A stretch of 64,000 nucleotides of DNA from positions 310,001 to 374,000 of the forward strand of contig NZ_JAUTAJ010000002.1 of assembly GCF_030818485.1 (NCBI RefSeq). Reading direction: 5' to 3'. Position 1 is the first letter of the stretch. Each line of letters starts with the position of its first letter. The notes under the pieces are model-generated. The model did not search any database. It worked only from the letters and a program-made list of their open reading frames with translations, and was not told the origin of the DNA. Positions 1-64,000 of this stretch are shown piece by piece. Source of the DNA: Pseudoroseomonas cervicalis (GTDB lineage: Bacteria > Pseudomonadota > Alphaproteobacteria > Acetobacterales > Acetobacteraceae). Position numbers and translations under genes: made by a program.

Positions 1-377
1 GGGTCGAAGGGCAGGCTCGGCATGGTGGCGGCCGAGAAGACATGCACCGAGGCGTGGCTGACCAGCAGCGTGTAGCCATCGGCCGGCTGCTTGGAGACAT
101 AGTCGGTGCCGATGACGCCGCCGGCGCCGGCGCGGTTCTCCACCACCACCGTCTGGCCCAGCGCCTGGGAGAGCGCGGGCGCCATCAGCCGGCCGACCGT
201 GTCGACCAGCCCGCCGGGCGGGAACTGGGCGATCAGGCGGATGGAGCCGCGGCTCGGCCAGGCGCCGGGCTGGGCGCCGGCCTGGGCGCGCGCCAGGCTG
301 GGCGCGGCGAGGGGCGCCAGGGCGGCGGCGGCGAGGCCGAGCAGGTGGCGGCGCGGAACGGGGCGAAATTGCCTCAT
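1..377 (-). CDS. Tripartite tricarboxylate transporter (Bug) substrate-binding protein, N-terminal part
   Basis: This is the first 125 residues of a periplasmic solute receptor of the Bug/TctC family; the gene runs off the left edge. The ATG at 377 opens a signal peptide with a twin-arginine-like PRRHLLGLAAAA segment and an alanine-rich cleavage region. The mature start follows the family pattern: a first strand ending in QFPPGGLVDTVGRLMAP, then GQTVVVENRAGAGGVIGTDYV, then ADGYTLLVSH. Such receptors bind carboxylates in the periplasm and usually serve TctAB permeases, though many are orphans; no TctAB gene is visible. A second paralogue lies at 59896-60894. The ligand cannot be told from sequence. 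Confidence 0.9.
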   Translation of the reverse strand, partial: MRQFRPVPRRHLLGLAAAALAPLAAPSLARAQAGAQPGAWPSRGSIRLIAQFPPGGLVDTVGRLMAPALSQALGQTVVVENRAGAGGVIGTDYVSKQPADGYTLLVSHASVHVFSAATMPSLPFD

Positions 378-594
378 GTTAATGCTCCCAGCGGTCGAAG
401 GCGGTGCTGTTGCCTGATTTTTCGGCGTCCTGCGCATGTGGCGGGCCACGGGCGCGGGAACCGTTGCGTCACAGCAATCAGCATGCCAATCGCCTGGGCA
501 GCGCCGGCCGGCCGCTGGAGCGCGGCGCTGGGGCTTCCCAGATGCGGGGCGGGGAGGCTTCGCCCCTCGAGACGCCATCGGAAGGAAGGACGCC

Positions 595-828
595 ATGACC
601 CTGACTTCGAAGGACATCACCGCCATTCTGGGCCCGGTCGACGAGACCATGATGGCCGAGCTCCTGCGCAGCGGCGCCAGCCGCGAGGAGCTGGCCGAGG
701 CCTGGGCCTGGGCGCAGAATGACGAGGCGCTGGTCAATGCCGGCCGCCCCTTGCCCTCGGGCCGGGTGGCGCAGCTGATGGCGCTGATCGCACCCGCCGA
801 GGATGACGAGGCGGCGTCGCCCGGCTGA
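595..828 (+). CDS. Small conserved-looking protein of unknown function (77 aa)
   Basis: The ATG at 595 is preceded by a purine-rich GGAAGGAAGGA stretch, a good ribosome site, which is why this start was chosen over an upstream in-frame one. The product is acidic and helical (SKDITAILGPVDETMMAELL, then a REELAEAWAWAQNDEAL segment), with no signal peptide or membrane segment. The pattern suggests a small two- or three-helix cytosolic protein. It stands alone, divergent from the Bug receptor to its left. I do not recognise a family, and no function is assigned. Confidence 0.65.
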   Translation: MTLTSKDITAILGPVDETMMAELLRSGASREELAEAWAWAQNDEALVNAGRPLPSGRVAQLMALIAPAEDDEAASPG

Positions 829-982
829 GCCGGCGCCATAGCGGGGCCACAGAAAAGGCTGTTTCTGCGGCATTGATCGTCGGGCGGCCGGGCCGGGAAC
901 GCATCCCGCCCGGCCGCGTTCAGGCCGGTGCGGCCGCCCGGCGGATGCGGGCGCCGCCGCCGGAGGAAGCCGAGGAGCCGCC

Positions 983-1540
983 ATGACCGACCGATCCGCC
1001 CTGCCCCGCCGCCTGCTGCCGCTGCTGGCCCTCGGCCTGGCCTGCGGCGCCGCCGCCCCGGCTGCCGCGCAGCCCTGGCCGGGCGAGGCGCAGCGCCAGC
1101 AGGAAGAGGAGCAGCGGCGCTGGGAGGAGATGCAGCGCCGCGCCGCCGAGGAAGGCCGCCGCCAGGAGGAGGAACAGCGCCGGCAATGGCGCGAGGGCCA
1201 GCGCCAGCAGGAGGAGGCCGAGCGCCAGCGGCAGGAGGCGGAGCGCCGCCGCTGGGAGGAAGGCCGCCGCCAGGACGAGGAGCGCCGGCGCCACGCGGCG
1301 GAGGCCGAGCGCCGCGAGCGCGAGCAATGGCACCGGCACCGCGAGGCGGCCGAGCGCCGGCAGGAGGAGGAACGGCGCCGCATGCTGGAGCGGCACCGCC
1401 AGGACAGCGAGCGGGCGCGGCAGGAGATCGAGCGGCAGCGGCAGCGCCAGGAGGTGGAGGCGCAGCGCCGCCAGGTGGAGCGCGAGCGCCGGCGCATCGA
1501 GGAGGAGCGGCGCCGCCTCGAGCAGCAGCGCCGCCACTGA
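983..1540 (+). CDS. Exported Glu/Arg/Gln-rich helical protein (185 aa)
   Basis: A GAGGAG ribosome site precedes the ATG at 983. Residues 1-30 form a classical signal peptide (basic start, LLPLLALGLACGAAAPAAA core, cut after AQ). Nearly all the rest (about 35-185) is an uninterrupted stretch of E, R, Q and A with recurring RRQEEE and ERRRWEE units and no proline or glycine, the composition of a coiled coil or single stable alpha helix. The antisense frames here are long only because of this repetitive composition. It may be a periplasmic structural or spacer protein; function is unknown. The signal peptide and ribosome site are the main support for the strand. Confidence 0.65.
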   Translation: MTDRSALPRRLLPLLALGLACGAAAPAAAQPWPGEAQRQQEEEQRRWEEMQRRAAEEGRRQEEEQRRQWREGQRQQEEAERQRQEAERRRWEEGRRQDEERRRHAAEAERREREQWHRHREAAERRQEEERRRMLERHRQDSERARQEIERQRQRQEVEAQRRQVERERRRIEEERRRLEQQRRH

Positions 1541-1643
1541 GGCCGAGCGGCCGGGCGCGGCGCCCGGTCAGGGGCGGCGGCGACGCCGCCCTGCCCCCGT
1601 CAGGCCGGGCATCGGCCGGGCCTGCCCTGCCCACCCGCCCCGG

Positions 1644-1706
1644 GCGGCGACAGCGTCGCCGCCCAACCGACAGCATCAAGCGGCGACAGCGTCGCCACCC
1701 AACCGA
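1644..1706. repeat. Two 27-bp direct repeats with hairpins between convergent genes
   Basis: A 27-bp unit occurs at 1644-1670 and again at 1680-1706, differing at one base, with a 36-bp period. Each contains the perfect inverted repeat GGCGAC-AGC-GTCGCC. A weaker third copy starts at 1716, inside the last codons of the chemoreceptor gene. Lying between two convergent genes, the hairpins could help end transcription, but neither is followed by a T run. Confidence 0.55.
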
Positions 1707-1711
1707 GAGAA

Positions 1712-3397
1712 TCAGGCGGCGCGGACGCCGGTGACGAAGCCGTCCACCGTCCGCGTCAGCTGCTCCGCCTGGCGCGACAGATCGGTGGCCGAGGCCAGCA
1801 CCTGGGTCGAGGCGGCGCCGGTATGGCTGGCGCCGCTGCTGACGGTGGCGATGTTCAGCGTCACCACCTCGGTCGCGCGCGCGGTCTGCTGCACGGTGCG
1901 GGCGATCTCGCTGGTGGCGGCGCTCTGCTCCTCCACCGCAGCGGCGATCGCCATGGTGATGCGGCTGACCTCCTCGATGGTGGCGGCGATGCCGCTGATG
2001 GCCTGGACCGCCTGCTGCGTCGCCGCCTGGATCTGGCCGATCTGGGCGCCGATCTCGTCGGTGGCGCGGCTGGTCTGGCTGGCCAGGTTCTTCACCTCGG
2101 AGGCCACCACGGCGAAGCCCTTGCCGGCCTCGCCGGCGCGGGCCGCCTCGATCGTCGCGTTCAGCGCCAGCAGGTTGGTCTGCGCGGCGATGGAGGTGAT
2201 CAGCTCCACCACCTCGCCGATCTTGCCGGCGCCTTCGGAGAGGATGCGCACCGTCGCGTCGGTCTCGCGCGCCCGCTCCACCGCCTGGCCGGAGACGCTG
2301 GTGGCCTGGCTGACCTGGCGGCTGATCTCGCCGATCGAGGCGGCCAGCTCCTCGGCCGCCGAGGCGACCGTCTGCACCCCGCCGCTGGCCTGCTGCGCGG
2401 CGTCGGAAACCGCATTGGCCTGGCGCATCGTGTCCTCCGCCGTGCCGGACATGGAGCGCGCGGTGGCCTCCAGCTCGGTGGCGGCGGCGGAGACGATGCC
2501 GACGGCGTCGCCCACCCTGGCCTCGAATTCGCGCACCAGCGTCGCCAGGGTCTCGGCGCGGCGCTCACGCGCGGCGCGCTCGCGCGCCTGCTCCTCGGCC
2601 AGGGCGTCGGCGCGGCGCAGCCCGTCGCGGCATTCCTCCACGGCGCGGGCGATGTCGCCGATCTCGTCGCCGCGCTCGCGCCCCGCCAGCGCGAAGCCGT
2701 AGTCGCGCTGCGCCAGGCGGCGCATGGCGGCGGCCAGCGCGGCGGTGCTGGCGGCGATGTGCCGGTCCAGCCACAGCGCGGCGGCGAGGCCGGTGCCGAC
2801 CGCCAGCAGCAGGCTGAGCCCGGTGATCCACAGGCTCCGCCGATAGGCGGCGGCGGCCTCGGTGGCCTCCTCATCGGCGCCGCGGCTGTTCACCGCGCTC
2901 AGCTCGTCGAGCAGGTTGAAGACGTCGCGGATCGCCAGGGCGGAGGGGCCGTTGAAGGCGCGCATCGCCGCCTCGTCATCCGCCGGCGCCGCCATGATCG
3001 GCTGCAGCCCCTCGCGGTAGCGGCGATAGGCGATGCGGGTGCGGTCGAAGATCTCGCGCTCCGCCGGGGTGCTCAGCAGCGTCTCGTTCTCGGCGAAGCG
3101 GCGCTCCACCTCCTCGCTGATCTGCTGCACCTCGCGCAGCACCTGGGCGCGGGTGGCGGGGTCGCCGGTGCCGATATAGCGGGCGGCGCGGGTGCGCTCG
3201 CGGCTGACCGTGTATTGCAGCTGGCCGATGGCGCGGATCGAGGGCAGCCAGTTGCTGTGCACCTCCCGCAGATTCTCGTTCACGGCCCGCAGCTGCAGCA
3301 GCCCGGCGCCGCCGAGCCCGGCGGTGAGAAGGATGAGAAGGCCGAAGGCGCCGAGCAGCTTGCTGCGCAGGCGAAGGCGTCCAAGCATGGTACGCAT
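1712..3397 (-). CDS. Methyl-accepting chemotaxis protein, membrane-bound
   Basis: This is a transmembrane chemoreceptor that senses a periplasmic signal and controls CheA. With the ATG at 3397 it has a first membrane helix at about residues 13-34 ([18 protein letters not shown]), a four-helix-bundle-like periplasmic part, a second membrane helix near 188-210, a HAMP linker, and a long cytoplasmic coiled coil. The signalling tip is conserved ([20 protein letters not shown], then VASEVKNLA). A GTG at 3424 would add nine residues; neither start has a clear ribosome site. No che genes are nearby. A second chemoreceptor of a different class lies at 58135-59475. The ligand is unknown. Confidence 0.93.
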
Positions 3398-3464
3398 GGT
3401 GGCATTTCTGCTGTTGGTTATCACGGAGGCGTGATCCCCAAAGCCTAATGCTTTGTTACCGCCT

Positions 3465-4379
3465 TCAGCCGCGCTCGGAAAACCGCTCCAGCGCGGTCAG
3501 GCGGCGCATCGGCAGCTCCACCTCGCCGGCATAGACCTCCTCGCGCAGGAAGGCGGTCTCGGCCTCCAGCTGGTCTTCCGCCACCTCGATATACCAGGCG
3601 CGGGGGCGGCCATTCGACTCGCCGTTCCAGCGATAGCCGCGCGCCTTCAGCCGGTCCTTGGCGGCGAAGGGCGCGCCCTCGGCCCAGATGCGCCAGCTCG
3701 GCCGGCGCGCCGCCTCCAGCAGCCGGGCCAGGGCCGGCACGCCGCTGCGCGGCAGCTTCCGGGCCAGGATCTCCAGCGTCGCCTGGCAGTCATGCACGGC
3801 GCGGTGGCCATCGAAGAACAGCCCGTGCCGGGCGGCGAGGTCGCCGAGGCGCCGCCCCTCGAACCCCTCCGCCGCCCAGTCGATGCCATGCAGCGAGCAG
3901 GCCCAGGGCTTGGCGGCGAAGCCGGGGCAGAAGGCCTCGGCGAAGCGGCGGTCGAAGCCGGCATTGTGGGCGATGACCAGCGCCGCCGGTTCGATGAAGG
4001 CGGCGACCTCCGCGGCGGTGAAGCTGTGACCGGCCACCATGGCGTCCGACAGGCCGGTCAGCGCCGTCACCTCGGGCGGGATCGGCCGGGAGGGCTGGCG
4101 CAGCCGGCTGAACGCCTCGCCCACCGCATAGAGCGTGCCGTCCAGCCCATAGGTGAAGGGCAGCATGGCCAGCTCGATGATCTCGTCCTGGCCATGGTCG
4201 AGGCCGGTGGTCTCGACATCCAGCACCAGGCCGAGCCGGGTCGGCGTGTCGGGCGGCACCGGCAGGGCGGGGCGCGGGGCGATGCGGCGCAGCACGCGGT
4301 ATTCGCCGCTGGCCTCCAGCGCCGCGGCCATCGCCTCCAGCGCTTCGGGGTCCGGGGTCTGCTGGGCGTCGAGCGGCAT
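3465..4379 (-). CDS. DEDDh-family 3'-5' exonuclease (DnaQ/epsilon-like)
   Basis: The 304-residue protein carries the DnaQ-like exonuclease fold. ExoI is seen as [11 protein letters not shown] (D54, E56), ExoII as [12 protein letters not shown], and ExoIII as HRAVHDCQA, giving the full DEDDh set with its histidine. The order and spacing match the proofreading exonuclease family. A C-terminal extension of about 100 residues ([20 protein letters not shown] and onward) is not part of the nuclease and resembles small extra domains found on stand-alone bacterial exonucleases. Length is about 70 residues more than E. coli DnaQ. It probably trims DNA ends in repair. The gene is monocistronic, just downstream of the ackA terminator. 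Confidence 0.88.
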
Positions 4380-4425
4380 GGCCGAGGCATGCCGCAGCGC
4401 GAAGCCCGGGGCTACGGGATCAGAA

Positions 4426-4442
4426 CGGGAACATTTTTCCCG
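4426..4442 (-). terminator. Likely terminator of the acetate kinase operon
   Basis: Immediately after the ackA stop codon (minus strand) a short perfect stem, CGGGAA/TTCCCG (4437-4442 and 4426-4431), with a five-base AT-rich loop, is followed by TTCTGATC. The stem is short and the T run is poor, so this is a weak call supported mainly by position. Confidence 0.4.
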
Positions 4443-4447
4443 GTCTC

Positions 4448-5629
4448 TCAGCCGGGCCCCAGCACATCCAGCACATGGCGGGCCACCATGCGCTCCTCAT
4501 TGGTGGGGATGATGTGCACCGGCAGGCTGCCCGCGGCGTGGATGCGCGGCGCATGCGCGTCATTGGCCGCCGGGTCGAGTGCGATGCCGAGCCAGGCGCA
4601 GCGCGCGGCGATCATGGCGCGCACCGGCGCCGCGTTCTCCCCCACCCCGGCGGTGAAGACCAGCCCGTCCAGCCCGCCCAGCGCGGAGGCCAGGCCGGCG
4701 ATGGATTGCGCCGTGCGATAGGCGAAATACTCCAGCGCCAGCCGCGCCGAGGGCGCCTCGCTGGCCAGCAGGTCGCGCACATCGCCGGACAGGCCGGACA
4801 ATCCGCGCAGCCCGCTCTCATGATAGAGGATTTGCTCGATCTCGGCGGCGCTGCGGCCCTGCTGCGCCAGGTAGAGCACCACCCCGGCATCCAGCAGACC
4901 GGGGCGGGTGCCCATGGGCAGCCCGTCCAGCGCGGTGAAGCCCATGGTGCTCTCCACCGAGCGCCCGGCCCGCATGGCGCAGGCCGAGGCGCCCGAGCCC
5001 AGATGCAGCACCACGACACGGCCGCCGGCGATCTCCGGCGCCAGCTCCGGCAGGCGGGAAGCAATGTATTCGTAGGACAGGCCGTGGAAGCCGTAGCGCC
5101 GCACCCCCTCGGCATGCAGCGCCGCCGGGATGGCGAAGCGGCGCGCCAGCTCCGGCATGGTGGCGTGGAAGGCGGTGTCGAAACAGGCCACCTGCGGCAG
5201 TTCCGGTCGCCGGGCGCGTACCGAGCGGATCGGCGCCAGATTGTGCGGCTGGTGCAGCGGTGCCAGCGGCACCAGCGCGGTCAGCTCGGCCAGCACCGCA
5301 TCATCGACCAGCACGGGGCCGGTGAAGCGCCCGCCGCCATGCACCACGCGGTGGCCGACCGCATCCGGCGGCCCGCCCATATGCTCGGCGATCCAGCCCC
5401 CCAGCACCGCCTGCGCCGCCTCGCCATCGGCGGTGCGGGCCGGGTCGAGGGCGAGGTCCTCCAGCGCCGCATCGGCCGCGCCCCAGGCCAGCAGCCGCGG
5501 ATGCGCGGTGCCGATGCCCTCCAGCCGCCCCTTGAAGCGGCGGTGGAGCGCGCCGCCGGCCTCGTCATAGAGCTGGAACTTGATGCTGGAGCTGCCGGCA
5601 TTCAGCACCAGGATGGCGCGGCCGCTCAT
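4448..5629 (-). CDS. ackA: Acetate kinase
   Basis: This 393-residue cytosolic kinase interconverts acetyl phosphate plus ADP with acetate plus ATP. It matches the acetate/propionate kinase family over its whole length: VLNAGSSSIKFQL at the N-terminus, GHRVVHGGG, CFDTAFHATMP, RRYGFHGLSYEYI, VVLHLGSGASACA, MGFTALDGLPMGTRPG, FTAGVGENAAPVR, and a C-terminal IIPTNEERMVARH. The ATG overlaps the stop of the upstream phosphotransacylase gene by four bases (ATGA), showing translational coupling. Together they would turn an acyl-CoA into acid with ATP gain. Propionate or butyrate are possible alternative substrates. Confidence 0.95.
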   Translation of the reverse strand: MSGRAILVLNAGSSSIKFQLYDEAGGALHRRFKGRLEGIGTAHPRLLAWGAADAALEDLALDPARTADGEAAQAVLGGWIAEHMGGPPDAVGHRVVHGGGRFTGPVLVDDAVLAELTALVPLAPLHQPHNLAPIRSVRARRPELPQVACFDTAFHATMPELARRFAIPAALHAEGVRRYGFHGLSYEYIASRLPELAPEIAGGRVVVLHLGSGASACAMRAGRSVESTMGFTALDGLPMGTRPGLLDAGVVLYLAQQGRSAAEIEQILYHESGLRGLSGLSGDVRDLLASEAPSARLALEYFAYRTAQSIAGLASALGGLDGLVFTAGVGENAAPVRAMIAARCAWLGIALDPAANDAHAPRIHAAGSLPVHIIPTNEERMVARHVLDVLGPG

Positions 5630-7030
5630 GCCACGCCCCCAAGCCGCGCCGCGAGGTGCCGCGCATAGAGGGCGGCGACGGCGCAGGAGGCGAGGCGCGT
5701 GCGCTGGTTGTCGGCGCGGCTGGTCAGCACGATCGGCACCCGCGCCCCCAGCACGATGCCGGCGGCATCGGCCCCGGACAGAAAGCTCAGATTCTTGGCC
5801 AGCATGTTGCCGGCCTCGAGATCTGGCACCACCAGCATCTGGGCGCGGCCGGCGACCTCGGAGGCGATGCCCTTGATGCGCGCCGCCGCCGGGCTGATGG
5901 CATTGTCCAGCGCCAGCGGCCCGTCCAGCACGCCGCCCTGGATCTGGCCGCGATCGGCCATCTTGCACAGCGCCGCCGCATCCAGCGTGCCGGGCAGGCG
6001 CGGATTGACCGTCTCCACCGCCGAGAGGATGGCGACCCTGGGCGTGCCGAGGCCGAGCCCGTGATGCAGATCGATGGCGTTGCGGATGATGTCCGCCTTG
6101 GTCGCCAGGTCCGGCTGGATGTTGATGGCGGCGTCGGTGATGAAGAGCGGCTCCGGATAGCTCGGCACATCCATGATGAAGACATGCGAGATGCGGCGCT
6201 CGGTGCGCAGCCCGGCCTCGCGCGCCACCACGGCGGACATCAGCTCGTCGGTGTGCAGGCTGCCCTTCATCAGCAGCTCCGCCCGGCCCTCCCGCACCAG
6301 GGCGACGGCGCGGGCGGCGGAGGCATGGCTGTGCGGCGTGTCGATCACCGGCAGGTCGCCGAGGTCGAGCCCGGCGCGTGAAGCAATCTCGCGGATGCGC
6401 GCCTCGGGCCCGACCAGCAGCGGGCGGATCAGCCCCTGCCCCGCCGCCTCCAGCGCACCGGCCAGCGAGGCCTCGTCGCAGGGATGCGCGACGGCGCAGG
6501 GCCACCGGCGCCTGGCCCTCGCAGCGGGCGATCAGCCGTCCGTAATGCGAATGCCGGTGCAGCATCAGCTCCGGCGCTTCGCGCAACGGGAAGAAAAGCT
6601 TCTCGGCGGGGGCGCGGACCTCGGCCAGCCCCTCGAACACCGTCTCGCCGCGCTGGTTGGTGCCCTGGCACTCCAGCCGCACCAGCCGCCCCGTCTCCTG
6701 CTTGTCGCGCACGGCGATGCGCACCGTCAGCTCATCCCCCGCCTGGACGGGGGAGAGGAAGCGCAGCGTCTGCCCCGCATAGACCGTGCCGGCGCCGGGA
6801 AGCTGCGTGCCGAGCAGGGCGGAGACCAGGGCCGCGCCCAGCATGCTGTGCGCGGTCGGGCGCGGGCCGTTCTGCTCGCCCTCCGGCGTCGCCAGATGCG
6901 TCGGGTTGGAATCGCCGGTCAGCGCCGCATAGAGCTCGATATCCTGCTGGGTGATGCGCCGCGTCAGGCTGGCGCTGTCGCCCGGGGCGATCTCGGCGAA
7001 GGGGCGGTTGGCGACGAGCTCGGCCGTCAT
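5626..7030 (-). pseudogene. Frameshifted bifunctional MaoC-like hydratase / phosphate acyltransferase
   Basis: An intact version would be a fusion of a MaoC-like (R)-specific enoyl-CoA hydratase domain and a phosphate acetyl/butyryl-transferase domain, an established architecture beside acetate kinase. The ATG at 7030 has a GGAGG site seven bases upstream. The first frame reads about 165 residues (FAEIAPGDSASL, AALTGDSNPTHL, GQTLRFLSPVQAGDELTV) and then turns to nonsense after EGQAPVA. The second frame takes over with VAHPCDEASLAGALEAAG, LLVGPEARI, MKGSLHTDELM, FITDAAINIQPDL and ends in LGGVA at 5626. Removing one base from the GGG run at 6499-6501 rejoins them as PVACAVAHPCDE. So it is either a recent single-base inactivation or a consensus error. 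The second part could still be translated on its own only if it reinitiates. Confidence 0.82.
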
Positions 7031-7109
7031 GCGGAGCCTCCATGCAGCGTGCCGGGGCAGGATAGGGGCTCCCCGCCCCGCCGGGCACCCCCCGGCGGCG
7101 GGCGGCGCA

Positions 7110-7137
7110 ACATTAAACCGAACAGTCGGTTTGTGAA
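7110..7137 (-). promoter_or_regulatory. Probable promoter of the hydratase-acyltransferase/ackA operon with operator in its spacer
   Basis: Read on the minus strand, TTCACA (7137-7132) and TAATGT (7115-7110) are 16 bases apart, a plausible sigma-70 pair about 80 bases before the start codon at 7030. The spacer is almost wholly occupied by a perfect palindrome: AAACCGA at 7115-7121 and TCGGTTT at 7126-7132 around ACAG. A dyad placed between -35 and -10 is the classic position for a repressor of TetR or similar type. No regulator gene is adjacent. Confidence 0.5.
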
Positions 7138-7340
7138 TTGACGCGGCCGCCGCAATGCGCTTTGCCAGCCTTCCGCAACGCGGCAAGGCGTTGACGGGAA
7201 TGTCATCCCGGCCGCCGGGAACCTTGCGCCACGGCCGTGCCGCCCTTTGCCCCTTCGCGACGTTGCTCCCCCACCATGACCCCTCGCCCCCGCCCCAGCC
7301 GCCCCGCCCGACCGACCGGCCCCCGCCGGCGCGGCCGCGC

Positions 7341-8726
7341 ATGAGCGGCGGCGCCCCGCCGCTGCCCGCCGGCACGGCGCTGCGGCTGCGGCAATGCGAT
7401 GATTGCGGGCTGACGGTGCGGCTGAGCCATGCCGAGCCCGGCGTCGACTGGCGCTGCCCGCGCTGCGACGCGGTGCTGCGCCGGCACCGCGAAAGCCCGC
7501 TGGTGACGCCGCTGGCGCTGGCCATGACGGCGCTGATCTTCTGCATCGTCACCCTGACCACCCCCTTCCTGACGCTGCGCCTGCTGGGCCAGATGCGGGT
7601 CAGCCATGTCGAGAGCGGCGCCTATGCCTTCGCGCATGACGGGCTGTGGCTGCTGGCGGCGCTGCTGGTCGCCACCATCGTGCTGGTGCCGCTGCTGCGG
7701 CTGAGCCTGCGGCTGGCGGTGCTCGGCGGGCTGTCGCTGCGCCACCCGCCGCCCTGGCTGCCCCTGCTGCTGCGCGCGCATGAGCGGCTGGCGGCCTGGA
7801 GCATGCTGGAGGTGTTCCTGTTCGGCGCGCTGGTCTCCTACACAAGGCTGGCCGATCTGGCCGAGGTCGAGTTCGGCCCGGCGGTGTACAGCCTGGGCGC
7901 GGTGGTGCTGGCCATGGTGGCGGCGGATGCGGCCTTCGAGCCGCAGGCGGCCTGGGACGCCATGGAAGCGCGCGGGCTGCTGCGCGCGCCGCATCGCCGC
8001 CACGCGGCGCAGCGCCTGCCGGCCGGCCGGCCGGCGCGCGGCGCGGCGGGCGAGGCGCCGATCGCCTGCCATTGCTGCCACCGCGTGGCGCCGGCGCGGC
8101 CGGGCGATCCCTGCGAGCGCTGCGGCACGCCCCTGCATCCGCGCAAGCCGCGCAGCCTGCAGCGCGCCTGGGCGCTGATCATCGCCGCCGCCATCCTCTA
8201 CGTCCCGGCCAACTACTATCCGGTGATGACCATCGTCACCCTGGGCCAGGGCGGGCCGCACACCATCCTGGGCGGCGTGGTGGAATTCGTCGAAACCGGC
8301 TTCTGGCCGCTCGGCCTGATCGTCTTCCTGGCCAGCGTGGCGGTGCCGATGCTGAAGCTGGTCGGCCTCGCCGTCATGCTGGTCTGCGTGCGGCGCCGCT
8401 CCGCCTGGCGGCTGGCCGGCCGCACCCGGCTCTACCGCATCATCGAGGTGCTGGGCCGCTGGTCGATGATCGATGTCTTTGTCGTCGCCGTGCTGATCGC
8501 GCTGGTGCGCTTCGGCGTGCTGGCCTCGATCAATGCCGAGATCGGCGCCGCCTGCTTCGGCGCCGTCGTCATCCTGACCATGCTGGCGGCCGAGGCCTTC
8601 GACCCCCGGCTGATGTGGGACGCCGCCGGGCAGAACGCCGCCGCCGCCCCGAGCCCGCAGCGCCGCCTCCCCGACGCCGCCCCCGCCCCTAGCCTTGCCA
8701 CCGGACACAGCGCGACCGATGCCTGA
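7341..8726 (+). CDS. pqiA: Paraquat-inducible protein A family membrane protein
   Basis: The 461-residue inner-membrane protein has the duplicated PqiA layout. Each half starts with a zinc ribbon (CDDC...CPRC at about residues 20-45; CHCC...CERC at about 240-260), followed by four predicted membrane helices including a conserved PFLTLRLLG or YYPVMTIVTLG stretch and a W-S-M-[IL]-[DE]-V-F motif at the third helix. PqiA partners with the MCE protein PqiB and lipoprotein PqiC in lipid transfer across the envelope. The ATG at 7341 was chosen over upstream in-frame starts because residues before it are low-complexity and not PqiA-like. Its 3' end overlaps pqiB by eight bases. Confidence 0.93.
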   Translation: MSGGAPPLPAGTALRLRQCDDCGLTVRLSHAEPGVDWRCPRCDAVLRRHRESPLVTPLALAMTALIFCIVTLTTPFLTLRLLGQMRVSHVESGAYAFAHDGLWLLAALLVATIVLVPLLRLSLRLAVLGGLSLRHPPPWLPLLLRAHERLAAWSMLEVFLFGALVSYTRLADLAEVEFGPAVYSLGAVVLAMVAADAAFEPQAAWDAMEARGLLRAPHRRHAAQRLPAGRPARGAAGEAPIACHCCHRVAPARPGDPCERCGTPLHPRKPRSLQRAWALIIAAAILYVPANYYPVMTIVTLGQGGPHTILGGVVEFVETGFWPLGLIVFLASVAVPMLKLVGLAVMLVCVRRRSAWRLAGRTRLYRIIEVLGRWSMIDVFVVAVLIALVRFGVLASINAEIGAACFGAVVILTMLAAEAFDPRLMWDAAGQNAAAAPSPQRRLPDAAPAPSLATGHSATDA

Positions 8727-10389
8727 GATCGAACCCGAGATCGTCGAGGCGCAGCCGCGGCGCCGCCATTTCTCCTGGATCTGGCTGATCCCGCTGGCCG
8801 CCGCCGCCATCGCGATCTATCTCGGCTACAGCACCTACAACACGCGCGGGCCGCTGGTGACCATCCGCTTCGCCAGCGCCGACGGGCTCTCCGCCGGGCA
8901 GACCCAGGTGCGCTACAAATCCGTCACCGTCGGCACGGTGGAGGCGATCCGCCTGACCGGGGAGCTGGACGGGGTCGATGTCTCGGTGCGCATGACCCGC
9001 GACATCGCCGACCGGCTGACCGAGCCGGCGCGCTTCTGGGTGGTGCGGCCGCGGCTCTCGGCCGGCAATCTCTCCGGCATCGAGACCATCGTCTCCGGCG
9101 CCTATATCGAGTTCGACCCCGGCCCGCGCGAGGCCGAGCGGCGCGACGAGTTCCGCGGCCTGGACGACCCGCCCGGCGTGCGCGCCGGCGAGCCGGGGCG
9201 CGTGGTGACGCTGCGCGCGCCAAGGCTCGGCGCGCTCAGCCAGGGCTCGCCGGTGTTCTTCCGCGACGTGCCGGTGGGCGAGGTGCTGGCCTATGACCCG
9301 CCGGCGCTGGATGGGCCGACCAATCTGCGCATCTTCATCCGCGCCCCCTATGACGGCTATCTGCGCGGCGGCTCGCGCTTCTGGAACACCTCCGGCGCCA
9401 ATCTGAGCTTCGGCGGCGACGGGGTGAAGCTGGAGATCGAGAGCCTGCAGGCGGTGCTGGCCGGCGGCATCGCCTTCGACACCCCGCGCGAGGAGCATGA
9501 CAAGCCCGTCGCCCCGCCCGAGACCACCTATTTCCTGTTCGAGAGCGCCGAGGCGGCGCGCACCGCCACCTCGCCCGACCGGCTGGAATTCCTGGTCTAT
9601 CTGGAGGGCTCGGTGCGCGGCCTGTCGCCGGGCGCGCCGGTGGAGCTGCGCGGCATCCGCATCGGCAGCGTCACCCGCGTCGAGCTGGCCTATGACCGCG
9701 ACACCGAGCGTTTCCGCGTGCCGGTACGCATCGCCATCGAGCCCAGCCGCATCGCCTTCCCCGCCGGGCGGCCGCAGCTGGAGGTGATGGCGATGGCGCA
9801 GCACCTGGTCGACCAGGGCATGCGCTTCGTGCTGCGCAGCGGCAATCTGCTGACCGGGCAGAAGGTGCTCTCGGCCGAGATGGTGCCCGAGGCGCCGCCG
9901 GTGCGGCTGCATGTCGAGGGCGAGATGATCGTGCTGCCGAGCTCGGGCGGCGATGGCGACGACATCATGGCCGCGGTCAGCGCCGTCGCCGGCAAGCTGG
10001 AGCGCTTCCCGCTCGACGAGATCGGCCGCAACCTCAATGGCGCCCTGGCGGCGGTGAACGGTGTCGCCTCCAGCCCGGCGCTGCGGCAATCGCTGGAGAA
10101 CCTGGCCGGCGCGCTGGCCGGGGTGGAGGAGCTGGTGCGCAAGGCCGATGGCGGCCTGACGCCGCTGCTGCGCCGCCTGCCCGAGATCGCCAACAATCTC
10201 GACCAGACGGTGCGCAGCGCGCGCAGCGCCATCGCCTCGATCGAGCGCGGCTATGGCGGGGATTCGCAGGTGAACCGGCAGATCGACCGCACGCTGCAGC
10301 AGCTTTCCGACACCGCGCGTTCGGTGCGGCTGCTGGCCGATTTCCTGGAGCGCCACCCCGAGGCGCTGATCCGCGGCCGCCGCGAATGA
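8719..10389 (+). CDS. pqiB: Intermembrane transport protein PqiB (MCE/MlaD repeats)
   Basis: The 556-residue protein has one N-terminal membrane anchor (FSWIWLIPLAAAAIAIYLGYS, about residues 15-35) and then tandem MCE/MlaD domains, visible from repeated GLSAGQTQVRYKSVTVGTV, GALSQGSPVFFRDVPVGEV and GLSPGAPVELRGIRIGSVT segments near residues 55, 175 and 305. The tail is helical (LRQSLENLAGALAGVEELV). The three such repeats and the length fit E. coli PqiB, whose repeats stack into a tube spanning the periplasm. The ATG at 8719 overlaps the end of pqiA, and the stop overlaps the pqiC start (ATGA), so the three genes are one translationally coupled operon. Confidence 0.94.
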   Translation: MPEIEPEIVEAQPRRRHFSWIWLIPLAAAAIAIYLGYSTYNTRGPLVTIRFASADGLSAGQTQVRYKSVTVGTVEAIRLTGELDGVDVSVRMTRDIADRLTEPARFWVVRPRLSAGNLSGIETIVSGAYIEFDPGPREAERRDEFRGLDDPPGVRAGEPGRVVTLRAPRLGALSQGSPVFFRDVPVGEVLAYDPPALDGPTNLRIFIRAPYDGYLRGGSRFWNTSGANLSFGGDGVKLEIESLQAVLAGGIAFDTPREEHDKPVAPPETTYFLFESAEAARTATSPDRLEFLVYLEGSVRGLSPGAPVELRGIRIGSVTRVELAYDRDTERFRVPVRIAIEPSRIAFPAGRPQLEVMAMAQHLVDQGMRFVLRSGNLLTGQKVLSAEMVPEAPPVRLHVEGEMIVLPSSGGDGDDIMAAVSAVAGKLERFPLDEIGRNLNGALAAVNGVASSPALRQSLENLAGALAGVEELVRKADGGLTPLLRRLPEIANNLDQTVRSARSAIASIERGYGGDSQVNRQIDRTLQQLSDTARSVRLLADFLERHPEALIRGRRE

Positions 10390-10991
10390 GCATGGGAGAC
10401 CGCATGACCGCCCCGCACCCCGCTTTCTCCCGCCGCCGCCTCGGCCTGCTGGCACTGCTGCCGCTGGCCGCCTGCGCCTCGCCCGAGCCGCGCTATTACC
10501 GGCTGACCGCCCGGCCCGGCCCGGCACAGGGCGGCGCGGCGCCGCTGATCGAGCTGCGCCGCATCGGCCTGGCCCGCTATCTCGACCGCTCGGAGATCAC
10601 CCGCGGCGGCGGCGGCGCGCGGGTGGCGCTGGTCTCCGGCGCGCGCTGGGCCGAGCCGCTGGGCGAGATGGTGACCCGCATCACCGCCGAGAATCTGCGC
10701 CAGCGCCTGCCGGGCAGCGGCATCCTGGCCGAGGGCAGCGCGCTGACCGCCGTGCCCGAGGCCCAGGCCGAGGCCGAGATCGCCCGGTTCGAGGAGGATG
10801 CCGAAGGCCGCGTGGTGATCGAGGCGCAGCTGGCGGCGCGCCGGCTCGGCGGCAATGCCAGGCCGGTGCTGCGCAGCCTGCGCGAGACGGTGCCGCTGGC
10901 CGGCAGCGACACGGATGCGCTGGCGATGGCGATGAGCCAGGCGCTCGCCCTGCTGGCCGATGCGCTGGCCGAGCTGCTCCGCCGCGCCTGA
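10386..10991 (+). CDS. pqiC: PqiC / ABC-type transport auxiliary lipoprotein
   Basis: A 201-residue outer-membrane lipoprotein of the DUF330/PqiC family. A basic start (SRRRLG) and hydrophobic core end in the lipobox LAAC-A, so the mature protein begins at the lipid-modified cysteine and continues SPEPRYYRLT, the usual family opening. Later segments LIELRRIGLARYLDRSEI and RWAEPLGEMVTRITAENL are also typical. The ATG at 10386 overlaps the pqiB stop; a second ATG at 10404 has a better GGGAGA site and may be the real start, giving the same mature lipoprotein. It is expected to dock the PqiB tube to the outer membrane. Confidence 0.92.
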   Translation: MSMGDRMTAPHPAFSRRRLGLLALLPLAACASPEPRYYRLTARPGPAQGGAAPLIELRRIGLARYLDRSEITRGGGGARVALVSGARWAEPLGEMVTRITAENLRQRLPGSGILAEGSALTAVPEAQAEAEIARFEEDAEGRVVIEAQLAARRLGGNARPVLRSLRETVPLAGSDTDALAMAMSQALALLADALAELLRRA

Positions 10992-11002
10992 TTTTTTCAG
11001 TT

Positions 11003-11078
11003 CCGCGCTCCGTTGTCGCGCGGGGCGTTTTTCAGTTTCGGCGCGGCGATCCCCTCGATCGCCGCGCCGCTCTTCTTT
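11003..11078 (+). terminator. Tandem terminators after pqiABC
   Basis: Two hairpins follow the pqiC stop. The first pairs CCGCGC (11003-11008) with GCGCGG (11018-11023) and is followed by GGCGTTTTT. The second is a perfect 12-bp stem, 11040-11051 with 11057-11068, five-base loop CCCTC, followed by GCTCTTCTTT. Both have the order stem then T-rich tract on the plus strand, so they should end the pqi transcript before the convergent peptidase gene. Confidence 0.75.
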
Positions 11079-11093
11079 CAGTCGCCGCGCGTT

Positions 11094-12500
11094 TCAGTGG
11101 CCGCGCCGGGGCAGGCCCGCCGCGCCGGGCTCGCCCAGATCCCAGAACAGGCCGGCCATCATCGCCAGCGCCTCGCGCGCGACCGGCACCAGCAGATGCT
11201 CATCCGGCGCGTGCTGGCCGCAGGCGGCGTAGGAATGCGGCAGCCACAGCGTCGGCAGGCCCAGCGTGTCGGCGAAGACATGGTTGGGCAGCGAGCCGCC
11301 GATATTCGGCAGCAGCGTCGGCGCCCGGCCGAGGCTTTCCTGCATCGAGCCCAGCGCCCAGCGCACCCAGGGCGAATCCGGGTCCAGCCGGGTCGCCGGT
11401 GCCACCTCCTCCCGGTTGGCGTCCAGCGCCACATCGGCGAAGCCGGCCTCGTCCAGCCTGGCGCGCACCGCCGGCAGCAATCCTTCCGTGTCGGTGCCCT
11501 TCACATAGCGCAGCTGCAGCACCGCGCTGGCCGAGGGCGGCACGGCATTGACCGGCGCCGCCGGGTCGGCCGCGCCCATCGCCAGCACCTCCAGCGTGTT
11601 CCAGCCATAGAGGCGCTCGGCCATGCTCAGCCCCTCGGCGCCCCAATCCGGGTCGACCGCCGGGTCGTCCGCCCCGCCGCCGACCGGCAGGCCCTGGAGC
11701 GCCGCGCGCACCGCGGGCGGGATGGGCGGCGGCAGCAGGCCGGGCACGCGCAGCCGGCCGCGCCCATCGACCAGCGCGGCCACCGCATTGGCGATGATGG
11801 TCGCCGGGTTGCGGATGACGCCGCCCCAATTGCCGGAATGATAGCCGCGCGCCCGCGCCTCGACGCTGAGCCGGATGGTGAAGGCGCCGCGCGAGCCCAG
11901 GAACAGCGTCGGCCGGTCCGCCGCCAGGCGCGGCCCGTCGGAGGCCAGCAGCACATCGGCGGCGAGCCGCTCGCGATGGGCCGCGCAGAATTCCAGCAGG
12001 CCGGGGGAGCCGATCTCCTCCCCCATCTCCAGCAGCAGCACGGCGTTGAAGCCGAGCCGGCCGCCGCGCGCCGCGATCACCTGGCGCAGCGCCTCCAGGT
12101 TCAGCGTGTACTGGCCCTTGTTGTCGGCGCTGCCGCGGCCATACCAGCGCGGACCGGCCTCCTCCAGCCGCCAGGGGTCGCGGCCTTCCTGCCAGCGCCC
12201 CTGCATGCCGCGCACCACATCGCCATGGCCATAGAGCAGGGCGGTGGGCAGGTCCGCCCCCTCCTGCCGCCGCGCCACCAGGAAGGGCGCGGCGCCCAGC
12301 GGATTGTCCAGCACCTCCACCGCGAAGCCCATGGCCTCCAGGTCGGGGCGCATCTCCTCCTCGAGATAGTCGCGCAGCAGGGGGGCGCGGGCGGGCTCCT
12401 GGCTCTCGGTCGGCCAGGCGACGCGGCGGGCGAGCACGCGCCACAGCGTCCCGTCCTGCAGCAGCGCCTCGGCGGCGGCGATGGCGGCCTCGCGGCTCAT
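11094..12500 (-). CDS. M20-family metallopeptidase
   Basis: A 468-residue zinc hydrolase of the M20 (ArgE/DapE/carnosinase-like) family. The catalytic domain shows LLYGHGDVV with the first metal-binding His and Asp, GRGSADNKGQY with the bridging Asp, and LLLEMGEEIGSPG with the general-base Glu pair. A dimerisation domain follows (FLGSRGAFTIRLSVEARARGYHSGNWGG), and a C-terminal PNIGGSLPNHVFAD...PHSYAACGQHAPDEH region supplies the last metal ligand. Length and order match dipeptidase-like M20 enzymes. There is no signal peptide, so it acts on peptides or acylated amino acids in the cytosol. Exact substrate unknown. Confidence 0.92.
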   Translation of the reverse strand: MSREAAIAAAEALLQDGTLWRVLARRVAWPTESQEPARAPLLRDYLEEEMRPDLEAMGFAVEVLDNPLGAAPFLVARRQEGADLPTALLYGHGDVVRGMQGRWQEGRDPWRLEEAGPRWYGRGSADNKGQYTLNLEALRQVIAARGGRLGFNAVLLLEMGEEIGSPGLLEFCAAHRERLAADVLLASDGPRLAADRPTLFLGSRGAFTIRLSVEARARGYHSGNWGGVIRNPATIIANAVAALVDGRGRLRVPGLLPPPIPPAVRAALQGLPVGGGADDPAVDPDWGAEGLSMAERLYGWNTLEVLAMGAADPAAPVNAVPPSASAVLQLRYVKGTDTEGLLPAVRARLDEAGFADVALDANREEVAPATRLDPDSPWVRWALGSMQESLGRAPTLLPNIGGSLPNHVFADTLGLPTLWLPHSYAACGQHAPDEHLLVPVAREALAMMAGLFWDLGEPGAAGLPRRGH

Positions 12501-12585
12501 GGCGGTGTCCTTCTCCCGGCCGGCGGCCAGGAGCGGCGCGGCATCCGCCTCCCTTTGCCGCCTCGGCCCGTCCCGGGCAAGCCGC

Positions 12586-13485
12586 CTAGCGCAGCGGCTG
12601 CGCGGCCGGGCGCGGCGCCGGCGCGCGCCAGAAGATCACCACATTGCCGAGCAGCGTCAGCGCCAGGCCGAGCAGCCCCGCCGCATCCCAGCGATAGCCC
12701 TCGAACAGGGTGGAGAGCGACAGGGCGACCACCGGGAACAGCACGGTGGTGTAGGCGGCGCGGGAGGAGCCGATGCGCGAGACCAGCATCAGATAGGTGG
12801 TGAAGCCGACCACCGAGCCGACCAGCGACAGGTAGAGCAGCGCCGCCAGGTAGCGCCCATCCGGCGGGGCGGCGTGCGGCGTGCCGCTCAGCCCGATCAG
12901 CGCCAGCAGCAGCAGCGCGCCATAGGCCATGCCCCAGGCATTGGCGGTGAGCGGCGAGATGCCGGCGGCGCTGTTGCGGCGGGAGGCCATGTTGCCCAGC
13001 GAGAAGAACAGCGTGCCCAGCGCCGCCAGCCCGGCCCCGGACAGCGTGCCGCCATCGAGATGGATCAGCGCGTCGCGCCCGAACAGCAGCAGCAGGCCGG
13101 AGACACCCAGCGCCGCCGCCAACAGGGTGCGCCCGGCGATGCGGTCGCCGAAGAAGATCCGCGCATTGACCGCGTTGTACAGCGTCGCCAGCGAGAAGAT
13201 CACCGAGATCAGCCCCGAGGGCAGATAGGCGGCGGCGCTGTAGAAGCAGAGGAAGTTGCAGCTGAACAGGCAGAGCGCCTGGGCCAGGATGTAGGGCTGG
13301 TCGCGCCAGCCCGGCACCGGCAGCCGGCGCAGCGCCGCCAGCACCAGCAGCAGGATCAGCGCCGCGCTGCCGAAGCGGTAGAAGACCGAGACCAGCACCG
13401 GCACGCTGCCCACCTGCCAGGCGATGGCGATCCAGGTGCTGCCCCAGATCAGCACGGTGACGAGGAAAAGAAGCGCGTTCTGCAT
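12586..13485 (-). CDS. EamA/DMT-superfamily transporter
   Basis: The 299-residue inner-membrane protein has ten predicted helices in two EamA repeats. Typical signals are the first-helix VTVLIWGSTWIAIAWQVG, a YLPSGLISVIFSLATLYNA segment at the end of the first repeat, and GSVVGFTTYLMLVSRIGSSRAAYTTVLFPVVAL in the second. Members export amino acids, metabolites or nucleotides. It is divergent from the AraC-type gene starting at 13605, separated by about 120 bases, which suggests that this regulator controls it. The substrate is unknown. Confidence 0.92.
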   Translation of the reverse strand: MQNALLFLVTVLIWGSTWIAIAWQVGSVPVLVSVFYRFGSAALILLLVLAALRRLPVPGWRDQPYILAQALCLFSCNFLCFYSAAAYLPSGLISVIFSLATLYNAVNARIFFGDRIAGRTLLAAALGVSGLLLLFGRDALIHLDGGTLSGAGLAALGTLFFSLGNMASRRNSAAGISPLTANAWGMAYGALLLLALIGLSGTPHAAPPDGRYLAALLYLSLVGSVVGFTTYLMLVSRIGSSRAAYTTVLFPVVALSLSTLFEGYRWDAAGLLGLALTLLGNVVIFWRAPAPRPAAQPLR

Positions 13486-13604
13486 CGGGCCGGCCTAGCG
13501 CGCCCGGCGCATGCCCGGCTTGCAGGATCTTGCGGCGGATGTCGCTTGCCGGCGGGCGGGGCGCGGCCGCATCCTGGCCGCCCGCCCCACCCCTCCGGCC
13601 CCCG

Positions 13605-14501
13605 ATGACCGCCACGCCCACCACCATCGCCGCGGCGCTCTCCGCCTCCCGCGCCCGCAGGCTGCACGGCATGGAGCTGGGCTTCGGCCGCGCCGCCGCG
13701 ATCTGGAGCAACAGCGAGGACCGCGTCGCCTATGAGCGGCCGCAGGGCCATACGCTCAGCCTCTACCTGCAGGGCGGCGAGGGCACGCGGCGGCTGGGGC
13801 GGCAGGCGGCGCAGGGCCATCCGGGCGCCATCTGCATCCTGCCGCAGGCGCAATCCTCGGAATGGGAGATCACCGCGCGCTTCGCCTTCGTGCATCTCTA
13901 CCTGCCCGATGCCGAGCTGCGCCGCAGCTTCGCCGAGATCTTCGACCGCGATGCGCGGCTGATGGCGCTGCCGGAGCTCGCCTTCGGCGACCTGCCGGGC
14001 CTGGCCGCGCCGCTGCGCCGCCTGGCCGCGGCGCTGTGCGGCCAGGATGCGCTGGCGGCGGAGGCAGCGATGCATGAGGCGATCGCCGCCGCGCTCTCCC
14101 CCGCCCTGGCCCCTGCCCTGCTCCCTGGCCTGCGCCCTTCCGCGCTGAAGGGCGGGCTGGCGCCGCATCTGCGGCGGCGCATCCTCGAGCGGATCGAGGC
14201 GGAGCTGGACACGCCGCTGCGGCTGGAGGCGCTGGCGGCGATGGCCGGGCTCAGCCCCTTCCATTTCCAGCGCGTCTTCCAGGCCAGCCAGGGCGTCTCG
14301 CCGCAGGGCTGGGTGCTGCGCCGGCGGCTGGAGCGGGCGCGGCGGCTGCTGGGCGGCGACACGCCCGTGGCCCGCATCGCCGCTTCCTGCGGCTTTTCCA
14401 GCCAGAGCCACCTGACGCGCGCCTTCCGCGCCGCCAGCGGCACCACGCCGGCGGCCTATCGCGCGGCGCTGCGGGGCGGCGGCGCCCCGCCGCCCCGCTA
14501 G
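13605..14501 (+). CDS. AraC-family transcriptional regulator
   Basis: This 298-residue regulator has an N-terminal ligand-sensing region of about 170 residues and a C-terminal AraC DNA-binding domain with two helix-turn-helix units: LRLEALAAMAGLSPFHFQRVFQASQG and TPVARIAASCGFSSQSHLTRAFRAASG. The ATG at 13605 was chosen because the residues before it are an Arg/Pro/Ala-rich run unlike the family. It is divergent from the EamA exporter, its most likely target. The stop codon lies against a large hairpin shared with the convergent ABC exporter. Confidence 0.9.
   Translation: MTATPTTIAAALSASRARRLHGMELGFGRAAAIWSNSEDRVAYERPQGHTLSLYLQGGEGTRRLGRQAAQGHPGAICILPQAQSSEWEITARFAFVHLYLPDAELRRSFAEIFDRDARLMALPELAFGDLPGLAAPLRRLAAALCGQDALAAEAAMHEAIAAALSPALAPALLPGLRPSALKGGLAPHLRRRILERIEAELDTPLRLEALAAMAGLSPFHFQRVFQASQGVSPQGWVLRRRLERARRLLGGDTPVARIAASCGFSSQSHLTRAFRAASGTTPAAYRAALRGGGAPPPR
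14471..14498. terminator. Large GC hairpin at the end of the AraC gene
   Basis: A perfect 12-bp stem (14471-14482 with 14487-14498, loop CGCC) ends one base before the TAG of the AraC gene and six bases before the tail of the convergent ABC exporter gene at 14508. No T run follows on either side, so intrinsic termination is uncertain; it may slow polymerase or protect mRNA ends. Confidence 0.4.
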
Positions 14502-14507
14502 CGCATC

Positions 14508-16313
14508 TCAGCCGCCGCCGATCAGCTCCATCGCCTGCCGCTCGAACAGCCGGCGATAGAGCCCGTCCGGGCGCTGCACCAGCGCCTCGTGCCGGCCTTC
14601 CTCGACGATGGCGCCGCGCTCGAAGACCAGGATGCGGTCCATGCTGCGCACCGTCGACAGGCGGTGGGCGATGACGATGGCGGTGCGCCCCTGCAGCAGC
14701 CGCGCCATGGCCTGCTGGATCAGCGCCTCGCTCTCCGAATCCAGTGCCGAGGTCGCCTCGTCCAGGATCAGGATCGGCGCATCGGCCAGGAAGGCGCGGG
14801 CCAGCGCCACGCGCTGCCGCTCGCCGCCCGAGAGCTTGACGCCGCGCTCCCCCACCAGCGTGGCATAACCCCGCGGCAGGCGCTGGATGAAATCATCCGC
14901 ATGGGCCAGCCGCGCGGCCTCGCGGATCTGCGCCAGCGAGGCGCCGGGGCGGGCATAGGCGATGTTCTCGGCCAGGCTGCGATGGAACAGCACCGGCTCC
15001 TGCGGCACGATGGCGATGCGCGCGCGCAGCGAGGCCTGGCTGGCCTGGCGCACATCCTGCCCGTCGATCTCCACCGCGCCCTCGGTCACGTCGTGCAGCC
15101 GCTGGATCAGCTTCACCAGCGTCGTCTTGCCCGAGCCCGAGGGGCCGACCAGCCCGACGCTCTCACCGGCGCGGATGGTCAGGGACAGGTCGCGATAGAG
15201 CGGCGTCGGATGGCCGCCATAGCGGAAGGTGACGTGGCGGAAGGCGATCTCGCCGCGCGGCACGGCGAGCGGGCGCGCATCGGCCGCATCCTCGATGCCG
15301 AGCGGCACGTCGTGCAGCGCCACCAGCTCCTCCATCTCGTTCACCGCGCGCTGCAGATTGCTGATGTGGTAGCCGACATCGCGCAGATAGCCCTGCACCA
15401 TGAAGAACATGGTCAGCACGGTGGCGAGGTCGCCGGCGCTCGCCGCCTCCACCCACCACAGCCACAGGGCGCAGCCGATGACGGCGATGCGCAGCAGCAG
15501 CAGGATCAGGATCTGCAGCGCCTCGGAGCGCAGGCCCCGGCCCCAGCTGCGCGCGGTGCGGCGGCGCCATTTCGCCAGGATCCAGTGCAGGCGCGCATCC
15601 TCGCGCGCCTCGGCGCCGAAGGCCTTGACCACCCCATTGGCGCCGACGGCATCCGCCATGGCGCCGCCCAGCCGCGTGTCCCAGGCATTGGACAGCCGCG
15701 CCGCCGGCGCCACCCAGCGCAGCGACAGGGTGGCGGTGAGCGCGATGTAGAGCACGCCGCCCAGCGCCACCAGCAGGCCGAGCAGCGGCCAGCGCCAGCC
15801 CAGCAGCAGCGTCGCGCCCAGCAGCACGGTGAGCGAGGGCAGCAGCGCCAGCAGCAGCGTGTCGTTCAGCAGGTCGATCGCCCAGGCGCCGCGGCCGATG
15901 CGCCGCACGGTGGAGCCGGCGAAGCTGTTGGCGTGCCAGTCGGCGGAGAAGCGCTGCACGCGGTGGAAGGCCTGCTGCGTCACATCCTGCATCAGCGCCA
16001 GCGTCAGGCGGATGATGCCGGCGATACCGAGGATGCGCAGCGCCATGGCGGCGAGGCCGAGCCCGGCCAGCGCCGCCAGCGCGGCCAGGGCCTCATGCAG
16101 CGCCGCCTCGCGCGGGCCGGTGGTGGCGCCGACGATGGCGTCGACCAGCTGGCCGGCGAAGACCGGCACCAGCACATCGGCCAGGGTGGCGGCGACGATG
16201 CCGAGCGCGGTCAGCCCGACCAGCGCGGGATGCCGCGCCCAGTGGCGCAGCAGGAAACCGAGCACGGCGCGGAAGGGCGAGGCCCCACGCCGCGTGTCAG
16301 GAAGCGAGGTCAC
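14508..16313 (-). CDS. ABC exporter, fused membrane and ATP-binding domains
   Basis: A 601-residue half-transporter that works as a dimer in the inner membrane. The first 320 residues hold about six helices of the type I exporter fold (LVGLTALGIVAATLADVLVPVFAG onward). The ATPase domain has Walker A GPSGSGKTT, Q-loop PQEPVLFHRSLAENI, signature LSGGERQ, Walker B ILILDEATSALD and switch IAHRLST. There is no N-terminal C39 peptidase domain, so it is not a bacteriocin-processing exporter. Translation appears to start at GTG 16313, with GGAG eight bases upstream. The substrate (drug, lipid or other) is not evident. Confidence 0.9.
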   Translation of the reverse strand: MTSLPDTRRGASPFRAVLGFLLRHWARHPALVGLTALGIVAATLADVLVPVFAGQLVDAIVGATTGPREAALHEALAALAALAGLGLAAMALRILGIAGIIRLTLALMQDVTQQAFHRVQRFSADWHANSFAGSTVRRIGRGAWAIDLLNDTLLLALLPSLTVLLGATLLLGWRWPLLGLLVALGGVLYIALTATLSLRWVAPAARLSNAWDTRLGGAMADAVGANGVVKAFGAEAREDARLHWILAKWRRRTARSWGRGLRSEALQILILLLLRIAVIGCALWLWWVEAASAGDLATVLTMFFMVQGYLRDVGYHISNLQRAVNEMEELVALHDVPLGIEDAADARPLAVPRGEIAFRHVTFRYGGHPTPLYRDLSLTIRAGESVGLVGPSGSGKTTLVKLIQRLHDVTEGAVEIDGQDVRQASQASLRARIAIVPQEPVLFHRSLAENIAYARPGASLAQIREAARLAHADDFIQRLPRGYATLVGERGVKLSGGERQRVALARAFLADAPILILDEATSALDSESEALIQQAMARLLQGRTAIVIAHRLSTVRSMDRILVFERGAIVEEGRHEALVQRPDGLYRRLFERQAMELIGGG

Positions 16314-16449
16314 GTCATGCTCCGCCCGGTTCGCGGGCGGCCTTCCGGGGAGCGGAGGCGCGTCAGGACGCGCGTCGACGCTCAGAGGGGAAACGAAAGG
16401 GAGGAAGTCTCGGCGATGCGGCCCGGGACAGGGCGCCAGGCGGATCGCG

Positions 16450-16536
16450 CTAGCGGCGCGGTCGTGGCGACGCGAAAGGCGTGTGCCAGGCGGGCGGCAT
16501 CATGGCCGGAACGGGGGCAGGCGCGACGTGTGACAT
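16450..16536 (-). CDS. Possible 28-residue leader ORF upstream of the ABC exporter
   Basis: The 331-base gap 16314-16644 holds no large gene. Within it, an ATG at 16536 is preceded at good distance by GGGAGG and opens a 28-codon frame rich in Pro, Ala, His and Arg (MSHVAPAPVPAMMPP at the start, SPRPRR at the end), closing at TAG 16450-16452. A strong ribosome site on so short a frame about 140 bases before the exporter suggests a leader peptide that might tune its expression. The frame could equally be chance. Confidence 0.3.
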   Translation of the reverse strand: MSHVAPAPVPAMMPPAWHTPFASPRPRR

Positions 16537-16644
16537 GCGGCCTCCCTTTGCTGGCCGTGGACGAGGCCGGGAAGATAGACAGGCGCCGGGCGGCGCGGCA
16601 AGCGACAAGATGACGCTCGCCACGCTGTGATGGGGCAGCGCGCC

Positions 16645-17718
16645 TCAGCCCGGCGGCGCGCCGCCCAGCGCCTCCGCCGCCAGGCGGCGCGTCAGCTCGC
16701 CCGCCGGCATCTCCCGCCCCAGCGGCGCCGCCTGCCCGGCCCAGAGGCTCATGAAATCGCCCGAGCCCTGCGGCTCGGTGTGGCCGCGCAGCGGCGCCAG
16801 CGCGCCGCCGGCGGTCGGGAAGGCCGGCGCCAGGGGCGAGATCGGCCCCATCTCGCGCATGATGCGGTTGACCAGGCCGCGCGCCGGGCGGCCGGTGAAG
16901 ATGTTGGTCAGCGCCGTCGCGCGGCCCTCCGCATCATGCAGGGCGGCGCGGTGCGGCGCCGGGATGCGCGCCTCCGGCGTGAACAGATAGGCGGTGCCGA
17001 GCTGCACGGCGGAGGCGCCGAGGGCCAGCGCCGCGCGGATGCCGCGCGCATCGCCGATGCCGCCCGCCGCGATCACCGGCAGGGACACCGCATCGACGAT
17101 CTGCGGCACCAGCGCCATGGTGCCGAGCTGCAGGCTCAGATCGTCGGAGAGAAAATGGCCGCGATGGCCGCCCGCCTCCAGCCCCATGGCGATGATGGCG
17201 TCGCAGCCGCGCTCGGCCAGCCAGCGCGCCTCGGCCACCGTGGTGGCGGAGGAGAGGATGCGCGCGCCGCTGCGCCGCACCCGCTCCAGCAGCGCGGGCT
17301 CGGGCAGGCCGAAATGGAAGCTGCAGATGGCGGGCCGGACCTCCTCGACCAGGGCGCAGAATTCGGCGTCGAAGGGCGCGCGGTTGCCGGAAGGCGGCGG
17401 CGCGCCATGCTCCAGGCCGAATTCCTGGTAATAGGGGCGCAGCGCCTGGTGCCAGGCGGCGGCACGCGCGGCGTCGGGCACCGGCGGGGTGTGGCAGAAG
17501 AAATTCAGGTTGAAGGGCCGGTCGGTGCCGGCGCGGATCCGCTGCACCGCCTCCCTCGCCTGCTGCGGCGTCGACAGCGCGCAGGGCAGCGAGCCCAGCC
17601 CGCCCGCCGCGCTGACCGCCAGCACCATCTCGGGCGTGGTGCTGCCGGCCATGGGGGCCTGGATGATCGGCAGCTCGATGCCGAACAGGTCCAGGATGCG
17701 GCGATCGGTCCAGCTCAT
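16645..17718 (-). CDS. NAD(P)H-dependent flavin oxidoreductase / nitronate monooxygenase family
   Basis: The 357-residue FMN enzyme matches the nitronate monooxygenase family: an N-terminal PIIQAPMAGSTTPEMV, AAGGLGSLPCAL, a central ICSFHFGLPEP, a GLEAGGHRGHF motif with the candidate catalytic histidine, and PVIAAGGIGDARG plus GASAVQLGTAYL phosphate-binding loops of the TIM barrel. The enzyme oxidises alkyl nitronates to carbonyl compounds and nitrite, although many homologues act as other flavin reductases. Its neighbour is the NO-detoxifying flavohaemoglobin, so nitrogen-stress chemistry may link the two. It lies 62 bases upstream of nothing else on its strand until the exporter. Confidence 0.9.
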   Translation of the reverse strand: MSWTDRRILDLFGIELPIIQAPMAGSTTPEMVLAVSAAGGLGSLPCALSTPQQAREAVQRIRAGTDRPFNLNFFCHTPPVPDAARAAAWHQALRPYYQEFGLEHGAPPPSGNRAPFDAEFCALVEEVRPAICSFHFGLPEPALLERVRRSGARILSSATTVAEARWLAERGCDAIIAMGLEAGGHRGHFLSDDLSLQLGTMALVPQIVDAVSLPVIAAGGIGDARGIRAALALGASAVQLGTAYLFTPEARIPAPHRAALHDAEGRATALTNIFTGRPARGLVNRIMREMGPISPLAPAFPTAGGALAPLRGHTEPQGSGDFMSLWAGQAAPLGREMPAGELTRRLAAEALGGAPPG

Positions 17719-17739
17719 GCGGAAATCCTTCCGAAGGGG

Positions 17740-17772
17740 CGGTCAGGCAGGCGGTCAGGCAGGCGGGTCAGG
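17740..17772. repeat. Short tandem repeat of a 12-bp unit
   Basis: Two and a half copies of a GGCGGTCAGGCA-like unit lie between the start of the nitronate monooxygenase gene and the end of hmp; the last copy contains the hmp stop codon. It is probably slippage-derived; no function is apparent. Confidence 0.45.
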
Positions 17773-18982
17773 CGGCCAGCAATTCGTCGGCGGGGCCGAA
17801 GAACTCGTAATGGATCTGCCCGGCGGGCACACCGAGCCGCGTCAGCGCCGCGGTGAGATCGCGCAAGAAGGGGCGCGGGCCGCACAGATAATAATCGGCA
17901 CCGGCGAGCGGCGTGTTCGCGGCCAGCCACTCCGCAGAGATGCGGCCGGCGATGTCGAAATCCTCGCCCGGGCGGTCCTGCGGCCGCGGGCCTTCGTAAA
18001 AGACGCTCGCGCGGATGCGGCCGCCGGAGGCCGCGGCCAGCCCGCGCACCTCCTGCCCCAGCGCATGGGTGGCGCCGGAGAGGGTGCCATGCACGAACTG
18101 CGCCGCCGGCCCCTCCGCCCGCGCCGCCAGCGCGTGCAGCATGCTGAGGAAGGGCGTCTGGCCGACCCCGCCGCTGAGCAGCACGACGGGCCGCTCGCAT
18201 TGTTCGGGCAGCACGAAATCCCCGGCCGGCGCGGCGGTCCGCAGGATCGCGCCGGGCTGCACGGCATCATGCAGCCAGTTCGAGGCGAGGCCCTGCGGCT
18301 CCCGCTTGACGCTGATGCGGTAGGTGGCGTCGCCGGGGGCCGAGGAGATGCTGTAATTGCGCTTCAGCGGCGCCTGGCCCGGGATCTCCAGCCAGAAGGT
18401 CAGGTACTGGCCCGGCCGGTGCCGCAGCACCGCGCCGCCATCCGCCGGCGCCAGCAGGAAGGAGGTGATGACCTCGCTCTCCGCCCGCTTCTCCACCACG
18501 CGGAAATCGCGCCAGCCATTCCAGCCGCCGGGGGCGGCGGCCTGGTCGTGGTAGATCTGCTTCTCCCGCCCGATCAGCAGATCGGCCAGGAACCAGTAGG
18601 CCTCGCCCCAGGCGGTGAGGATCCCGGGCGTCGCCGCCTCGCCCAGCACGTCCTGGATGGCGCCGAGCAGCGCCTCCGCCACGGCCGGGTAGTGCTCCGG
18701 CAGGATGTTCAGCCCGACATGCTTCTGCGCGATGCGCTCCACCGCGGCGGCCAGCACGCCCGGCGCCTCGATGTTGCGCGCATAGGCCAGGATGGCGCCG
18801 GCCAGCGCCTTGGGCTGCGCGCCGGTCTCGCCATGATGCGACTGGTTGAACAGGTCGCGCATGGCGGGGTCGCGGAACAGCCGCTCATACATGCGGCGGG
18901 TGATGGCCAGGCCATGCGCCTCCAGCGCCGGAACGGTGGCCTTGACGATCGCGACGGTCGACGCGCTGAGCGGTCGGGGCAT
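17768..18982 (-). CDS. hmp: Flavohaemoglobin, nitric oxide dioxygenase
   Basis: This 404-residue cytosolic enzyme converts NO, O2 and NAD(P)H to nitrate. Residues 1-140 are a globin with proximal His in AQKHVGLNI and the usual LFNQSHH segment of helix C to E. Residues about 150-255 are the FAD domain (RPGQYLTFWLEI, RNYSISSAPG). The NAD domain has LLSGGVGQTPFLSML and YLCGPRPFLRDL, ending HYEFFGPADEL. Length equals the family norm. A GGAGGG site precedes the ATG at 18982. It is divergent from nsrR with two NsrR-like operators between, so it is expected to be induced by NO. Confidence 0.96.
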   Translation of the reverse strand: MPRPLSASTVAIVKATVPALEAHGLAITRRMYERLFRDPAMRDLFNQSHHGETGAQPKALAGAILAYARNIEAPGVLAAAVERIAQKHVGLNILPEHYPAVAEALLGAIQDVLGEAATPGILTAWGEAYWFLADLLIGREKQIYHDQAAAPGGWNGWRDFRVVEKRAESEVITSFLLAPADGGAVLRHRPGQYLTFWLEIPGQAPLKRNYSISSAPGDATYRISVKREPQGLASNWLHDAVQPGAILRTAAPAGDFVLPEQCERPVVLLSGGVGQTPFLSMLHALAARAEGPAAQFVHGTLSGATHALGQEVRGLAAASGGRIRASVFYEGPRPQDRPGEDFDIAGRISAEWLAANTPLAGADYYLCGPRPFLRDLTAALTRLGVPAGQIHYEFFGPADELLAA

Positions 18983-18995
18983 GGCGGCCCTCCAT

Positions 18996-19018
18996 AAGGT
19001 ATATCTCACGCACACCTT
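18996..19018. promoter_or_regulatory. NsrR-type operator 1 (hmp side)
   Basis: A 23-bp imperfect dyad with the 11-1-11 geometry of known NsrR sites: AAGGTATATCT on the left and ACGCACACCTT on the right of a single centre base. The outer arms extend to a perfect ATAAGGT/ACCTTAT pair at 18994-19020. It lies 14 bases upstream of the hmp start codon, where bound repressor would block transcription. Confidence 0.72.
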
Positions 19019-19033
19019 ATGGCGCTTGGCGCG

Positions 19034-19056
19034 AAGGTGTAAACCCCCTACATCTT
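19034..19056. promoter_or_regulatory. NsrR-type operator 2 (nsrR side)
   Basis: A second 23-bp 11-1-11 dyad: AAGGTGTAAAC and CCCTACATCTT, with the AAG-TGT/ACA-CTT halves characteristic of NsrR sites. It ends five bases before the nsrR ATG, which suggests autorepression. The centres of the two sites are 38 bp apart. Confidence 0.72.
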
Positions 19057-19060
19057 TCGC

Positions 19061-19552
19061 ATGCGCCTCACCTTCCACACCGACTACGCGCTGCGCGCCC
19101 TGATCTATCTCGGGCTGCGGCAGGACCGGCGCGTCTCGATCCGCGAGATCGCCGAGGCGCACCGCATCTCGGAGAACCATCTGGTCAAGGTGGTGCACAA
19201 TCTCGGCCGCGGCGGCTTCATCGAGACGACACGCGGCCGCGGCGGCGGGCTGCGCCTGGCCCGCGCGCCGGAGCTGATCCGGATCGGCGAGGTGGTGCGC
19301 TTCACCGAGGAGGACATGGCGCTGGTCGCCTGCTTCCAGCCGGCGCTGGAGGGGGGCGGCTGCGTGCTGATCCATGCCTGCCGGCTGCAGAGCCTGCTGG
19401 GCGAGGCGCTGGCCGCCTTCATGGCGGTGCTGGACGGGCAGACGCTCGCCGATCTGCTGCAGCCGCACCGGGCGGTGATGGCGGCGCGGCTGGGGCTGCC
19501 CGCCCCGTTGGAGGCGCCGGCCGGCACCGGCCCGACGCGGCCCGGCGCATGA
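19061..19552 (+). CDS. nsrR: NO-sensing Rrf2-family repressor NsrR
   Basis: The 163-residue regulator has the Rrf2 winged helix: MRLTFHTDYALRALIYLG at the start, IREIAEAHRISENHLVKVVH as recognition region, and a GLRLARAPELIRIGEVVR wing. Three cysteines, C91, C101 and C107, are placed to ligate an iron-sulphur cluster in the ACFQP...CVLIHAC segment; spacing between the first two is longer than in E. coli NsrR. NO destroys the cluster and relieves repression. The divergent hmp gene and two NsrR-like sites support this identity over IscR, which has its own isc neighbours. Confidence 0.92.
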   Translation: MRLTFHTDYALRALIYLGLRQDRRVSIREIAEAHRISENHLVKVVHNLGRGGFIETTRGRGGGLRLARAPELIRIGEVVRFTEEDMALVACFQPALEGGGCVLIHACRLQSLLGEALAAFMAVLDGQTLADLLQPHRAVMAARLGLPAPLEAPAGTGPTRPGA

Positions 19553-19580
19553 AAAAGGCCGGCGCCAAGGGGCGCCGGCC
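19552..19580 (-). terminator. Terminator of the molybdenum hydroxylase operon
   Basis: A perfect 10-bp stem (GGCCGGCGCC at 19557-19566 with GGCGCCGGCC at 19571-19580, loop of four) is followed on the minus strand by five T residues (19556-19552). It lies 25 bases past the cytochrome gene stop and abuts the nsrR stop, so it separates the two convergent units. Confidence 0.8.
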
Positions 19581-19605
19581 GGATCGGAGCTTCAGGGCGA
19601 ACCCC

Positions 19606-19986
19606 TCAGGGATTGCCCAGAAAGGCGATGATGTCGCGCCGGTCCTGCTCGGCGGTGACGCGCAGCACCATGCGGGTGCCGCGCGCGACACCGGTCGGGT
19701 TGGCCAGATAGGCGTCCAGGGTTTCCGGCGTCCAGGCCTGCCCCAGCGCCTTCAGCGCCGGGGAGTAGTTGTAGCCCTCGAGCCCGCCGGCGCTGCGGCC
19801 GATCACCCCCTGCAGATGCGGGCCGACGCCGTTGCGCGGCTGCGCCAGCTGGTGGCAGGCCTGGCATTGCCGCTGGAACAGGGTGCGGCCGCGCGCCGCA
19901 TCGCCCTCCTCCGCCCTTGCCGGGGTGGTGGAGAACAGCCCGGCGGCGAGCGCGCCGGTCAGCACGGCAACAGGGAAAAGACGCAT
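19606..19986 (-). CDS. Periplasmic c-type cytochrome of the molybdenum hydroxylase operon
   Basis: A 126-residue class I cytochrome c. A signal peptide (residues 1-25, ending PARA) is followed by the haem site CQACH (C41, C44, H45). GVGPHLQGVIGR and the distal GTRMVLR with probable Met106 ligand follow, ending DIIAFLGNP, the standard small-cytochrome order. Its start overlaps the stop of the large-subunit gene (TGATG). As third gene of the operon it most likely accepts electrons from the exported hydroxylase and passes them to the respiratory chain. Confidence 0.93.
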   Translation of the reverse strand: MRLFPVAVLTGALAAGLFSTTPARAEEGDAARGRTLFQRQCQACHQLAQPRNGVGPHLQGVIGRSAGGLEGYNYSPALKALGQAWTPETLDAYLANPTGVARGTRMVLRVTAEQDRRDIIAFLGNP

Positions 19987-22238
19987 CAGGCGGCTCCGAG
20001 GCGGGCTTTGGACAGCGGCAGGCTGCGGATGCGCTGGCCGGTCAGCGCCGCCACGGCATTCACCACGGCCGGCGGCACGCCGGGCAGGCCGGGCTCGCCA
20101 ATGCCGCCCATCGGCGCGCCGCTCTCGACGATGCGCACATGCACGCGCGGCATGCGGCCCGGCGGCAGGATCGGGTAGCCGTCGAAATTGCGCGCCTGCG
20201 GCACGCCATTCTCGTAGACCACCTCCTCCAGCAGGGCCGAGGACAGGCCGAGCGCCACGGCGGAATTCACCTGCGCCTCGATGATCGCCGGGTTGACCAT
20301 GCGGCCGGGATCCACCGCGACCCAGACCTCATGCACGACGACCTCGCCCTCGCGCAGGGACACCTCGGCGATGGTCGCCACCTCGCTGCCGAAGGGCGAG
20401 GCCATGGCGACGCCGCGGGCGCGGCGCGTGCCATCCGCCGCCTCATAGGGGCCGCGCTTCCAGCCGCCGGACAATTCGCCCACCGCCTCCAGCAGCGTCT
20501 TGTGGCGCGGCTTGTCGGCCAGCAGGCGCAGCCGCAGCGCATAGGGGTCCTGCCCGCCGGCCTCGGCCATCTCGTCGAAGAAGGCCTCGTAGAAGAAGTC
20601 GTTCATCGAATGCCCGACCGAGCGCCAGAAGCCGATGACCGGCGGCTGGGCGTGCGGCACCTGCACCACGAGGCGGTTGGGGATGGCATAGGGTTTTTCC
20701 GAGATGCCCTCGACGACGGAGGGATCGGCCTTGCCCGGCGGACCGCCGAAATAGCGGCCGACCGGCCCCTCGCCCACCGCCTCGGCGGCGAAGGCCACCG
20801 GCAGCCCGTCAGGCCCGATGCCGGCGCGGAAGCGCGCCAGCCCCATCGGCCGCAGCGCGTCGCGCAGGAATTCCTCCTCGCGCGTCCAGATCAGCTTCAC
20901 CGGCCGCCCCACCGCCTTGGAGAGCAGGATGGCCTGCGGGAAGGGGTTGGCGTTGTCGTAGAGGAAGTGCCGGCCGAAGAAGCCGCCCAGCAGCGGCGAA
21001 TGGATCACCACCTGCTCCGGCGCGATGCCGGCGACCTGGGCGGCGACGCGCTGGAACATCTCCGGCGCCTGGTTGGGCAGCCACAGCTCCAGCGTGCCAT
21101 CGCCCTTCCAATGCGCGATGGCCGAGGGCGGCTCCAGCTGGCCATGCGCCAGATAGGGCGCGTCGTAGCGCGCCTCCACCACGCGCGTGGCGGTCTTCAG
21201 CGCCGCCTCGGCATCGCCATGCGCCTCCGCCGGCAGGGCATTGCCCTGGGCCTTGGCCAACGCCTCGCGCATCGCATTGGAGGAAAAATCGGCCGGCATG
21301 GCGCGGCGAGCGCCGGCGGCGGGCTCGGCCCATGTCACCTGCAGCGTCTCCGCCGCGCGGCGGGCGCGCCACCAGCGATCGGCCAGCACGGCGACGGCGC
21401 CGGGCAGGCGATGGATGGAGTGCACGCCAGGCATCGCCCGCACCTCGGCCTCATTGGCCAGTTCGCCGGGCTCCTGCCCGAGGCGCGGCGCGTGCTGCAC
21501 CGCGCCCTGCAGCATGCCCTCGACCTTCAGATCGATGGCATAGACCGCCTGGCCGGTGGATTTGGCCCGCACATCGAGCCGCGCGACCGGCTTGCCGATC
21601 CAGCGGAAATCCCGCTCGGCGCGCAGCGGCGCGCTCTCCGGCACCGGCAGCGAGGCGGCCTCGGCGGCCAGCGCGCCATACTCCAGGCTGCGGCCGGAGG
21701 CGGCGTGGATCACCCGGCCGGGTTCGGTCGTCAGGCTGTCGGCGGCGACACCCAGCCGCGTGGCGGCGGCCTGGATCAGCATCCGCCGCGCCCGGGCGCC
21801 GAGCTGGCGCATCGCCGGATAGGCGCTGCGCACCGAGAAGCTGCCGCCGGTGATGCGCATGCCATTGACCAGCGCGTAATCGGCACCGGGCGGCGCGCAT
21901 TCGACGGTGAAGCGCGCCGGCTCCACATCCAGCTCCTCGCCGACGATCTGCGCCATCGCCGTGTCGATGCCCTGGCCGCCCTCGATGAAGGGGCTCTTCA
22001 GCAGCACGGTGTTGTCGGGGCGGATCTCCAGGAAGGCGGCGACGCGGCTGCCCGGGCGCGGCGCGGCGGGCGCGGCGGCCTGGGCGCGGGCGGCGCCGCG
22101 CGGCAGGGCGACACCGATCACCAGCGCGCCCAGCGCCGCGCCGAGCACGCCGCGGCGGGAGAGGTTGACCGGCTGGCCCTCGGGCAGGGTGTCGGCCAGC
22201 TGCCGGGCGGAGAAGAGGCTCGCGGAAAGACCGTCCAT
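19986..22238 (-). CDS. Molybdopterin-binding subunit of an exported xanthine dehydrogenase-family oxidoreductase (IorB-like)
   Basis: The 750-residue protein matches the isoquinoline 1-oxidoreductase/aldehyde oxidase large subunit. A twin-arginine signal (LSRRGVLGAALGALVIG, about residues 26-42) sends the folded Mo enzyme to the periplasm. Family segments include SPFIEGGQGIDTAMAQIV, SVRSAYPAMRQ, YDAPYLAHGQLEPPSAIAHW, GGFFGRHFLYDNANPFPQA and the C-terminal GGIGEPGLPGVPPAVVNAV with the catalytic Glu. Electrons pass through the small 2Fe-2S subunit upstream (10 bases away) and the cytochrome downstream. The substrate, an aldehyde or N-heterocycle, is not predictable. Confidence 0.93.
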   Translation of the reverse strand: MDGLSASLFSARQLADTLPEGQPVNLSRRGVLGAALGALVIGVALPRGAARAQAAAPAAPRPGSRVAAFLEIRPDNTVLLKSPFIEGGQGIDTAMAQIVGEELDVEPARFTVECAPPGADYALVNGMRITGGSFSVRSAYPAMRQLGARARRMLIQAAATRLGVAADSLTTEPGRVIHAASGRSLEYGALAAEAASLPVPESAPLRAERDFRWIGKPVARLDVRAKSTGQAVYAIDLKVEGMLQGAVQHAPRLGQEPGELANEAEVRAMPGVHSIHRLPGAVAVLADRWWRARRAAETLQVTWAEPAAGARRAMPADFSSNAMREALAKAQGNALPAEAHGDAEAALKTATRVVEARYDAPYLAHGQLEPPSAIAHWKGDGTLELWLPNQAPEMFQRVAAQVAGIAPEQVVIHSPLLGGFFGRHFLYDNANPFPQAILLSKAVGRPVKLIWTREEEFLRDALRPMGLARFRAGIGPDGLPVAFAAEAVGEGPVGRYFGGPPGKADPSVVEGISEKPYAIPNRLVVQVPHAQPPVIGFWRSVGHSMNDFFYEAFFDEMAEAGGQDPYALRLRLLADKPRHKTLLEAVGELSGGWKRGPYEAADGTRRARGVAMASPFGSEVATIAEVSLREGEVVVHEVWVAVDPGRMVNPAIIEAQVNSAVALGLSSALLEEVVYENGVPQARNFDGYPILPPGRMPRVHVRIVESGAPMGGIGEPGLPGVPPAVVNAVAALTGQRIRSLPLSKARLGAA

Positions 22239-22248
22239 GCTCGCCTCC

Positions 22249-22698
22249 TCAGCCCTGGGCCGCGGCCTGCCGCACAGCGGCGGCGATGGCGTTGTAGGTG
22301 CCGCAGCGGCAGAGATTGGTCATCGCCGCGGCGATGTCCTCCTCGCTGGGCTGCGGGGTCTGCTGCAGCAGCGCCGTCGCGGCCATCACCTGGCCGGACT
22401 GGCAATAGCCGCATTGCGGCACCTGGGCGGCCACCCAGGCCTCCACCACGCGGCGGCCGACCGGGTCCTGGCCGATCGCCTCGATGGTGGTGACGGGCAG
22501 GCCTGCGACACTCTCCACCGGGGTGACGCAGGAGCGCGTCGGCTGGCCATCCACCAGCACGGTGCAGGCGCCGCATTGCGCCGCGCCGCAGCCATATTTG
22601 GTGCCGGTCAGGCCGAGCTCGTCGCGGATCACCCAGAGCAGCGGCGTGTCGGCCTCGGCCTCGACGCTGCGGGTCACGCCATTGATGGTCAGGTCCAT
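22249..22698 (-). CDS. 2Fe-2S subunit of the molybdenum hydroxylase (IorA-like)
   Basis: A 149-residue electron-transfer subunit with two 2Fe-2S clusters. The plant-ferredoxin-type cluster uses C37, C42, C45 and C57 (YGCGAAQCGACTVLVDG, TRSCVTPVE). The helical-bundle cluster uses C96, C99, C130 and C132 (QCGYCQSGQ, NLCRCGTYNAI). All eight cysteines are present. There is no signal peptide; it is presumably exported with its Tat-bearing partner as a complex. It is the first gene of the operon, its promoter being shared with the divergent TetR gene. Confidence 0.94.
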   Translation of the reverse strand: MDLTINGVTRSVEAEADTPLLWVIRDELGLTGTKYGCGAAQCGACTVLVDGQPTRSCVTPVESVAGLPVTTIEAIGQDPVGRRVVEAWVAAQVPQCGYCQSGQVMAATALLQQTPQPSEEDIAAAMTNLCRCGTYNAIAAAVRQAAAQG

Positions 22699-22825
22699 GG
22701 GATCCGTCCTTGGGGCAGGGCAGGAAGGAAAACGGGGGACCGCCGCGGGAGGGGCGCGGCGGCCGGGGTCTGTCGCTGCCGGGCGGGCGGGCCTAGAAGA
22801 GAGGCGGACGGCGCGGCAGCGGCGG

Positions 22826-22842
22826 AACCAAACAGTTTGGTT
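22826..22842. promoter_or_regulatory. Palindromic operator between the hydroxylase operon and the TetR gene
   Basis: A perfect dyad, AACCAAA-CAG-TTTGGTT, stands in the 213-base divergent region. A shorter inverted pair AACC-GGAT-GGTT occurs at 22869-22880, nearer the TetR start. Such dyads are typical TetR-family binding sites; the position suggests control of both directions. Confidence 0.6.
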
Positions 22843-22911
22843 TTAGCCGAGCCTGCGCCAGAATGTCAAACCGGATGGTTCGGACGGGCCATCACGAAAC
22901 AAGGCGGAGCC

Positions 22912-23502
22912 ATGTCACCCTCGGATGAATCCACCCGCGAACGCATCCTGGAGGCGGCGCGCCGTGAATTCGCCGAACATGGGATCGCCGGCGCGCGGAT
23001 CAACCGCATCGCCGCCGCGGCGCGCACCAGCAAGGAGCGCCTCTACGCCTATTTCCGCGACAAGCAGCAGCTGCTCGACACCATCAAGGCGCAGCAGATG
23101 GCCGAGATCGCCGTGGCGGTGCCGATGGATCCGGCCGACCTGCCCGGCTATGTCGGCCGCCTGTTCGACTATCTGGGGGAGCGGCCGGAGATGCTGCGCA
23201 TCGCCAGCTGGGCCGCGCTGGAAGGCGGCGAGTGCACCCAGCTGCCGCCCGGCGATCCGCGCCGCTGCGCCTATGAGGCCAAGCTCGACAAGCTGCGCCA
23301 GGCGCAGCGCGCCGGGCTGGTCGATGCCAGCTGGGAGCCGCTGCCGCTGCTCAGCCTGATGATCGCCCTGGCCGGAAGCTGGAGCCGCGCCCCCTGCGAG
23401 GTGCATGCCCTGGCCGGCGCCGCCGGGCTGCCGCGGCAGAATTTCCGCGCGGCGGTGGAGGAGGCGGCGCGCCGCCTGCTGCAGCCGCGCGCCGGGGGCT
23501 GA
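22912..23502 (+). CDS. TetR/AcrR-family regulator
   Basis: A 196-residue repressor. Residues 8-55 are the TetR helix-turn-helix (TRERILEAARREFAEHGIAG, RINRIAAAARTSKERLYAYF, then RDKQQLL). The rest is a helical ligand-binding domain with a TetR C-terminal-like segment (LPGYVGRLFDYLGERPEMLRI). An AAGGCGGAG site precedes the ATG. It is divergent from the molybdenum hydroxylase operon with a palindrome between, so it probably represses that operon until its substrate or product appears. Confidence 0.92.
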   Translation: MSPSDESTRERILEAARREFAEHGIAGARINRIAAAARTSKERLYAYFRDKQQLLDTIKAQQMAEIAVAVPMDPADLPGYVGRLFDYLGERPEMLRIASWAALEGGECTQLPPGDPRRCAYEAKLDKLRQAQRAGLVDASWEPLPLLSLMIALAGSWSRAPCEVHALAGAAGLPRQNFRAAVEEAARRLLQPRAGG

Positions 23503-23509
23503 ACCGGCC

Positions 23510-24376
23510 TCAGCGCTCCACCATCGATTCATGCACCCAGCCGAAGGGCTGGTCCTCCCCGACCTGCAGCCAGCCGCCCGGCGCCTCGCCGAAGACCCGC
23601 AGCTGCGAGGCGCGCGGCACCACCCGCAGCACGGCGCCGCCGCCGCCCGGATTGGCGCGGATATTCACCGGATGCGCCGCGGTGGTGGTGATGCTGCCGC
23701 CGGCCACGCTGCCACCCGTGGCACCGGGGGCCGGGGCCGCCATGTCCGGCGGGGTCGCGCCGCTGGCCTGCGGCGCGGCGGGGGCGGTGGCGCCGGCCGG
23801 GCCGCGCGGCGGCGGCGGGTTCGGCACCGCCCCCGGCATCGGGCCGCCGGGCGTCGCCCCCAGCGCGGTGTCGGAGGGCAGCGGCGGCAGGCCGGACGAA
23901 CCCACGCCCTGCGGCGTGCGCGGCCCGCCGCCCTCGAAGCAGCGCTCCACCATCTCGAGATAGACGCGGCTGGCCTCGACATTGGACAGGCCGATCGCCA
24001 GGCTGGCCTGGCGCGGCGTCTCGCCGCCGCCCTCCGGCAGCGTCACCGCGACGACCCAGGGGATGAAGGGGTCGTTCACCGCGCCGGAGGGGTTGATCTG
24101 CCCGCACACCGCATAGGCGCCGGGCAGCTGCTGGCGATAGACCTGGATGGCGCGCAGCCGCATCTCGCCCTGGATGCGCAGCCGGGCGCGCACCTGCTCC
24201 AGCGCGGCGCGGCGGGCGATCTCCCGCGCCGGCGCGTCGGCGGCCTGGTCGCTGCCCTCCCCCGGCTTCGGGTCGTCGCAGCCGGCCAGCAGCAGGGGGA
24301 TGGCCAAAGCGGGCAGGACCGCCAGCGCCGTCAGGCGGCGCGGCGTGGATCGGGTCGGGGGCAGAGGCTTCGGCAT
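23510..24376 (-). CDS. SH3-domain lipoprotein of unknown role
   Basis: The 288-residue product begins with a signal ending in lipobox LLAGC-D. A folded region (about 45-150: LRAIQVYRQQLPGAYAVCGQ, WVVAVTLP, RVYLEMVERC) has two cysteines. A Pro/Gly/Ala linker follows (about 155-215). The C-terminal 60 residues form a bacterial SH3 domain (HPVNIRANPGGGGAVLRVV, FGWVHESMVE). SH3 domains in such proteins usually bind cell-wall peptides. The next gene upstream encodes a peptidoglycan-binding protein, which fits a wall role. The start could be nine residues further upstream (24403). Confidence 0.75.
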   Translation of the reverse strand: MPKPLPPTRSTPRRLTALAVLPALAIPLLLAGCDDPKPGEGSDQAADAPAREIARRAALEQVRARLRIQGEMRLRAIQVYRQQLPGAYAVCGQINPSGAVNDPFIPWVVAVTLPEGGGETPRQASLAIGLSNVEASRVYLEMVERCFEGGGPRTPQGVGSSGLPPLPSDTALGATPGGPMPGAVPNPPPPRGPAGATAPAAPQASGATPPDMAAPAPGATGGSVAGGSITTTAAHPVNIRANPGGGGAVLRVVPRASQLRVFGEAPGGWLQVGEDQPFGWVHESMVER

Positions 24377-24469
24377 GGCCGAGGCATAACGCAGCCGCGG
24401 CACCGGCGTCGCATCACGGCCGGCGGCGCGCCCTCCTCCGCGCCCGGCGCGAGGCCCGGCGCCCTCGCC

Positions 24470-25174
24470 TCAGCCGAGCGCGACGCCCAGCCGCTCCGCC
24501 GTCTGCGGCCCGACCTGGCCATCCACCACCAGCCCGCGCAGCGCCTGGAAGGCGGCGACGGCGGCGGCGGTCTTGGCGCCATAGACGCCGTCCTGCGCGC
24601 CGGGATCGCAGCCGGCGGCGGCCAGCGCCTGCTGGATCGCCCGCACCACCGGCGAGACGCCCGGCGGCTGGCCGGGGCGGTAGAGCTGCGCCGGCGCCGC
24701 CAGCGCCAGGCCGGGCGCCGGGTCGGCATAGTCGAAACCCGGCAGCAGCAGGCCGGTGTCCCAGTGCCGGCCGCTGGCGCGCCCGGCGCGCACGCCCCAG
24801 GCGGTGCCCATCGCCTCCACCGTGCCGCCCGCCCCGTCGCTCAGCGCGATATGCCCCATCTTGCCGAGGCCGGGCGGGTAGCGCAGCAGCACGCCGCCGA
24901 TGGTCGAGGCCGCCTGCTCCCAGGGCACCATGATGCCGAGATTCTGCGCGTCGTTGCGCCAGGCGCCGGTATAGGCCTCGACCGTCGCGGGGTCGCCCTG
25001 GTTGTCGACGCAGCCATAGAGGAAGCCGGCGGTCTGGTAGACCAGCCAGGACAGGAATTCGGCGCAATCCCAGGGCCCCTGCCAATCGGGGTTGTCCTTG
25101 GGGACGAGGATGTTGACGTAGGTCTGCCCGATCCGCGTCCGCGCCAGATCCAGCATCTGCTGCCCGGTCGGCAT
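24470..25174 (-). CDS. NlpC/CHAP-like amidase with C-terminal peptidoglycan-binding domain
   Basis: The 234-residue protein has an N-terminal papain-like region with a candidate catalytic cysteine in GPWDCAEFLSWLVYQ and a histidine in MGHIALSDGAGGTVEAMG. Residues about 175-230 form a PG_binding_1 domain (VRAIQQALAAAGCDPG, DGVYGAKTAAAVAAFQ, DGQVGPQTAERLG). The ATG at 25174 has GAGGAG upstream. No signal peptide is visible, so export would need another route, or it acts after lysis like a phage-type endolysin; no other phage gene is present. The catalytic assignment rests on motifs only. Confidence 0.72.
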   Translation of the reverse strand: MPTGQQMLDLARTRIGQTYVNILVPKDNPDWQGPWDCAEFLSWLVYQTAGFLYGCVDNQGDPATVEAYTGAWRNDAQNLGIMVPWEQAASTIGGVLLRYPPGLGKMGHIALSDGAGGTVEAMGTAWGVRAGRASGRHWDTGLLLPGFDYADPAPGLALAAPAQLYRPGQPPGVSPVVRAIQQALAAAGCDPGAQDGVYGAKTAAAVAAFQALRGLVVDGQVGPQTAERLGVALG

Positions 25175-25253
25175 GCGCCATCTCCTCGGAGGGTGAATGG
25201 CCGAGCTTTCGCCGATCCGGTTCGTATTCGCAACAAGATTCGGGGCGCTTACC

Positions 25254-26400
25254 TCAGCCCAGGCTGGTCCAGTAGGCTCCCTGCATCGGCAGCGCCGCGA
25301 AATCGCGGTTGATGCGCTCCAGCAGCCCCTCCGGCGACAGGCGCGGGGCCAGCGCCGGGTGCAGCCAGCCGGCCAGCGCCTCCAGCGCGACGAGGTGCAG
25401 CGGCGTCTCGTTGAAGCCGAGCCACAGCGCATGCGCCCGCCCCGCCCGCACCGAGGGCAGCGCGTCCAGCCCCTGGGCCCGCAGCATGGCGGCGAGGCTC
25501 CCCGCGCGCCGCACTCGCAGAAATGCCGGCGCCGAGCGAGACGCCGCCGCGGCCATTGTAGACGCCGCCCGTGGCCAGATAGACCGGCGCGTCGGAGACC
25601 AGCACGGTCTCGCGGTGCAGCTGGCCGAGCGCGCCGGGCAGCAGATCGGCGGCGATGCTGCGGCCGCCCATGCGCGCCAGGAAATCGGCGAAGCTGCCGT
25701 GCGCGATGCTGTAGCAGCAATCGCGCCCGCCGGCATTGTTGTGCAGCAGCACCGGCACCGGCACGGCGGGCCGGGTGGCGCGCAGCGCATCCAGCGCCGC
25801 CAGCCGCGCCCGGTACAGCGCCGACAGCGCCGCCGCCTGGTCGCGGCGGTCCAGCAGCGCGCCCAGGATGGCGAGGCTCGGCAGCGTCTCGGCCAGCGGA
25901 TCGGCCATGAAATCCACCACCACCGCCGTCAGGCCGAGCCGCTCCAGCCGTGCCAGCACCTCGCTGCCGCCGCGCGCATCCAGCGGCGCGATGGCGCCGC
26001 GCGTCAGCAGCACGAGGTCCGGCTGCAGGGCGAGCACGGATTCCACCGACATGTCGGCCAGGATGCGCCGCCCCAGCTGCGGCACGCCGCGCAGCGCCGG
26101 GAAGCGCGCGGTCCAGGCGGCCTCCTCATCCGGCAGGGCCTGGGCCATGTCACTGGCGCGGCCGGCCAGCAGCGCGACCGGGTCCGGATGCAGCAGCCCC
26201 ATCGTGCCGAGCAGCCGGCCCTGCGCCAGCACGATGCGGCGCGGCGGGCGTGGCAGGCTGACGCGGCGGCCGAGCAGATCGGTCACCGTGACCGGCGCGC
26301 CCTCGGCGGCGCGCAGCAGGCCGGGGCGCGCCAGCAGCGGCACGGCAAGCCCCGCCGCCAGCAGCCGGCGCCGCCGGATGTCAGAACCGCGCGGTGACAC
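25254..26400 (-). pseudogene. Frameshifted iron/siderophore ABC substrate-binding protein
   Basis: A periplasmic binding protein of the FecB/FepB/BtuF type. Translation from GTG 26400 gives a Tat-like signal (RRRRLLAAGLAVPLL), then VTVTDLLGRRVSLP, RRILADMSVESVLALQPDLVLL and VYLATGGVYNGRGGVSLGAG, after which the frame fails. The remainder continues one frame over: LAAMLRAQGLDALPSV, AHALWLGFNETPLHL, ending in YWTSLG at 25254. Deleting one base from the CCCC run at 25500-25503 restores AARGSLAAML. The protein is a paralogue of 43077-44222. It overlaps the TonB receptor by 20 bases, in the same Fur-controlled unit. It may be inactive or a sequencing artefact. Confidence 0.82.
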
Positions 26401-28528
26401 TGGCCACGACCTGCAGCGGCTCGCCGATCGCGACGCCCAGATTGCTGCCCTGGGTCGCGGTGTAATAGGTCTTGTCGAACATGTTCTTCACATTGAGCTG
26501 CAGCCGCAGCGCCTGGCGCTCGATGCGCGTGTCATACGCCACGAAGGCATCGAACACCTGGTAGGAGGGCAGGTCGAAGCTGTTCTCCGTATCCCCCGCC
26601 CGCTCGCCCATGAAGCGGCCGCCAAAGCCGGCGCGCAAGCCTTCCGAGCCCAGCACAGCGCCGAAATCATGCACCCAGAACAGCGAGGCGGTGTGGCGCG
26701 GCACATTCCACAGCCGGTTGCCCTGCAGCGTCGGGTCGCGCGTCACCGAGGCGTCGGTATAGGCGTAGGAGCCGATCAGGCTGTCCTGGCGGGTGACGCG
26801 CCCGGCGATGTCCAGCTCCACCCCGCGCGAGCGCACCGCGCCGGCCGTCGCCGTGAAGGTGGTGCCGTTCTGCACGAAATTATAGGCGACATTGCGCTTG
26901 TCGATGTCGAAGGCGGCGAGCGTCGCGCTCAGCCCCTCGCCGATGTCGAGCTTGGCGCCGATCTCGTAGGAGCGCGCGGTCTCCGGCGGCAGCGCGCCAT
27001 AGGCGGTGGAGATGGAGGAGTTCGGCTTGAAGGATTCGCTGTAGCTGGCATAGAGCGCCAACTCCGGCAGCACCCGGTAGACCAGGCCGAGCCGCGGCAC
27101 CAGCCGGCCGTCATCGACATCGGTGTTGCGGTTGAAGGGCCGGCCGCGCCCGGCCACCTGGTCGAACTGCTCGTAGCGCAGACCGGCCACCAGGATCCAT
27201 TGCTCGTTCAGATGGATGCTGTCCTGCGCGTAGAAGGCCACGCTCTCCAGCCGCTCCATCTGGTCGCTGTCGGAGGGGGTGCCGACCCGCCCCGGCGCCG
27301 CCAGCCTGCCATAGACCGGGTTGTAGATGTTGAAGCCGCCGGTGTTGCGGCCGCGCACCATCTCCGAGCGGCGTGTGCTCTGATAATCGTAGGAGGTGCC
27401 GAAGACCAGGTCGTGCCGCATTCCGAACAGGTTGACACGGCCTTCGAGATCGGCGCGCACCGCATGCGAGAAGCGGGTCGAGGCCTCGGTCGCATCCGCC
27501 CGCCGCACCAGCGCGCCGGTCGCCGGGTCGTAGCTGATGATGCGCGCATTCTGGTCGGAATAATCGTTCAGGCTGTAGGCATAGCCCGCCGAGACGCGCC
27601 AATCGGCATCCAGCTGGTGGCTGCCGCGCAGCCCGACATAATCCGAATAGCCGCGCGAGATGTTGTAGGGCTCGTCGAAGCGCGTGCGCCGCCCGGTGGG
27701 CACGGCGCGGCCGGTGCGCGGGCCGAAGATGGTGCCGCGGTCGAAGGGCACCGCGTAATCCTCGTGGAAATAGCGCAGCTCGATGCTGCTGCGGTCGTCG
27801 CGCCAGGCCAGCGAGGGCGCGATCTGCCGCCGCTCGACATGGCCGAAATTGCGCCAGTAATCCTCGCGCTGATCCTCCCCCGCCAGGCGGAAGGAGAAGC
27901 CCTGCGCGACCGGCCCGGTCACGTCGAACCCGGCCGAGCCGCCGCCGAAGCTGGTGGCGCGCAGATTGACCATGCCGGCGAAGCGCTCCTCCGGCCGCAG
28001 CGGCACCAGATTGACCATGCCGCCCGGATCCAGGATGCCGTACAGCATCGAGGCCGGGCCCTTCAGCACCTCCACGCTGTCGGTCATCACGCTCATGCTG
28101 CGCGGCAGCATGGTGCGCAGCCCGTCGATCATGATCGAGCCGTCGCGATTGTCGCCGAAGCCGCGACGCATGAAGGCGTCCTGCGTGCCGCCCAGCGAAT
28201 TGGCCGGCGCGACGCCGCTGACATTGGCCAGCACCTCGTCCAGGCTGCGCGCCTGCTGGTCCTCGATCACGGCGCGCGGCACCACGGCGATGGATTGCGG
28301 CAACTCCATCAGCGGCACGGCGCCGCCGCCGCCGAGCGTCGTGGTCAGCGGCTGGTAGCCATCCGCCGCCGCCTGGGCGGGCCGCGCCGTCACCGACAGC
28401 TCGGGCAGCTGGGTCGCCCCGGCCACCGGCTCGGCCACCGCCTGGGCCAGGGCGGGCTGCGCGGCCAGCACCAGCAGCGCGGCGGCCAGGCTGCCCATCG
28501 GCCAGGGCCGCATCCGCCGGGCGGGCAT
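26381..28528 (-). CDS. TonB-dependent siderophore receptor
   Basis: An outer-membrane receptor of about 715 residues. A signal peptide ending ALAQA is followed by a TonB-box-like ELSVTA. The plug carries LPQSIAVVPRAVIEDQ, RSLDEVLANVSGV, FMRRGFGDNRDGSIMIDGLR and VEVLKGPASMLYGILDPGG. The 22-strand barrel ends with a C-terminal aromatic (VVASVTARF), the outer-membrane signature. Siderophore-receptor features such as the LRYEQFDQ and ASYSESFKPN strands are present. I chose ATG 28528, since earlier in-frame ATGs (28558, 28582) would overlap the Fur box. The frameshifted binding protein follows directly. Confidence 0.92.
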   Translation of the reverse strand: MPARRMRPWPMGSLAAALLVLAAQPALAQAVAEPVAGATQLPELSVTARPAQAAADGYQPLTTTLGGGGAVPLMELPQSIAVVPRAVIEDQQARSLDEVLANVSGVAPANSLGGTQDAFMRRGFGDNRDGSIMIDGLRTMLPRSMSVMTDSVEVLKGPASMLYGILDPGGMVNLVPLRPEERFAGMVNLRATSFGGGSAGFDVTGPVAQGFSFRLAGEDQREDYWRNFGHVERRQIAPSLAWRDDRSSIELRYFHEDYAVPFDRGTIFGPRTGRAVPTGRRTRFDEPYNISRGYSDYVGLRGSHQLDADWRVSAGYAYSLNDYSDQNARIISYDPATGALVRRADATEASTRFSHAVRADLEGRVNLFGMRHDLVFGTSYDYQSTRRSEMVRGRNTGGFNIYNPVYGRLAAPGRVGTPSDSDQMERLESVAFYAQDSIHLNEQWILVAGLRYEQFDQVAGRGRPFNRNTDVDDGRLVPRLGLVYRVLPELALYASYSESFKPNSSISTAYGALPPETARSYEIGAKLDIGEGLSATLAAFDIDKRNVAYNFVQNGTTFTATAGAVRSRGVELDIAGRVTRQDSLIGSYAYTDASVTRDPTLQGNRLWNVPRHTASLFWVHDFGAVLGSEGLRAGFGGRFMGERAGDTENSFDLPSYQVFDAFVAYDTRIERQALRLQLNVKNMFDKTYYTATQGSNLGVAIGEPLQVVASVTARF

Positions 28529-28540
28529 CGACAAGCCGCT

Positions 28541-28559
28541 AATAGGAATTATTCTCATT
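28541..28559. promoter_or_regulatory. Fur box before the TonB receptor
   Basis: On the coding (minus) strand the 19 bases AATGAGAATAATTCCTATT differ from a perfect Fur-type dyad at two positions. It is 12 bases before the chosen start codon and is the only AT-rich stretch nearby, so iron repression of the receptor is likely. Confidence 0.7.
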
Positions 28560-28710
28560 TGCAGTTCGGAGCGGAGCGACATGGCGATGGCCCTGGGCGG
28601 TATCGAGAAATCCGATGAAGGCCCCAGCCCGCGGCGAAAGCGCCCCGCGCGGCTGGCCGGCCCGGAGCACAGCGGTTACACGCTGCCCGCAGGGCTGGAA
28701 ACCGGGAAAA

Positions 28711-28720
28711 TTTGCGCAAA
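28711..28720. promoter_or_regulatory. Small palindrome upstream of LysR gene
   Basis: TTTGCGCAAA, a perfect 10-bp dyad, lies 25 bases before the LysR start codon in the region shared with the divergent receptor gene. LysR proteins often bind dyads here to control themselves. Confidence 0.35.
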
Positions 28721-28744
28721 GACCATCAGGAAATCCGATAGCCC

Positions 28745-29653
28745 ATGCCCGCCCTGACCCCCGGCACCGAGCATATCCTGGCCTTCCTGGCCGTGGCCGA
28801 GCAGGGCAGCCTCTCCGCCGCCGCCCAGGCGCTGAACCGCACCCAGTCCAGCATGACCTACGCCATCCAGCGGCTGGAGGCGGAGCTGGGCGTCACCCTG
28901 TTCGAGCGCGGCCAGCGCGGCACCAGCCTGACGCCGCAGGGCATGGCGCTGCTGCCCGTCGCCCGCCGCATGGCGCAGGAGCTGGACGCGCTGCGCCGCA
29001 CCGCCGATGGCCTGGCGGCCGGCGTCGAGGTGAAGCTGGTGATGGCGGTGGAAGCCGCCTTCCCCGAGGCGCGGCTGCTCGCCCTGCTGGCCGCCTTCCG
29101 CCGCGCCTTCCCGCTGGTGCGGGTGCGCATGGAAACCGAATCCGTCCATGCCACGGCGGAAGCCCTGCTCTCCGGCCGCTGCGCCCTGGGCATCCTGGGG
29201 CCGGTCATCGAACGCTACCCGACGCTGGCCGGCGTGGCGCTGGGCGGGGTGGAGCGCATCCCCGTCGCGGCACCCGATCATCCCCTGGCGCTGCATCCCG
29301 GAGAAATCCCGGCCGAGGCCTTCCGCAGCCATGTGCTGCTGGTGCTCTCCAGCCATTCGCGCGAACCCCGCAAGCGGCCGCTGGCCATGCCCAATGGCGG
29401 CATCTGGCGGGTCAACACCCTGGCCGCCAAGCGCAGCCTGATCCTGGCCGGCCTCGGCTGGGGCCGCATGCCGGCGCCCATGGTGGCGGAGGACCTGGCC
29501 GCCGGGCGGCTGGTGCGGCTGCGCCCGGCCCGGCTGGAAGGGCTGGACTGGACCACCCCCCTGCCCTTCTTCGTCGCCCATCGCCGCGACGAGGCGCTGG
29601 GGCCGGCGGCGAGCTGGGCAAGGGCGGCGTTGCTCGAGCAGGGTCAGGACTGA
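28745..29653 (+). CDS. LysR-family transcriptional regulator
   Basis: A 302-residue LysR protein: N-terminal winged helix (HILAFLAVAEQGSLSAAAQALN, QSSMTYAIQRLEAELGVTLFER, TPQGMALLPVARR), then a two-lobed effector domain. Effector-domain features include LVMAVEAAFPEARLLALL and CALGILGPVIERYP. It is divergent from the Fur-controlled receptor and convergent with the peptide ABC operon, so its target is not clear from context. A TTTGCGCAAA dyad lies upstream. Confidence 0.9.
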   Translation: MPALTPGTEHILAFLAVAEQGSLSAAAQALNRTQSSMTYAIQRLEAELGVTLFERGQRGTSLTPQGMALLPVARRMAQELDALRRTADGLAAGVEVKLVMAVEAAFPEARLLALLAAFRRAFPLVRVRMETESVHATAEALLSGRCALGILGPVIERYPTLAGVALGGVERIPVAAPDHPLALHPGEIPAEAFRSHVLLVLSSHSREPRKRPLAMPNGGIWRVNTLAAKRSLILAGLGWGRMPAPMVAEDLAAGRLVRLRPARLEGLDWTTPLPFFVAHRRDEALGPAASWARAALLEQGQD

Positions 29654-29665
29654 GAAAAGCAAAGG

Positions 29666-29688
29666 CCGGGGGGACAGGGTCCCCCCGG
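29666..29688. terminator. Terminator between LysR gene and peptide ABC operon
   Basis: A perfect 10-bp stem (29666-29675 with 29679-29688) with a three-base loop. On the minus strand it is followed by the T-rich CCTTTGCTTTTC, so it best serves the ABC operon; it may also stop the LysR transcript. Confidence 0.7.
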
Positions 29689-29697
29689 ACCCCGCCT

Positions 29698-30474
29698 TCA
29701 GTTGGGCAAGGGAATGGGCGCGGCGCTGGCGGCCAGCAGCTGCTGGCTGTACGGGTCCTCGGCGCGGCCGGCGCGCAAGGCGTCGACCGGCAGTTCCTCG
29801 ACGATGCGGCCCTGGCTCATGATCGCCACCCGGCCGCAGAGATGCGCCACCACCGCCAGATCATGGCTGACCATCACATAGGTCAGGCCGCGCTCGGCCC
29901 GCAGCCGCTGCAGCAGGTTCAGGATCTCCGCCTGCACCGAGACATCCAGCGCGCTGGTCGGCTCGTCCAGCAGCAGGATCTCCGGCTCCAGCACCAGGCA
30001 GCGCGCGATGGCCACACGCTGCCGCTGCCCGCCCGAAAGCTGGTGCGGATAGCGGAAGCGGAAGCCGGCACCGAGCCCCACCGCCTCCAGCACCGCATCC
30101 ACCCGCTGCTGCGGCCGGTCCAGCCCATGGATCGCCAGCGGCTCCAGCAGCACCTGGTTGACCATCTTGCGCGGATGCAGCGAGCCATACGGGTCCTGGA
30201 ACACCATCTGCACCCGCCGGTGGAAGGCGCGGTCGCGATGATGCGGCAGCTCCTTCCCCTGCAGCAGCAGGCTGCCGCCATAGGCGCTGTTCAGACCCGA
30301 CAGCGCCCGCAGCACGGTGGACTTGCCCGAGCCGCTTTCGCCGATCAGCCCGAAGGCCTCGCCCGGCATCACCCGGAAGGAAACCTCGCGCACCGCGTGG
30401 CTGGTCCGCGCGCCCTTGCCGAAGCGGATGTCGAGGCCGATCGCCTCCAGCATGGGAACCGGGGGAAGGCTCAT
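29698..30474 (-). CDS. Peptide/nickel ABC transporter ATP-binding protein (DppF-like)
   Basis: The 258-residue ATPase has Walker A GESGSGKST, Q-loop MVFQDPYGSLHPRK, signature LSGGQRQRVAIARCL, Walker B ILLLDEPTSALD and switch MVSHDLAVV. The Q-loop PYGSLHPR form is typical of OppF/DppF. It overlaps the previous ATPase gene by four bases. With its partner it powers dipeptide or oligopeptide uptake. It is the last gene of the five-gene operon. Confidence 0.93.
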   Translation of the reverse strand: MSLPPVPMLEAIGLDIRFGKGARTSHAVREVSFRVMPGEAFGLIGESGSGKSTVLRALSGLNSAYGGSLLLQGKELPHHRDRAFHRRVQMVFQDPYGSLHPRKMVNQVLLEPLAIHGLDRPQQRVDAVLEAVGLGAGFRFRYPHQLSGGQRQRVAIARCLVLEPEILLLDEPTSALDVSVQAEILNLLQRLRAERGLTYVMVSHDLAVVAHLCGRVAIMSQGRIVEELPVDALRAGRAEDPYSQQLLAASAAPIPLPN

Positions 30475-31337
30475 GCCGGCTGCTCCAGGCGATAGGTCGG
30501 GCCGTCGCGCCAGGCGGGGTCGCGTGTCGGCACCGCCAGCTCCTGCACCGGATGGTCCAGCCGCGGCAGGCTGCGCAGCAGCGCCTGGGTGTAGGGGTGC
30601 CGCGCCTGGGCCAGGTCGCGCGCATGCAGCTCCTCGACGATGCGCCCGGCATACATCACCAGCACCCGGTCGCAGAATTCGGCGACCAGGTTGAGGTCAT
30701 GGCTGATGAAGATCAGCCCGGCGCCGCGCCGCGTCACCAGCGCGTCCAGCACCGCCAGCACCTGCCGCCGCACCGTGACGTCGAGCGCGCTGGTCGGCTC
30801 ATCGGCGATGATCAGGTCCGGCTCGGTCACCAGCATCATGGCGATCATGATGCGCTGGCCCATGCCGCCCGACACCTCATGAGGGTAGAGCTCGAAGACC
30901 CGCGCCGGATCGCGGATCTGCACCGCCTCCAGCATGGCGAGCGAACGCGCCCGCGCCTCCGCCCGGCCCAGCCTCTGATGCAGCCGGCAGGCCTCGACGA
31001 TCTGCGCGCCGACCCGCATCAAGGGGTTCAGCGAGTACTTCGGGTCCTGCAGGATCATCGAGATGCGCGCCCCGCGGATGCCGCGCATCCGCCGCTCCGA
31101 GGCGCCGAGCAGGTCGATGCCGTCGAAACGCATCTCGGCGGCGCTGAGCCGGGCGGCGCGCGGCGACAGGCGCAGCAGCGCCCGGCCCGTCATCGACTTG
31201 CCCGAGCCGCTTTCGCCGACGATGCCGAGCTTCTCCCGCCCCACATCGAAGGACACGCCGCGCACCGCCTCGACCGGGCCGTCGCTGCCAGGGAAGGCGA
31301 TGCGCAGATCGCGCACACGCAGCAGGGGCTCAGCCAT
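30471..31337 (-). CDS. Peptide/nickel ABC transporter ATP-binding protein (DppD-like)
   Basis: A 288-residue ATPase: Walker A GESGSGKSM, Q-loop MILQDPKYSLNPLMRVG, signature VSGGMGQRIMIAMML (the second residue after SGG is M where most have Q), Walker B LIIADEPTSALD, switch FISHDLNLV. The C-terminal YTQALLRSLPRLD is the usual oligopeptide-family tail. It overlaps the permease gene upstream by eight bases and the DppF-like gene by four. Confidence 0.93.
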   Translation of the reverse strand: MAEPLLRVRDLRIAFPGSDGPVEAVRGVSFDVGREKLGIVGESGSGKSMTGRALLRLSPRAARLSAAEMRFDGIDLLGASERRMRGIRGARISMILQDPKYSLNPLMRVGAQIVEACRLHQRLGRAEARARSLAMLEAVQIRDPARVFELYPHEVSGGMGQRIMIAMMLVTEPDLIIADEPTSALDVTVRRQVLAVLDALVTRRGAGLIFISHDLNLVAEFCDRVLVMYAGRIVEELHARDLAQARHPYTQALLRSLPRLDHPVQELAVPTRDPAWRDGPTYRLEQPA

Positions 31338-32250
31338 GACGCGGATCCAGCATGTCGCGCAGCCCGTCGCCCACCAGGTTGAAGGCGAGGCTGGTGAGCA
31401 GGATGGCGCAGCCGGGCATCGCCGCGATCCACCAGCTGGTCATGACGAATTGCCGCCCCGTCGACAGCATCGCGCCCCATTCCGGGCTGGGCGGCTGCGC
31501 GCCGAGGCCGAGGAAACCGAGCCCCGCCGCCGTCAGGATGATCGCCGCCATGTTCAGCGTGATACGCACGATGACGGAGGGGATGCACATCGGCATGACG
31601 TGGTGCACGATGATGCGCAGCCGCGACGCGCCCTGCAGCCGCACCGCGGCGATGTAGTCGGAGCCGCGCACCGTCAGCGTCTCCGCCCGCGCCAGCCGGG
31701 CAATGGGCGGCCAGGCGGCCAGCGCGATGGCGATGACGGCGTTCTCGATCCCTGGCCCCAGCGCGGCGACAAAGGCCAGCGCCAGCACCAGCGAGGGAAA
31801 GGACAGAAAAACATCCACCAGCCGCATCAGGATGGTGTCCGTCCAGCCGCCGAGATACCCCGCCGTGGTGCCGATGACGAGGCCGAGGGGCGCCGCGATC
31901 AGCGCCGCCAGGGTCGCGATATACAGGGTGATGCGCGCACCGAAAACAATGCGGCTGAAGATGTCGCGCCCCAGATCATCGGTGCCGAACCAATGCGCGG
32001 CGGAGGGCGGCTGCAGCCGCGATGCCAGATCCTGCGCATAGATGTCATGCGTCGCGATCCAGGGCGCGAAACCGGCCATCAGCAGCAGCAGCGCCAGGAT
32101 GATGGCGCCGGCCAGCGCCGGCGGATTGCCGCGCAGCCGCCGCCAGCCGAAATACAGCGCCTGCATGCGCGCCTGGAAAGGCGATTGCGGCACCGGCGCG
32201 CGCAGCCAGGCGCCGAGCCCGGCCTGGGTCGTGGAGGTGGTGGTGCTCAT
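31330..32250 (-). CDS. Peptide ABC transporter permease (DppC-like)
   Basis: The 306-residue permease carries an N-terminal OppC-type helix (AGAIILALLLLMAGFAPWIA), then HWFGTDDLGRDIFSRIVFGARITL, the family hallmark, followed by five more helices. The EAA loop reads RAETLTVRGSDYIAAVRLQGAS. It ends VGDGLRDMLDPRHG, also typical. It pairs with the DppB-like permease one base upstream to form the channel. Confidence 0.94.
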   Translation of the reverse strand: MSTTTSTTQAGLGAWLRAPVPQSPFQARMQALYFGWRRLRGNPPALAGAIILALLLLMAGFAPWIATHDIYAQDLASRLQPPSAAHWFGTDDLGRDIFSRIVFGARITLYIATLAALIAAPLGLVIGTTAGYLGGWTDTILMRLVDVFLSFPSLVLALAFVAALGPGIENAVIAIALAAWPPIARLARAETLTVRGSDYIAAVRLQGASRLRIIVHHVMPMCIPSVIVRITLNMAAIILTAAGLGFLGLGAQPPSPEWGAMLSTGRQFVMTSWWIAAMPGCAILLTSLAFNLVGDGLRDMLDPRHG

Positions 32251-32251
32251 C

Positions 32252-33322
32252 TCAGCGCGTCCGCGGATCGAAGAGGCGGTAGAGGAGATCAGAGAAAAGA
32301 TTGAGCGCGACGAAGATGACGCCCACCAGCAGGGTGCAGCCCACCACCGCGTTCATGTCGCCGGCCAGCAGCGCATTGGTCAGGTAGCGGCCGAAGCCGG
32401 GCCAGGCGAAGACCGTCTCGGTCAGCACCGCGCCTTCCAGCAGGAAGGCATAGGCCAGGGCGACGACGGTGACGACCTGCACCGCGACATTGCGGAAGGC
32501 ATGCACCCAGACGGTGCGCATCCAGGACAGGCCCTTCACCCGCGCGGCGATGACATATTCCTGCGCCAGCTGCTCCAGCATGAAGCTGCGCGTCATGCGG
32601 CTGATATAGGCCATGGCGCCGAAGCCCAGGATCGCCGCCGGCAGGATGATGTGCGACAGCACATTGAAGAAGATCTCCCACTGCCCGGCCATGGCGGTGT
32701 CGAGCAGCAGCAGGTCGGTCACCGGCTCGACATCCCATTGATAGGCGGTGTCGATGCGCCCCGGCCCGCCGACCCAGCCCAGCGTGGCGTAGAACAGCAC
32801 CAGCCCCATCAGCCCCAGCCAGAAATTCGGCGTGGAATAGCCGAGCAGCCCGACCACGCGGGCGATATAGTCGAGCGGCGTGTCGCGATAGGCCGCCGCC
32901 ATGACGCCGAGCGGGATGCCGAGGCCCGTGCCGATGACGATGCCGACCGTGGCCAGCTCGATCGTCGCCGGGAAGACGCGCGCGATGTCCTCGAGCACCG
33001 GCTTGCCGGTGGTCAGCGCCACGCCGAAATCCAGCTGCACCACGCTCGCCACATAGCGCCCGAACTGCACATAGAGCGGCAGGTCGAGGCCGAGCTGGCG
33101 GCGCATCGCCTCATAGGCCTCCTGCGTCGCATTGTCGCCGAGGATGGCGGCGACGGGATCGAGCGGCAGCAGCCGCCCGATGAAGAAGGTCAGCGCCATC
33201 AGCCCGAACAGCGTGACGGCGACCGAGACGACCAGGCGCAGCGCCTGCCCGACCCAGTCCGGCATTCCGGGGGCGGCCTGCGCCTGCCCCCGCTGCGTCG
33301 GTGCCGCGGCGATCTCCGCCAT
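32252..33322 (-). CDS. Peptide ABC transporter permease (DppB-like)
   Basis: A 356-residue permease with the OppB-type order: an early helix (LVVSVAVTLFGLMALTFFIG), the DPVAAILGDNAT motif, FGVALTTGKPVLEDI, then membrane helices and an EAA loop in EYVIAARVKGLSWMRTVWVHAFRN. The tail YLTNALLAGDMNAVVG and FDPRTR fits. The N-terminus is about 20 residues longer than usual and Gln/Ala-rich, so a later start is possible. It follows the binding-protein gene by 12 bases. Confidence 0.92.
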   Translation of the reverse strand: MAEIAAAPTQRGQAQAAPGMPDWVGQALRLVVSVAVTLFGLMALTFFIGRLLPLDPVAAILGDNATQEAYEAMRRQLGLDLPLYVQFGRYVASVVQLDFGVALTTGKPVLEDIARVFPATIELATVGIVIGTGLGIPLGVMAAAYRDTPLDYIARVVGLLGYSTPNFWLGLMGLVLFYATLGWVGGPGRIDTAYQWDVEPVTDLLLLDTAMAGQWEIFFNVLSHIILPAAILGFGAMAYISRMTRSFMLEQLAQEYVIAARVKGLSWMRTVWVHAFRNVAVQVVTVVALAYAFLLEGAVLTETVFAWPGFGRYLTNALLAGDMNAVVGCTLLVGVIFVALNLFSDLLYRLFDPRTR

Positions 33323-33334
33323 GATGCGGCGGCC

Positions 33335-34954
33335 TTACTTCGAGACCAGGTTGTAGTAGGTGCCGAAGCCGTGCCAGGTCCAGTCGCGCAGATTGCTGCG
33401 CAGCCCGGCGATGCTGAAGGTCTGGAACATGATGGCGGTCGGGCCGCGCTGCATCACGTCGCGCTGCAGCTCATGGTACAGCGCCTCGCGCCGCGCCGGG
33501 TCGCGCTCCAGCAGGGCGGCATCGACGCGGGCATTGATCTCGGCGTCGAAATAGGCGTGGCGCCAGGCGGGGTACTGGGTCAGCCGCGCCTCCAGCCGGT
33601 TGTCGGGGTTCTTCACCAGGCGCGAGGCATTGCCCTGCGCATCCGGCACGCCGGTCTGCCAGGCCAGCATGGCGGTCTGGAATTCGCGGCCGCGATGGCG
33701 GGCGAAGAGCTGCGCATTGGCCATCTGCTCCAGCCGGATGCGCACGCCGATGCGCGCCGCATTCTGCTGGATGTGCTGCGCGATCGGCGCCGAATAGGGC
33801 AGCGTGCCGAAGATCAGCGAGGTCTCGAACCCGTCCGGATAGCCGGCCTCGGTCAGCAGCGCCTTGGCGCGCTCCAGATCGAGGCTGAAGGGCTGGCCCG
33901 CGCGCTCATCCAGCGCGCCGAATGCGCCGAGCTGCACGAAGCTCGCCCGCGGCACACCATTATAGGCCATGATGGTGCGGCCCAGCGCCTCGTAATCGAT
34001 CAGGTAGCGCATGGCGAGGCGCACCTTCTCATTGGCGAAGATCGGGTTGGCGTTGTTGAAGCCCCAATAGACCAGCTGCGGCCGCAGCGCGCGCGACAGG
34101 GCGATGCCCGGCATGCGCTCCAGCGCCTGCATGTCCTCCGGCGTCAGGTCGCGGGCGACGTCGATATCGCCCTTCTCCAGCAGCAGGCGCTGCGTGCCGG
34201 CCTCGGCGACATGGCGGATGATGATGCGGCGCAGCTTCGGCGCCGGTCCCCAGTAGCGCTGGTTCGCCTCCAGCACCACGCTTTCGCCGGCATTCCACTG
34301 GCGCAGGCTGTAGGGGCCGACGCAGGCGGTGCGCGTCGCCAGGTAGCGGTTGCCGAGGTCGTTGTTGTTCTGGTTGGCCAGCAGGGTGCGGCGGTCGAGC
34401 AGCGCGGCCACGCGGTTGGCGGCGACCGCCTGCAGCACCAGCTCCACCGGATAGGGCTTGTCCAGCGTCAGCACCACGGTGCGCTCATCCGGCGCGGTGA
34501 TGGTCTGCTCGGCATTCTCGCGGGTGAAGCCGTATTCCGTCAGCGTCGCCGCATTGCCGAAGCCGAGCTTGACCACACGCTGCATCGACCAGGCGAGGTC
34601 CTGCGCCGTGGCGCGCTCGCCCGAGGGGAAGGTCAGCCCGTCGCGCAGATGGAAGGTGATGCGGAGCCCGTCAGGCGATACCTCCCAGCGCTCGGCCAGG
34701 GCGGGGACCACCTTCTTCTCGTCGGCCGGGTCGAAGCGGGCGAGGAAGTCGCAGGTGTTCTCGATCAGCTCATTGGTCACCACCTCGCCGATCTGCGCCG
34801 GATCGAAGGTGCTGATGGCGTCGATGTTCCAGGCCATCACCAGCGCATTGCCCGGCGTCGCCGCGCGCGCCGGCAGCGCCGCCGGCGTGGCCAGCGCACC
34901 CGCCAGCAGCGCGAGGCCCAGGCGGTGGAAGGGGCGTCGGAGGAAAAGGGCCAT
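33335..34954 (-). CDS. Peptide ABC transporter substrate-binding protein (family 5, DppA-like)
   Basis: The 539-residue periplasmic protein has a signal peptide ending PARA. It has the SBP_bac_5 pattern: LVMAWNIDAISTFDPAQIG, PALAERWEVSPDGLRITFHLR, GLTFPSGERATAQDLAWSMQR, VGPYSLRQWNAGESVVLEAN and a C-terminal YHELQRDVMQRGPTAIMFQ. ATG 34954 has GGGAGC at a suitable distance. As first gene it sets the operon's ligand, likely a peptide. The divergent hydrolase and M81 peptidase suggest what happens to the cargo. Confidence 0.93.
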   Translation of the reverse strand: MALFLRRPFHRLGLALLAGALATPAALPARAATPGNALVMAWNIDAISTFDPAQIGEVVTNELIENTCDFLARFDPADEKKVVPALAERWEVSPDGLRITFHLRDGLTFPSGERATAQDLAWSMQRVVKLGFGNAATLTEYGFTRENAEQTITAPDERTVVLTLDKPYPVELVLQAVAANRVAALLDRRTLLANQNNNDLGNRYLATRTACVGPYSLRQWNAGESVVLEANQRYWGPAPKLRRIIIRHVAEAGTQRLLLEKGDIDVARDLTPEDMQALERMPGIALSRALRPQLVYWGFNNANPIFANEKVRLAMRYLIDYEALGRTIMAYNGVPRASFVQLGAFGALDERAGQPFSLDLERAKALLTEAGYPDGFETSLIFGTLPYSAPIAQHIQQNAARIGVRIRLEQMANAQLFARHRGREFQTAMLAWQTGVPDAQGNASRLVKNPDNRLEARLTQYPAWRHAYFDAEINARVDAALLERDPARREALYHELQRDVMQRGPTAIMFQTFSIAGLRSNLRDWTWHGFGTYYNLVSK

Positions 34955-35060
34955 GCTGCGTGCTCCCGGTGGCTGGTTCGGCGCCGTGTCCCATGCAATC
35001 CTCAGGCCAGGCATGGCGCAGCACGGCGGAACAATTCCCGGCCGGAAGGATAGGACGAGG

Positions 35061-36062
35061 ATGCGCGACGAGACCAGCCCGCAGGCGGAGACAGAGATCG
35101 GCGAATGGCCGCGCTGGGCCAGCCCGGAAGCGGCCGGCTGGGACGGGGCGGCGCTGCGCCTGGCGCTGCAGCATGCGACCGGTCTCGACACCAGCGCGCT
35201 GCTGCTGGTGGTGGGCGGGCGCGTGCTGCTGGCGGAGGGCCGCGTCGCCGCGCGCTACAATGTCCATTCCATCCGCAAGAGCATTCTTTCCGCGCTGATC
35301 GGCATGCAAGTCGAGAAAGGGCGGCTCGATCTCGATGCGACGCTGGAACAGCTCGGCATCGACGACCGGCTCGGCCTGACCGCGCGGGAGAGGCTGGCGA
35401 CGCTGCTCGACCTGCTCTGCGCCCGCTCCGGCGTGTATCACCCGAGCGGCTATGAATCGCCCTGGATGCTGTCGATCAAGCCGGCGCGGCACAGCGCCGG
35501 GCCGGGCACCACCTGGTGCTACAACAACTGGGACTTCAACGCGCTGGGCAGCATCTTTCGCGAGCGCTGCGGCGACATCTTCGCCGAGTTTTCCACCCGC
35601 CTGGCAGGCCCGCTCGGCATGCAGGATTTCGACGCGGCGCGCGACGGCGCCTATGTCGAGCTGCCGGAGTCGCGGCACCCGGCCTATCCTTTCCGCATGA
35701 GCGCGCGCGACCTGGCGCGCTTCGGCGAATTGTTCCTGCGCCGCGGCGCCTGGCAGGGCCAGCGCCTGCTGCCGGAGGAATGGGTGCGGCTCAGCACCTT
35801 GCCGATTTCCGAGGCCGGGCATCACGGCGCCTATGGCTATATGTGGTGGGTGGCGCGGCAGGGCATTCTCTATCCGAATGTCGTGGTGCCGGAGGGCAGC
35901 TTCGCCGCGCATGGCACGCGCGGCCACAAGCTGCTGGTCATGCCGGCGCTCGACGCCGTGCTGGTGCACCGCACCGATACCGACCAGCCGAACACCTCCG
36001 TCTCCGCCGCCCAGTTCGGCCGGCTGCTGGCGCTGCTGCTGCGCGCGGCGCCGCGCTCCTGA
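35061..36062 (+). CDS. Serine beta-lactamase-fold hydrolase
   Basis: The 333-residue protein belongs to the class C beta-lactamase/D-aminopeptidase fold. The SxxK motif is S70-I-R-K73 and the Tyr motif is Y154-N-N. An HGTRGHK segment takes the place of KTG. There is no signal peptide, so it is cytosolic. It is divergent from the peptide importer and 25 bases before the M81 peptidase gene. In the known microcystin-degrading system, MlrB is a beta-lactamase-fold peptidase beside the M81 enzyme MlrC, so a peptidase role is likelier than antibiotic resistance. An in-frame ATG at 35013 is an alternative start. Confidence 0.83.
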   Translation: MRDETSPQAETEIGEWPRWASPEAAGWDGAALRLALQHATGLDTSALLLVVGGRVLLAEGRVAARYNVHSIRKSILSALIGMQVEKGRLDLDATLEQLGIDDRLGLTARERLATLLDLLCARSGVYHPSGYESPWMLSIKPARHSAGPGTTWCYNNWDFNALGSIFRERCGDIFAEFSTRLAGPLGMQDFDAARDGAYVELPESRHPAYPFRMSARDLARFGELFLRRGAWQGQRLLPEEWVRLSTLPISEAGHHGAYGYMWWVARQGILYPNVVVPEGSFAAHGTRGHKLLVMPALDAVLVHRTDTDQPNTSVSAAQFGRLLALLLRAAPRS

Positions 36063-36087
36063 CCTTTCAACGCCCGAGGACTGGCCC

Positions 36088-37602
36088 ATGCGCATCGCCG
36101 TGCTGCAATTCTCGCACGAGACCGTCACCTTCCTGCCCTATGACACGACGCGGGAGGATTTCATCTATCCCGGCTCGCCGGTGGGCGGCGAGGCGCTGCT
36201 GGCCACCGACGCCAAGGGCTATATGGGCGGCTTCGTGCAGGTGGCGCGCGAGCATGACGGCGTCACGCTGGTCGGCATCGAATCGCCGCTCTGGCCGCGC
36301 ACCGGCTCGGGCTCGGGCTGGGTGACGCAGGACGCCTTCGAGCATTTCCTCACCCGCATGCTGGCGCAGATCGCGGCGGAGGGGCCGTTCGACGGCGTCT
36401 ACATGGCGCTGCACGGCGCCATGGCGGTGCGCGGCGTGGCGCGGCCCGAGGCCGAGATCGCCCGCCGCGTGCGCGAAGCGGTGGGGCCGAAGGCGGTGCT
36501 CGCCGCCACCTTCGACCCGCATGGCAATGAGGATGCCGAATTTTTCCGCTACGCCGACCTGGCCTTCGCGGTGAAATACTACCCGCATTATGACGCGCAC
36601 CTGCAGGGCGAGCGCGCCGCGCGCATGCTGCTGCGCATGCTGCGCGGCGGCTTCCGGCCCAGCCATGCGGTGGTGAAGCTGCCGATCATCTCCCCCACCG
36701 TGCTGCAATGGACCGGCGCGCCGCCCTGGTCGGAGCTGATCCAGCGCGCCCTGGTGTGGGAGGCGCGCGAGCCCGATGTCTATGTGAACGTTTTTTTCGG
36801 CTTTCCCTGGAGCGATGTGCCGGATGCCGGCATGACGCTGCAGGTGACGACCAATGGCGATGCCGCGCTGGCGCAGCGCGTCGCGCAGGACATGGCCGAT
36901 TATGCCTGGCGCCGGCGCGAGGCGCTGCTGAACTCCACCCAGGTGCACCGCATCGCCGAAGGCGTGGCGCTCGCGCAGCAGGCCGTGGCCGAGGGCCAGG
37001 TGCCGGTGGTGCTGTGCGACCACAGCGACCGCTCCGGCTACGCCACCTGGCTGCTGCGCGAGATCCTCTCGGCCGGGCTGCGCCGCACCCTCATCGCCAC
37101 CATCGCCAGCCCCGCCGTGCTGGAAGGGCTGCTGCGCGGCGACACGCCGATCGGCGGCGAGGTGACGCTGGCGGTGGGCGGGCTGGCCGATGAATCGGCC
37201 GGCGAGCCGGTGGAGATCAGCGGCCGCCTCGTCGCCCTGCCGGAGAACCCGCTGCCGCGCGCCATGGGCGGCGGCCAGCGCTGGGCCTGCATCGCCTTCG
37301 GCGAGGGCAACATGCTGGTGCTCAGCGCCTATCTGGCGCAGGTGATCGAGCCGGAGGAGCTGTGGTCCACCGGGCTGTCGGCGGCCGATTACGACATCAT
37401 CGCCATCAAGTCGCGCGTGCATTTCCGCCGCGGCTTCGACGATAGCGGCTTCGCGCAGCGCATCCTGCTGGTCGAGCCGGACCAGCCCTTCCTCGGCACG
37501 GTGCGTCTGGACGGGCTGAATTACGAAAACCTGGAGCTGTCGCGCTTCTACCCCTATGGCGCGCCGGCGGGGCCGCAATGGCTGATGGGCGGGCCCGGCT
37601 GA
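36088..37602 (+). CDS. M81-family metallopeptidase (MlrC-like)
   Basis: This 504-residue protein matches the M81/MlrC family over its length: MRIAVLQFSHETVTFLP (histidine in a possible metal site), YMALHGAMAVRGVARPEAEI, ATFDPHGNEDAEFF with the Asp-Pro-His-Gly-Asn motif, YYPHYDAHLQGERAARML, FFGFPWSDVPDAG, LCDHSDRSGYATWLLREIL and IKSRVHFRRGFDDS. MlrC cleaves linear peptides with unusual residues. A GAGGA site precedes the ATG. It is probably co-transcribed with the serine hydrolase and works on peptides brought in by the divergent importer. Confidence 0.92.
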   Translation: MRIAVLQFSHETVTFLPYDTTREDFIYPGSPVGGEALLATDAKGYMGGFVQVAREHDGVTLVGIESPLWPRTGSGSGWVTQDAFEHFLTRMLAQIAAEGPFDGVYMALHGAMAVRGVARPEAEIARRVREAVGPKAVLAATFDPHGNEDAEFFRYADLAFAVKYYPHYDAHLQGERAARMLLRMLRGGFRPSHAVVKLPIISPTVLQWTGAPPWSELIQRALVWEAREPDVYVNVFFGFPWSDVPDAGMTLQVTTNGDAALAQRVAQDMADYAWRRREALLNSTQVHRIAEGVALAQQAVAEGQVPVVLCDHSDRSGYATWLLREILSAGLRRTLIATIASPAVLEGLLRGDTPIGGEVTLAVGGLADESAGEPVEISGRLVALPENPLPRAMGGGQRWACIAFGEGNMLVLSAYLAQVIEPEELWSTGLSAADYDIIAIKSRVHFRRGFDDSGFAQRILLVEPDQPFLGTVRLDGLNYENLELSRFYPYGAPAGPQWLMGGPG

Positions 37603-37614
37603 GCCAGCCCGCCG

Positions 37615-38694
37615 CTAGGCGCCGGCCAGCAGTTCGAAGCTGGCCTGCGCCAGGGCCTCGCCATTGACCAGCAGCTCGACCCGATGCTGCCCGGGATAGT
37701 GGCGGCGCGTGCTGAAATCGCGGATCTCCTGCCCGGTCGCCAGGCTCGCCTGCGCGCCGGGCGCCAGCAGGAAGGTGCGCAGCTTGAACACCTTGGCGCC
37801 GCTGCGCCCGCCGGCGCGCACATAGTGGATGCGGTAATCCACCACCAGCGTCTGCGCCGCCGCGGCGCGCGATCGCAGCACGACGCGCAGCGCGATGCGC
37901 CCGCCCAGGGGCAGCGCCGCGGGGGTGATGGAGAATTCCGCCACCTCGACCTCCGCCGCGGCGCCGGCGCCGATCAGCGCCAGGGCCCGTGGCTCGCCGG
38001 CCTTGATCAGGCTGCGCAGCGCGTGGCGGATGATCCAGCGCGTGGCGGGCTCCCGCTGGTCCCATTGCGCCAGATGGTCCAGCACCCAGCCGGGGCGCTC
38101 CCGGCTGATGTCGTTCAGATGGTTGGCGACCGATCGGCGCACATAGGGGCTGGGATCGGCCTTCAGCGCCTCCAGGATCGGCGCGGCCAGCGTCGGGTCG
38201 GCCTGCAGCGCCGGCACCCGCGTGGCCCAGGGCAGGCGCGGGCGGCTGCCCTCGCTGGCCAGGCGGCGGCGATGCTCATCCTCATGCAGCGCCCAGCTCT
38301 GCATGCGCGCCAGGGTGCGCGCCGGATCGGCCGCCAGGAAAGGCCGCACCGCGAATTCGCCGCTGCCGAAGCGGGTCAGCGCGGCGATGGTCTCCAGCGC
38401 CTCGTCAAAGGCCGGCAGGCCGAAGCGCGCCGCATATTCGCTGACCGCCACGGCCTGGAAGCCCTGCGTCAGATGCGGCCCCATCGCCCGCAGGATGGGC
38501 AGGGCGGCGGCGAGATCCCGCGGCAGCGCGCCCTGCAGCGCATCGGCGATGTGCCGCACGCGCTGCATTATCGACAGCGCCTCCAGCCCCTGCCCCGCCG
38601 CCGCCAGGAAGCGGTCGCGGTCGAAGCGGGGCGAGGCCGCGACGCCCGCCGCGGCGATGGCCCGCAGCGCCGCGGGGCCGAGCATGTCCTTCAA
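37615..38694 (-). CDS. DNA alkylation repair-like HEAT protein (AlkD family)
   Basis: A 359-residue protein with the AlkD-like HEAT-repeat region in its first two-thirds: LPRDLAAALPILRAMGP, WALHEDEHRRRLASEGSRP, LKADPSPYVRRSVANHLND and RWIIRHALRSLIKAGEP. These helices clamp DNA in AlkD glycosylases that remove positively charged alkylated bases. The last 120 residues (EVEVAEFSITPAALPLGGRIAL onward) look like a beta-sandwich add-on. It is convergent with the M81 gene and stands alone. Confidence 0.85.
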   Translation of the reverse strand: MKDMLGPAALRAIAAAGVAASPRFDRDRFLAAAGQGLEALSIMQRVRHIADALQGALPRDLAAALPILRAMGPHLTQGFQAVAVSEYAARFGLPAFDEALETIAALTRFGSGEFAVRPFLAADPARTLARMQSWALHEDEHRRRLASEGSRPRLPWATRVPALQADPTLAAPILEALKADPSPYVRRSVANHLNDISRERPGWVLDHLAQWDQREPATRWIIRHALRSLIKAGEPRALALIGAGAAAEVEVAEFSITPAALPLGGRIALRVVLRSRAAAAQTLVVDYRIHYVRAGGRSGAKVFKLRTFLLAPGAQASLATGQEIRDFSTRRHYPGQHRVELLVNGEALAQASFELLAGA

Positions 38695-38784
38695 GAGACA
38701 GAGCCTCCAGCACCGGGTGGCGAAGCTGCCGCCCGACCTGCCCCGTTGGTAACCCGCCCCAGGGCCATCCGGCCAGGGCCGCGC

Positions 38785-39369
38785 CTATGCCGCGGCCTCC
38801 GGCGGGCAGAGATGGCGCAGCATCAGGCGGAAGCGGCGCAGCGGCGCGGCGGAGCGCTCGACCTTCATCTGCAGCAGCGTGCCCTGCCAGGCGGCCAGCA
38901 GGAAGCCGGCGCGGGCGGCGGGCGGCGGGGCGTCCGGCGCGGCGGGCAGCAGGGCCAGCACCGCCTCGAAGGCGGCGCGCTGCCGGGCGATGATCTCGCC
39001 CAGCCGGGTGCGGATCGCCTCGCTCTGCGAGGGGATTTCCGCCGCCAGATCGACCACCAGGCAGCCGCGGCGATACTCCGCCGCCGCCGCCAGCGCCTCG
39101 ATCCGGTCGAAATAGGCCGCCAGCCGCGCGGCGGGCGGGCGGGCGGCATCCGCCAGCGTCGCCGCCATCACCGCCTCCAGCCGCGCCAGGTACAGCTCCA
39201 GCGCGGCCAGGCCGAGGCCCTGCTTCGAGCGAAAGTGATTGGTCAGCGAACCCTGCGGAATCCCGGCCTCGACAGCGATTTCACGCAGGCCCGTGGCGGC
39301 ATAGCCGCGCGCCTGGAAGATCTCCGCCGCCTTGGCGACCAGCTGGTCGCGCTGTGTGCCCTTGCCCAT
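38785..39369 (-). CDS. TetR/AcrR-family regulator (LmrA/YxaF-like)
   Basis: A 194-residue repressor. The DNA-binding part is KAAEIFQARGYAATGLREIA, AGIPQGSLTNHFRSKQGLG; the phrase GSLTNHF with CLVVDLAAE later is typical of the LmrA/YxaF subgroup. It is divergent from the alpha/beta hydrolase gene with a small dyad between them, the common arrangement of a local repressor and its target. Confidence 0.9.
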   Translation of the reverse strand: MGKGTQRDQLVAKAAEIFQARGYAATGLREIAVEAGIPQGSLTNHFRSKQGLGLAALELYLARLEAVMAATLADAARPPAARLAAYFDRIEALAAAAEYRRGCLVVDLAAEIPSQSEAIRTRLGEIIARQRAAFEAVLALLPAAPDAPPPAARAGFLLAAWQGTLLQMKVERSAAPLRRFRLMLRHLCPPEAAA

Positions 39370-39380
39370 GCCGGCAGGAT

Positions 39381-39394
39381 AATACGATTGTATT
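39381..39394. promoter_or_regulatory. Dyad between the TetR and hydrolase genes
   Basis: AATAC-GATT-GTATT, a perfect inverted repeat in the only AT-rich stretch of the 68-base divergent gap. Probable binding site of the adjacent TetR protein, overlapping both promoters. Confidence 0.55.
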
Positions 39395-39437
39395 GGGCCG
39401 CCTAGCCTGCCGCTGGGCCAGGCTGCAGGAGACGACC

Positions 39438-40166
39438 ATGCCGGCCTTCCTCATCCATGGCGTGTCCGAGACGCATCGTCTCTGGACGCCGCTCCTCGGC
39501 CATCTGGCGCGCCGCGACATCGTCGCCCTCGACCTGCCCGGCTTCGGCAGCCCGGTGCCGGCGGGGTTCGATGCCAGCAAGGAGGCCTATGTCGACTGGC
39601 TGATCGCGCGCCTCGAGGCCGCCAGCCAGCCGGTCGATCTGGTGGCGCATGATTGGGGCTGCATCCTGGCGCTGCGGGTCGCCTCGCTGCGGCCGGATCT
39701 GGTGCGCAGCTTCGTGGCCGGCGGCGGGGTGATCGACCCGGCCTATGAATGGCATCCCCTGGCGCGGATCTGGCAGACACCGGGCGAGGGCGAGGCCTAT
39801 TTCGCCCGCTTCGATCCCGCGCCGGTGGTGGAGCGGCTGACCCAGGACGGCGTGCCGCCGGCGCGCGCCGCCGAGACCGCGGCGGGGGTCGACCGCGTCA
39901 TGGGCGGGTGCATCCTGCGCCTCTACCGCTCGGCGCTGGAGGTCGGCCGCGAATGGGCGCCGGGCCTGGCCCATATCACCGCGCCGGGGCTGGTGCTGCA
40001 CGGCCTGCGCGACCGCGCCTGCCCGCAAGCCTTCGCCGAGCGCATGGCGGCGGCGGGGGCCGGCTTCCAGCCGCTCGACAGCGGCCACTGGTTCCCGCTG
40101 CACCGGCCGGCCGAGATGGCGGCGGCGGTGCAGCGGCACTGGGCGGAGCATGGCCTGACGGGCTGA
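39438..40166 (+). CDS. Alpha/beta hydrolase
   Basis: A 242-residue cytosolic hydrolase of the alpha/beta fold. The oxyanion loop reads FLIHGVSETHRLW. The nucleophile elbow is VAHDWGCILAL, where Asp replaces Ser as nucleophile, as in haloalkane dehalogenases and epoxide hydrolases. GLVLHGLRDRACP carries the second acidic residue, and SGHWFPLHRP the catalytic His. CAGGAGA precedes the ATG. It lies divergent from the TetR gene, so it may be induced by its own substrate. Dehalogenase or epoxide hydrolase activity is possible, not shown. Confidence 0.9.
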   Translation: MPAFLIHGVSETHRLWTPLLGHLARRDIVALDLPGFGSPVPAGFDASKEAYVDWLIARLEAASQPVDLVAHDWGCILALRVASLRPDLVRSFVAGGGVIDPAYEWHPLARIWQTPGEGEAYFARFDPAPVVERLTQDGVPPARAAETAAGVDRVMGGCILRLYRSALEVGREWAPGLAHITAPGLVLHGLRDRACPQAFAERMAAAGAGFQPLDSGHWFPLHRPAEMAAAVQRHWAEHGLTG

Positions 40167-40246
40167 GGCGGACGCCGGGGGCGGCACCGTTTCGCCTTCC
40201 GCGCCGCGCCCCTACTCTGCCCCGGCCAAGACCGGGAATCGCCTGC

Positions 40247-41158
40247 ATGACCCTGACCCGCGCGCCCGCGCTGCTGCTGCTGCTCGGCCTCGCCCATTGC
40301 GCCGCCGGCCCCGGGGCCGGGCCGGCCACCGGCGGCACGCAGCCGGAATGCCGCTACGACACCACCCAGGGCCTGGCGCTGCAGGGCCCGACCGGCCTGC
40401 TGCTGCCGGCCGAGATCAACGGCCAGGCGCTGCTGATGGAGGTCAATACCGGGCTCGGCCTCAGCAGCCTGCTGCCCGCGGTGGCCGGGCGGCTGGAGCT
40501 GCCGCCCGATCCGACGCGGCAATCCAGCTATGGCGGGCGCGGCGCGCCGATCACCGCGCGCAACGTGCTGGCGCGCAGCCTGCGCATCGGGCCGCAGGCA
40601 TGGAGCGATGTCAGCCTGGGCGTGCGGCCGGTGGCCGGCGACCGGGCGCCGGACGGCTTCCTGGCCGCCGACCTGCTGCAGCAGACCGAGCTGGAGCTGG
40701 AACTGGGCGCCCGCCGCGTGGCGCTGCATCCGCGCCGCAATTGCCGCGCCGGCGAGCCGCCCTGGGCGCCGGCCGCCAGCCTGCCGCTGATGCTGCGCGA
40801 GCATGGCACGCCGGTGATCACCGTGCGCATCAATGGCGAGCCGGTGCAGGCGGTGATCCAGAGCGGCAACAACGCCACCATCCTGAACCGCCGCCTGGCC
40901 GAGCGGCTGCGCCTGCCCGCCGCCGCCGCCACGGGGCGGCGCAGCCGCAGCCAGGATCTGCGCGGCATGGATGGGCGGGGCACGGAATATCGCGTCGCCC
41001 TCGCCGCCGGGGCGGAGACGCTGCCGGACCAGCTGGTGGTGGTCAGCGACGAGAGCGGCGGCCAGGATCTGGTGCTGGGCCAGGATTGGCTGGCCCGGCG
41101 CAAGGTCTGGATCTCCTATGGCGGGCGCCGGGTCTTCCTGGCGCCGCCCGGCGGCTGA
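40247..41158 (+). CDS. Retropepsin-like lipoprotein with degenerate active sites
   Basis: The 303-residue product has a signal ending LAHC-A (possible lipobox, C18) and two retropepsin-like domains. In each the D-[TS]-G active-site motif is altered: VNTG (N67) in the first and IQSG (Q205) in the second. The rest of the fold is kept: LPAEINGQALLMEVNTGLG, DGFLAADLL, ITVRINGEPVQAVIQSG, and a final DLVLGQDWLARRKVWISYG. Without either aspartate it should not cleave peptides, so it may bind or scaffold. It is followed closely by the convergent iron ABC operon. Confidence 0.8.
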   Translation: MTLTRAPALLLLLGLAHCAAGPGAGPATGGTQPECRYDTTQGLALQGPTGLLLPAEINGQALLMEVNTGLGLSSLLPAVAGRLELPPDPTRQSSYGGRGAPITARNVLARSLRIGPQAWSDVSLGVRPVAGDRAPDGFLAADLLQQTELELELGARRVALHPRRNCRAGEPPWAPAASLPLMLREHGTPVITVRINGEPVQAVIQSGNNATILNRRLAERLRLPAAAATGRRSRSQDLRGMDGRGTEYRVALAAGAETLPDQLVVVSDESGGQDLVLGQDWLARRKVWISYGGRRVFLAPPGG

Positions 41159-41173
41159 CAGGGCGGCGGCGGG

Positions 41174-42001
41174 TCAGAACCCCGCCGCGCCGCGCCGGCG
41201 CGGCCGCGCCGAACCATCCACCGTCAGGAAGGGATGGCCGCGCGAGCAGCGCTCCAGCCGCGCCTCCACGCCATAGACCTGGTGCAACAAGGCGGGCGTC
41301 AGCGTCTCGACCGGCGCGCCGGCGGCGATGATGCGGCCCTCGCTCAGCACCGCCACCTGGTCGGCGAAGCGCAGCGCCTGGTTCAGGTCGTGGATGGCGA
41401 TGACGATGCACAGGCCCTGGCGGTCGGCCAGCTCGCGCAGCAGGGCCAGCACCTCGACCTGGCGCTGCAGGTCGAGCGCGCTGGTCGGCTCATCCAGCAG
41501 CAGGATGCGCGGCCGGCGCACCAGCGCCTGGGCCAGCGCCACCAGCTGGCGCTGCCCGCCCGACAGCTCGCCCAGATTGCGGGTGGCGAGGTCCTCGATC
41601 TCCAGCATCATCAGCGTGGCGGTGACCGCATCGGCCTCCGCATCGCTGACCGACCAGCCGCCGCCGCCCTGCTTGCCGGCCAGCAGCACCGCCTCGAACA
41701 CGGTCAGCACCGCGGCGGCCGCATTGTCCTGCGGCAGGTAGCAGGGCCGCGCCGGGTCCTGCGGCGCCAGGCGCGACAGCGCCTGCCCGTCCAGCGCCAC
41801 CGTGCCGGGGCCGGAAAGCTGGCCGACGATGCGGCGGAACAGGGTCGACTTGCCGGCGGCGTTCGGGCCCAGCAGCGCCGTCACGCTGCCACCGCGCAAG
41901 GGCGGCAGGGTGACGCCGCGCAGCACCTCGCGCCTGCCGTAGGAGACGGCGATCTCCTCGACCGCAAGATGCAGGGTGGGAAGCGGCGGGATGGCGTTCA
42001 C
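41174..42001 (-). CDS. Iron/siderophore ABC transporter ATP-binding protein (FecE-like)
   Basis: The 275-residue ATPase: Walker A GPNAAGKST, Q-loop YLPQDNAAAAVLTVFEAVLL, signature LSGGQRQLVALAQAL, Walker B ILLLDEPTSALD, switch IAIHDLNQALRFAD. The GPNA-GKST and HDLNQA variants are typical of the iron-chelate and B12 family. It overlaps the permease gene by four bases and closes the Fur-preceded operon. Confidence 0.94.
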   Translation of the reverse strand: MNAIPPLPTLHLAVEEIAVSYGRREVLRGVTLPPLRGGSVTALLGPNAAGKSTLFRRIVGQLSGPGTVALDGQALSRLAPQDPARPCYLPQDNAAAAVLTVFEAVLLAGKQGGGGWSVSDAEADAVTATLMMLEIEDLATRNLGELSGGQRQLVALAQALVRRPRILLLDEPTSALDLQRQVEVLALLRELADRQGLCIVIAIHDLNQALRFADQVAVLSEGRIIAAGAPVETLTPALLHQVYGVEARLERCSRGHPFLTVDGSARPRRRGAAGF

Positions 42002-43080
42002 CAGCTGCGGCTCCGCGTGCTGAGGATCAGGCTGAAGAAGAAGGGCACGCCGACCAGCGCGGTGACCACGCCGATCGGCAGGATCAGCCCGGGGATGATC
42101 GACTTGCTGAGCACCGAGGCGGCGGAGAGCAGCAGCGCCCCCGAGATCGCCGAGGCCGGCAGGAAGAAGCGCTGATCCTCGCCCACCAGCATGCGCGCGA
42201 TATGCGGGCCGACCAGCCCCACGAAGCCGATGGTGCCGACGAAAGCGACCGAGATGGCGGCCAGCGCGCTGACCAGCAGGATGGTCTGCAGCCGCAGCCG
42301 CCCGACCTGGATGCCGAAGCTGGCCGCCTTGTGCTCGCCCAGCCGCAGCGCGGTGAGCGACCAGGCCTGCCGCACGAAGAAGGGCCAGACGAGGACCAGC
42401 ACCAGCGCGGCGATACCGAGCTTGGGCCAGGTGGTGCGGCCGAGGCTGCCCATGGTCCAGAACACCACCGCCGCCAGCGCCTGCTCGGAGGCGATGAATT
42501 CCAGCGCCGCCAGCGCCGCGTTGAAGGTGAAGACCAGGGCGATGCCGAGCAGCACGATGGTCTCGGTGCCCATGCCGCGGCGCTGGCTCAGCGCATGGAT
42601 CAGCAGCGAGCAGCCCATGGCGCAGAGGAAGGCATTGGCCGGGATGGTCCAGGCCGACCAGCCCGCGGGCAGCAGGCTGACGCCCAGCACGAAGCCCAGC
42701 GCCGCGCCGAAGCCGGCGGCGGCCGAGATGCCCAGCGTGAAGGGGCTGGCCAGCGGGTTGTTCAGCACCGTCTGCATCTGGGCGCCGGCCACCGACAGGC
42801 TGGCGCCGACCACCACGGCCATCAGCGCGACCGGCAGCCGGATCTCGCGCACCACGACGCTGACATCAAGCGGCGCGTCGAAGCCCAGCAACGCTTTCAG
42901 CACCTCGCCATAGGCGTAGCGCGCGGGGCCGAGGGCGAGATCGGCCACCAGGCTGGCCAGCAGCAGCAGCGCCAGCAGGCCGAGCAGCGCCAGCCGCTTG
43001 CGCGACAGGGCGCGATAGGCGCCGCGGCCCCGCGCCAGATCGGCGGCGGGGCTTGCCGCGCGCTCCACCACGCCGCTCAT
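41998..43080 (-). CDS. Iron/siderophore ABC transporter permease (FecCD family)
   Basis: A 360-residue permease with about ten helices. Family signals: RLPVALMAVVVGASLSVAGAQMQTVLNNPLASP, LGISAAAGFGAALGFV, GSLGRTTWPKL, and FVGTIGFVGLVGPHIARMLVG near the end, the ATPase-coupling region. The start ATG overlaps the binding-protein stop (ATGA). As a single FecCD gene it must form a homodimer. Confidence 0.94.
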   Translation of the reverse strand: MSGVVERAASPAADLARGRGAYRALSRKRLALLGLLALLLLASLVADLALGPARYAYGEVLKALLGFDAPLDVSVVVREIRLPVALMAVVVGASLSVAGAQMQTVLNNPLASPFTLGISAAAGFGAALGFVLGVSLLPAGWSAWTIPANAFLCAMGCSLLIHALSQRRGMGTETIVLLGIALVFTFNAALAALEFIASEQALAAVVFWTMGSLGRTTWPKLGIAALVLVLVWPFFVRQAWSLTALRLGEHKAASFGIQVGRLRLQTILLVSALAAISVAFVGTIGFVGLVGPHIARMLVGEDQRFFLPASAISGALLLSAASVLSKSIIPGLILPIGVVTALVGVPFFFSLILSTRSRSW

Positions 43081-44222
43081 GCGCCGAGCGAGACCCAGTA
43101 GCCCGGCTTGTATTCCACCGGCAGGAAGCGCGCATGGAATTCGCGGAAGGTCGCATCCGGGTCGAGATCGGCGAACAGCGCCGGATGCAGCCATTTGGCG
43201 ATCGCCTGGATGGCGACGAACTGGTACGGGCTGTCGTAGAACTGGTGCCAGATGGCGTGCACCCGGCCGCTGGAGGAGACCGGCAGGGTGCGGTAGGCCG
43301 GGCGCTGCATCAGCCGCGTCAGCTTGGCCCGCGCCTCGGCCGGATCGGCGCCGGGGCCGACACCGACCCAGCCGCCATCGGGGGCGAAGAGCTTCCAGTT
43401 GCTGCCGGTGACGATGACGACATCCGGCCTGGAGGCCACCACCTGCTCCGGATTGACGGTGCCGAAGGTGCCGGGGATCAGCCCGGCGGCGATGTTGACG
43501 CCGCCCGCCACGCTGACCATGCGGCCGAAATTCTCGTCGCCGAAGGACATGCAGCAATTCTCGTCATAGCCGGCGGCGCGCTCGATCATCACGCGCGGGC
43601 GGGCGCCCGAGAAGTCGCGCAGCCGGTCGGTGACGCGGGCGATCTGGCTGCGGCGGTATTCCGCCAGCTCCAGCGCCCGGGCTTCCTGCCCCAGCAGCGC
43701 GCCCAGGATGGCGATGCTGCGCTCGGCATGCTCGAAGGGCTTCTCGCGGAAGTCGATGAAGACGATCGGGATGTTGACGCGCGCCAGCTTGCCGATCAGC
43801 CCGCCATCATCGATCGCCGCCTTGGATTCCAGATTCATCACCACGACATCCGGGCGCAGGGCGATCACCTGCTCGATGTCGAAGGCGCCATCCTTCCAGC
43901 CGCCGAAGCTCGGCAGCCGGGCGATCTGCGGGTATTTCCGCTCATATTCGGTGTAGCCGTCGAAATCCGCCTTGCGGAAATCGTCGCGCCAGCCGACCAC
44001 GCGGCCGAAGGGGTTGTCGCGGTCCAGCGCGGCCACGGCATAGGTCTGCCGCCCCTCGCCCAGGATCATGCGGCGCACCGGCGCATTCACCGTCACCTGG
44101 CGGCCGGCGATGTCGGTCAGCGCCAGGGGGGCGGCGCGCGCCGGGCGCGGCGCGGCCAGCAGCGGCGCCGAGGCCAGGCCGGCGGCGGCCAGGGACAGGA
44201 AATCGCGTCGTGTGGCGCGCAT
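43077..44222 (-). CDS. Iron/siderophore ABC substrate-binding protein
   Basis: A 381-residue periplasmic protein with a Tat-like signal (TRRDFLSLAAAGLASAPLL). The two-lobed class III fold is seen in LTDIAGRQVTVNAPVRRMIL, FDIEQVIALRPDVVVMNLES, IPIVFIDFREKPFEHAERSI and NPEQVVASRPDVVIVTGS. A Cys-Cys pair (DENCCMSF) is shared with the frameshifted paralogue at 25254-26400 (RDCCYS). Both also end in a similar W-x-S-L-G tail. A Fur box lies about 80 bases upstream. It begins the permease/ATPase operon. Confidence 0.94.
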   Translation of the reverse strand: MRATRRDFLSLAAAGLASAPLLAAPRPARAAPLALTDIAGRQVTVNAPVRRMILGEGRQTYAVAALDRDNPFGRVVGWRDDFRKADFDGYTEYERKYPQIARLPSFGGWKDGAFDIEQVIALRPDVVVMNLESKAAIDDGGLIGKLARVNIPIVFIDFREKPFEHAERSIAILGALLGQEARALELAEYRRSQIARVTDRLRDFSGARPRVMIERAAGYDENCCMSFGDENFGRMVSVAGGVNIAAGLIPGTFGTVNPEQVVASRPDVVIVTGSNWKLFAPDGGWVGVGPGADPAEARAKLTRLMQRPAYRTLPVSSSGRVHAIWHQFYDSPYQFVAIQAIAKWLHPALFADLDPDATFREFHARFLPVEYKPGYWVSLGA

Positions 44223-44300
44223 GGAGAAGCCTCGTCCGGCAGGAGGGTCGCGGGCGCGGGCGCCCTGCCCGCCGCGGCGTGGCCGCCGGTATCCTACGAG

Positions 44301-44315
44301 TGAGAATGACTCTCA
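44301..44315. promoter_or_regulatory. Fur box before the iron ABC operon
   Basis: TGAGA-ATGAC-TCTCA, a perfect dyad matching the core of Fur boxes, flanked by AT-rich sequence (TCAATTAAAAAA). It is 78 bases upstream of the binding-protein start (minus strand). Iron-repressed expression is expected. Confidence 0.75.
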
Positions 44316-44373
44316 ATTAAAAAACCGGACATGCGGCGCTGCAGCAAGGCCGGAGCCGCCGGGCGGCGGCGCC

Positions 44374-45138
44374 TCAGGGCCGGCGGGCGTGCAGGATGAA
44401 GCGGCGATACAGCAGGGTGCGCAGCCGGTTGCGCAGGCTGGCGCCCTGGCGCTGGGCGCGGGCGATCGGCGCATGCGGGCCGAAGGCGATGGCGGTGAAG
44501 CCGGCCCGCTCCACCAGCGGCGCCAGGATCTCCGGCGTCAGCCCCTGGCCGAAGGGCAGTTCGCGCATGATGGCGGCGTGGCGGTCGAGATCGGCGGCCG
44601 GCGCGACCCCGGCCCTGCGGTCCAGCCAGGCCAGGGCCTGCCGCGCCAGCCGGCCCGGCAGGCCGTTGGGCGTGGCGAAATCGCCATCGAACACCAGCAG
44701 ATGCCCGCCCGGCTTCAGCACCCGGGCCCATTCGGCCAGCGCCGCCTGCGGGTCGGTCAGGGTCCAGACCAGATGGCGGCAGACCACGGCGTCGTAGCGC
44801 CCCGCCGGCTCCCGCGTGTATTCGGCATCGGCCAGGATGAAGCGGACCCCGGCATCGCCGGCATGCTTGGCGCGGGCGCGGGCCAGCATCGCCTCGGAGA
44901 AGTCGAGCCCGGTGACGCGGTGGCCGAGCCGGCGCAGCGCGCCCGTCACCTCGCCGGTGCCGCAGGCCAGCTCCAGCACCTCCAGCGGCGCGGCGCCCAG
45001 CCGGGCGCGGATCGCATCCTGCCAGGCCTCGCGCTCCGCCCCGGGCGGGATGCGGTGGCCGAAATGGCTGTCGAAGCTCGCGGCCCGCGCGCTCCAGTAA
45101 TCGCGGATCTCTTCCTTGAGGGCGTAGTTGGCGGACAT
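44374..45138 (-). CDS. Class I SAM-dependent methyltransferase
   Basis: A 254-residue protein of the Methyltransf_11 type: RDYWSARAASFD near the N-terminus, motif I VLELACGTGEVTGAL, motif II LDFSEAMLARARAK, DAVVCRHLVWTLTDP (motif IV region) and VLKPGGHLLVFDGDF (motif VI). The opening KEEIRDYWSARA is like those of methyltransferases near siderophore genes. It lies upstream of the Fur-boxed operon, on the same strand, but the box sits after it. Substrate unknown. Confidence 0.9.
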   Translation of the reverse strand: MSANYALKEEIRDYWSARAASFDSHFGHRIPPGAEREAWQDAIRARLGAAPLEVLELACGTGEVTGALRRLGHRVTGLDFSEAMLARARAKHAGDAGVRFILADAEYTREPAGRYDAVVCRHLVWTLTDPQAALAEWARVLKPGGHLLVFDGDFATPNGLPGRLARQALAWLDRRAGVAPAADLDRHAAIMRELPFGQGLTPEILAPLVERAGFTAIAFGPHAPIARAQRQGASLRNRLRTLLYRRFILHARRP

Positions 45139-45244
45139 GGCGTCACCATCGGAGCGGGAGGACGGGCACCGGGCCGGATGTCCGGCATCGCCGGCGGGGC
45201 GCCGTCAGGGCATGGATCTGGCGCAACCGGGCGATTCTTCGGCC

Positions 45245-46333
45245 TCAGGCGCCCCCATTCTGTAGCCGAGGCAGGGCGGCCCCGGGAAGCGCCCCGCGCG
45301 CGTCCGGCGCGGCGCGGAAACGCTCGCGATAGCCGCCCGGGCTGGTGCCGAGCAGGCGGAGGAAGCTGCGCCGCATCGTCTCCTCCGTGCCGAAGCCGCA
45401 GCGCTGGGCGATACGCTTGGCCGGCCAGGGCGTGTCCAGCAGCAGGCGGCGCGCCGCCTCGACGCGCAGCCGCTCCACCGCGCGGGCCGGGGTCAGGCCG
45501 GTGGCGGCGGCGTGGTGGCGGCTGAAGCTGCGCTCGCTCATGCCGGCGCGCTGCGCCAGGGCGGCCAGCGACAGATCCTCCCCCGGATGCGCGGCGATCC
45601 AGCGATGCAGCGCGCCGAAGCGGTCCTCCGCCGCCTGCAGCGACAGCGCCGCGCTGAACTGCGCCTGGCCGCCGGGGCGCTTCAGGAACACCACCAGATG
45701 CCGCGCGACCGACAGGGCCAGGGCGCCGCCGGCATCCTCCTCGACCAGGGCAAGCGCCAGGTCGATGCCGGCGGTGACGCCGGCCGAGCTCCACACCGCG
45801 CCGTCGCGCAGGAAGATCGGCTCGGCCTCGACCCGGGCCTCGGGGTGGCGGCGGGCCAGCTCGGCGCACCAGCGCCAATGGGTGGCGACGCGCCTGCCCG
45901 CCAGCAGCCCCGCCGCGCCCAGCAGGAAGGCGCCGCTGCAGACCGAGGCGGTGCGCCGCGCCCGCGCCGCGCGGCCGGCGATCCAGGCCGGCAGCGCACC
46001 GGCCACACAGGCGGCATGCACGCCGGGGCCGCCGGCCACCAGCAGCGTGTCCACCGCCTCCCCCTCCCCCGGCAGCGGCGCCGCCAGCAGGCCGAGCCCG
46101 GCCGAGCTCTGCACCACCGCCTCCGCCGCTACCAGGCGCGGGGCGTAGGGGGGCGGGCGGCCGGCGGCCTCCTCCAGCTGGTTGGCCGTGGCGAAGACCT
46201 GCAAGGGCCCGGCGATGTCGAGCAGCTGGGCCTGCGGGAAGCCCAGGATCTCGATCGGCCGCGGCGCCGCGCCGGCCGGGGCGGGCAGCGGGGCGGTGGC
46301 GGCGCCTGGCGGGAAAGGTGGGGATTCTGGCAT
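45245..46333 (-). CDS. GlxA-type AraC regulator with DJ-1/PfpI domain
   Basis: The 362-residue regulator has an N-terminal DJ-1/PfpI-like domain (LLVAGGPGVHAA; SVCSGAFLLGAAGLLAGRRVATHW, nucleophile-like Cys kept) and a C-terminal AraC domain (LSLAALAQRAGMSERSFSRHH, AKRIAQRCGFGTEETMRRSFLRLLG). It is divergent from the DJ-1 enzyme at 46390, separated by about 55 bases, and their PfpI domains are alike. The start is early and Pro/Ala-rich; a later start is possible. Confidence 0.92.
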   Translation of the reverse strand: MPESPPFPPGAATAPLPAPAGAAPRPIEILGFPQAQLLDIAGPLQVFATANQLEEAAGRPPPYAPRLVAAEAVVQSSAGLGLLAAPLPGEGEAVDTLLVAGGPGVHAACVAGALPAWIAGRAARARRTASVCSGAFLLGAAGLLAGRRVATHWRWCAELARRHPEARVEAEPIFLRDGAVWSSAGVTAGIDLALALVEEDAGGALALSVARHLVVFLKRPGGQAQFSAALSLQAAEDRFGALHRWIAAHPGEDLSLAALAQRAGMSERSFSRHHAAATGLTPARAVERLRVEAARRLLLDTPWPAKRIAQRCGFGTEETMRRSFLRLLGTSPGGYRERFRAAPDARGALPGAALPRLQNGGA

Positions 46334-46389
46334 CTCCGCCAGAGCATGGCGTGGCAGGCTGCCGCCTGTCCAACGGAGAAGGAAATGCC

Positions 46390-47082
46390 ATGGCGCTGCA
46401 GATCGGCCTGCTGCTGTTCCCCAAGGTCCAGCAGCTCGACCTCACCGGCCCGCATGAGGTCTTCGCCGCCATCCCCGATGCCAGGGTGCATCTGGTGTGG
46501 CGCGACCGGACGCCCGTCGCCGCCTCCAGCGGCATGATGCTGGCGCCCGACATGGATTTCGCTCAGTGCCCGCAGCTCGACATCCTCTGCGTGCCCGGTG
46601 GCGCGGGGGTGAATGCGCTGCTGGAGGACCAGGAGGTGCTGGATTTCCTGCGCCGCCAGGCGGCGGGGGCGCGCTTCGTCACCTCGGTCTGCACCGGGGC
46701 GCTGGTGCTGGGGGCGGCGGGGCTGCTGCGCGGCCGCCGCGCCACCACCCATTGGAACGCGCAGGATCTGCTGCCGCATTACGGCGCCATCCCGGTGGCC
46801 GAGCGCGTGGTGCGCGACGGCAGCCTCATGACCGGCGGCGGCGTCACCGCCGGCATCGATTTCGCGCTCACTTTGGCGGCGGAGCTGGCCGGGCGGGAGG
46901 CGGGCGAGGCGATCCAGCTCGCCCTGGAATACGCCCCGGCCCCGCCCTTCGATGCCGGCCGGCCGGAGACGGCGCCGCCGGCGGTGCTGGAGCGGGTGCG
47001 GGCCCGCACCGGCGCGATGCGCGCCGAGCGGCAGCGCCTGGCCGAGGCCCATGCGGCCAGAGCCGGCCAGGCGGCCCACTGA
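46390..47082 (+). CDS. DJ-1/PfpI-family protein (isonitrile hydratase-like)
   Basis: A 230-residue protein of the InhA subgroup: LLLFPKVQQLDLTGPHEVFA, CVPGGAGVNALLEDQEVLDFL, FVTSVCTGALVLGAAGLL with the nucleophile cysteine, RRATTHWNAQDLLPHYGA and TGGGVTAGIDFALTL. InhA enzymes hydrate isonitriles to N-formamides. It is divergent from the GlxA-type regulator. ATG at 46385 is out of frame; 46390 is the only in-frame ATG before the fold. Confidence 0.9.
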   Translation: MALQIGLLLFPKVQQLDLTGPHEVFAAIPDARVHLVWRDRTPVAASSGMMLAPDMDFAQCPQLDILCVPGGAGVNALLEDQEVLDFLRRQAAGARFVTSVCTGALVLGAAGLLRGRRATTHWNAQDLLPHYGAIPVAERVVRDGSLMTGGGVTAGIDFALTLAAELAGREAGEAIQLALEYAPAPPFDAGRPETAPPAVLERVRARTGAMRAERQRLAEAHAARAGQAAH

Positions 47083-47120
47083 AAGACAGCCCGGCCGGGC
47101 GAAAGACCGCCCGGCCGGGA
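47081..47120. repeat. Exact 20-bp tandem duplication with palindromic cores
   Basis: Two 20-bp units, 47081-47100 and 47101-47120, differ at two bases. Each has CCCGGCCGGG, a perfect dyad. They fill the 46-base gap between convergent genes, so they may act as a bidirectional stop by hairpin formation. Confidence 0.5.
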
Positions 47121-47128
47121 GGGCCGCC

Positions 47129-47818
47129 TCAGGCGGCGGCGTAGGTGACGCGGATCTCGCCCACACCCTCGCAGGTGCCGTGCAGCGTGTCGCCGGGCTT
47201 GACGCTGCTGACGCCGGCCGGGGTGCCGGTCATGATCAGGTCGCCCGGCTGCAGCGCGACATAGCGCGACAGGAAGGCGATCGCCTCCGGCACCGTCCAG
47301 ATCATCTGGTTCAGGTCGCCGGTCTGCTGCACCTTGCCATTCACCGTCACCTCGATCTTGCCCTGGGTCGGGTGGCCGATGCGCGCGGCCGGCACGATCG
47401 GGCTGATCGGGCAGGACTGGTCGAAGCCCTTGGACAGCTCCCAGGGGCGGGCCAGCTTCTTGGCCTCCGCCTGGATGTCGCGGCGCGTCATGTCGAGGCC
47501 GACGGCATAGCCATAGACATGCTCCAGCGCCTTGTCCTCGGCGATGTTGCTGCCGCCCTTGCCGATGGCGACCACCATCTCGATCTCGTGGTGCAGATCC
47601 TGCGTCACCGAGGGGAAGGGCAGCTCGCCGCCCGGATTCACCGCATCGGCCGGCTTGGCGAAGAAGAAGGGCGGCTCGCGCGTCGGGTCATGCCCCATCT
47701 CGCGCGCATGGTCGGCGAAGTTGCGGCCGACGCACCAGATGCGGCGCACCGGGAAGACGGCCTCCTCCCCCTGCACCGGGACAAAGGGAAGCGGCGGCGC
47801 GCTGACGACGTAGTTCAT
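47129..47818 (-). CDS. Fumarylacetoacetate hydrolase-family protein
   Basis: A 229-residue protein of the FAH family, smaller than FAH itself and like YcgM or oxaloacetate decarboxylases. Typical sequence: RIWCVGRNFADHAREMG, FFFAKPADAVNPGG, HHEIEMVVAIGKGG with the metal-binding Glu pair, YGYAVGLDMTRRDIQ, KGFDQSCPISPIV and LIMTGTPAGVSSVKPGD. ATG 47818 has GAAGGA nine bases upstream. It likely cleaves a 2-oxo or fumarylacetoacetate/pyruvate-type substrate. A dyad stands in its promoter region. Confidence 0.92.
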   Translation of the reverse strand: MNYVVSAPPLPFVPVQGEEAVFPVRRIWCVGRNFADHAREMGHDPTREPPFFFAKPADAVNPGGELPFPSVTQDLHHEIEMVVAIGKGGSNIAEDKALEHVYGYAVGLDMTRRDIQAEAKKLARPWELSKGFDQSCPISPIVPAARIGHPTQGKIEVTVNGKVQQTGDLNQMIWTVPEAIAFLSRYVALQPGDLIMTGTPAGVSSVKPGDTLHGTCEGVGEIRVTYAAA

Positions 47819-47854
47819 CGGTCCGATCCTTCTCTGCCGCCGGGGCGGCGGCTC

Positions 47855-47874
47855 AACCAATCCGAAAATTGGTT
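47855..47874. promoter_or_regulatory. Dyad in the FAH-family gene promoter region
   Basis: AACCAAT and ATTGGTT separated by CCGAAA form a perfect inverted pair about 40 bases upstream of the FAH-family start, in the gap to the aldo/keto reductase gene. A regulator site is likely; its protein is unknown. Confidence 0.45.
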
Positions 47875-47909
47875 ATGCCGACCGACCGGTGACGTCAAGC
47901 GGGGGCGCC

Positions 47910-49013
47910 TCAGCCCCGCACATCGGCGCCGCCGAAGACCAGCTGGTTGCGCAGGGCCGGGTCGAACAGGCCATAGGGGAAGCGCGGCTCGCCGCGGCTG
48001 GCCGCCTCCAGCGCCGCCAGATGCCCGGGCGTCAGGGCCAGGCCGAGGGCGGCGACATTGTCGGCCACCTGCTCCACCCGGCTCACCCCCATCAGCGTGG
48101 TGGCGACGCCGGGGCGCCCCGCCACCCAGGCCAGGGCGACGCGCGCCGGGCTCTCGCCCATCTCGGCGGCGACGGCCTTCAGCGCGTCGACGATCGCCCA
48201 GTTGCGCGCGGTGAACAGCGAATCGCCGAAGGGATTGTCGCCATCCAGCCGCTTGTCGCCCGGCGGCCGCGCCTGGCCGGGGGCATCCGCCTGGTTGGGC
48301 AGGCCGCCCTGGCGCGGCGCCGCGGCCTCGATGGCGGCGCGGTCGTATTTGCCGGTGAGCAGCCCATAGGCGAGCGGGCTCCAGGGCACCAGCCCCAGCC
48401 CCAGGGCGCGCGCCAGCGGGACATGCTCGTGCTCCACCCCGCGCTCGACCAGCGAGTAGAAATATTGCAGCCCGATCGGCGCCGGCAGGCCGCGCGCCTG
48501 CGCCAAGGTCGCGAGCTGCGCCGCATACCAGGCCGGCATGTTGGACAGGCCCCAGTAGCGGATCTTCCCGGCCTGGATCAGCGCCGCCATGGTCTGCAGC
48601 AGCTCCTCGGCCGGGGTGACGCCGTCCCACACATGGATCCAGTAGAGGTCGATGACATCGGTGCGCAGCCGGCGCAGCGAACCCTCCACCGCCGCGGGGA
48701 CATGCCGCGCGCCATGGCCGCCCTGATGCAGCCCCGGCCCGGTGGAAAAGCCGGATTTGGTGGCGATGACCATGCGCTGGCGCAAGCCGGCCTCGGCGAT
48801 GAAGCGGCCGACCATCTCCTCGGAGCGGCCGGCGGAATAGACATCCGCCGTGTCGACCAGATTGCCGCCGAGTTCGACATAGCGCTCGAAGATGGCGCGG
48901 CTGCCGGCCTCGTCGGCGCCCCAGCGCGCGGTGCCGAAGGTCATGGTGCCGAGGGCCAGCGGGCTGACCAGCAGGCCGGAGCGGCCGAGCGGACGGTAGG
49001 TGTCGAGCGGCAT
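47910..49013 (-). CDS. Aldo/keto reductase
   Basis: The 367-residue TIM-barrel NADPH enzyme has RPLGRSGLLVSPLALGTM, the catalytic Asp and Tyr in LVDTADVYSAGRSEEMVG, the Lys in MVIATKSGF, and the His in DVIDLYWIHVWDG. Cofactor loops are seen as GLQYFYSLVERGVEHE, PWSPLAYGLLTGKY and GVSRVEQVADNVAAL. It is divergent from a LysR gene, with two dyads in the 94-base gap, suggesting LysR control. Substrate unknown. Confidence 0.94.
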   Translation of the reverse strand: MPLDTYRPLGRSGLLVSPLALGTMTFGTARWGADEAGSRAIFERYVELGGNLVDTADVYSAGRSEEMVGRFIAEAGLRQRMVIATKSGFSTGPGLHQGGHGARHVPAAVEGSLRRLRTDVIDLYWIHVWDGVTPAEELLQTMAALIQAGKIRYWGLSNMPAWYAAQLATLAQARGLPAPIGLQYFYSLVERGVEHEHVPLARALGLGLVPWSPLAYGLLTGKYDRAAIEAAAPRQGGLPNQADAPGQARPPGDKRLDGDNPFGDSLFTARNWAIVDALKAVAAEMGESPARVALAWVAGRPGVATTLMGVSRVEQVADNVAALGLALTPGHLAALEAASRGEPRFPYGLFDPALRNQLVFGGADVRG

Positions 49014-49074
49014 GGGCGGTCCTCGCTTGTTCCGCCCTGTTATGGATTGGCGGTACCGGCCGGATTAGGGCCAT

Positions 49075-49089
49075 AACCCAGCATGGGTT
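49075..49089. promoter_or_regulatory. Candidate LysR operator, aldo/keto reductase-LysR gap
   Basis: AACCC-AGCAT-GGGTT is a perfect dyad 18 bases before the LysR start; a wider TTATGG/CCATAA pair spans 49040-49076. Both are in the divergent gap and fit LysR-type control of the two genes. Confidence 0.5.
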
Positions 49090-49107
49090 GCTGAAGGATT
49101 CTCAGGA

Positions 49108-49995
49108 ATGGACCGCGAGCTCTGGTCCGGCCTGGCGGTGTTCGCCGAGATCGTCGAGGCCGGCAGCTTCGCCCGGGCGGCGACGCGGCTCGGCCTCTCG
49201 GCCTCGGCGCTCAGCCATGCGATGCGCGGGCTGGAGGAGCGGCTGGGCCTGCGGCTGCTCGACCGCACCACCCGCTCCCTCTCCCCCACCGCGGCGGGGG
49301 AGCAGCTGCTGCTGCGGCTGCGCCCGGCCATGGCCTCGGTGGCGGAGATCCTGGGCGAGCTGGATGGCGCGCGCGACCGGCCGGCGGGGCGGGTGCGGGT
49401 CAATGCGCACCGGCCGGCCGCCGTGCATGTGGTGCTGCCGCGGCTGGCCCTGCTGGCGCGACGCTGCCCGGAGGTGGCGGTGGAGCTGGTGGTGAATGAC
49501 GGGCTGGTCGACATCGTCGCCGAGCGCTTCGATTGCGGCGTGCGGCACGAGGGCGCGCTGCAGGCCGACATGATCGCGCTGCGCATCAGCGAGCCCATGG
49601 CGCTGGTCTTCGCCGCCGCCCCCGCCTATCTGGCGGCGCAGGGCGTGCCCGCGGCGCCGGAGGATCTCGGCCGGCATCGCTGCATCAGCTATCGCCACAC
49701 CTCCTCCGGCGCGCTGCATCGCTGGGAATTCCTGCAGGGCGACACGGTGTTCCAGCGCGCCGTGCCGGAGAGCTTCGTCACCAATGATGCCGATATGATG
49801 CGCGACGCGGCGCTGGCCGGCCTCGGCATCGCCTGCCTGCTGCAGGCGCAGGCGGCGCCGCATCTGCGCGACGGCGCGCTGGTCGAGGTGCTGCCGGGCT
49901 GGGCACCGATGCTCGCCGCCAACCATCTCTATTATCCCAGCCGCCGCCAGCCCAGCGCCGCCTTCCGCGCCTTCCTGGAGGTGATGCGGGGCTGA
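49108..49995 (+). CDS. LysR-family transcriptional regulator
   Basis: A 295-residue LysR protein: LAVFAEIVEAGSFARAATRL, SASALSHAMRGLEERLGLRL, TRSLSPTAAGEQLL; then the effector domain (RVRVNAHRPAAVHVVLPRL, VDIVAERFDCGVRHEGAL). The GALHRWEF segment is the usual mid-domain pattern of the CrgA/DsdC-like group. It is divergent from the aldo/keto reductase, its likely target. Confidence 0.92.
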   Translation: MDRELWSGLAVFAEIVEAGSFARAATRLGLSASALSHAMRGLEERLGLRLLDRTTRSLSPTAAGEQLLLRLRPAMASVAEILGELDGARDRPAGRVRVNAHRPAAVHVVLPRLALLARRCPEVAVELVVNDGLVDIVAERFDCGVRHEGALQADMIALRISEPMALVFAAAPAYLAAQGVPAAPEDLGRHRCISYRHTSSGALHRWEFLQGDTVFQRAVPESFVTNDADMMRDAALAGLGIACLLQAQAAPHLRDGALVEVLPGWAPMLAANHLYYPSRRQPSAAFRAFLEVMRG

Positions 49996-49999
49996 GGCG

Positions 50000-50830
50000 C
50001 TACTCCAGCCGGAAGCCCTTGCCGCGCACGAAGGCGCCGAAGCCGGCGCGCTCGGGCACGGAGTATTGCCGGGTCTTGTCCTCCGACCAGCCATACTCCT
50101 CCGCCTCGCCGAAGCGCTCCGTGTGGCGCTGCGCCGCATAGGGCTGCACCGCGCGGCGGCGCCGGTCATAGTCGGCGAGCTTCTCCCGCAGCCCGGCCTC
50201 GTCATAGCGGTCGCGATGCAGGGTGACGTCGAGGCCGAGGCGCGGGCTCAGCACCCCGCCGAAGGCGGGCCAGCCGATGCCGAGCCCGGCCACCGGGAAG
50301 ACATGGTCCGGCAGGCCGAGCAGGTCCGACACCTCGGCGGCGCGGTTGCGGATGGCGCTGACCGGGCAGGCGCCGAGCCCCACCCGGTCCGCCGCGGCGA
50401 GGAAGGTGGCCAGCACGATCCCGGCATCGAGCGAGGCGTTGAAGAAGGCGTCCAGATGGTCGTTGACGAAGGGCCGCTCCCGCCATTCGAACATCAGGCG
50501 GTGGCGCCGGTTGTTGGCGCAGAACACCAGGAAGGCCGGCGCCTCCCGCGCCCAGGGATTGTCCGGGATCAGCGCGTGCAGCCGCTCGCGCTGCGCCGGG
50601 TCGGCGATGATGATGATATCGGCCTGCTGCAGGTCGGATTTGGAGGGCGCCGAGAGCGCCACGGCGCACAGCGTCTCCAGCAGCGCCGGATCGACGGGCC
50701 TGTCGGCGTAGCGGCGGATGACGCGGCGATCGGCCATGGCGGCGAGCGTCTCGGCCCCCTCCGGCGCGGCCCGAAGCTCGGGGGCCGAACCGAATCTCGA
50801 CTGCAGAATGGCTTTCAGACGTTCCAGCAA
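50000..50830 (-). CDS. Nitroreductase-family oxidoreductase
   Basis: The protein, about 276 residues from the TTG at 50830, is an FMN-binding nitroreductase: MADRRVIRRYADRPVDPALLE, VALSAPSKSDLQQADIIII, LDAFFNASLDAGIVLATFLAAADRVGLGACPV, GLPDHVFPVAGLGIGWPA. TTG 50830 has AGGAGG upstream; ATG 50737 would drop a short lead. The C-terminal ERFGEAEEYGWSEDKTRQYS is usual for this subgroup. It reduces nitro or quinone compounds with NAD(P)H. Start uncertain. Confidence 0.85.
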   Translation of the reverse strand: MLERLKAILQSRFGSAPELRAAPEGAETLAAMADRRVIRRYADRPVDPALLETLCAVALSAPSKSDLQQADIIIIADPAQRERLHALIPDNPWAREAPAFLVFCANNRRHRLMFEWRERPFVNDHLDAFFNASLDAGIVLATFLAAADRVGLGACPVSAIRNRAAEVSDLLGLPDHVFPVAGLGIGWPAFGGVLSPRLGLDVTLHRDRYDEAGLREKLADYDRRRRAVQPYAAQRHTERFGEAEEYGWSEDKTRQYSVPERAGFGAFVRGKGFRLE

Positions 50831-50967
50831 GCGCGCGCCCCCTCCTGATCGGGCGCCGGGACGCGGCGGACTCGGCCGCCCCCGGCGCGGGCCCATCAAG
50901 GCGCCGAATGGCGGCCCCGACAAGGGCGCCGGGCCGCCCGGGGCGGCGAGGCGCCGCCGGCGCAGCC

Positions 50968-51399
50968 TCAGCCCGCCGCCTCCTGCCATTGCGGCAGCGG
51001 GAAGGCGCGGTCATAGGCCAGGTTGAACAGGAAGGCATAGGCCACGTAGAAGCCGGCGATGGCGGCATCCATCACGAAGGCCTGCAGCAGGGTGATGCCG
51101 AGATACCAGGCGATGGGCGGCATCAGGATCAGCAGCAGCCCGGCCTCGAACAGCAGCGCGTGCAGCACGCGCAGCCGCAGGCTCTTGTTGGTGTGGCCCA
51201 GCCAGCGCTGCATGGCCCGGTCGAAGCCGAGATTGTAGACATAGTTCCACAAGGTGGCCGCCATGGCGCTGCCCAGGCCGATGACCCCCATGGTCTCGGC
51301 CGGCAGGCCGAAGACCAGCCCGCCCAGCGGAATGATGAGGGCCAGGCCGATCACCTCGAACAGGAAGGCGTGGCGGATGCGATCGCGGGTGGTACGCAC
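50968..51399 (-). CDS. PACE-family efflux transporter
   Basis: A 143-residue inner-membrane protein with four helices in two bacterial transmembrane pair repeats: RIRHAFLFEVIGLALIIPLG, TLWNYVYNLGFDRAM, LHALLFEAGLLLILMPPIAWYL and FYVAYAFLFNLAYDRAFP. The W-N-[YF]-x-[FY]-N and N-x-x-[FY]-D-R motifs define the PACE family, which pumps out cationic biocides and polyamines. Start is GTG 51399. It is divergent from a LysR gene, the usual AceR-AceI-like arrangement. Confidence 0.92.
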   Translation of the reverse strand: MRTTRDRIRHAFLFEVIGLALIIPLGGLVFGLPAETMGVIGLGSAMAATLWNYVYNLGFDRAMQRWLGHTNKSLRLRVLHALLFEAGLLLILMPPIAWYLGITLLQAFVMDAAIAGFYVAYAFLFNLAYDRAFPLPQWQEAAG

Positions 51400-51490
51400 G
51401 GTCGAAGGTCCTGAGATCTGCGAAAAGGAGCGCGCTTCTCCTGCAGATTCCCGGGAGATGAAAGTTAGAAGCCATCTGGAAATCAGATAG

Positions 51491-52402
51491 ATGACCGTGT
51501 CGCTGGACCAGCTCGAAGCCTTTGTGGCGGCGGCCGAGACGGGCTCCTTCTCCGCCGCCGCGCGCCGGCTGCGCAAGGCGCAGTCGGCCGTCAGCACCCA
51601 GGTGGCCAATCTGGAGACCGATCTCGGCCTGGCGCTGTTCAGCCGCGCCGGCCGCAGCCCGGTGCTGACGCCGGCGGGCGAGCGGCTGCTGCTGGAGGCG
51701 CGGGTGGTGCTGGAGCGGCGCGAGCATCTGATCGGCGTCGCCGCCAGCATGGAGCAGCATGTCGAGAGCCGGCTGGTGGTGGCGATCGACGAGCTCTATC
51801 CCGAGCACGCGCTGGGCACCCTCTTCGCCGATTTCGCCCGCGCCTTCCCCTATGTCGAGCTCGAATTGCTGTTCCCGCTGATGGAGGATGTCAGCCGCCT
51901 GGTGCAGCAGGGCAGCGCCGATCTCGGGGTGATGTGGCGGCAGGAGCGGCTGCCGACCGATCTCGGCTTCCAGACCATCGGCTGGGTGCCGCTGAAATTC
52001 GTCTGCGGCCGCGGCCATCCGCTGGCCAAGGCGCGGGTCGCGTGGGAGGAGCTGAAGCGCCACCGGCAGATCCTGGTCGCCGCCCGCAGCGACGGCGCAG
52101 AGAAGCAGCGCCTGCGCGTCGCCGCCGAGGTCTGGTGGGTGGAGAGCCACTGGGTGATCCTGGAGATGGTCAAGCACGGCATCGGCTGGGCCTTCGTCTC
52201 CGACCATGTCATCGCCGCCTCCCCCGCCGCGCCGGCGCTGGTGACGCCGGACCTGCAATTCGACAATGGCGACTGGCCGGTGGCGCTGGAGATGGTCTGG
52301 CACAAGCAGCGCCCGGCGGGGCCGGCCATGCGCTGGCTGCGCGATCGCTTCGCCGCCGCGCGGATCAACGGGCTGCGGGGCCCGGGCGCCGCGCCGGGCT
52401 GA
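51491..52402 (+). CDS. LysR-family regulator divergent from PACE pump
   Basis: The 303-residue LysR protein: LEAFVAAAETGSFSAAARRL, KAQSAVSTQVANLETDLGLAL, SRAGRSPVLTPAGERLL; effector domain with LVVAIDELYPEHALGTLF and LGVMWRQERLPTDLGFQ. In the gap with the PACE gene (51400-51490) there is AT-rich sequence suited to the two promoters. It probably turns on the pump when its ligand is present. Confidence 0.92.
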   Translation: MTVSLDQLEAFVAAAETGSFSAAARRLRKAQSAVSTQVANLETDLGLALFSRAGRSPVLTPAGERLLLEARVVLERREHLIGVAASMEQHVESRLVVAIDELYPEHALGTLFADFARAFPYVELELLFPLMEDVSRLVQQGSADLGVMWRQERLPTDLGFQTIGWVPLKFVCGRGHPLAKARVAWEELKRHRQILVAARSDGAEKQRLRVAAEVWWVESHWVILEMVKHGIGWAFVSDHVIAASPAAPALVTPDLQFDNGDWPVALEMVWHKQRPAGPAMRWLRDRFAAARINGLRGPGAAPG

Positions 52403-52440
52403 GCGGGCCGCTGGCAGGGTGGCCGCGCCCGGCCGGCCGC

Positions 52441-52914
52441 TCACCAGAGCGCGGGCTTGGCGATCATCAGCCAGAAGATCAGCAGCACCCCGATGAAGGC
52501 GGGCCAGCCCAGGATGAACCAGTAGCGGGCATAGCGGTGGAACAGCGGCGGCAGGGCCTGGCCGGCGGCGGCCGCCTGTTCGGCCATGCGGTGCAGCCGG
52601 ATCTGCAGCCAGACCACTGGCAGCCAGCAGGCGCCGACCAGCACATAGAGGATCAGCGCCGCCACCAGCCAGGAGGAGGTCAGCGGGAAGCCCGCGGTGA
52701 GCGCCAGCAGCACGCCGGTGACCGGCTGCACCACCACGGCGGGCGCGGTGAACAGCCAGTCGGCCAGCACGACGCTGCGCCCGACCGCCGCCGCATGGCG
52801 CGCATCGCCGCTGCGATGCGCCATCCAGCCATGGAAGGCGGTGCCGAGGCCGGTGCCGAACAGCAGGGTCGAGCTGATGATATGCGCCCATTTCAGGAAC
52901 TGGTAGTCGTCCAT
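52441..52914 (-). CDS. DUF2269-family integral membrane protein
   Basis: A 157-residue protein with four membrane helices (YQFLKWAHIISSTLLFGTGLG, VVLADWLFTAPAVVVQPVTG, SSWLVAALILYVLVGACWLP, ARYWFILGWPAFIGVLLIFW). The WAHI-SST-LLFGTG and QPVTG signatures are those of DUF2269. It starts four bases after the stop of the SDR-DoxX gene on the same strand, so the two are co-transcribed. Role unknown. Confidence 0.9.
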   Translation of the reverse strand: MDDYQFLKWAHIISSTLLFGTGLGTAFHGWMAHRSGDARHAAAVGRSVVLADWLFTAPAVVVQPVTGVLLALTAGFPLTSSWLVAALILYVLVGACWLPVVWLQIRLHRMAEQAAAAGQALPPLFHRYARYWFILGWPAFIGVLLIFWLMIAKPALW

Positions 52915-52918
52915 GCCC

Positions 52919-54196
52919 TCACTCCCGCGTGGCGTAGAGCGCCAGGATCGCGCCCAGCATCGCCGCGTTCTTCAGCAGCGGGCCGAAGGGGTCGGCCCAG
53001 GCCGCCGGCGCGGCCAGCGAGGCCAGCACCGTGAAGCCCAGCGTGACGGCGAGCTGCGCCAGGCAGACCGCCGCCGTCCAGCGCGGCAGCGCCAGCACCG
53101 CCCCGCCGAGCGCGGCATCCAGCGCGGCGCCGCCATAGATCGCCACGAGCCCCGCCGCGCCATGCAGCCCGAGCCCCGCCACCAGCGCATCGGAGACGGC
53201 GCGCGGCGCGACGAAGACGGTCACGACGGCCGTGCCGATCCAGACCGTGGCCAGGGCGAGGCGCAGCAGCGGCCGGATGGCGAAGCTGCGGGCATGCACG
53301 AGATCGGAGGGCGCCGAGGGCTCGGCGGCCAGCGCCTCCGCCAGCGGGCGCGGCGCCCAGCCCAGGGCGGCGCGGGCCGGGGCGGGATCGGCCACATTGC
53401 CGCGCGCCAGCATGGCCAGCGTCTCCGGCGTCAGCGGCGCGCCCGGCAGCCGGCCGCCCAGCCGCGCCCCCAGCCGCAGCAGCGCGGCCGGCACAGCAAC
53501 AGGGCGGCGGGGCGGCAGGCCGAGCCAGCCGCGCAGCGCCGCCGTCAGCGCATCGGTGCTCATCGCCTCCGGCCCGACCAGGTCGAGGAGCGGCGGCACG
53601 GCGGGGGCCTCGAGCAGCTCGGCCACGGCACGGGCAAAATCGCTGACATGGATCGGCTGCACCCGCCATTCGCCAGGGCCGAGGTGCAGCGGCACGGGCA
53701 GCGCGGCCAGGGCCGAGAACAGGCCGGTGCTGTAGCCGCCCCGGCCGATGACCAGGGAGGGCCGCAACACGCACCAGCCCTGGCGCTTCTCCTGCTGTCG
53801 CAGGGCCAGCAGCCGGTCGTCGGCCACACGCTTGGTGCGCAGGAAGCGGGTCTCGCCCGCGGCGGCACCGAGCGCCGAGACCTGCACCAGATGCGCGATC
53901 CCGGCCTGGGCGCAGGCCTCGAACAGGGCGGCGGGGCCGGAGCCGTGCAGCGCCTCCAGCGGGCCGTCCAGCGCCCCCGCCGCATTGACCACCGCCTCCA
54001 CCCCGGCCAGCCGCGGCAGCCAGGCGGCGGCGCCGTCGCGGGCCAGCTCGGCGATGACCGGGGAGGCGCCCGGAAAACGCCGCCGCAGCGCCGCGGCATC
54101 GCGCCCGCAGGGCAGGACCTCATGCCCCCGCTCCCGCAGGGCGGCGGCGATGCGCGCACCCAGGAACCCGCCGGCGCCGACGACCAGGACCCGCAT
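52919..54196 (-). CDS. NAD(P)-binding SDR protein with C-terminal DoxX-like membrane domain
   Basis: A 425-residue fusion. Residues 1-290 are an atypical SDR: glycine motif VLVVGAGGFLGARIAAAL, AVVNAAGALDGPLEAL, VSALGAAAGETRFLRTK, VIGRGGYSTGLFSAL. Residues 300-425 hold four helices of DoxX type (LALATVWIGTAVVTVFV, LHGAAGLVAIYGGAALDAAL, AVCLAQLAVTLGFTVLASL, LLKNAAMLGAILALYA). The catalytic Tyr of classical SDRs is absent, as in the extended subgroup. It is coupled to the DUF2269 gene. Substrate unknown. Confidence 0.88.
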   Translation of the reverse strand: MRVLVVGAGGFLGARIAAALRERGHEVLPCGRDAAALRRRFPGASPVIAELARDGAAAWLPRLAGVEAVVNAAGALDGPLEALHGSGPAALFEACAQAGIAHLVQVSALGAAAGETRFLRTKRVADDRLLALRQQEKRQGWCVLRPSLVIGRGGYSTGLFSALAALPVPLHLGPGEWRVQPIHVSDFARAVAELLEAPAVPPLLDLVGPEAMSTDALTAALRGWLGLPPRRPVAVPAALLRLGARLGGRLPGAPLTPETLAMLARGNVADPAPARAALGWAPRPLAEALAAEPSAPSDLVHARSFAIRPLLRLALATVWIGTAVVTVFVAPRAVSDALVAGLGLHGAAGLVAIYGGAALDAALGGAVLALPRWTAAVCLAQLAVTLGFTVLASLAAPAAWADPFGPLLKNAAMLGAILALYATRE

Positions 54197-54318
54197 GCCC
54201 CGCCACCCCCTTGCATCGCCCCCAGCCTAGGTCCGCCCGAGGCGGGGAGGAAGGGAGGGCGGACCGATATCCGGCGGGCCGGATCCCGCCCATCGGGTAC
54301 CCCCGGGCGAAGGCGGCG

Positions 54319-55497
54319 CTAGCGTCCCGGCCGCCGCAGCGTGGCGATGGCCACCACCAGCGTGACGCCGGCGATCAGCGCCGCGACGGCGGCCAGGGCG
54401 ACGGACAGCGACATCGCCGTCAGCAGCGCGCTGGCGAAGATGACACCGACGGAATTCGCCGTGCGCAGCAGCGCGAACAGCTCGGCCCGGCGATGCGGCG
54501 GCGCCAGCGTGTCGAGGGTGAGCGAGTAATGCGTGCCCAGCGGCGCCAGCACCGCGCCGATCAGCACCGTGCCCAGCACCGTCACCGCCATGGACAGGTT
54601 CAGCGCCACCAGCAGCGCGCCCAGCGCCATGGTGCCGAGCTGCGCCAGCACCACGAGCCGCGCCGGCCGCCGGTTGCGCCAGCTGACCCAGAGCCCGCCC
54701 GCCACCGCCGCCAGGCAGAGCGGCACGGTGAACAGGATGGCCAGCGCCGGCACATGGCCGAAGCGCAGCGCCAGGGCGACGGCGCCGATCTCGACCGCGG
54801 CGACGGTCGCGCCGCCCGCCGCGGCGCAGAGCAGCCAGAGCGCGATGGCCGGGCTCGGCGCCGCGCCCCCGGGCGGCAGCGCGCCGCCGCTGCGGCGGGC
54901 GCCGGTGTCGGGCACCAGCAGCGCCGGCAGCGCGCCGAGCCCGGCCACCGCCAGCACCGCCAGCACCGGCGAGACGCTGCCGAGGACGGAGGCGGCAACC
55001 GGCGCCAGCACGAAGGTCGCCTCGTTCAGCGTGGCGGCGATGCCGAGCGCCCGCGGCAGCCGGTCGGCGGGGGTCAGCTGGTTCAGCACCGCGCGCAGGA
55101 AGCCGAAGGCCGCGCCATGCACCGAGCCGGCCAGGGCGGCGGCCAGCACCAGCCAGGGAAAGGGCGCGCCGAGCGCCGCCAGCAGCGCGACCAGGCCGAG
55201 CCCGGCCGTGCGCAGCCCGATCAGCAGCCGCAGGCATTGCGCCGGCGGCCGGTCGGCCCCCAGCCGGGAGAGCGGGATGGCGCCCGCCACCTGCGCCAGG
55301 GTCATCGCCAGGATCAGCGCCGCGCCCAATCCGGCATCGCCGGTCAGCCCCAGCGCCAGCAGCGAGAAGGCGACCGGCCCGGCCGCCTGCGGCAGGCTGA
55401 GCGTGGCGGAGGCGGCGAACCAGCGCAGCAGCGCGGCGCGGCGCGGCGGCGGCGGGTCGCCCTGCGTCAGGGCAGCGGGCGGCGCGGCCGGGCTCAT
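54319..55497 (-). CDS. MFS transporter
   Basis: A 392-residue major facilitator with about 12 helices. Features include AASATLSLPQAAGPVAFSLLALG, an ILAMTLAQVAGAIPLSRLGADR loop between helices 2 and 3, FGFLRAVLNQLTPADRLPRALG, and LRTANSVGVIFASALLTAM. ATG 55497 was chosen as residues before it are non-family. It is divergent from an XRE-cupin regulator, a common pair for exporters of amino acids or drugs. Confidence 0.9.
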   Translation of the reverse strand: MSPAAPPAALTQGDPPPPRRAALLRWFAASATLSLPQAAGPVAFSLLALGLTGDAGLGAALILAMTLAQVAGAIPLSRLGADRPPAQCLRLLIGLRTAGLGLVALLAALGAPFPWLVLAAALAGSVHGAAFGFLRAVLNQLTPADRLPRALGIAATLNEATFVLAPVAASVLGSVSPVLAVLAVAGLGALPALLVPDTGARRSGGALPPGGAAPSPAIALWLLCAAAGGATVAAVEIGAVALALRFGHVPALAILFTVPLCLAAVAGGLWVSWRNRRPARLVVLAQLGTMALGALLVALNLSMAVTVLGTVLIGAVLAPLGTHYSLTLDTLAPPHRRAELFALLRTANSVGVIFASALLTAMSLSVALAAVAALIAGVTLVVAIATLRRPGR

Positions 55498-55607
55498 CGC
55501 CCGCCCCGCCGGACCAGGGCGCCGCCCGCCGCGCACCGGCCTGGGTGCGGCGCACAAAATCCGTCGCGGGGCCGGGGCAGGATGTGCATCATACTGCACC
55601 GGAGTGT

Positions 55608-56177
55608 ATGAGCACTATAATGCGCAATCAAGCCGACCGAACCGAGGTGCTGGCGCATGTCGCCGAGAATCTGCGTCGCTTCCGCCAGCGCGCCGGGCTG
55701 AGCCAAAGCGCCCTCGCCGCCGCCTCCGGCCTCAGCCGCCGCATGATCGTCAGCCTGGAGGGGGGCGAGACCAATATCAGCCTGGCCAGCCTGGACCGGC
55801 TGGCCGAGGCGCTCGGCGTCAGCTTCGTGCAGATGGTCAGCCACCCGCAGGCCGATCCGGGGCGGGTCGAGGCGCTGGCCTGGCGCGGCGCCAGCCCGGA
55901 CAGCCGCGCCACCCTGCTCGGCAGCGTGCCGGCGCGCAGCTGGGCGGAGCTGTGGTCCTGGTCCCTGGCGCCCGGCGAGCGCTATGCCGCCGGCCCGGCC
56001 CCCTCCGGCTGGCACGCCATGATCGCCGTCACCGAGGGGCGGCTGCGGCTGGAGCTGGCCGAGGGCATCCGCCAGGTGCCACGGGGCGATTTCACCATCT
56101 TCGATGCCGCGCAGCGCTTCGCCTATGTGAATGACGGCGAGGAGACGGTGCGCTTCCTCTGCCATGTGGTGGCCTGA
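55608..56177 (+). CDS. XRE-family regulator with cupin domain
   Basis: A 189-residue protein: HTH at about residues 14-70 (HVAENLRRFRQRAGLSQSAL, SGLSRRMIVSLEGGETN, LDRLAEALGVSF), then a C-terminal cupin (AELWSWSLAPGERYAAGPAP, GWHAMIAVTEGRLRLEL, FTIFDAAQRFAYVN). Such proteins sense small ligands and control a neighbour; here the divergent MFS gene. ATGs at 55608 and 55620 are possible; a GTG at 55647 also fits, and a TATAAT at 55616-55621 overlaps the second ATG. Confidence 0.9.
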   Translation: MSTIMRNQADRTEVLAHVAENLRRFRQRAGLSQSALAAASGLSRRMIVSLEGGETNISLASLDRLAEALGVSFVQMVSHPQADPGRVEALAWRGASPDSRATLLGSVPARSWAELWSWSLAPGERYAAGPAPSGWHAMIAVTEGRLRLELAEGIRQVPRGDFTIFDAAQRFAYVNDGEETVRFLCHVVA

Positions 56178-56209
56178 GCGGTCCGCCGCCGCGGAACCTG
56201 CCTCCTCGG

Positions 56210-56237
56210 CCGTTTGCACCGGGACGCCGTTTGCACC
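56210..56237 (+). repeat. Direct repeat upstream of GntR gene
   Basis: CCGTTTGCACC occurs at 56210-56220 and 56227-56237, spaced 17 bp, just before the GntR start. It may be a pair of regulator half-sites on one DNA face, or a chance repeat. Confidence 0.4.
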
Positions 56238-56248
56238 TAAACACGGGC

Positions 56249-56977
56249 ATGCCCAGCCCGCCGCCCCGTAGCCCCGGCCCGCGCGCCGACGCGGCGCCGG
56301 AGACGCCCGCCGCCGCGCCGCGCGGCACGCCGGTGCTGGCGCTGCTGCAGGGCTACCTGGCCAACACCCCCCTGCCCCCCGACGGGCAGCTGCCGCCGGA
56401 GCGGATGCTGGCCGCCGCGCTCGGCATCTCCCGCGCCGAGCTGCGCAAGGCGCTGGCGGCGATGGAGGCGGAGGGGCAGATCTGGCGCCATGTCGGCAAG
56501 GGCACCTTCCTCGGCGCCCGGCCGCTGGCGGCGATCGGCGATGTGGCGGCGCTGGCCGGCCGCGCCGGCCTGGCCGACGTCATGCAGGCGCGGCTGGTGC
56601 TGGAGCCGCAGCTGGCGGCGCTCGCCGCGCGCGAGGCCGATGCGGCGCAGCGCGCCGCGCTGCTGGCCCTGGCGAAGCCGCCCGCACGCCCGCTCTCCTG
56701 GCGGGAGTTCGAGAGCCTGGATGCCGGCCTGCACCGCGCCATCGCCGAGGCCGCCGGCAATCTCAGCCTGCTGCATGTCTTCGACCTGCTGGCGGCGATG
56801 CGCCGGGCGCTGACCTGGTCGCGCCCGCGGCAGCGGCCCGACGGGCCGCCGCCCGACCATCATTCCTTCGCCGAGCATGGCCGCATCGTCGCCGCCATCG
56901 CCGCCGGCGACGCGGCTGCGGCGGCGGCCGAGATGCGCGCCCATGTCGAGGGGGTGCGGCGCCGCCTGCCGGGCTGA
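56249..56977 (+). CDS. FadR-type GntR regulator
   Basis: A 242-residue regulator. A Pro-rich start is followed by a winged helix (LLQGYLANTPLPPDGQLPPE, RMLAAALGISRAELRKALAA, AEGQIWRHVGKGTFLG) and an FCD ligand domain (VMQARLVLEPQLAALAAREA, FESLDAGLHRAIAEAAGN, DHHSFAEHGRIVAAIAAGD with metal-binding His). It is 84 bases before the cyclase gene on the same strand. It probably senses a carboxylic acid. TTG 56231 is an alternative start. Confidence 0.9.
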   Translation: MPSPPPRSPGPRADAAPETPAAAPRGTPVLALLQGYLANTPLPPDGQLPPERMLAAALGISRAELRKALAAMEAEGQIWRHVGKGTFLGARPLAAIGDVAALAGRAGLADVMQARLVLEPQLAALAAREADAAQRAALLALAKPPARPLSWREFESLDAGLHRAIAEAAGNLSLLHVFDLLAAMRRALTWSRPRQRPDGPPPDHHSFAEHGRIVAAIAAGDAAAAAAEMRAHVEGVRRRLPG

Positions 56978-57061
56978 GCCGCTCGCGCAGCCGGCATTGG
57001 CGCCGGCCGGCGGCTTGCGCCATGCCGGGGCGCCACCGCCACGCTCCGGGGAGGGAGCCGC

Positions 57062-57835
57062 ATGCGCCGCATCATCGACCTGTCCATCGCCCTCGAGAAT
57101 GACGTGCCCGCCGACCCGCCGATCCAGAAGGTGGAGATCGCCTACCAGACGCATCGCGAGACGGCGGGGCTGGTGGCCTCGCTGTTCCCGGGCATGAAGC
57201 CCGAGGATCTGCCGGAGGGCGAGGGCTGGGCGGTGGAGACGCTGCGCGTCTCCAGCCACAACGGCACGCATCTCGACGCGCCCTGGCATTACCACAGCAC
57301 GATGGATGGCGGGCAGCGCGCCATCACCATCGACGAGGTGCCGCTGGAATGGTGCCTGCAGCCGGGGGTGAAGCTGGATTTCCGGCATCTGCCGGACGGC
57401 CATGTGGTCAGCCCGGCGGAGATCGATGCCGAGCTGGCGCGGATCGGCCACTCTCTGCGGCCGCTGGAGATCGTGCTGATCAACACCGCGGCCGGCGCCG
57501 CCTTCGGCCAGCCGGACTACATCCATCGCGGCTGCGGCGTCGGGCGCGCGGGCACGCTGCATCTGCTGCGCCAGGGGGTGCGGGTGGTCGGCACCGATGG
57601 CTGGAGCTGGGACGCGCCCTTCCTGCACACCGCCCGCCGCTATGCCGAGACCGGCGATGCCAGCCTGATCTGGGAAGGCCACAAGGCCGGGCGCGAGGCC
57701 GGCTATTGCCAGATCGAGAAGCTGCACGGGCTGGAGGCGCTGCCGCCGGACGGCTTCCAGGTCTCCTGCCTGCCGGTGAAGATCCGCGGCGGCTCGGCCG
57801 GCTGGACGCGGGCGGTGGCGATCCTGGAGGAATGA
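57062..57835 (+). CDS. Cyclase-family metal hydrolase (kynurenine formamidase-like)
   Basis: A 257-residue protein of the cyclase family. The signature [12 protein letters not shown] supplies metal and catalytic residues; also [47 protein letters not shown] and [29 protein letters not shown] stands before the ATG. It is like bacterial arylformamidases and isatin hydrolases. The GntR gene before it may regulate it. Confidence 0.92.
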
Positions 57836-57842
57836 GCGCCAA

Positions 57843-57906
57843 GCCGCCGCCACCGCCCGGCAATTGCGGCCGGGCCAGCGCCGCACGCGGCGCGTGTGGC
57901 GGCGGC
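57843..57906. terminator. Inverted repeat after cyclase gene
   Basis: Perfect 11-base arms GCCGCCGCCAC (57843-57853) and GTGGCGGCGGC (57896-57906), 42 bases apart, right after the cyclase stop. The long loop and lack of a T run make it a weak terminator candidate. Confidence 0.3.
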
Positions 57907-57917
57907 GGGGAGATCGC

Positions 57918-58045
57918 CGATTTCTTAAATTACTAACGGTTTATTACTTCACCCGCCCGGATCATTTTTTCATCTGTATTTGAAGGCAGAATAAAAAATC
58001 ACTTTTCCGTGGAATTCCGCTGCGGACAGGTCTAAATTGCTGCGT
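57918..58045 (+). promoter_or_regulatory. AT-rich promoter region of globin-type chemoreceptor
   Basis: In the 299-base gap 57836-58134, the bases from about 57918 to 58045 are strikingly AT-rich (TTTCTTAAATTACTAAC; ATCATTTTTTCATC; AATAAAAAATCACTTTTCC), unlike anywhere else in the window. No gene or RNA was recognised in it. It probably holds the chemoreceptor promoter, perhaps with a nucleoid-protein target; I could not pick certain -35 and -10 elements. Confidence 0.4.
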
Positions 58046-58134
58046 GGCAGGGGCGCGCGCTCCGCCTGGCTTCGACTCCGGACCGTGGCCGGACACGCTG
58101 CGCCACGCGCCGGTGCCTGCTGGAGACCCGCTGC

Positions 58135-59475
58135 ATGTCGCATAGCCTCAGTGCCGAGCAGAAGCGGCGCTTCGCCGTGTTCCGCATGACCGAGGAGGAT
58201 GTGGCGACGCTGCAGGGGCTGTCCGGCTTCGCGCAGCAGCGCCTGCCCGCGCTGCTCGAGGCGCTGCATGCCGAGCTCTCCGCCTGGCCGGAGATCCGCG
58301 ATGCGCTGAGCAAGCCCGAGGTGCACAAGGTGCGCGTGGCGCACTGGATCCGCGTCGCCTCCGGCCAGTTCGGCGAGGGCTTCATGGATTCCGCCCGGGC
58401 CCTGGCCAGCGCCTTCTACAAGCATGGCGTGCCCGGCTATGCGGTGACCATCTGCCACGCCACGGTGATCAACGCCGTGCTGGCCGAGCTGGAGGCGACG
58501 CCCCGCCAGGGCGGCTGGTTCGCCCGCAAGGACCAGGGGCTGCAGCTGCGCCGGGCGCTGAACCGCGCCGCCTGGGTCGACCTCGAAGTGCTGCTGGAAA
58601 CCTATGCCGAGGCCGAGAAATCCAGCAAGCAGGCGGCCATGAACAGCGTGGCCGATGATTTCCAGAAGCGCGTGCAGGGCGCAATCGGGTCCATCGGCCA
58701 GTCGGTGCGGCAGATGGAGGAGGCGGTGCGCACCATGTCGGGCAGCGCCGAGCAGTCGCTGCGCAATGTCGAGGCGGTGGCCGGCGCCAGCCAGGCCGCC
58801 TCGGGCGAGGTGGCGACCGTCGCCGCCGCGGCCGACGAGCTCTCCGCCTCGGTGAACGAGATCACCCGCCAGGTCAGCCAGTCCGCCACCATCGCCACCC
58901 AGGCGGTGGCCGAGGCGCGGCGCACCGACGGCATCGTGCAGGCCCTGGCCGAGGGCGCCGGGCGCATCGGCGAGGTGGTGCGGCTGATCAGCGACATCGC
59001 CGGCCAGACCAATCTGCTGGCGCTGAACGCGACGATCGAGGCGGCGCGCGCCGGCGATGCCGGCAAGGGCTTCGCGGTGGTCGCCTCGGAGGTGAAGAAC
59101 CTCGCCACCCAGACCGCCAAGGCCACCGAGGATATCAGCCAGCAGATCGGCCAGATCCAGTCGGCGACCGGCGACGCGGTGCGCGCCATCCAGGGCATCG
59201 CCTCGACCATCGACGGCATCAACCAGGTGGTGTCCAGCATCTCCGCCGCCGTCGAGGAGCAGGGCTCGGCCACCGCCGAGATCGCCCGCAGCGCCCGCAT
59301 GGCGTCCGAGGGCAATCAGCGCGTCACCAACCTGATGCAGGAGGTCGGCAAGCGCGCCGAGGAAACCCGCGAGATCGCCGGCACGCTCAGCCGCAGCTCG
59401 GGCGAGCTGGGCACGCAGACCGGCGGGCTGAACACCGCGGTGGGCCAGTTCCTGGACAATCTGCGCAGGGCTTGA
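58135..59475 (+). CDS. Soluble chemoreceptor with globin-type sensor domain
   Basis: A 446-residue methyl-accepting protein with no membrane helix. Residues 1-170 form a globin-coupled-sensor-like domain: [20 protein letters not shown] then [16 protein letters not shown]. Residues 180-446 are the signalling domain with [20 protein letters not shown] and [11 protein letters not shown]. In aligned globin sensors the proximal haem His is in V-H-x-R-I-G; here that place is F94, with H97 three residues later, so haem binding is uncertain. Known members sense O2. It lies just before the small-peptide genes. Confidence 0.9.
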
Positions 59476-59541
59476 GACGGAACCGCCTTGTTGTTGCGGG
59501 ATCGGTGCGGTGTGATGGGGCGGCACGCAGAGGAGCCCGCC

Positions 59542-59703
59542 ATGCCTGACGAGCAGACCAAGCCCGCCATCCCGCCGGCGCCCCGGGCCGGCAAGAACCC
59601 GCTGCCCCCCGCCGCGCCGGCACCGCAGGCCGCGGCGGAATTGTCGGCCGAGGAGCTGGACCAGCTGGCCGGCGCCGGGCCCCGCCATGCGCATTTCTCC
59701 TGA
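59542..59703 (+). CDS. Small peptide 1 (53 aa) with double-glycine-leader-like C-terminus
   Basis: AGAGGAG stands before the ATG. The product has a Pro/Ala-rich N-half (AIPPAPRAGKNPLPP) and then AELSAEELDQLAG-A followed by the tail GPRHAHFS. The LS-x-EEL-x-x-L-x-G-[AG] pattern resembles the leader of bacteriocin-like peptides cleaved after Gly-Gly or Gly-Ala. The last 22 residues align without gap to the next gene's. No exporter with a C39 peptidase is nearby. Function unknown; secreted peptide or signal is a guess. Confidence 0.6.
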   Translation: MPDEQTKPAIPPAPRAGKNPLPPAAPAPQAAAELSAEELDQLAGAGPRHAHFS

Positions 59704-59721
59704 CGCGGTCGCGGGCCAGAC

Positions 59722-59871
59722 ATGACGCAGCATGATCCGAAGGCGGCGCCCACCCCGGCGCCGCCCGCATCCGGGCCGGCCGCGCCGCCCACGCCTCCGC
59801 CCGCCGAACTGTCGGAGGAGGCGCTGAACGGTATCGTCGGCGGCGTCGCCCCGGGGCGCGGCCTGTCCTGA
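59722..59871 (+). CDS. Small peptide 2 (49 aa) with double-glycine-leader-like C-terminus
   Basis: Starts 18 bases after small peptide 1 stops. Pro/Ala-rich N-half (AAPTPAPPASGPAAPPTPPP) then AELSEEALNGIVGG and tail VAPGRGLS. The ELSEEALNGIVGG match to double-glycine leaders is better than in peptide 1. The two C-terminal 22-residue modules share A-E-L-S, E, L, G and final S positions. Its ribosome site is weak, so it may depend on translation of peptide 1. It seems to have arisen by tandem duplication. Confidence 0.58.
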   Translation: MTQHDPKAAPTPAPPASGPAAPPTPPPAELSEEALNGIVGGVAPGRGLS

Positions 59872-59895
59872 ACGCCAGGCCGGGCGCTGCCCGGC

Positions 59896-60894
59896 CTAGT
59901 CGGGCTGGATCCGCGCCTCCCGCACCACCTGGGTCCATTCGGCCAGCTCGCGCTCCACCCGCGCCTGCAATTCCGCGGGCTGCTGCAGGCGGATGATGGC
60001 GCCCTGCTCCTCCGCCCGGCGGCGGAATTCGGCGCTGTCCACCACGCTGTTGCAGGCCTCGCTCAGGCGCCGCAGCACCGGCTCGGGCGTGCCGGCGGGG
60101 GCGAAGACGGCGAACCAGCCGATCACCTCCAGATCGGGCAGCCCGGCCTCGGCCAGCGTCGGCACATCGGGCAGGGCCGGGTGGCGCTGCGCCGCGGTGA
60201 TGGCGATGGCGCGCAACCGGCCCTCGCGCACGAAGGGCATCAGCGGCGGCGGCGTGGTCATCATCATCTGCACCCGCCCGGCCACCAGATCCTGCGTCGC
60301 CGGGCCGGTGCCGCGATAGGGCACATGCACCATCTGCGCCCCGCTGCGTAGCTTCAGCAGCTCCGTCCCCAGATGCTGCAGCGAGCCGGTGCCGGCGGAG
60401 GCATAGTTCAGCTGCCCCGGATGGGCCTTGGCATAGGCCACCAGCTCGGCGAGCGTCGTCGCCGGGATGGAGGGGTGCAGGAAGATCACCTGCGGCGCCT
60501 CCAGCAGCAGGGAGACGGCGGCGAAGTCGCGCTTCACGTCATAGCCGGGATTGGGCAGCAGCGCCGGCGTGCCGGTGTGGTAACCGGAATACTGCACCAG
60601 CAGCCTGGTCCCGTCGGGGCGGGCCCGCGCCACATCCTGCGTGCCCAGCGCGCCATTGGCGCCGGCCTTGTTCTCCACCACCACCGTCTGGCCGAGCTGG
60701 CGCGACAGCGGCTCGGCCAGCAGGCGCGCGGCGAAATCGGTGGTGCCGGCGGGCGCCGTCGGCACCACCAGGGTGATGCTGCCCGAAGGCGCCCCGCCTT
60801 GCGCCCGGGCGCCGCGCGCCCCGGCCAAGGCCGCCCCCGCGGCCAGCGCCGCCCCCAGCGCCCGGCGGCGCCCCATGCCTGTCGTTCCGGACAT
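59896..60894 (-). CDS. Tripartite tricarboxylate transporter (Bug) substrate-binding protein
   Basis: A 332-residue periplasmic receptor: Tat-like signal (GRRRALGAALAAGAALAG), then ITLVVPTAPAGTTDFAARLL, GQTVVVENKAGANGALGTQDV, ARPDGTRLLVQYSG, LNYASAGTGSLQHLGTEL, MVHVPYRGTGPATQDLVAG and PDVPTLAEAGLPDLEV, all Bug/TctC landmarks. ATG 60894 has GGGAGG upstream. It is convergent with the small-peptide genes and has no TctAB beside it; ligand unknown. Paralogue of the gene at the left end. Confidence 0.94.
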   Translation of the reverse strand: MSGTTGMGRRRALGAALAAGAALAGARGARAQGGAPSGSITLVVPTAPAGTTDFAARLLAEPLSRQLGQTVVVENKAGANGALGTQDVARARPDGTRLLVQYSGYHTGTPALLPNPGYDVKRDFAAVSLLLEAPQVIFLHPSIPATTLAELVAYAKAHPGQLNYASAGTGSLQHLGTELLKLRSGAQMVHVPYRGTGPATQDLVAGRVQMMMTTPPPLMPFVREGRLRAIAITAAQRHPALPDVPTLAEAGLPDLEVIGWFAVFAPAGTPEPVLRRLSEACNSVVDSAEFRRRAEEQGAIIRLQQPAELQARVERELAEWTQVVREARIQPD

Positions 60895-61059
60895 GGCTTC
60901 CTCCCTGTTCTGCTTGCCGCCAGCATGGCGGGGCGGCGGGGGCGGGCCAAGCGCTTCCTGCAAGGATCGCGGGGTGCCGGGCAGCAGGGGGATGGATCGT
61001 GATCCGGCGGGCCAGGGCATCCTGCCGGCCGGCGCCGCCGGCGGAAGCCCCGCTCCGGC

Positions 61060-61548
61060 CTAGCCGCCAAGCTCGCCGCGCAGCGCCTGCATGCGGGCCA
61101 GGATGCGCTCGGCCGCGCCATCGCTCTCCTCCAGCCGGGTCGGCTGCGACAGCGCCGCCAGCTCGTTGCGCACATCGCGCGTGGCATTCTGCACCGGCGG
61201 CGTGCCCTGCAGCTCCTGCGGCGCGCGGCGCAGCGTGTCATGCGCCTGCTGCGCCGCCGCCTTCAGGTCCATGCGCGCCGGCGTCATGCCGCGCTGCGCA
61301 TTGCCGGCCGGCTCCCGCCCGCTGCGCTCGATCGCCTGGCGCAGCTGGCCGATGGTGCCGTCCAACATCGCCAGCCAGGCCTGGCGGTCGGGCGCCGCAT
61401 GGGTGGGGCTGGGCGGCTGGATGGTGTCCGATTGCGGCCGCCCGCCCGCGCCACCGCCCTGCGGCGGCACGGTGGCGGCGGGCTGCGCCAGGGCCGGCGC
61501 GGCGCCGAGGGCGAGCACGCCGGCCAGGGCCAGAACATGGTTGCGCAT
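61060..61548 (-). CDS. Exported hypothetical protein (162 aa)
   Basis: A signal peptide (NHVLALAGVLALGAAPALA, cut before QPAATVPP) precedes a Gly/Pro linker and a helical region of about 110 residues (WLAMLDGTIGQLRQAIERSG, MDLKAAAQQAHDTLRRAPQ, RILARMQALRGELG). AGGAGA precedes ATG 61548. It is probably periplasmic. I do not recognise the family. It is divergent from the GntR gene at 61645. Confidence 0.7.
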   Translation of the reverse strand: MRNHVLALAGVLALGAAPALAQPAATVPPQGGGAGGRPQSDTIQPPSPTHAAPDRQAWLAMLDGTIGQLRQAIERSGREPAGNAQRGMTPARMDLKAAAQQAHDTLRRAPQELQGTPPVQNATRDVRNELAALSQPTRLEESDGAAERILARMQALRGELGG

Positions 61549-61644
61549 GGTGTCTCTCCTGCGGGGGTCCTGCCTCAGCAACAGCCCCGCGCGCGGCGGG
61601 TTCGCCCCTTGCCGGGGCGGGCCGCGCATCGCAGCATCGCCGCC

Positions 61645-62331
61645 ATGAGCCTCGCATCGCCCACCCTGGCCGAGACCATCCGCCTGCGCCTCGCCGAGGA
61701 CATCCATGCCGGCCAGCTGCCGCCGGGCGCCGAGATCGATGAGAGCGCCCTGGCCGAGCGCTTCGGCGCCTCCCGCACCCCCGTGCGTGAGGCACTGCGC
61801 GAGCTGGCGGCGCAGGGGCTGGTGGAGATCGTGCCGCGGCGCGGCGCCCGCGTGGCGCGCGTCACGCTGGAGCAGCTGGGCGAGCTGTTCGAGCTGCTGG
61901 CCGAGACCGAGGCGATGTGCGCCCGCTTCGCCACCTGGCGCATGACGGCGACCGAGCGCTTCGCGCTGCAGCGGCTGCAGGCGGAGTTCGCGCCGCGGCC
62001 GGAGGAGGCGCCCGGCGCGCTGGCCGATTACGACAGCTACAATCGCCGCTTCCACGAGCTGATCTATCGCGGCACGCATAATGGCATGCTGGCCGCGCAT
62101 GCGGCGGCGCTGCGCCAGCGGCTCGACCCCTATCGCCGCGCCCAGTACCGCGGCGACCGGCGCATCGAGCAATCCTATGCCGAGCACCAGGCGGTGCTGG
62201 ACCGCATGCTGCGCGGCGCGGGGGAGGAGGCGGCGCAGCTGATGCGGGCGCATATGCTCTCGGCCAGCGCGGCGCTGGCGCGGCTGGTGCAGGGCGGCTT
62301 CGCCCCGGATGTCGGCACGCCGCCCGGCTGA
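61645..62331 (+). CDS. GntR-family regulator
   Basis: A 228-residue FadR-type regulator: TIRLRLAEDIHAGQLPPGAE, ESALAERFGASRTPVREALR, GLVEIVPRRGARVARV, then an FCD domain with LADYDSYNRRFHELIYRGTHN and SYAEHQAVLDRMLRG (metal ligands D, H, H). It lies 123 bases before malonyl-CoA decarboxylase on the same strand; GntR regulators such as MatR control malonate genes, so it may sense malonate or malonyl-CoA. That link is inferred. Confidence 0.92.
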   Translation: MSLASPTLAETIRLRLAEDIHAGQLPPGAEIDESALAERFGASRTPVREALRELAAQGLVEIVPRRGARVARVTLEQLGELFELLAETEAMCARFATWRMTATERFALQRLQAEFAPRPEEAPGALADYDSYNRRFHELIYRGTHNGMLAAHAAALRQRLDPYRRAQYRGDRRIEQSYAEHQAVLDRMLRGAGEEAAQLMRAHMLSASAALARLVQGGFAPDVGTPPG

Positions 62332-62454
62332 GCCGGTTTCTGCATACAAAATCGTGTTCCATCACCCCTTTCGCATATTTTCCCGTTCCCGCACCCCGGC
62401 TCCTGCGCTCTACTGGCCCGGAGCGGGCGGCCCGACCGCCCCGGAGAGGGAGAA

Positions 62455-64000
62455 ATGCCCATGGCGCTGTCCATCACCCTTGGCGCGCGCAGCTGGGTCG
62501 AGCGGCTGTGGTCCGGCATCGCCGATCGCGGCCGCCCTTACGCCGATGTGCCGACCGCGACGACGCCGCCGCTGGACCGGGCGCGGCTGCTGGCCAGCGC
62601 CCTGCTGTCCGAGCGCGGCGAGGCCTCGGGCGCCGCCGTCGCGCGCGAGCTGCTGCAGGTGCTCGGCCAGCTGCAGGCCGGTGACCGCGCCGCCTTCCGC
62701 CATTTCCTGGCCAGCGACTTCGCCCCCGACACGGCGAAGCTGCGCGCCGCCGCCGAGGCCTATCTGGCCGATGCCTCGCCCGAGCGCGCCATGGCCTTGT
62801 TCGAATGCGCCGAGCCGCCGCGCCAGGAGCTGCTGCGGCGGATGAACATGGCGCCCGGCGGCACCGCCGCGCTGGTGGCGCTGCGCACCGAGCTGCTCTC
62901 CACCCTGAAGCGCGACCCGGCGCTGAAGCCGCTGGACACCGATCTGCGGCATCTCTTCACCTCCTGGTTCAACCGGGGCTTCCTGGAGCTGCGGCGGATC
63001 GACTGGGACACGCCGGCGGCGATCCTGGAGAAGCTGATCCGCTACGAGGCGGTGCATGAGATCGAGGGCTGGGAGGATCTGCGCCGCCGCCTGGCGCCCG
63101 ACCGCCGCTGCTTCGGCTTCTTCCACCGCGCGCTTCCGGGCGAGCCGCTGATCTTCGTCGAGGTGGCGCTGGTCCGCGGCCTGGCCTCGGCCATCCAGCC
63201 GCTGCTGGCCCGCTCGGCCGACCCGGCGCCGGCCCCCGAGCCCGGCTTCGACACGGCGATCTTCTATTCCATCTCCAACTGCCAGGAGGGGCTGCGCGGC
63301 ATCTCCTTCGGCAATTTCCTGATCAAGCAGGTGGTGGAGGAGCTGAAGGCCGAGCTGCCGGGGCTGACGCAATTCTCCACCCTCTCCCCGGTGCCGGGCT
63401 TCCGCCGCTGGCTGAAGCGCCGGCTGGACCGCGACGGCAACGCGCTGACGCCGGAGGAGCGCGGCGCGCTGGCCGCGCTGCTGCCGGCGCCGCAGGAGGA
63501 GAGCGCCGAGGCCGACGCACCCTCTGCCGCCGCGCTGGTCGAGGGGGTTGCGAAGGGGGAGTGGTGGCGCGACAAGGCGCGCGAGGCGGCGCTGCGCGCG
63601 CCGCTGCTGCGCCTCGTGGCCGAGTACCTGACCCGCCCCAACAGCGGCATGGGCGCGATCGATCCGGTCGCGCGCTTCCATCTCGGCAATGGCGCGCAGC
63701 TCGAGCGGATCAACTGGCTCGGCAACACGGCGCCGCGCGGCATGGAGGAATCCTTCGGGGTGATGGTGAACTACCTCTACGACCCGGAGCGGATCGAGGC
63801 GAACCACGAGGCCTTCACGCGTTCCGGCACCATCGCCCGCTCCGCCGCGGTGGAGGCGATGCTGGCGCAGCCGCGCCTGCCGGCGCCGCCCTCCGGCGGC
63901 CGCACCCTGCTGCCGCGCCTGCTCGGCGGCGGCTCCGCCGCCCCGGCCGGCGGCGCGGCCAAGGACCAGGCCCTCAAGGACCAGGCCCCGAAGGATCCGC
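62455..64000 (+). CDS. Malonyl-CoA decarboxylase, N-terminal part
   Basis: The gene runs off the right edge after about 515 codons. The sequence fits malonyl-CoA decarboxylase (MCD): an N-terminal helical domain (LLSERGEASGAAVARELLQVL, FRHFLASDFAPDTAKL) then the catalytic acetyltransferase-like domain (LFTSWFNRGFLELRRIDWDTP, AVHEIEGWEDLRRRLAPDRR, IFYSISNCQEGLRGISFGNF, LIKQVVEELKAELPGL, FSTLSPVPGFRRWL, FHLGNGAQLERINWLG). It turns malonyl-CoA into acetyl-CoA and CO2. GGAGAGGGAG precedes ATG 62455; ATG 62461 is also possible. Confidence 0.95.
   Translation, partial: MPMALSITLGARSWVERLWSGIADRGRPYADVPTATTPPLDRARLLASALLSERGEASGAAVARELLQVLGQLQAGDRAAFRHFLASDFAPDTAKLRAAAEAYLADASPERAMALFECAEPPRQELLRRMNMAPGGTAALVALRTELLSTLKRDPALKPLDTDLRHLFTSWFNRGFLELRRIDWDTPAAILEKLIRYEAVHEIEGWEDLRRRLAPDRRCFGFFHRALPGEPLIFVEVALVRGLASAIQPLLARSADPAPAPEPGFDTAIFYSISNCQEGLRGISFGNFLIKQVVEELKAELPGLTQFSTLSPVPGFRRWLKRRLDRDGNALTPEERGALAALLPAPQEESAEADAPSAAALVEGVAKGEWWRDKAREAALRAPLLRLVAEYLTRPNSGMGAIDPVARFHLGNGAQLERINWLGNTAPRGMEESFGVMVNYLYDPERIEANHEAFTRSGTIARSAAVEAMLAQPRLPAPPSGGRTLLPRLLGGGSAAPAGGAAKDQALKDQAPKDP

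Follow-up and report, generated by a model that had tools for sequence, protein, structure and literature searches.

Two adjacent small genes behind a protoglobin chemoreceptor gene of Pseudoroseomonas cervicalis as candidate precursors of C39-exported octapeptides

What two very small genes encode, when they stand in tandem behind the gene of a globin-type chemoreceptor and end in what looks like a bacteriocin leader, is the question raised by this locus of Pseudoroseomonas cervicalis. The window, i.e. the whole stretch of 64,000 nucleotides that was analysed, holds both open reading frames (genes A and B, 53 and 49 codons; Table 1) where an initial annotation had placed them, and the adjoining receptor earns its description as globin-type, with PF11563 (55.9 bits) and PF00015 (109.3 bits) both over cut-off. 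Our preferred account, to which we give a probability of roughly 0.6, is that A and B are precursors for a C39 exporter, that octapeptides would be released from them and that signalling is the preferred role. A and B would carry a double-glycine leader first and the core last; the last 13 leader residues would form a short helix gripped, through positions -12, -7 and -4, by the C39 domain of a peptidase-containing ABC exporter, and cutting after GA or GG together with export would release GPRHAHFS and VAPGRGLS. Judging from the anatomy of the precursors, we consider it quite probable that an NHLM-type C39 exporter cuts and exports A and B, and we tentatively suggest, at rather less than even odds, that the octapeptides act as signals.

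Table 1. Features of the gene A and gene B locus, numbered from the first nucleotide of the window.
Feature	Position	Strand	Description
AT-rich stretch	57936..58035	.	5' of the chemoreceptor gene; possible promoter region; 40-44% GC
Chemoreceptor	58135..59475	+	446 aa; N-terminal protoglobin and MCP signalling domain; PF11563, PF00015
Shine-Dalgarno-like AGAGGAG	59529..59535	+	6 nt 5' of the gene A ATG; basis, sequence
Gene A	59542..59703	+	53-aa precursor; Pro/Ala-rich N-half; leader tip ELSAEELDQLAGA; predicted core GPRHAHFS
Gene B	59722..59871	+	49-aa precursor; Pro/Ala-rich N-half; leader tip ELSEEALNGIVGG; predicted core VAPGRGLS
9-bp hairpin	59877..59897	+	just 3' of gene B; possible transcript end without a T run

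The 22-residue C-terminal module described in the initial annotation was recovered by eye, as the tails of A and B align without gaps over 22+8 residues with common A-E-L-S, E, L and G positions and a final Ser; MAFFT placed a gap within the tail. Residues -2/-1 are GG in B and GA in A, and the leader in front of the predicted core comprises 41-45 residues, followed by a core of 8. What had been called an inverted order is thus the usual one of leader and then core, and the two octapeptides proposed earlier stay in place as the predicted cores after GA and GG. Published leader motif 2, as given in an excerpt of Haft et al. (PMC2887384), reads ELSDEELEAVAGG for N11P and ELSDEQLDAVAGG for NHLP. 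Both A (L-12, L-7, L-4, then GA) and B (L-12, L-7, I-4, then GG) have the anchors of C39 substrates, and by their sequence the 13-residue tips correspond to the double-glycine leader tip of Nif11/NHLP precursors with -12/-7/-4 in register, which upholds the double-glycine reading. In the part of a C39 study that was available (PMC6363468), the last 13 leader residues are enough for cutting by the C39 domain, with -4, -7 and -12 sitting in its groove, GG, GA and GS sites all occur among C39 proteases, GA being accepted, and LahT150 cut a substrate of 13 leader residues plus a 4-residue tail. Since a substrate with four residues past the site was cut in that excerpt (PMC6363468), an 8-residue tail should be no obstacle.

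The tips were further analysed with a strict regular expression ([EDQ][LIVM][ST]x[ED]xLxx[VIL]xG[GAS], with at most 12 residues after it), which was modelled on the published motif and written after inspection of A and B. Among the window's ORFs of at least 30 aa, A and B were the only two matches. No match was obtained in 100 second-order Markov resamples of the window, in the reversed and the complement-only window, in 200 rounds of residue shuffling of the window's 477 ORFs, or in 200,000 shuffles of A and another 200,000 of B.

The anatomy does not coincide with any known family, as neither A nor B came over the cut-off of any NCBIfam or Pfam model. In the search for a Nif11 domain (TIGR03798 / PF07862), A and B gave no NCBIfam or Pfam match at E≤10 save unrelated weak ones, the nitrile-hydratase-like leader domain (TIGR03793) matched neither, and the paralogue C described below gave no NCBIfam match at E≤0.01. 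A and B are therefore unusual in that a Pro/Ala-rich stretch replaces the Nif11 domain and that the core has just eight residues. The family models searched fail to pick up precursors of this class, in which no leader domain can be recognised, so such peptides have probably been missed. Two other classes were considered and rejected. The type-A lantibiotic models (PF04604 / NF040664) give A 14.3 bits against a cut-off of 21.7 and 11.7 against 46, the match is confined to the leader tip, and the core is devoid of Cys. Class II microcins have a short N-terminal GG leader and then a core of tens of residues, and this reading of A and B was ruled out by the 8-residue core.

Gene A has a good Shine-Dalgarno sequence and gene B is without a clear one. 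The coding support for gene A consists of AGAGGAG and the homologues P0002 and P0004, that for gene B of the shared module and paralogue C. From the chemoreceptor gene to gene A, on the same strand, the gap is 66 nt, and 18 nt lie between the stop of gene A and the start of gene B. The T-run terminator scan found none between the chemoreceptor gene and gene A, and a single transcript of receptor, A and B is therefore plausible. The hairpin after gene B (-24.3 kcal/mol in a 40-nt piece, z -3.00, 2 of 200 shuffles equally good) is absent from the output of that scan. An AT-rich promoter had been claimed for the peptide genes: the AT-rich stretch is real (40-44% GC in 50-base bins vs 62-82% in the surroundings), yet it lies before the chemoreceptor gene and not before A, and a search for a sigma-70-like site within it found none.

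Homologues of the module, whose absence was to have spoken against the frames, do exist, although the octapeptide form is rare. P0002 (79% identical to A, from a 2657-base contig with the source label 'lgn') has the core GPRRAHFS and P0004 from Teichococcus deserti (45% to A) has GPRQAHFS, both with the layout of A, so that the A-type core reads GPR[HQR]AHFS across the three. The P. cervicalis genome (G000) itself encodes paralogue C, of 51 aa (G000:C2:240556-240711), with the layout of A and B and the core PVPIRFLS; it was recovered at E 0.009 by profile A2, which had been built without it (the best candidates, at most 150 per genome, were scored). The five precursors, from at least three sources, all have cores of exactly 8 residues ending in FS or LS, and the B and C cores follow a common pattern, x-[AV]-P-x-R-x-L-S.

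Comparison of A with its T. deserti copy showed that the core is the best-kept part of the precursor, though the numbers are small: identity is 7/8 in the core, 7/13 in the motif and 10/32 in the N-half, and the contrast between core and N-half has a p of 0.006 for this pair. The gradient is less steep between A and P0002 (N-half 23/32, motif 12/13, core 7/8). The initial annotation had looked to coding-like substitution as a mark of genuine frames. This is better in the core (pN 0.16, pS 0.53 on 24 sites), which includes synonymous changes such as Ser TCC vs AGC, and weak over the whole gene (pN 0.37, pS 0.46, pN/pS about 0.8). A core that is kept while the N-half drifts points to a defined partner, and for this reason a signalling role is the one that we prefer. 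A core kept at 7/8 positions is moreover a concrete molecule that is readily synthesised.

Further copies were sought more widely. Gene B had no match in the protein database at E≤1. Among the best 7991 candidates, other Pro-type precursors (P0003 and P0005-P0010) have longer tails, and P0011-P0013 (E 0.02-0.19) are too weak to count. Single-sequence searches with A and B in 58 genomes gave mostly compositional matches, and besides the window only one genome, G011, matched A below 1e-4; further matches whose frames were read were mostly unrelated, the exception being G011:C88. Profile A1 confirmed no relative at E≤1e-3 in genome contigs and viral contigs, and a plasmid search gave no match. 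The DNA pattern for GPRxAHFS followed by TRR was matched in 3 of 397 family genomes, one of which (G342) was dropped as its match ends in TGG and not in a stop. Profile A1 matched 2 of 395 order genomes, both of them sources of profile rows (the best candidates, at most 17, were scored); a third A-type source was thus found neither in these 395 genomes, within the same best candidates, nor in the 397 family genomes. The strings GPRHAHFS, GPRQAHFS, PVPIRFLS and VAPGRGLS were not found in the paper texts searched.

The same leader tip is found on other frames. The P. cervicalis genome has Nif11-type precursors in which this tip is followed by a tail of some 8 to 25 residues. Five of its frames were scanned with the Pfam Nif11 model: L114 and L116 (2035-2361) scored over cut-off, L117 and L118 below, and the L075 frame matched nothing; the NCBIfam Nif11-leader scores of the P. 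cervicalis frames were all below cut-off. Scattered Nif11-type frames with this tip and short tails were noted at L114 1528-1800, L116, L117 1561-1809, L118, L113 and L075 7682-7975. A frame of genome G012 (L125) is over the TIGR03798 cut-off with a 10-residue tail, and thus shows a short tail on a clear Nif11 precursor. Another two Pro-type precursors in tandem, whose tails have ~35-42 residues, are encoded at about G000:C4 2260500-2260920 (L112), and both have close homologues in the protein database (P0006, P0008 and P0009, among the best 7991 candidates). In another genus (G179) the tandem precursor frames L218 164-463 and 583-759 end in LSDEALDGVSGG and LSEEALDGVAGG with an 11-residue tail each, the first having a nitrile-hydratase-like domain over cut-off.

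If A and B are exporter substrates, the machine would have to be encoded at a distance. As in the initial annotation, no maturation gene came to light within the window, and no exporter or modification gene was found near A and B. The C39-peptidase ABC genes that it had proposed to look for in the same genome were found elsewhere: PF03412 recognises three strong C39 domains and a fourth at 25.2 bits, just over cut-off. Each of the three carries ECGAA, HFVVLE and NDP stretches, which we take to hold the catalytic Cys, His and Asp. One of them belongs to a complete NHLM system (HlyD, C39-ABC and ABC; G000:C3:108971-115351) in which the three NHLM models all score over cut-off. Its first gene, HlyD, begins with a GTG that overlaps the stop of a 97-aa frame; this frame ends in GELSTEQLDGIAAGG plus 22 residues and has no Pfam or NCBIfam family match. 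The two exporters on C4 reach 850 bits (cut-off 853) and 622 bits for TIGR03796, and in their neighbourhoods larger proteins carry the leaders LPEDALEQVHGG, LPEDALELVHGG and LPEDVLRRIVGG, whose register matches that of A and B. Near them (L073 10274-12844; L074 14788-16030) we observed an 856-aa frame and proteins of 168 and 235 aa with N-terminal LPED..L..[VI].GG leaders; these large proteins are probable long substrates. The machine for A and B would likely be the NHLM system, on another replicon, or one of the two C4 exporters.

The distribution of the module within the genus was compared with that of the exporters. In the 17 congeneric genomes compared, TIGR03796 scores over cut-off in 6, and 8 have a C39 domain at E≤1e-5. 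Leaving out the training rows of the profile, which account for the G011 matches at E<1e-3, and scoring the best candidates, at most 150 per genome, module matches at E<1e-3 occur in 4/6 genomes with an over-cut-off NHLM exporter and in 0/11 without (p 0.006), at E<0.005 in 5/6 vs 0/11, and at E<0.02 in 5/6 vs 2/11 (p 0.018). The co-occurrence therefore depends on the E threshold: within the same candidates, G005 (0.008) and G002 (0.013) have module matches but no C39 match, and G001 has an exporter and no module match below 0.07.

The chemoreceptor itself has no strongly hydrophobic segment (highest 19-residue Kyte-Doolittle mean 1.47) and is therefore, to judge from its sequence, probably cytoplasmic. 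A second protoglobin chemoreceptor gene is found 367 nt from paralogue C, which is convergent to it, with a small ORF between the two (L184 3782-4036, plus strand); this ORF resembles a NepR-type anti-sigma factor by eye only, and its shorter form had no Pfam or NCBIfam match. That both P. cervicalis octapeptide loci are at most 500 bp from one of four such receptors has a chance of ~4e-6 genome-wide and of 1e-4 when confined to the C2 replicon, both calculated post hoc. A search of the 17 genus genomes with PF11563 gave 28 matches, spread over 13 of them, and one match is the window's flavohaemoglobin. The gene in question (17768-19468, minus strand) is flavohaemoglobin-like, with globin, FAD-binding and NAD-binding domains over cut-off, which explains the weak protoglobin match in the window. 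When the protoglobin loci were scanned for octapeptide-type peptides (27 regions; 58 loci, including 30 chemoreceptor-homologue loci, ~1.5 kb on each side), with a positive score from a codon model trained on the window also demanded, only the window and C loci were found. Of the other module matches of the P. cervicalis genome, ten were checked, and each is either >100 kb away from the nearest protoglobin chemoreceptor or on a replicon that lacks such a receptor. Contigs C444, C26, C159 and C93 of T. deserti bear its protoglobin matches, and C83, C88 and C299 bear the peptides, C88 and C299 being short. The conserved chemoreceptor neighbour that was to be looked for thus shrinks to two loci of one genome: the link is suggestive, as it holds at both P. 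cervicalis octapeptide loci and not in T. deserti, and a general link across the genus, when tested, was not supported by the locus scans. The window receptor is 53-54% identical to a P. cervicalis receptor without a peptide and 51% to the one beside C; together with the convergent orientation of C this makes a recent block duplication an unlikely origin of the two loci.

Several other explanations were weighed against that of exported octapeptide signals. The octapeptide could be modified by an enzyme encoded elsewhere and end as a natural product, e.g. an antimicrobial, rather than as a plain signal, as the leader tip is that of Nif11/NHLP RiPP precursors and several Nif11 precursors of this genome are likewise distant from exporters. 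We regard this as unlikely, since the three P. cervicalis cores contain no Cys and only one Ser each, which is terminal, the A core is conserved and not hypervariable, and no modification gene was noticed in the exporter neighbourhoods; in our account the peptides would be unmodified. Distinctly less probable is that A and B bind a C39 or C39-like domain without cargo, as intracellular competitors or regulators of exporters. The motif is the binding part and the leader makes up 41-45 of 49-53 residues, but the tail after the site, which a mere binder would not need, is the best-conserved part of A.

We give very little credence to a direct role of the peptides with the chemoreceptor, for instance as intracellular partners made from its operon: the 66-nt spacing on one strand and the position of C are what this would predict, whereas C faces its receptor gene tail to tail and is separated from it by another small ORF, none of the contigs that carry the T. 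deserti homologues has a protoglobin match, and the other protoglobin loci scanned in the genus have no such peptide. It is just as improbable that the frames are fortuitous or decaying and yield no product. Pro/Ala-rich frames are common in G+C-rich DNA, the whole-gene pN/pS against T. deserti is about 0.8 and B has no clear ribosome site, but the resampled and shuffled controls were empty of the motif, and homologues with the same 8-residue core length occur elsewhere, as does the same layout in C.

Taken together, we favour A and B as precursors of exported octapeptides with a signalling role. A broader idea, namely Gram-negative octapeptide signalling in which soluble, gas-sensing protoglobin chemoreceptors and NHLM-exported octapeptides are encoded by paired genes, we think quite unlikely; if true, such a pairing would couple oxygen sensing or taxis to peptide communication. 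C39 exporters are present in many Gram-negative bacteria, and to our knowledge few small substrates are known for them and peptide pheromones have hardly been described in these organisms.

Gram-positive double-glycine signal peptides (ComC-like) are likewise encoded by small unannotated genes and have a GG leader, a C39 exporter and short products. A and B differ from them by a Pro/Ala-rich leader of ~41-45 residues, a Gram-negative host and the lack of an identified receptor. PatS carries the motif RGSGR, and A, B and C differ from PatS/HetN in that RGSGR is absent from all three. HetC of Nostoc, according to an excerpt (PMC10986499), is a C39 exporter of a Gram-negative bacterium that is thought to export a regulatory peptide. 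The closest likeness in layout is to N11P (TIGR03798 / PF07862), with which A and B share the leader tip (ELSDEELEAVAGG), the cut site, the order of leader and then core and a frequent location apart from the exporter, whereas the Pro/Ala-rich stretch stands in place of the Nif11 domain, the core of A is conserved, and the cores have 8 residues against a published mean of 23. NHLP (TIGR03793) has a mean core of 27 residues and a nitrile-hydratase-like domain that A and B lack, and the conserved core of A is the reverse of the hypervariability reported for NHLP cores; common to both are the tip ELSDEQLDAVAGG and, with the NHLM system (TIGR03794/03796/03797), an exporter of the kind that the P. 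cervicalis genome encodes.
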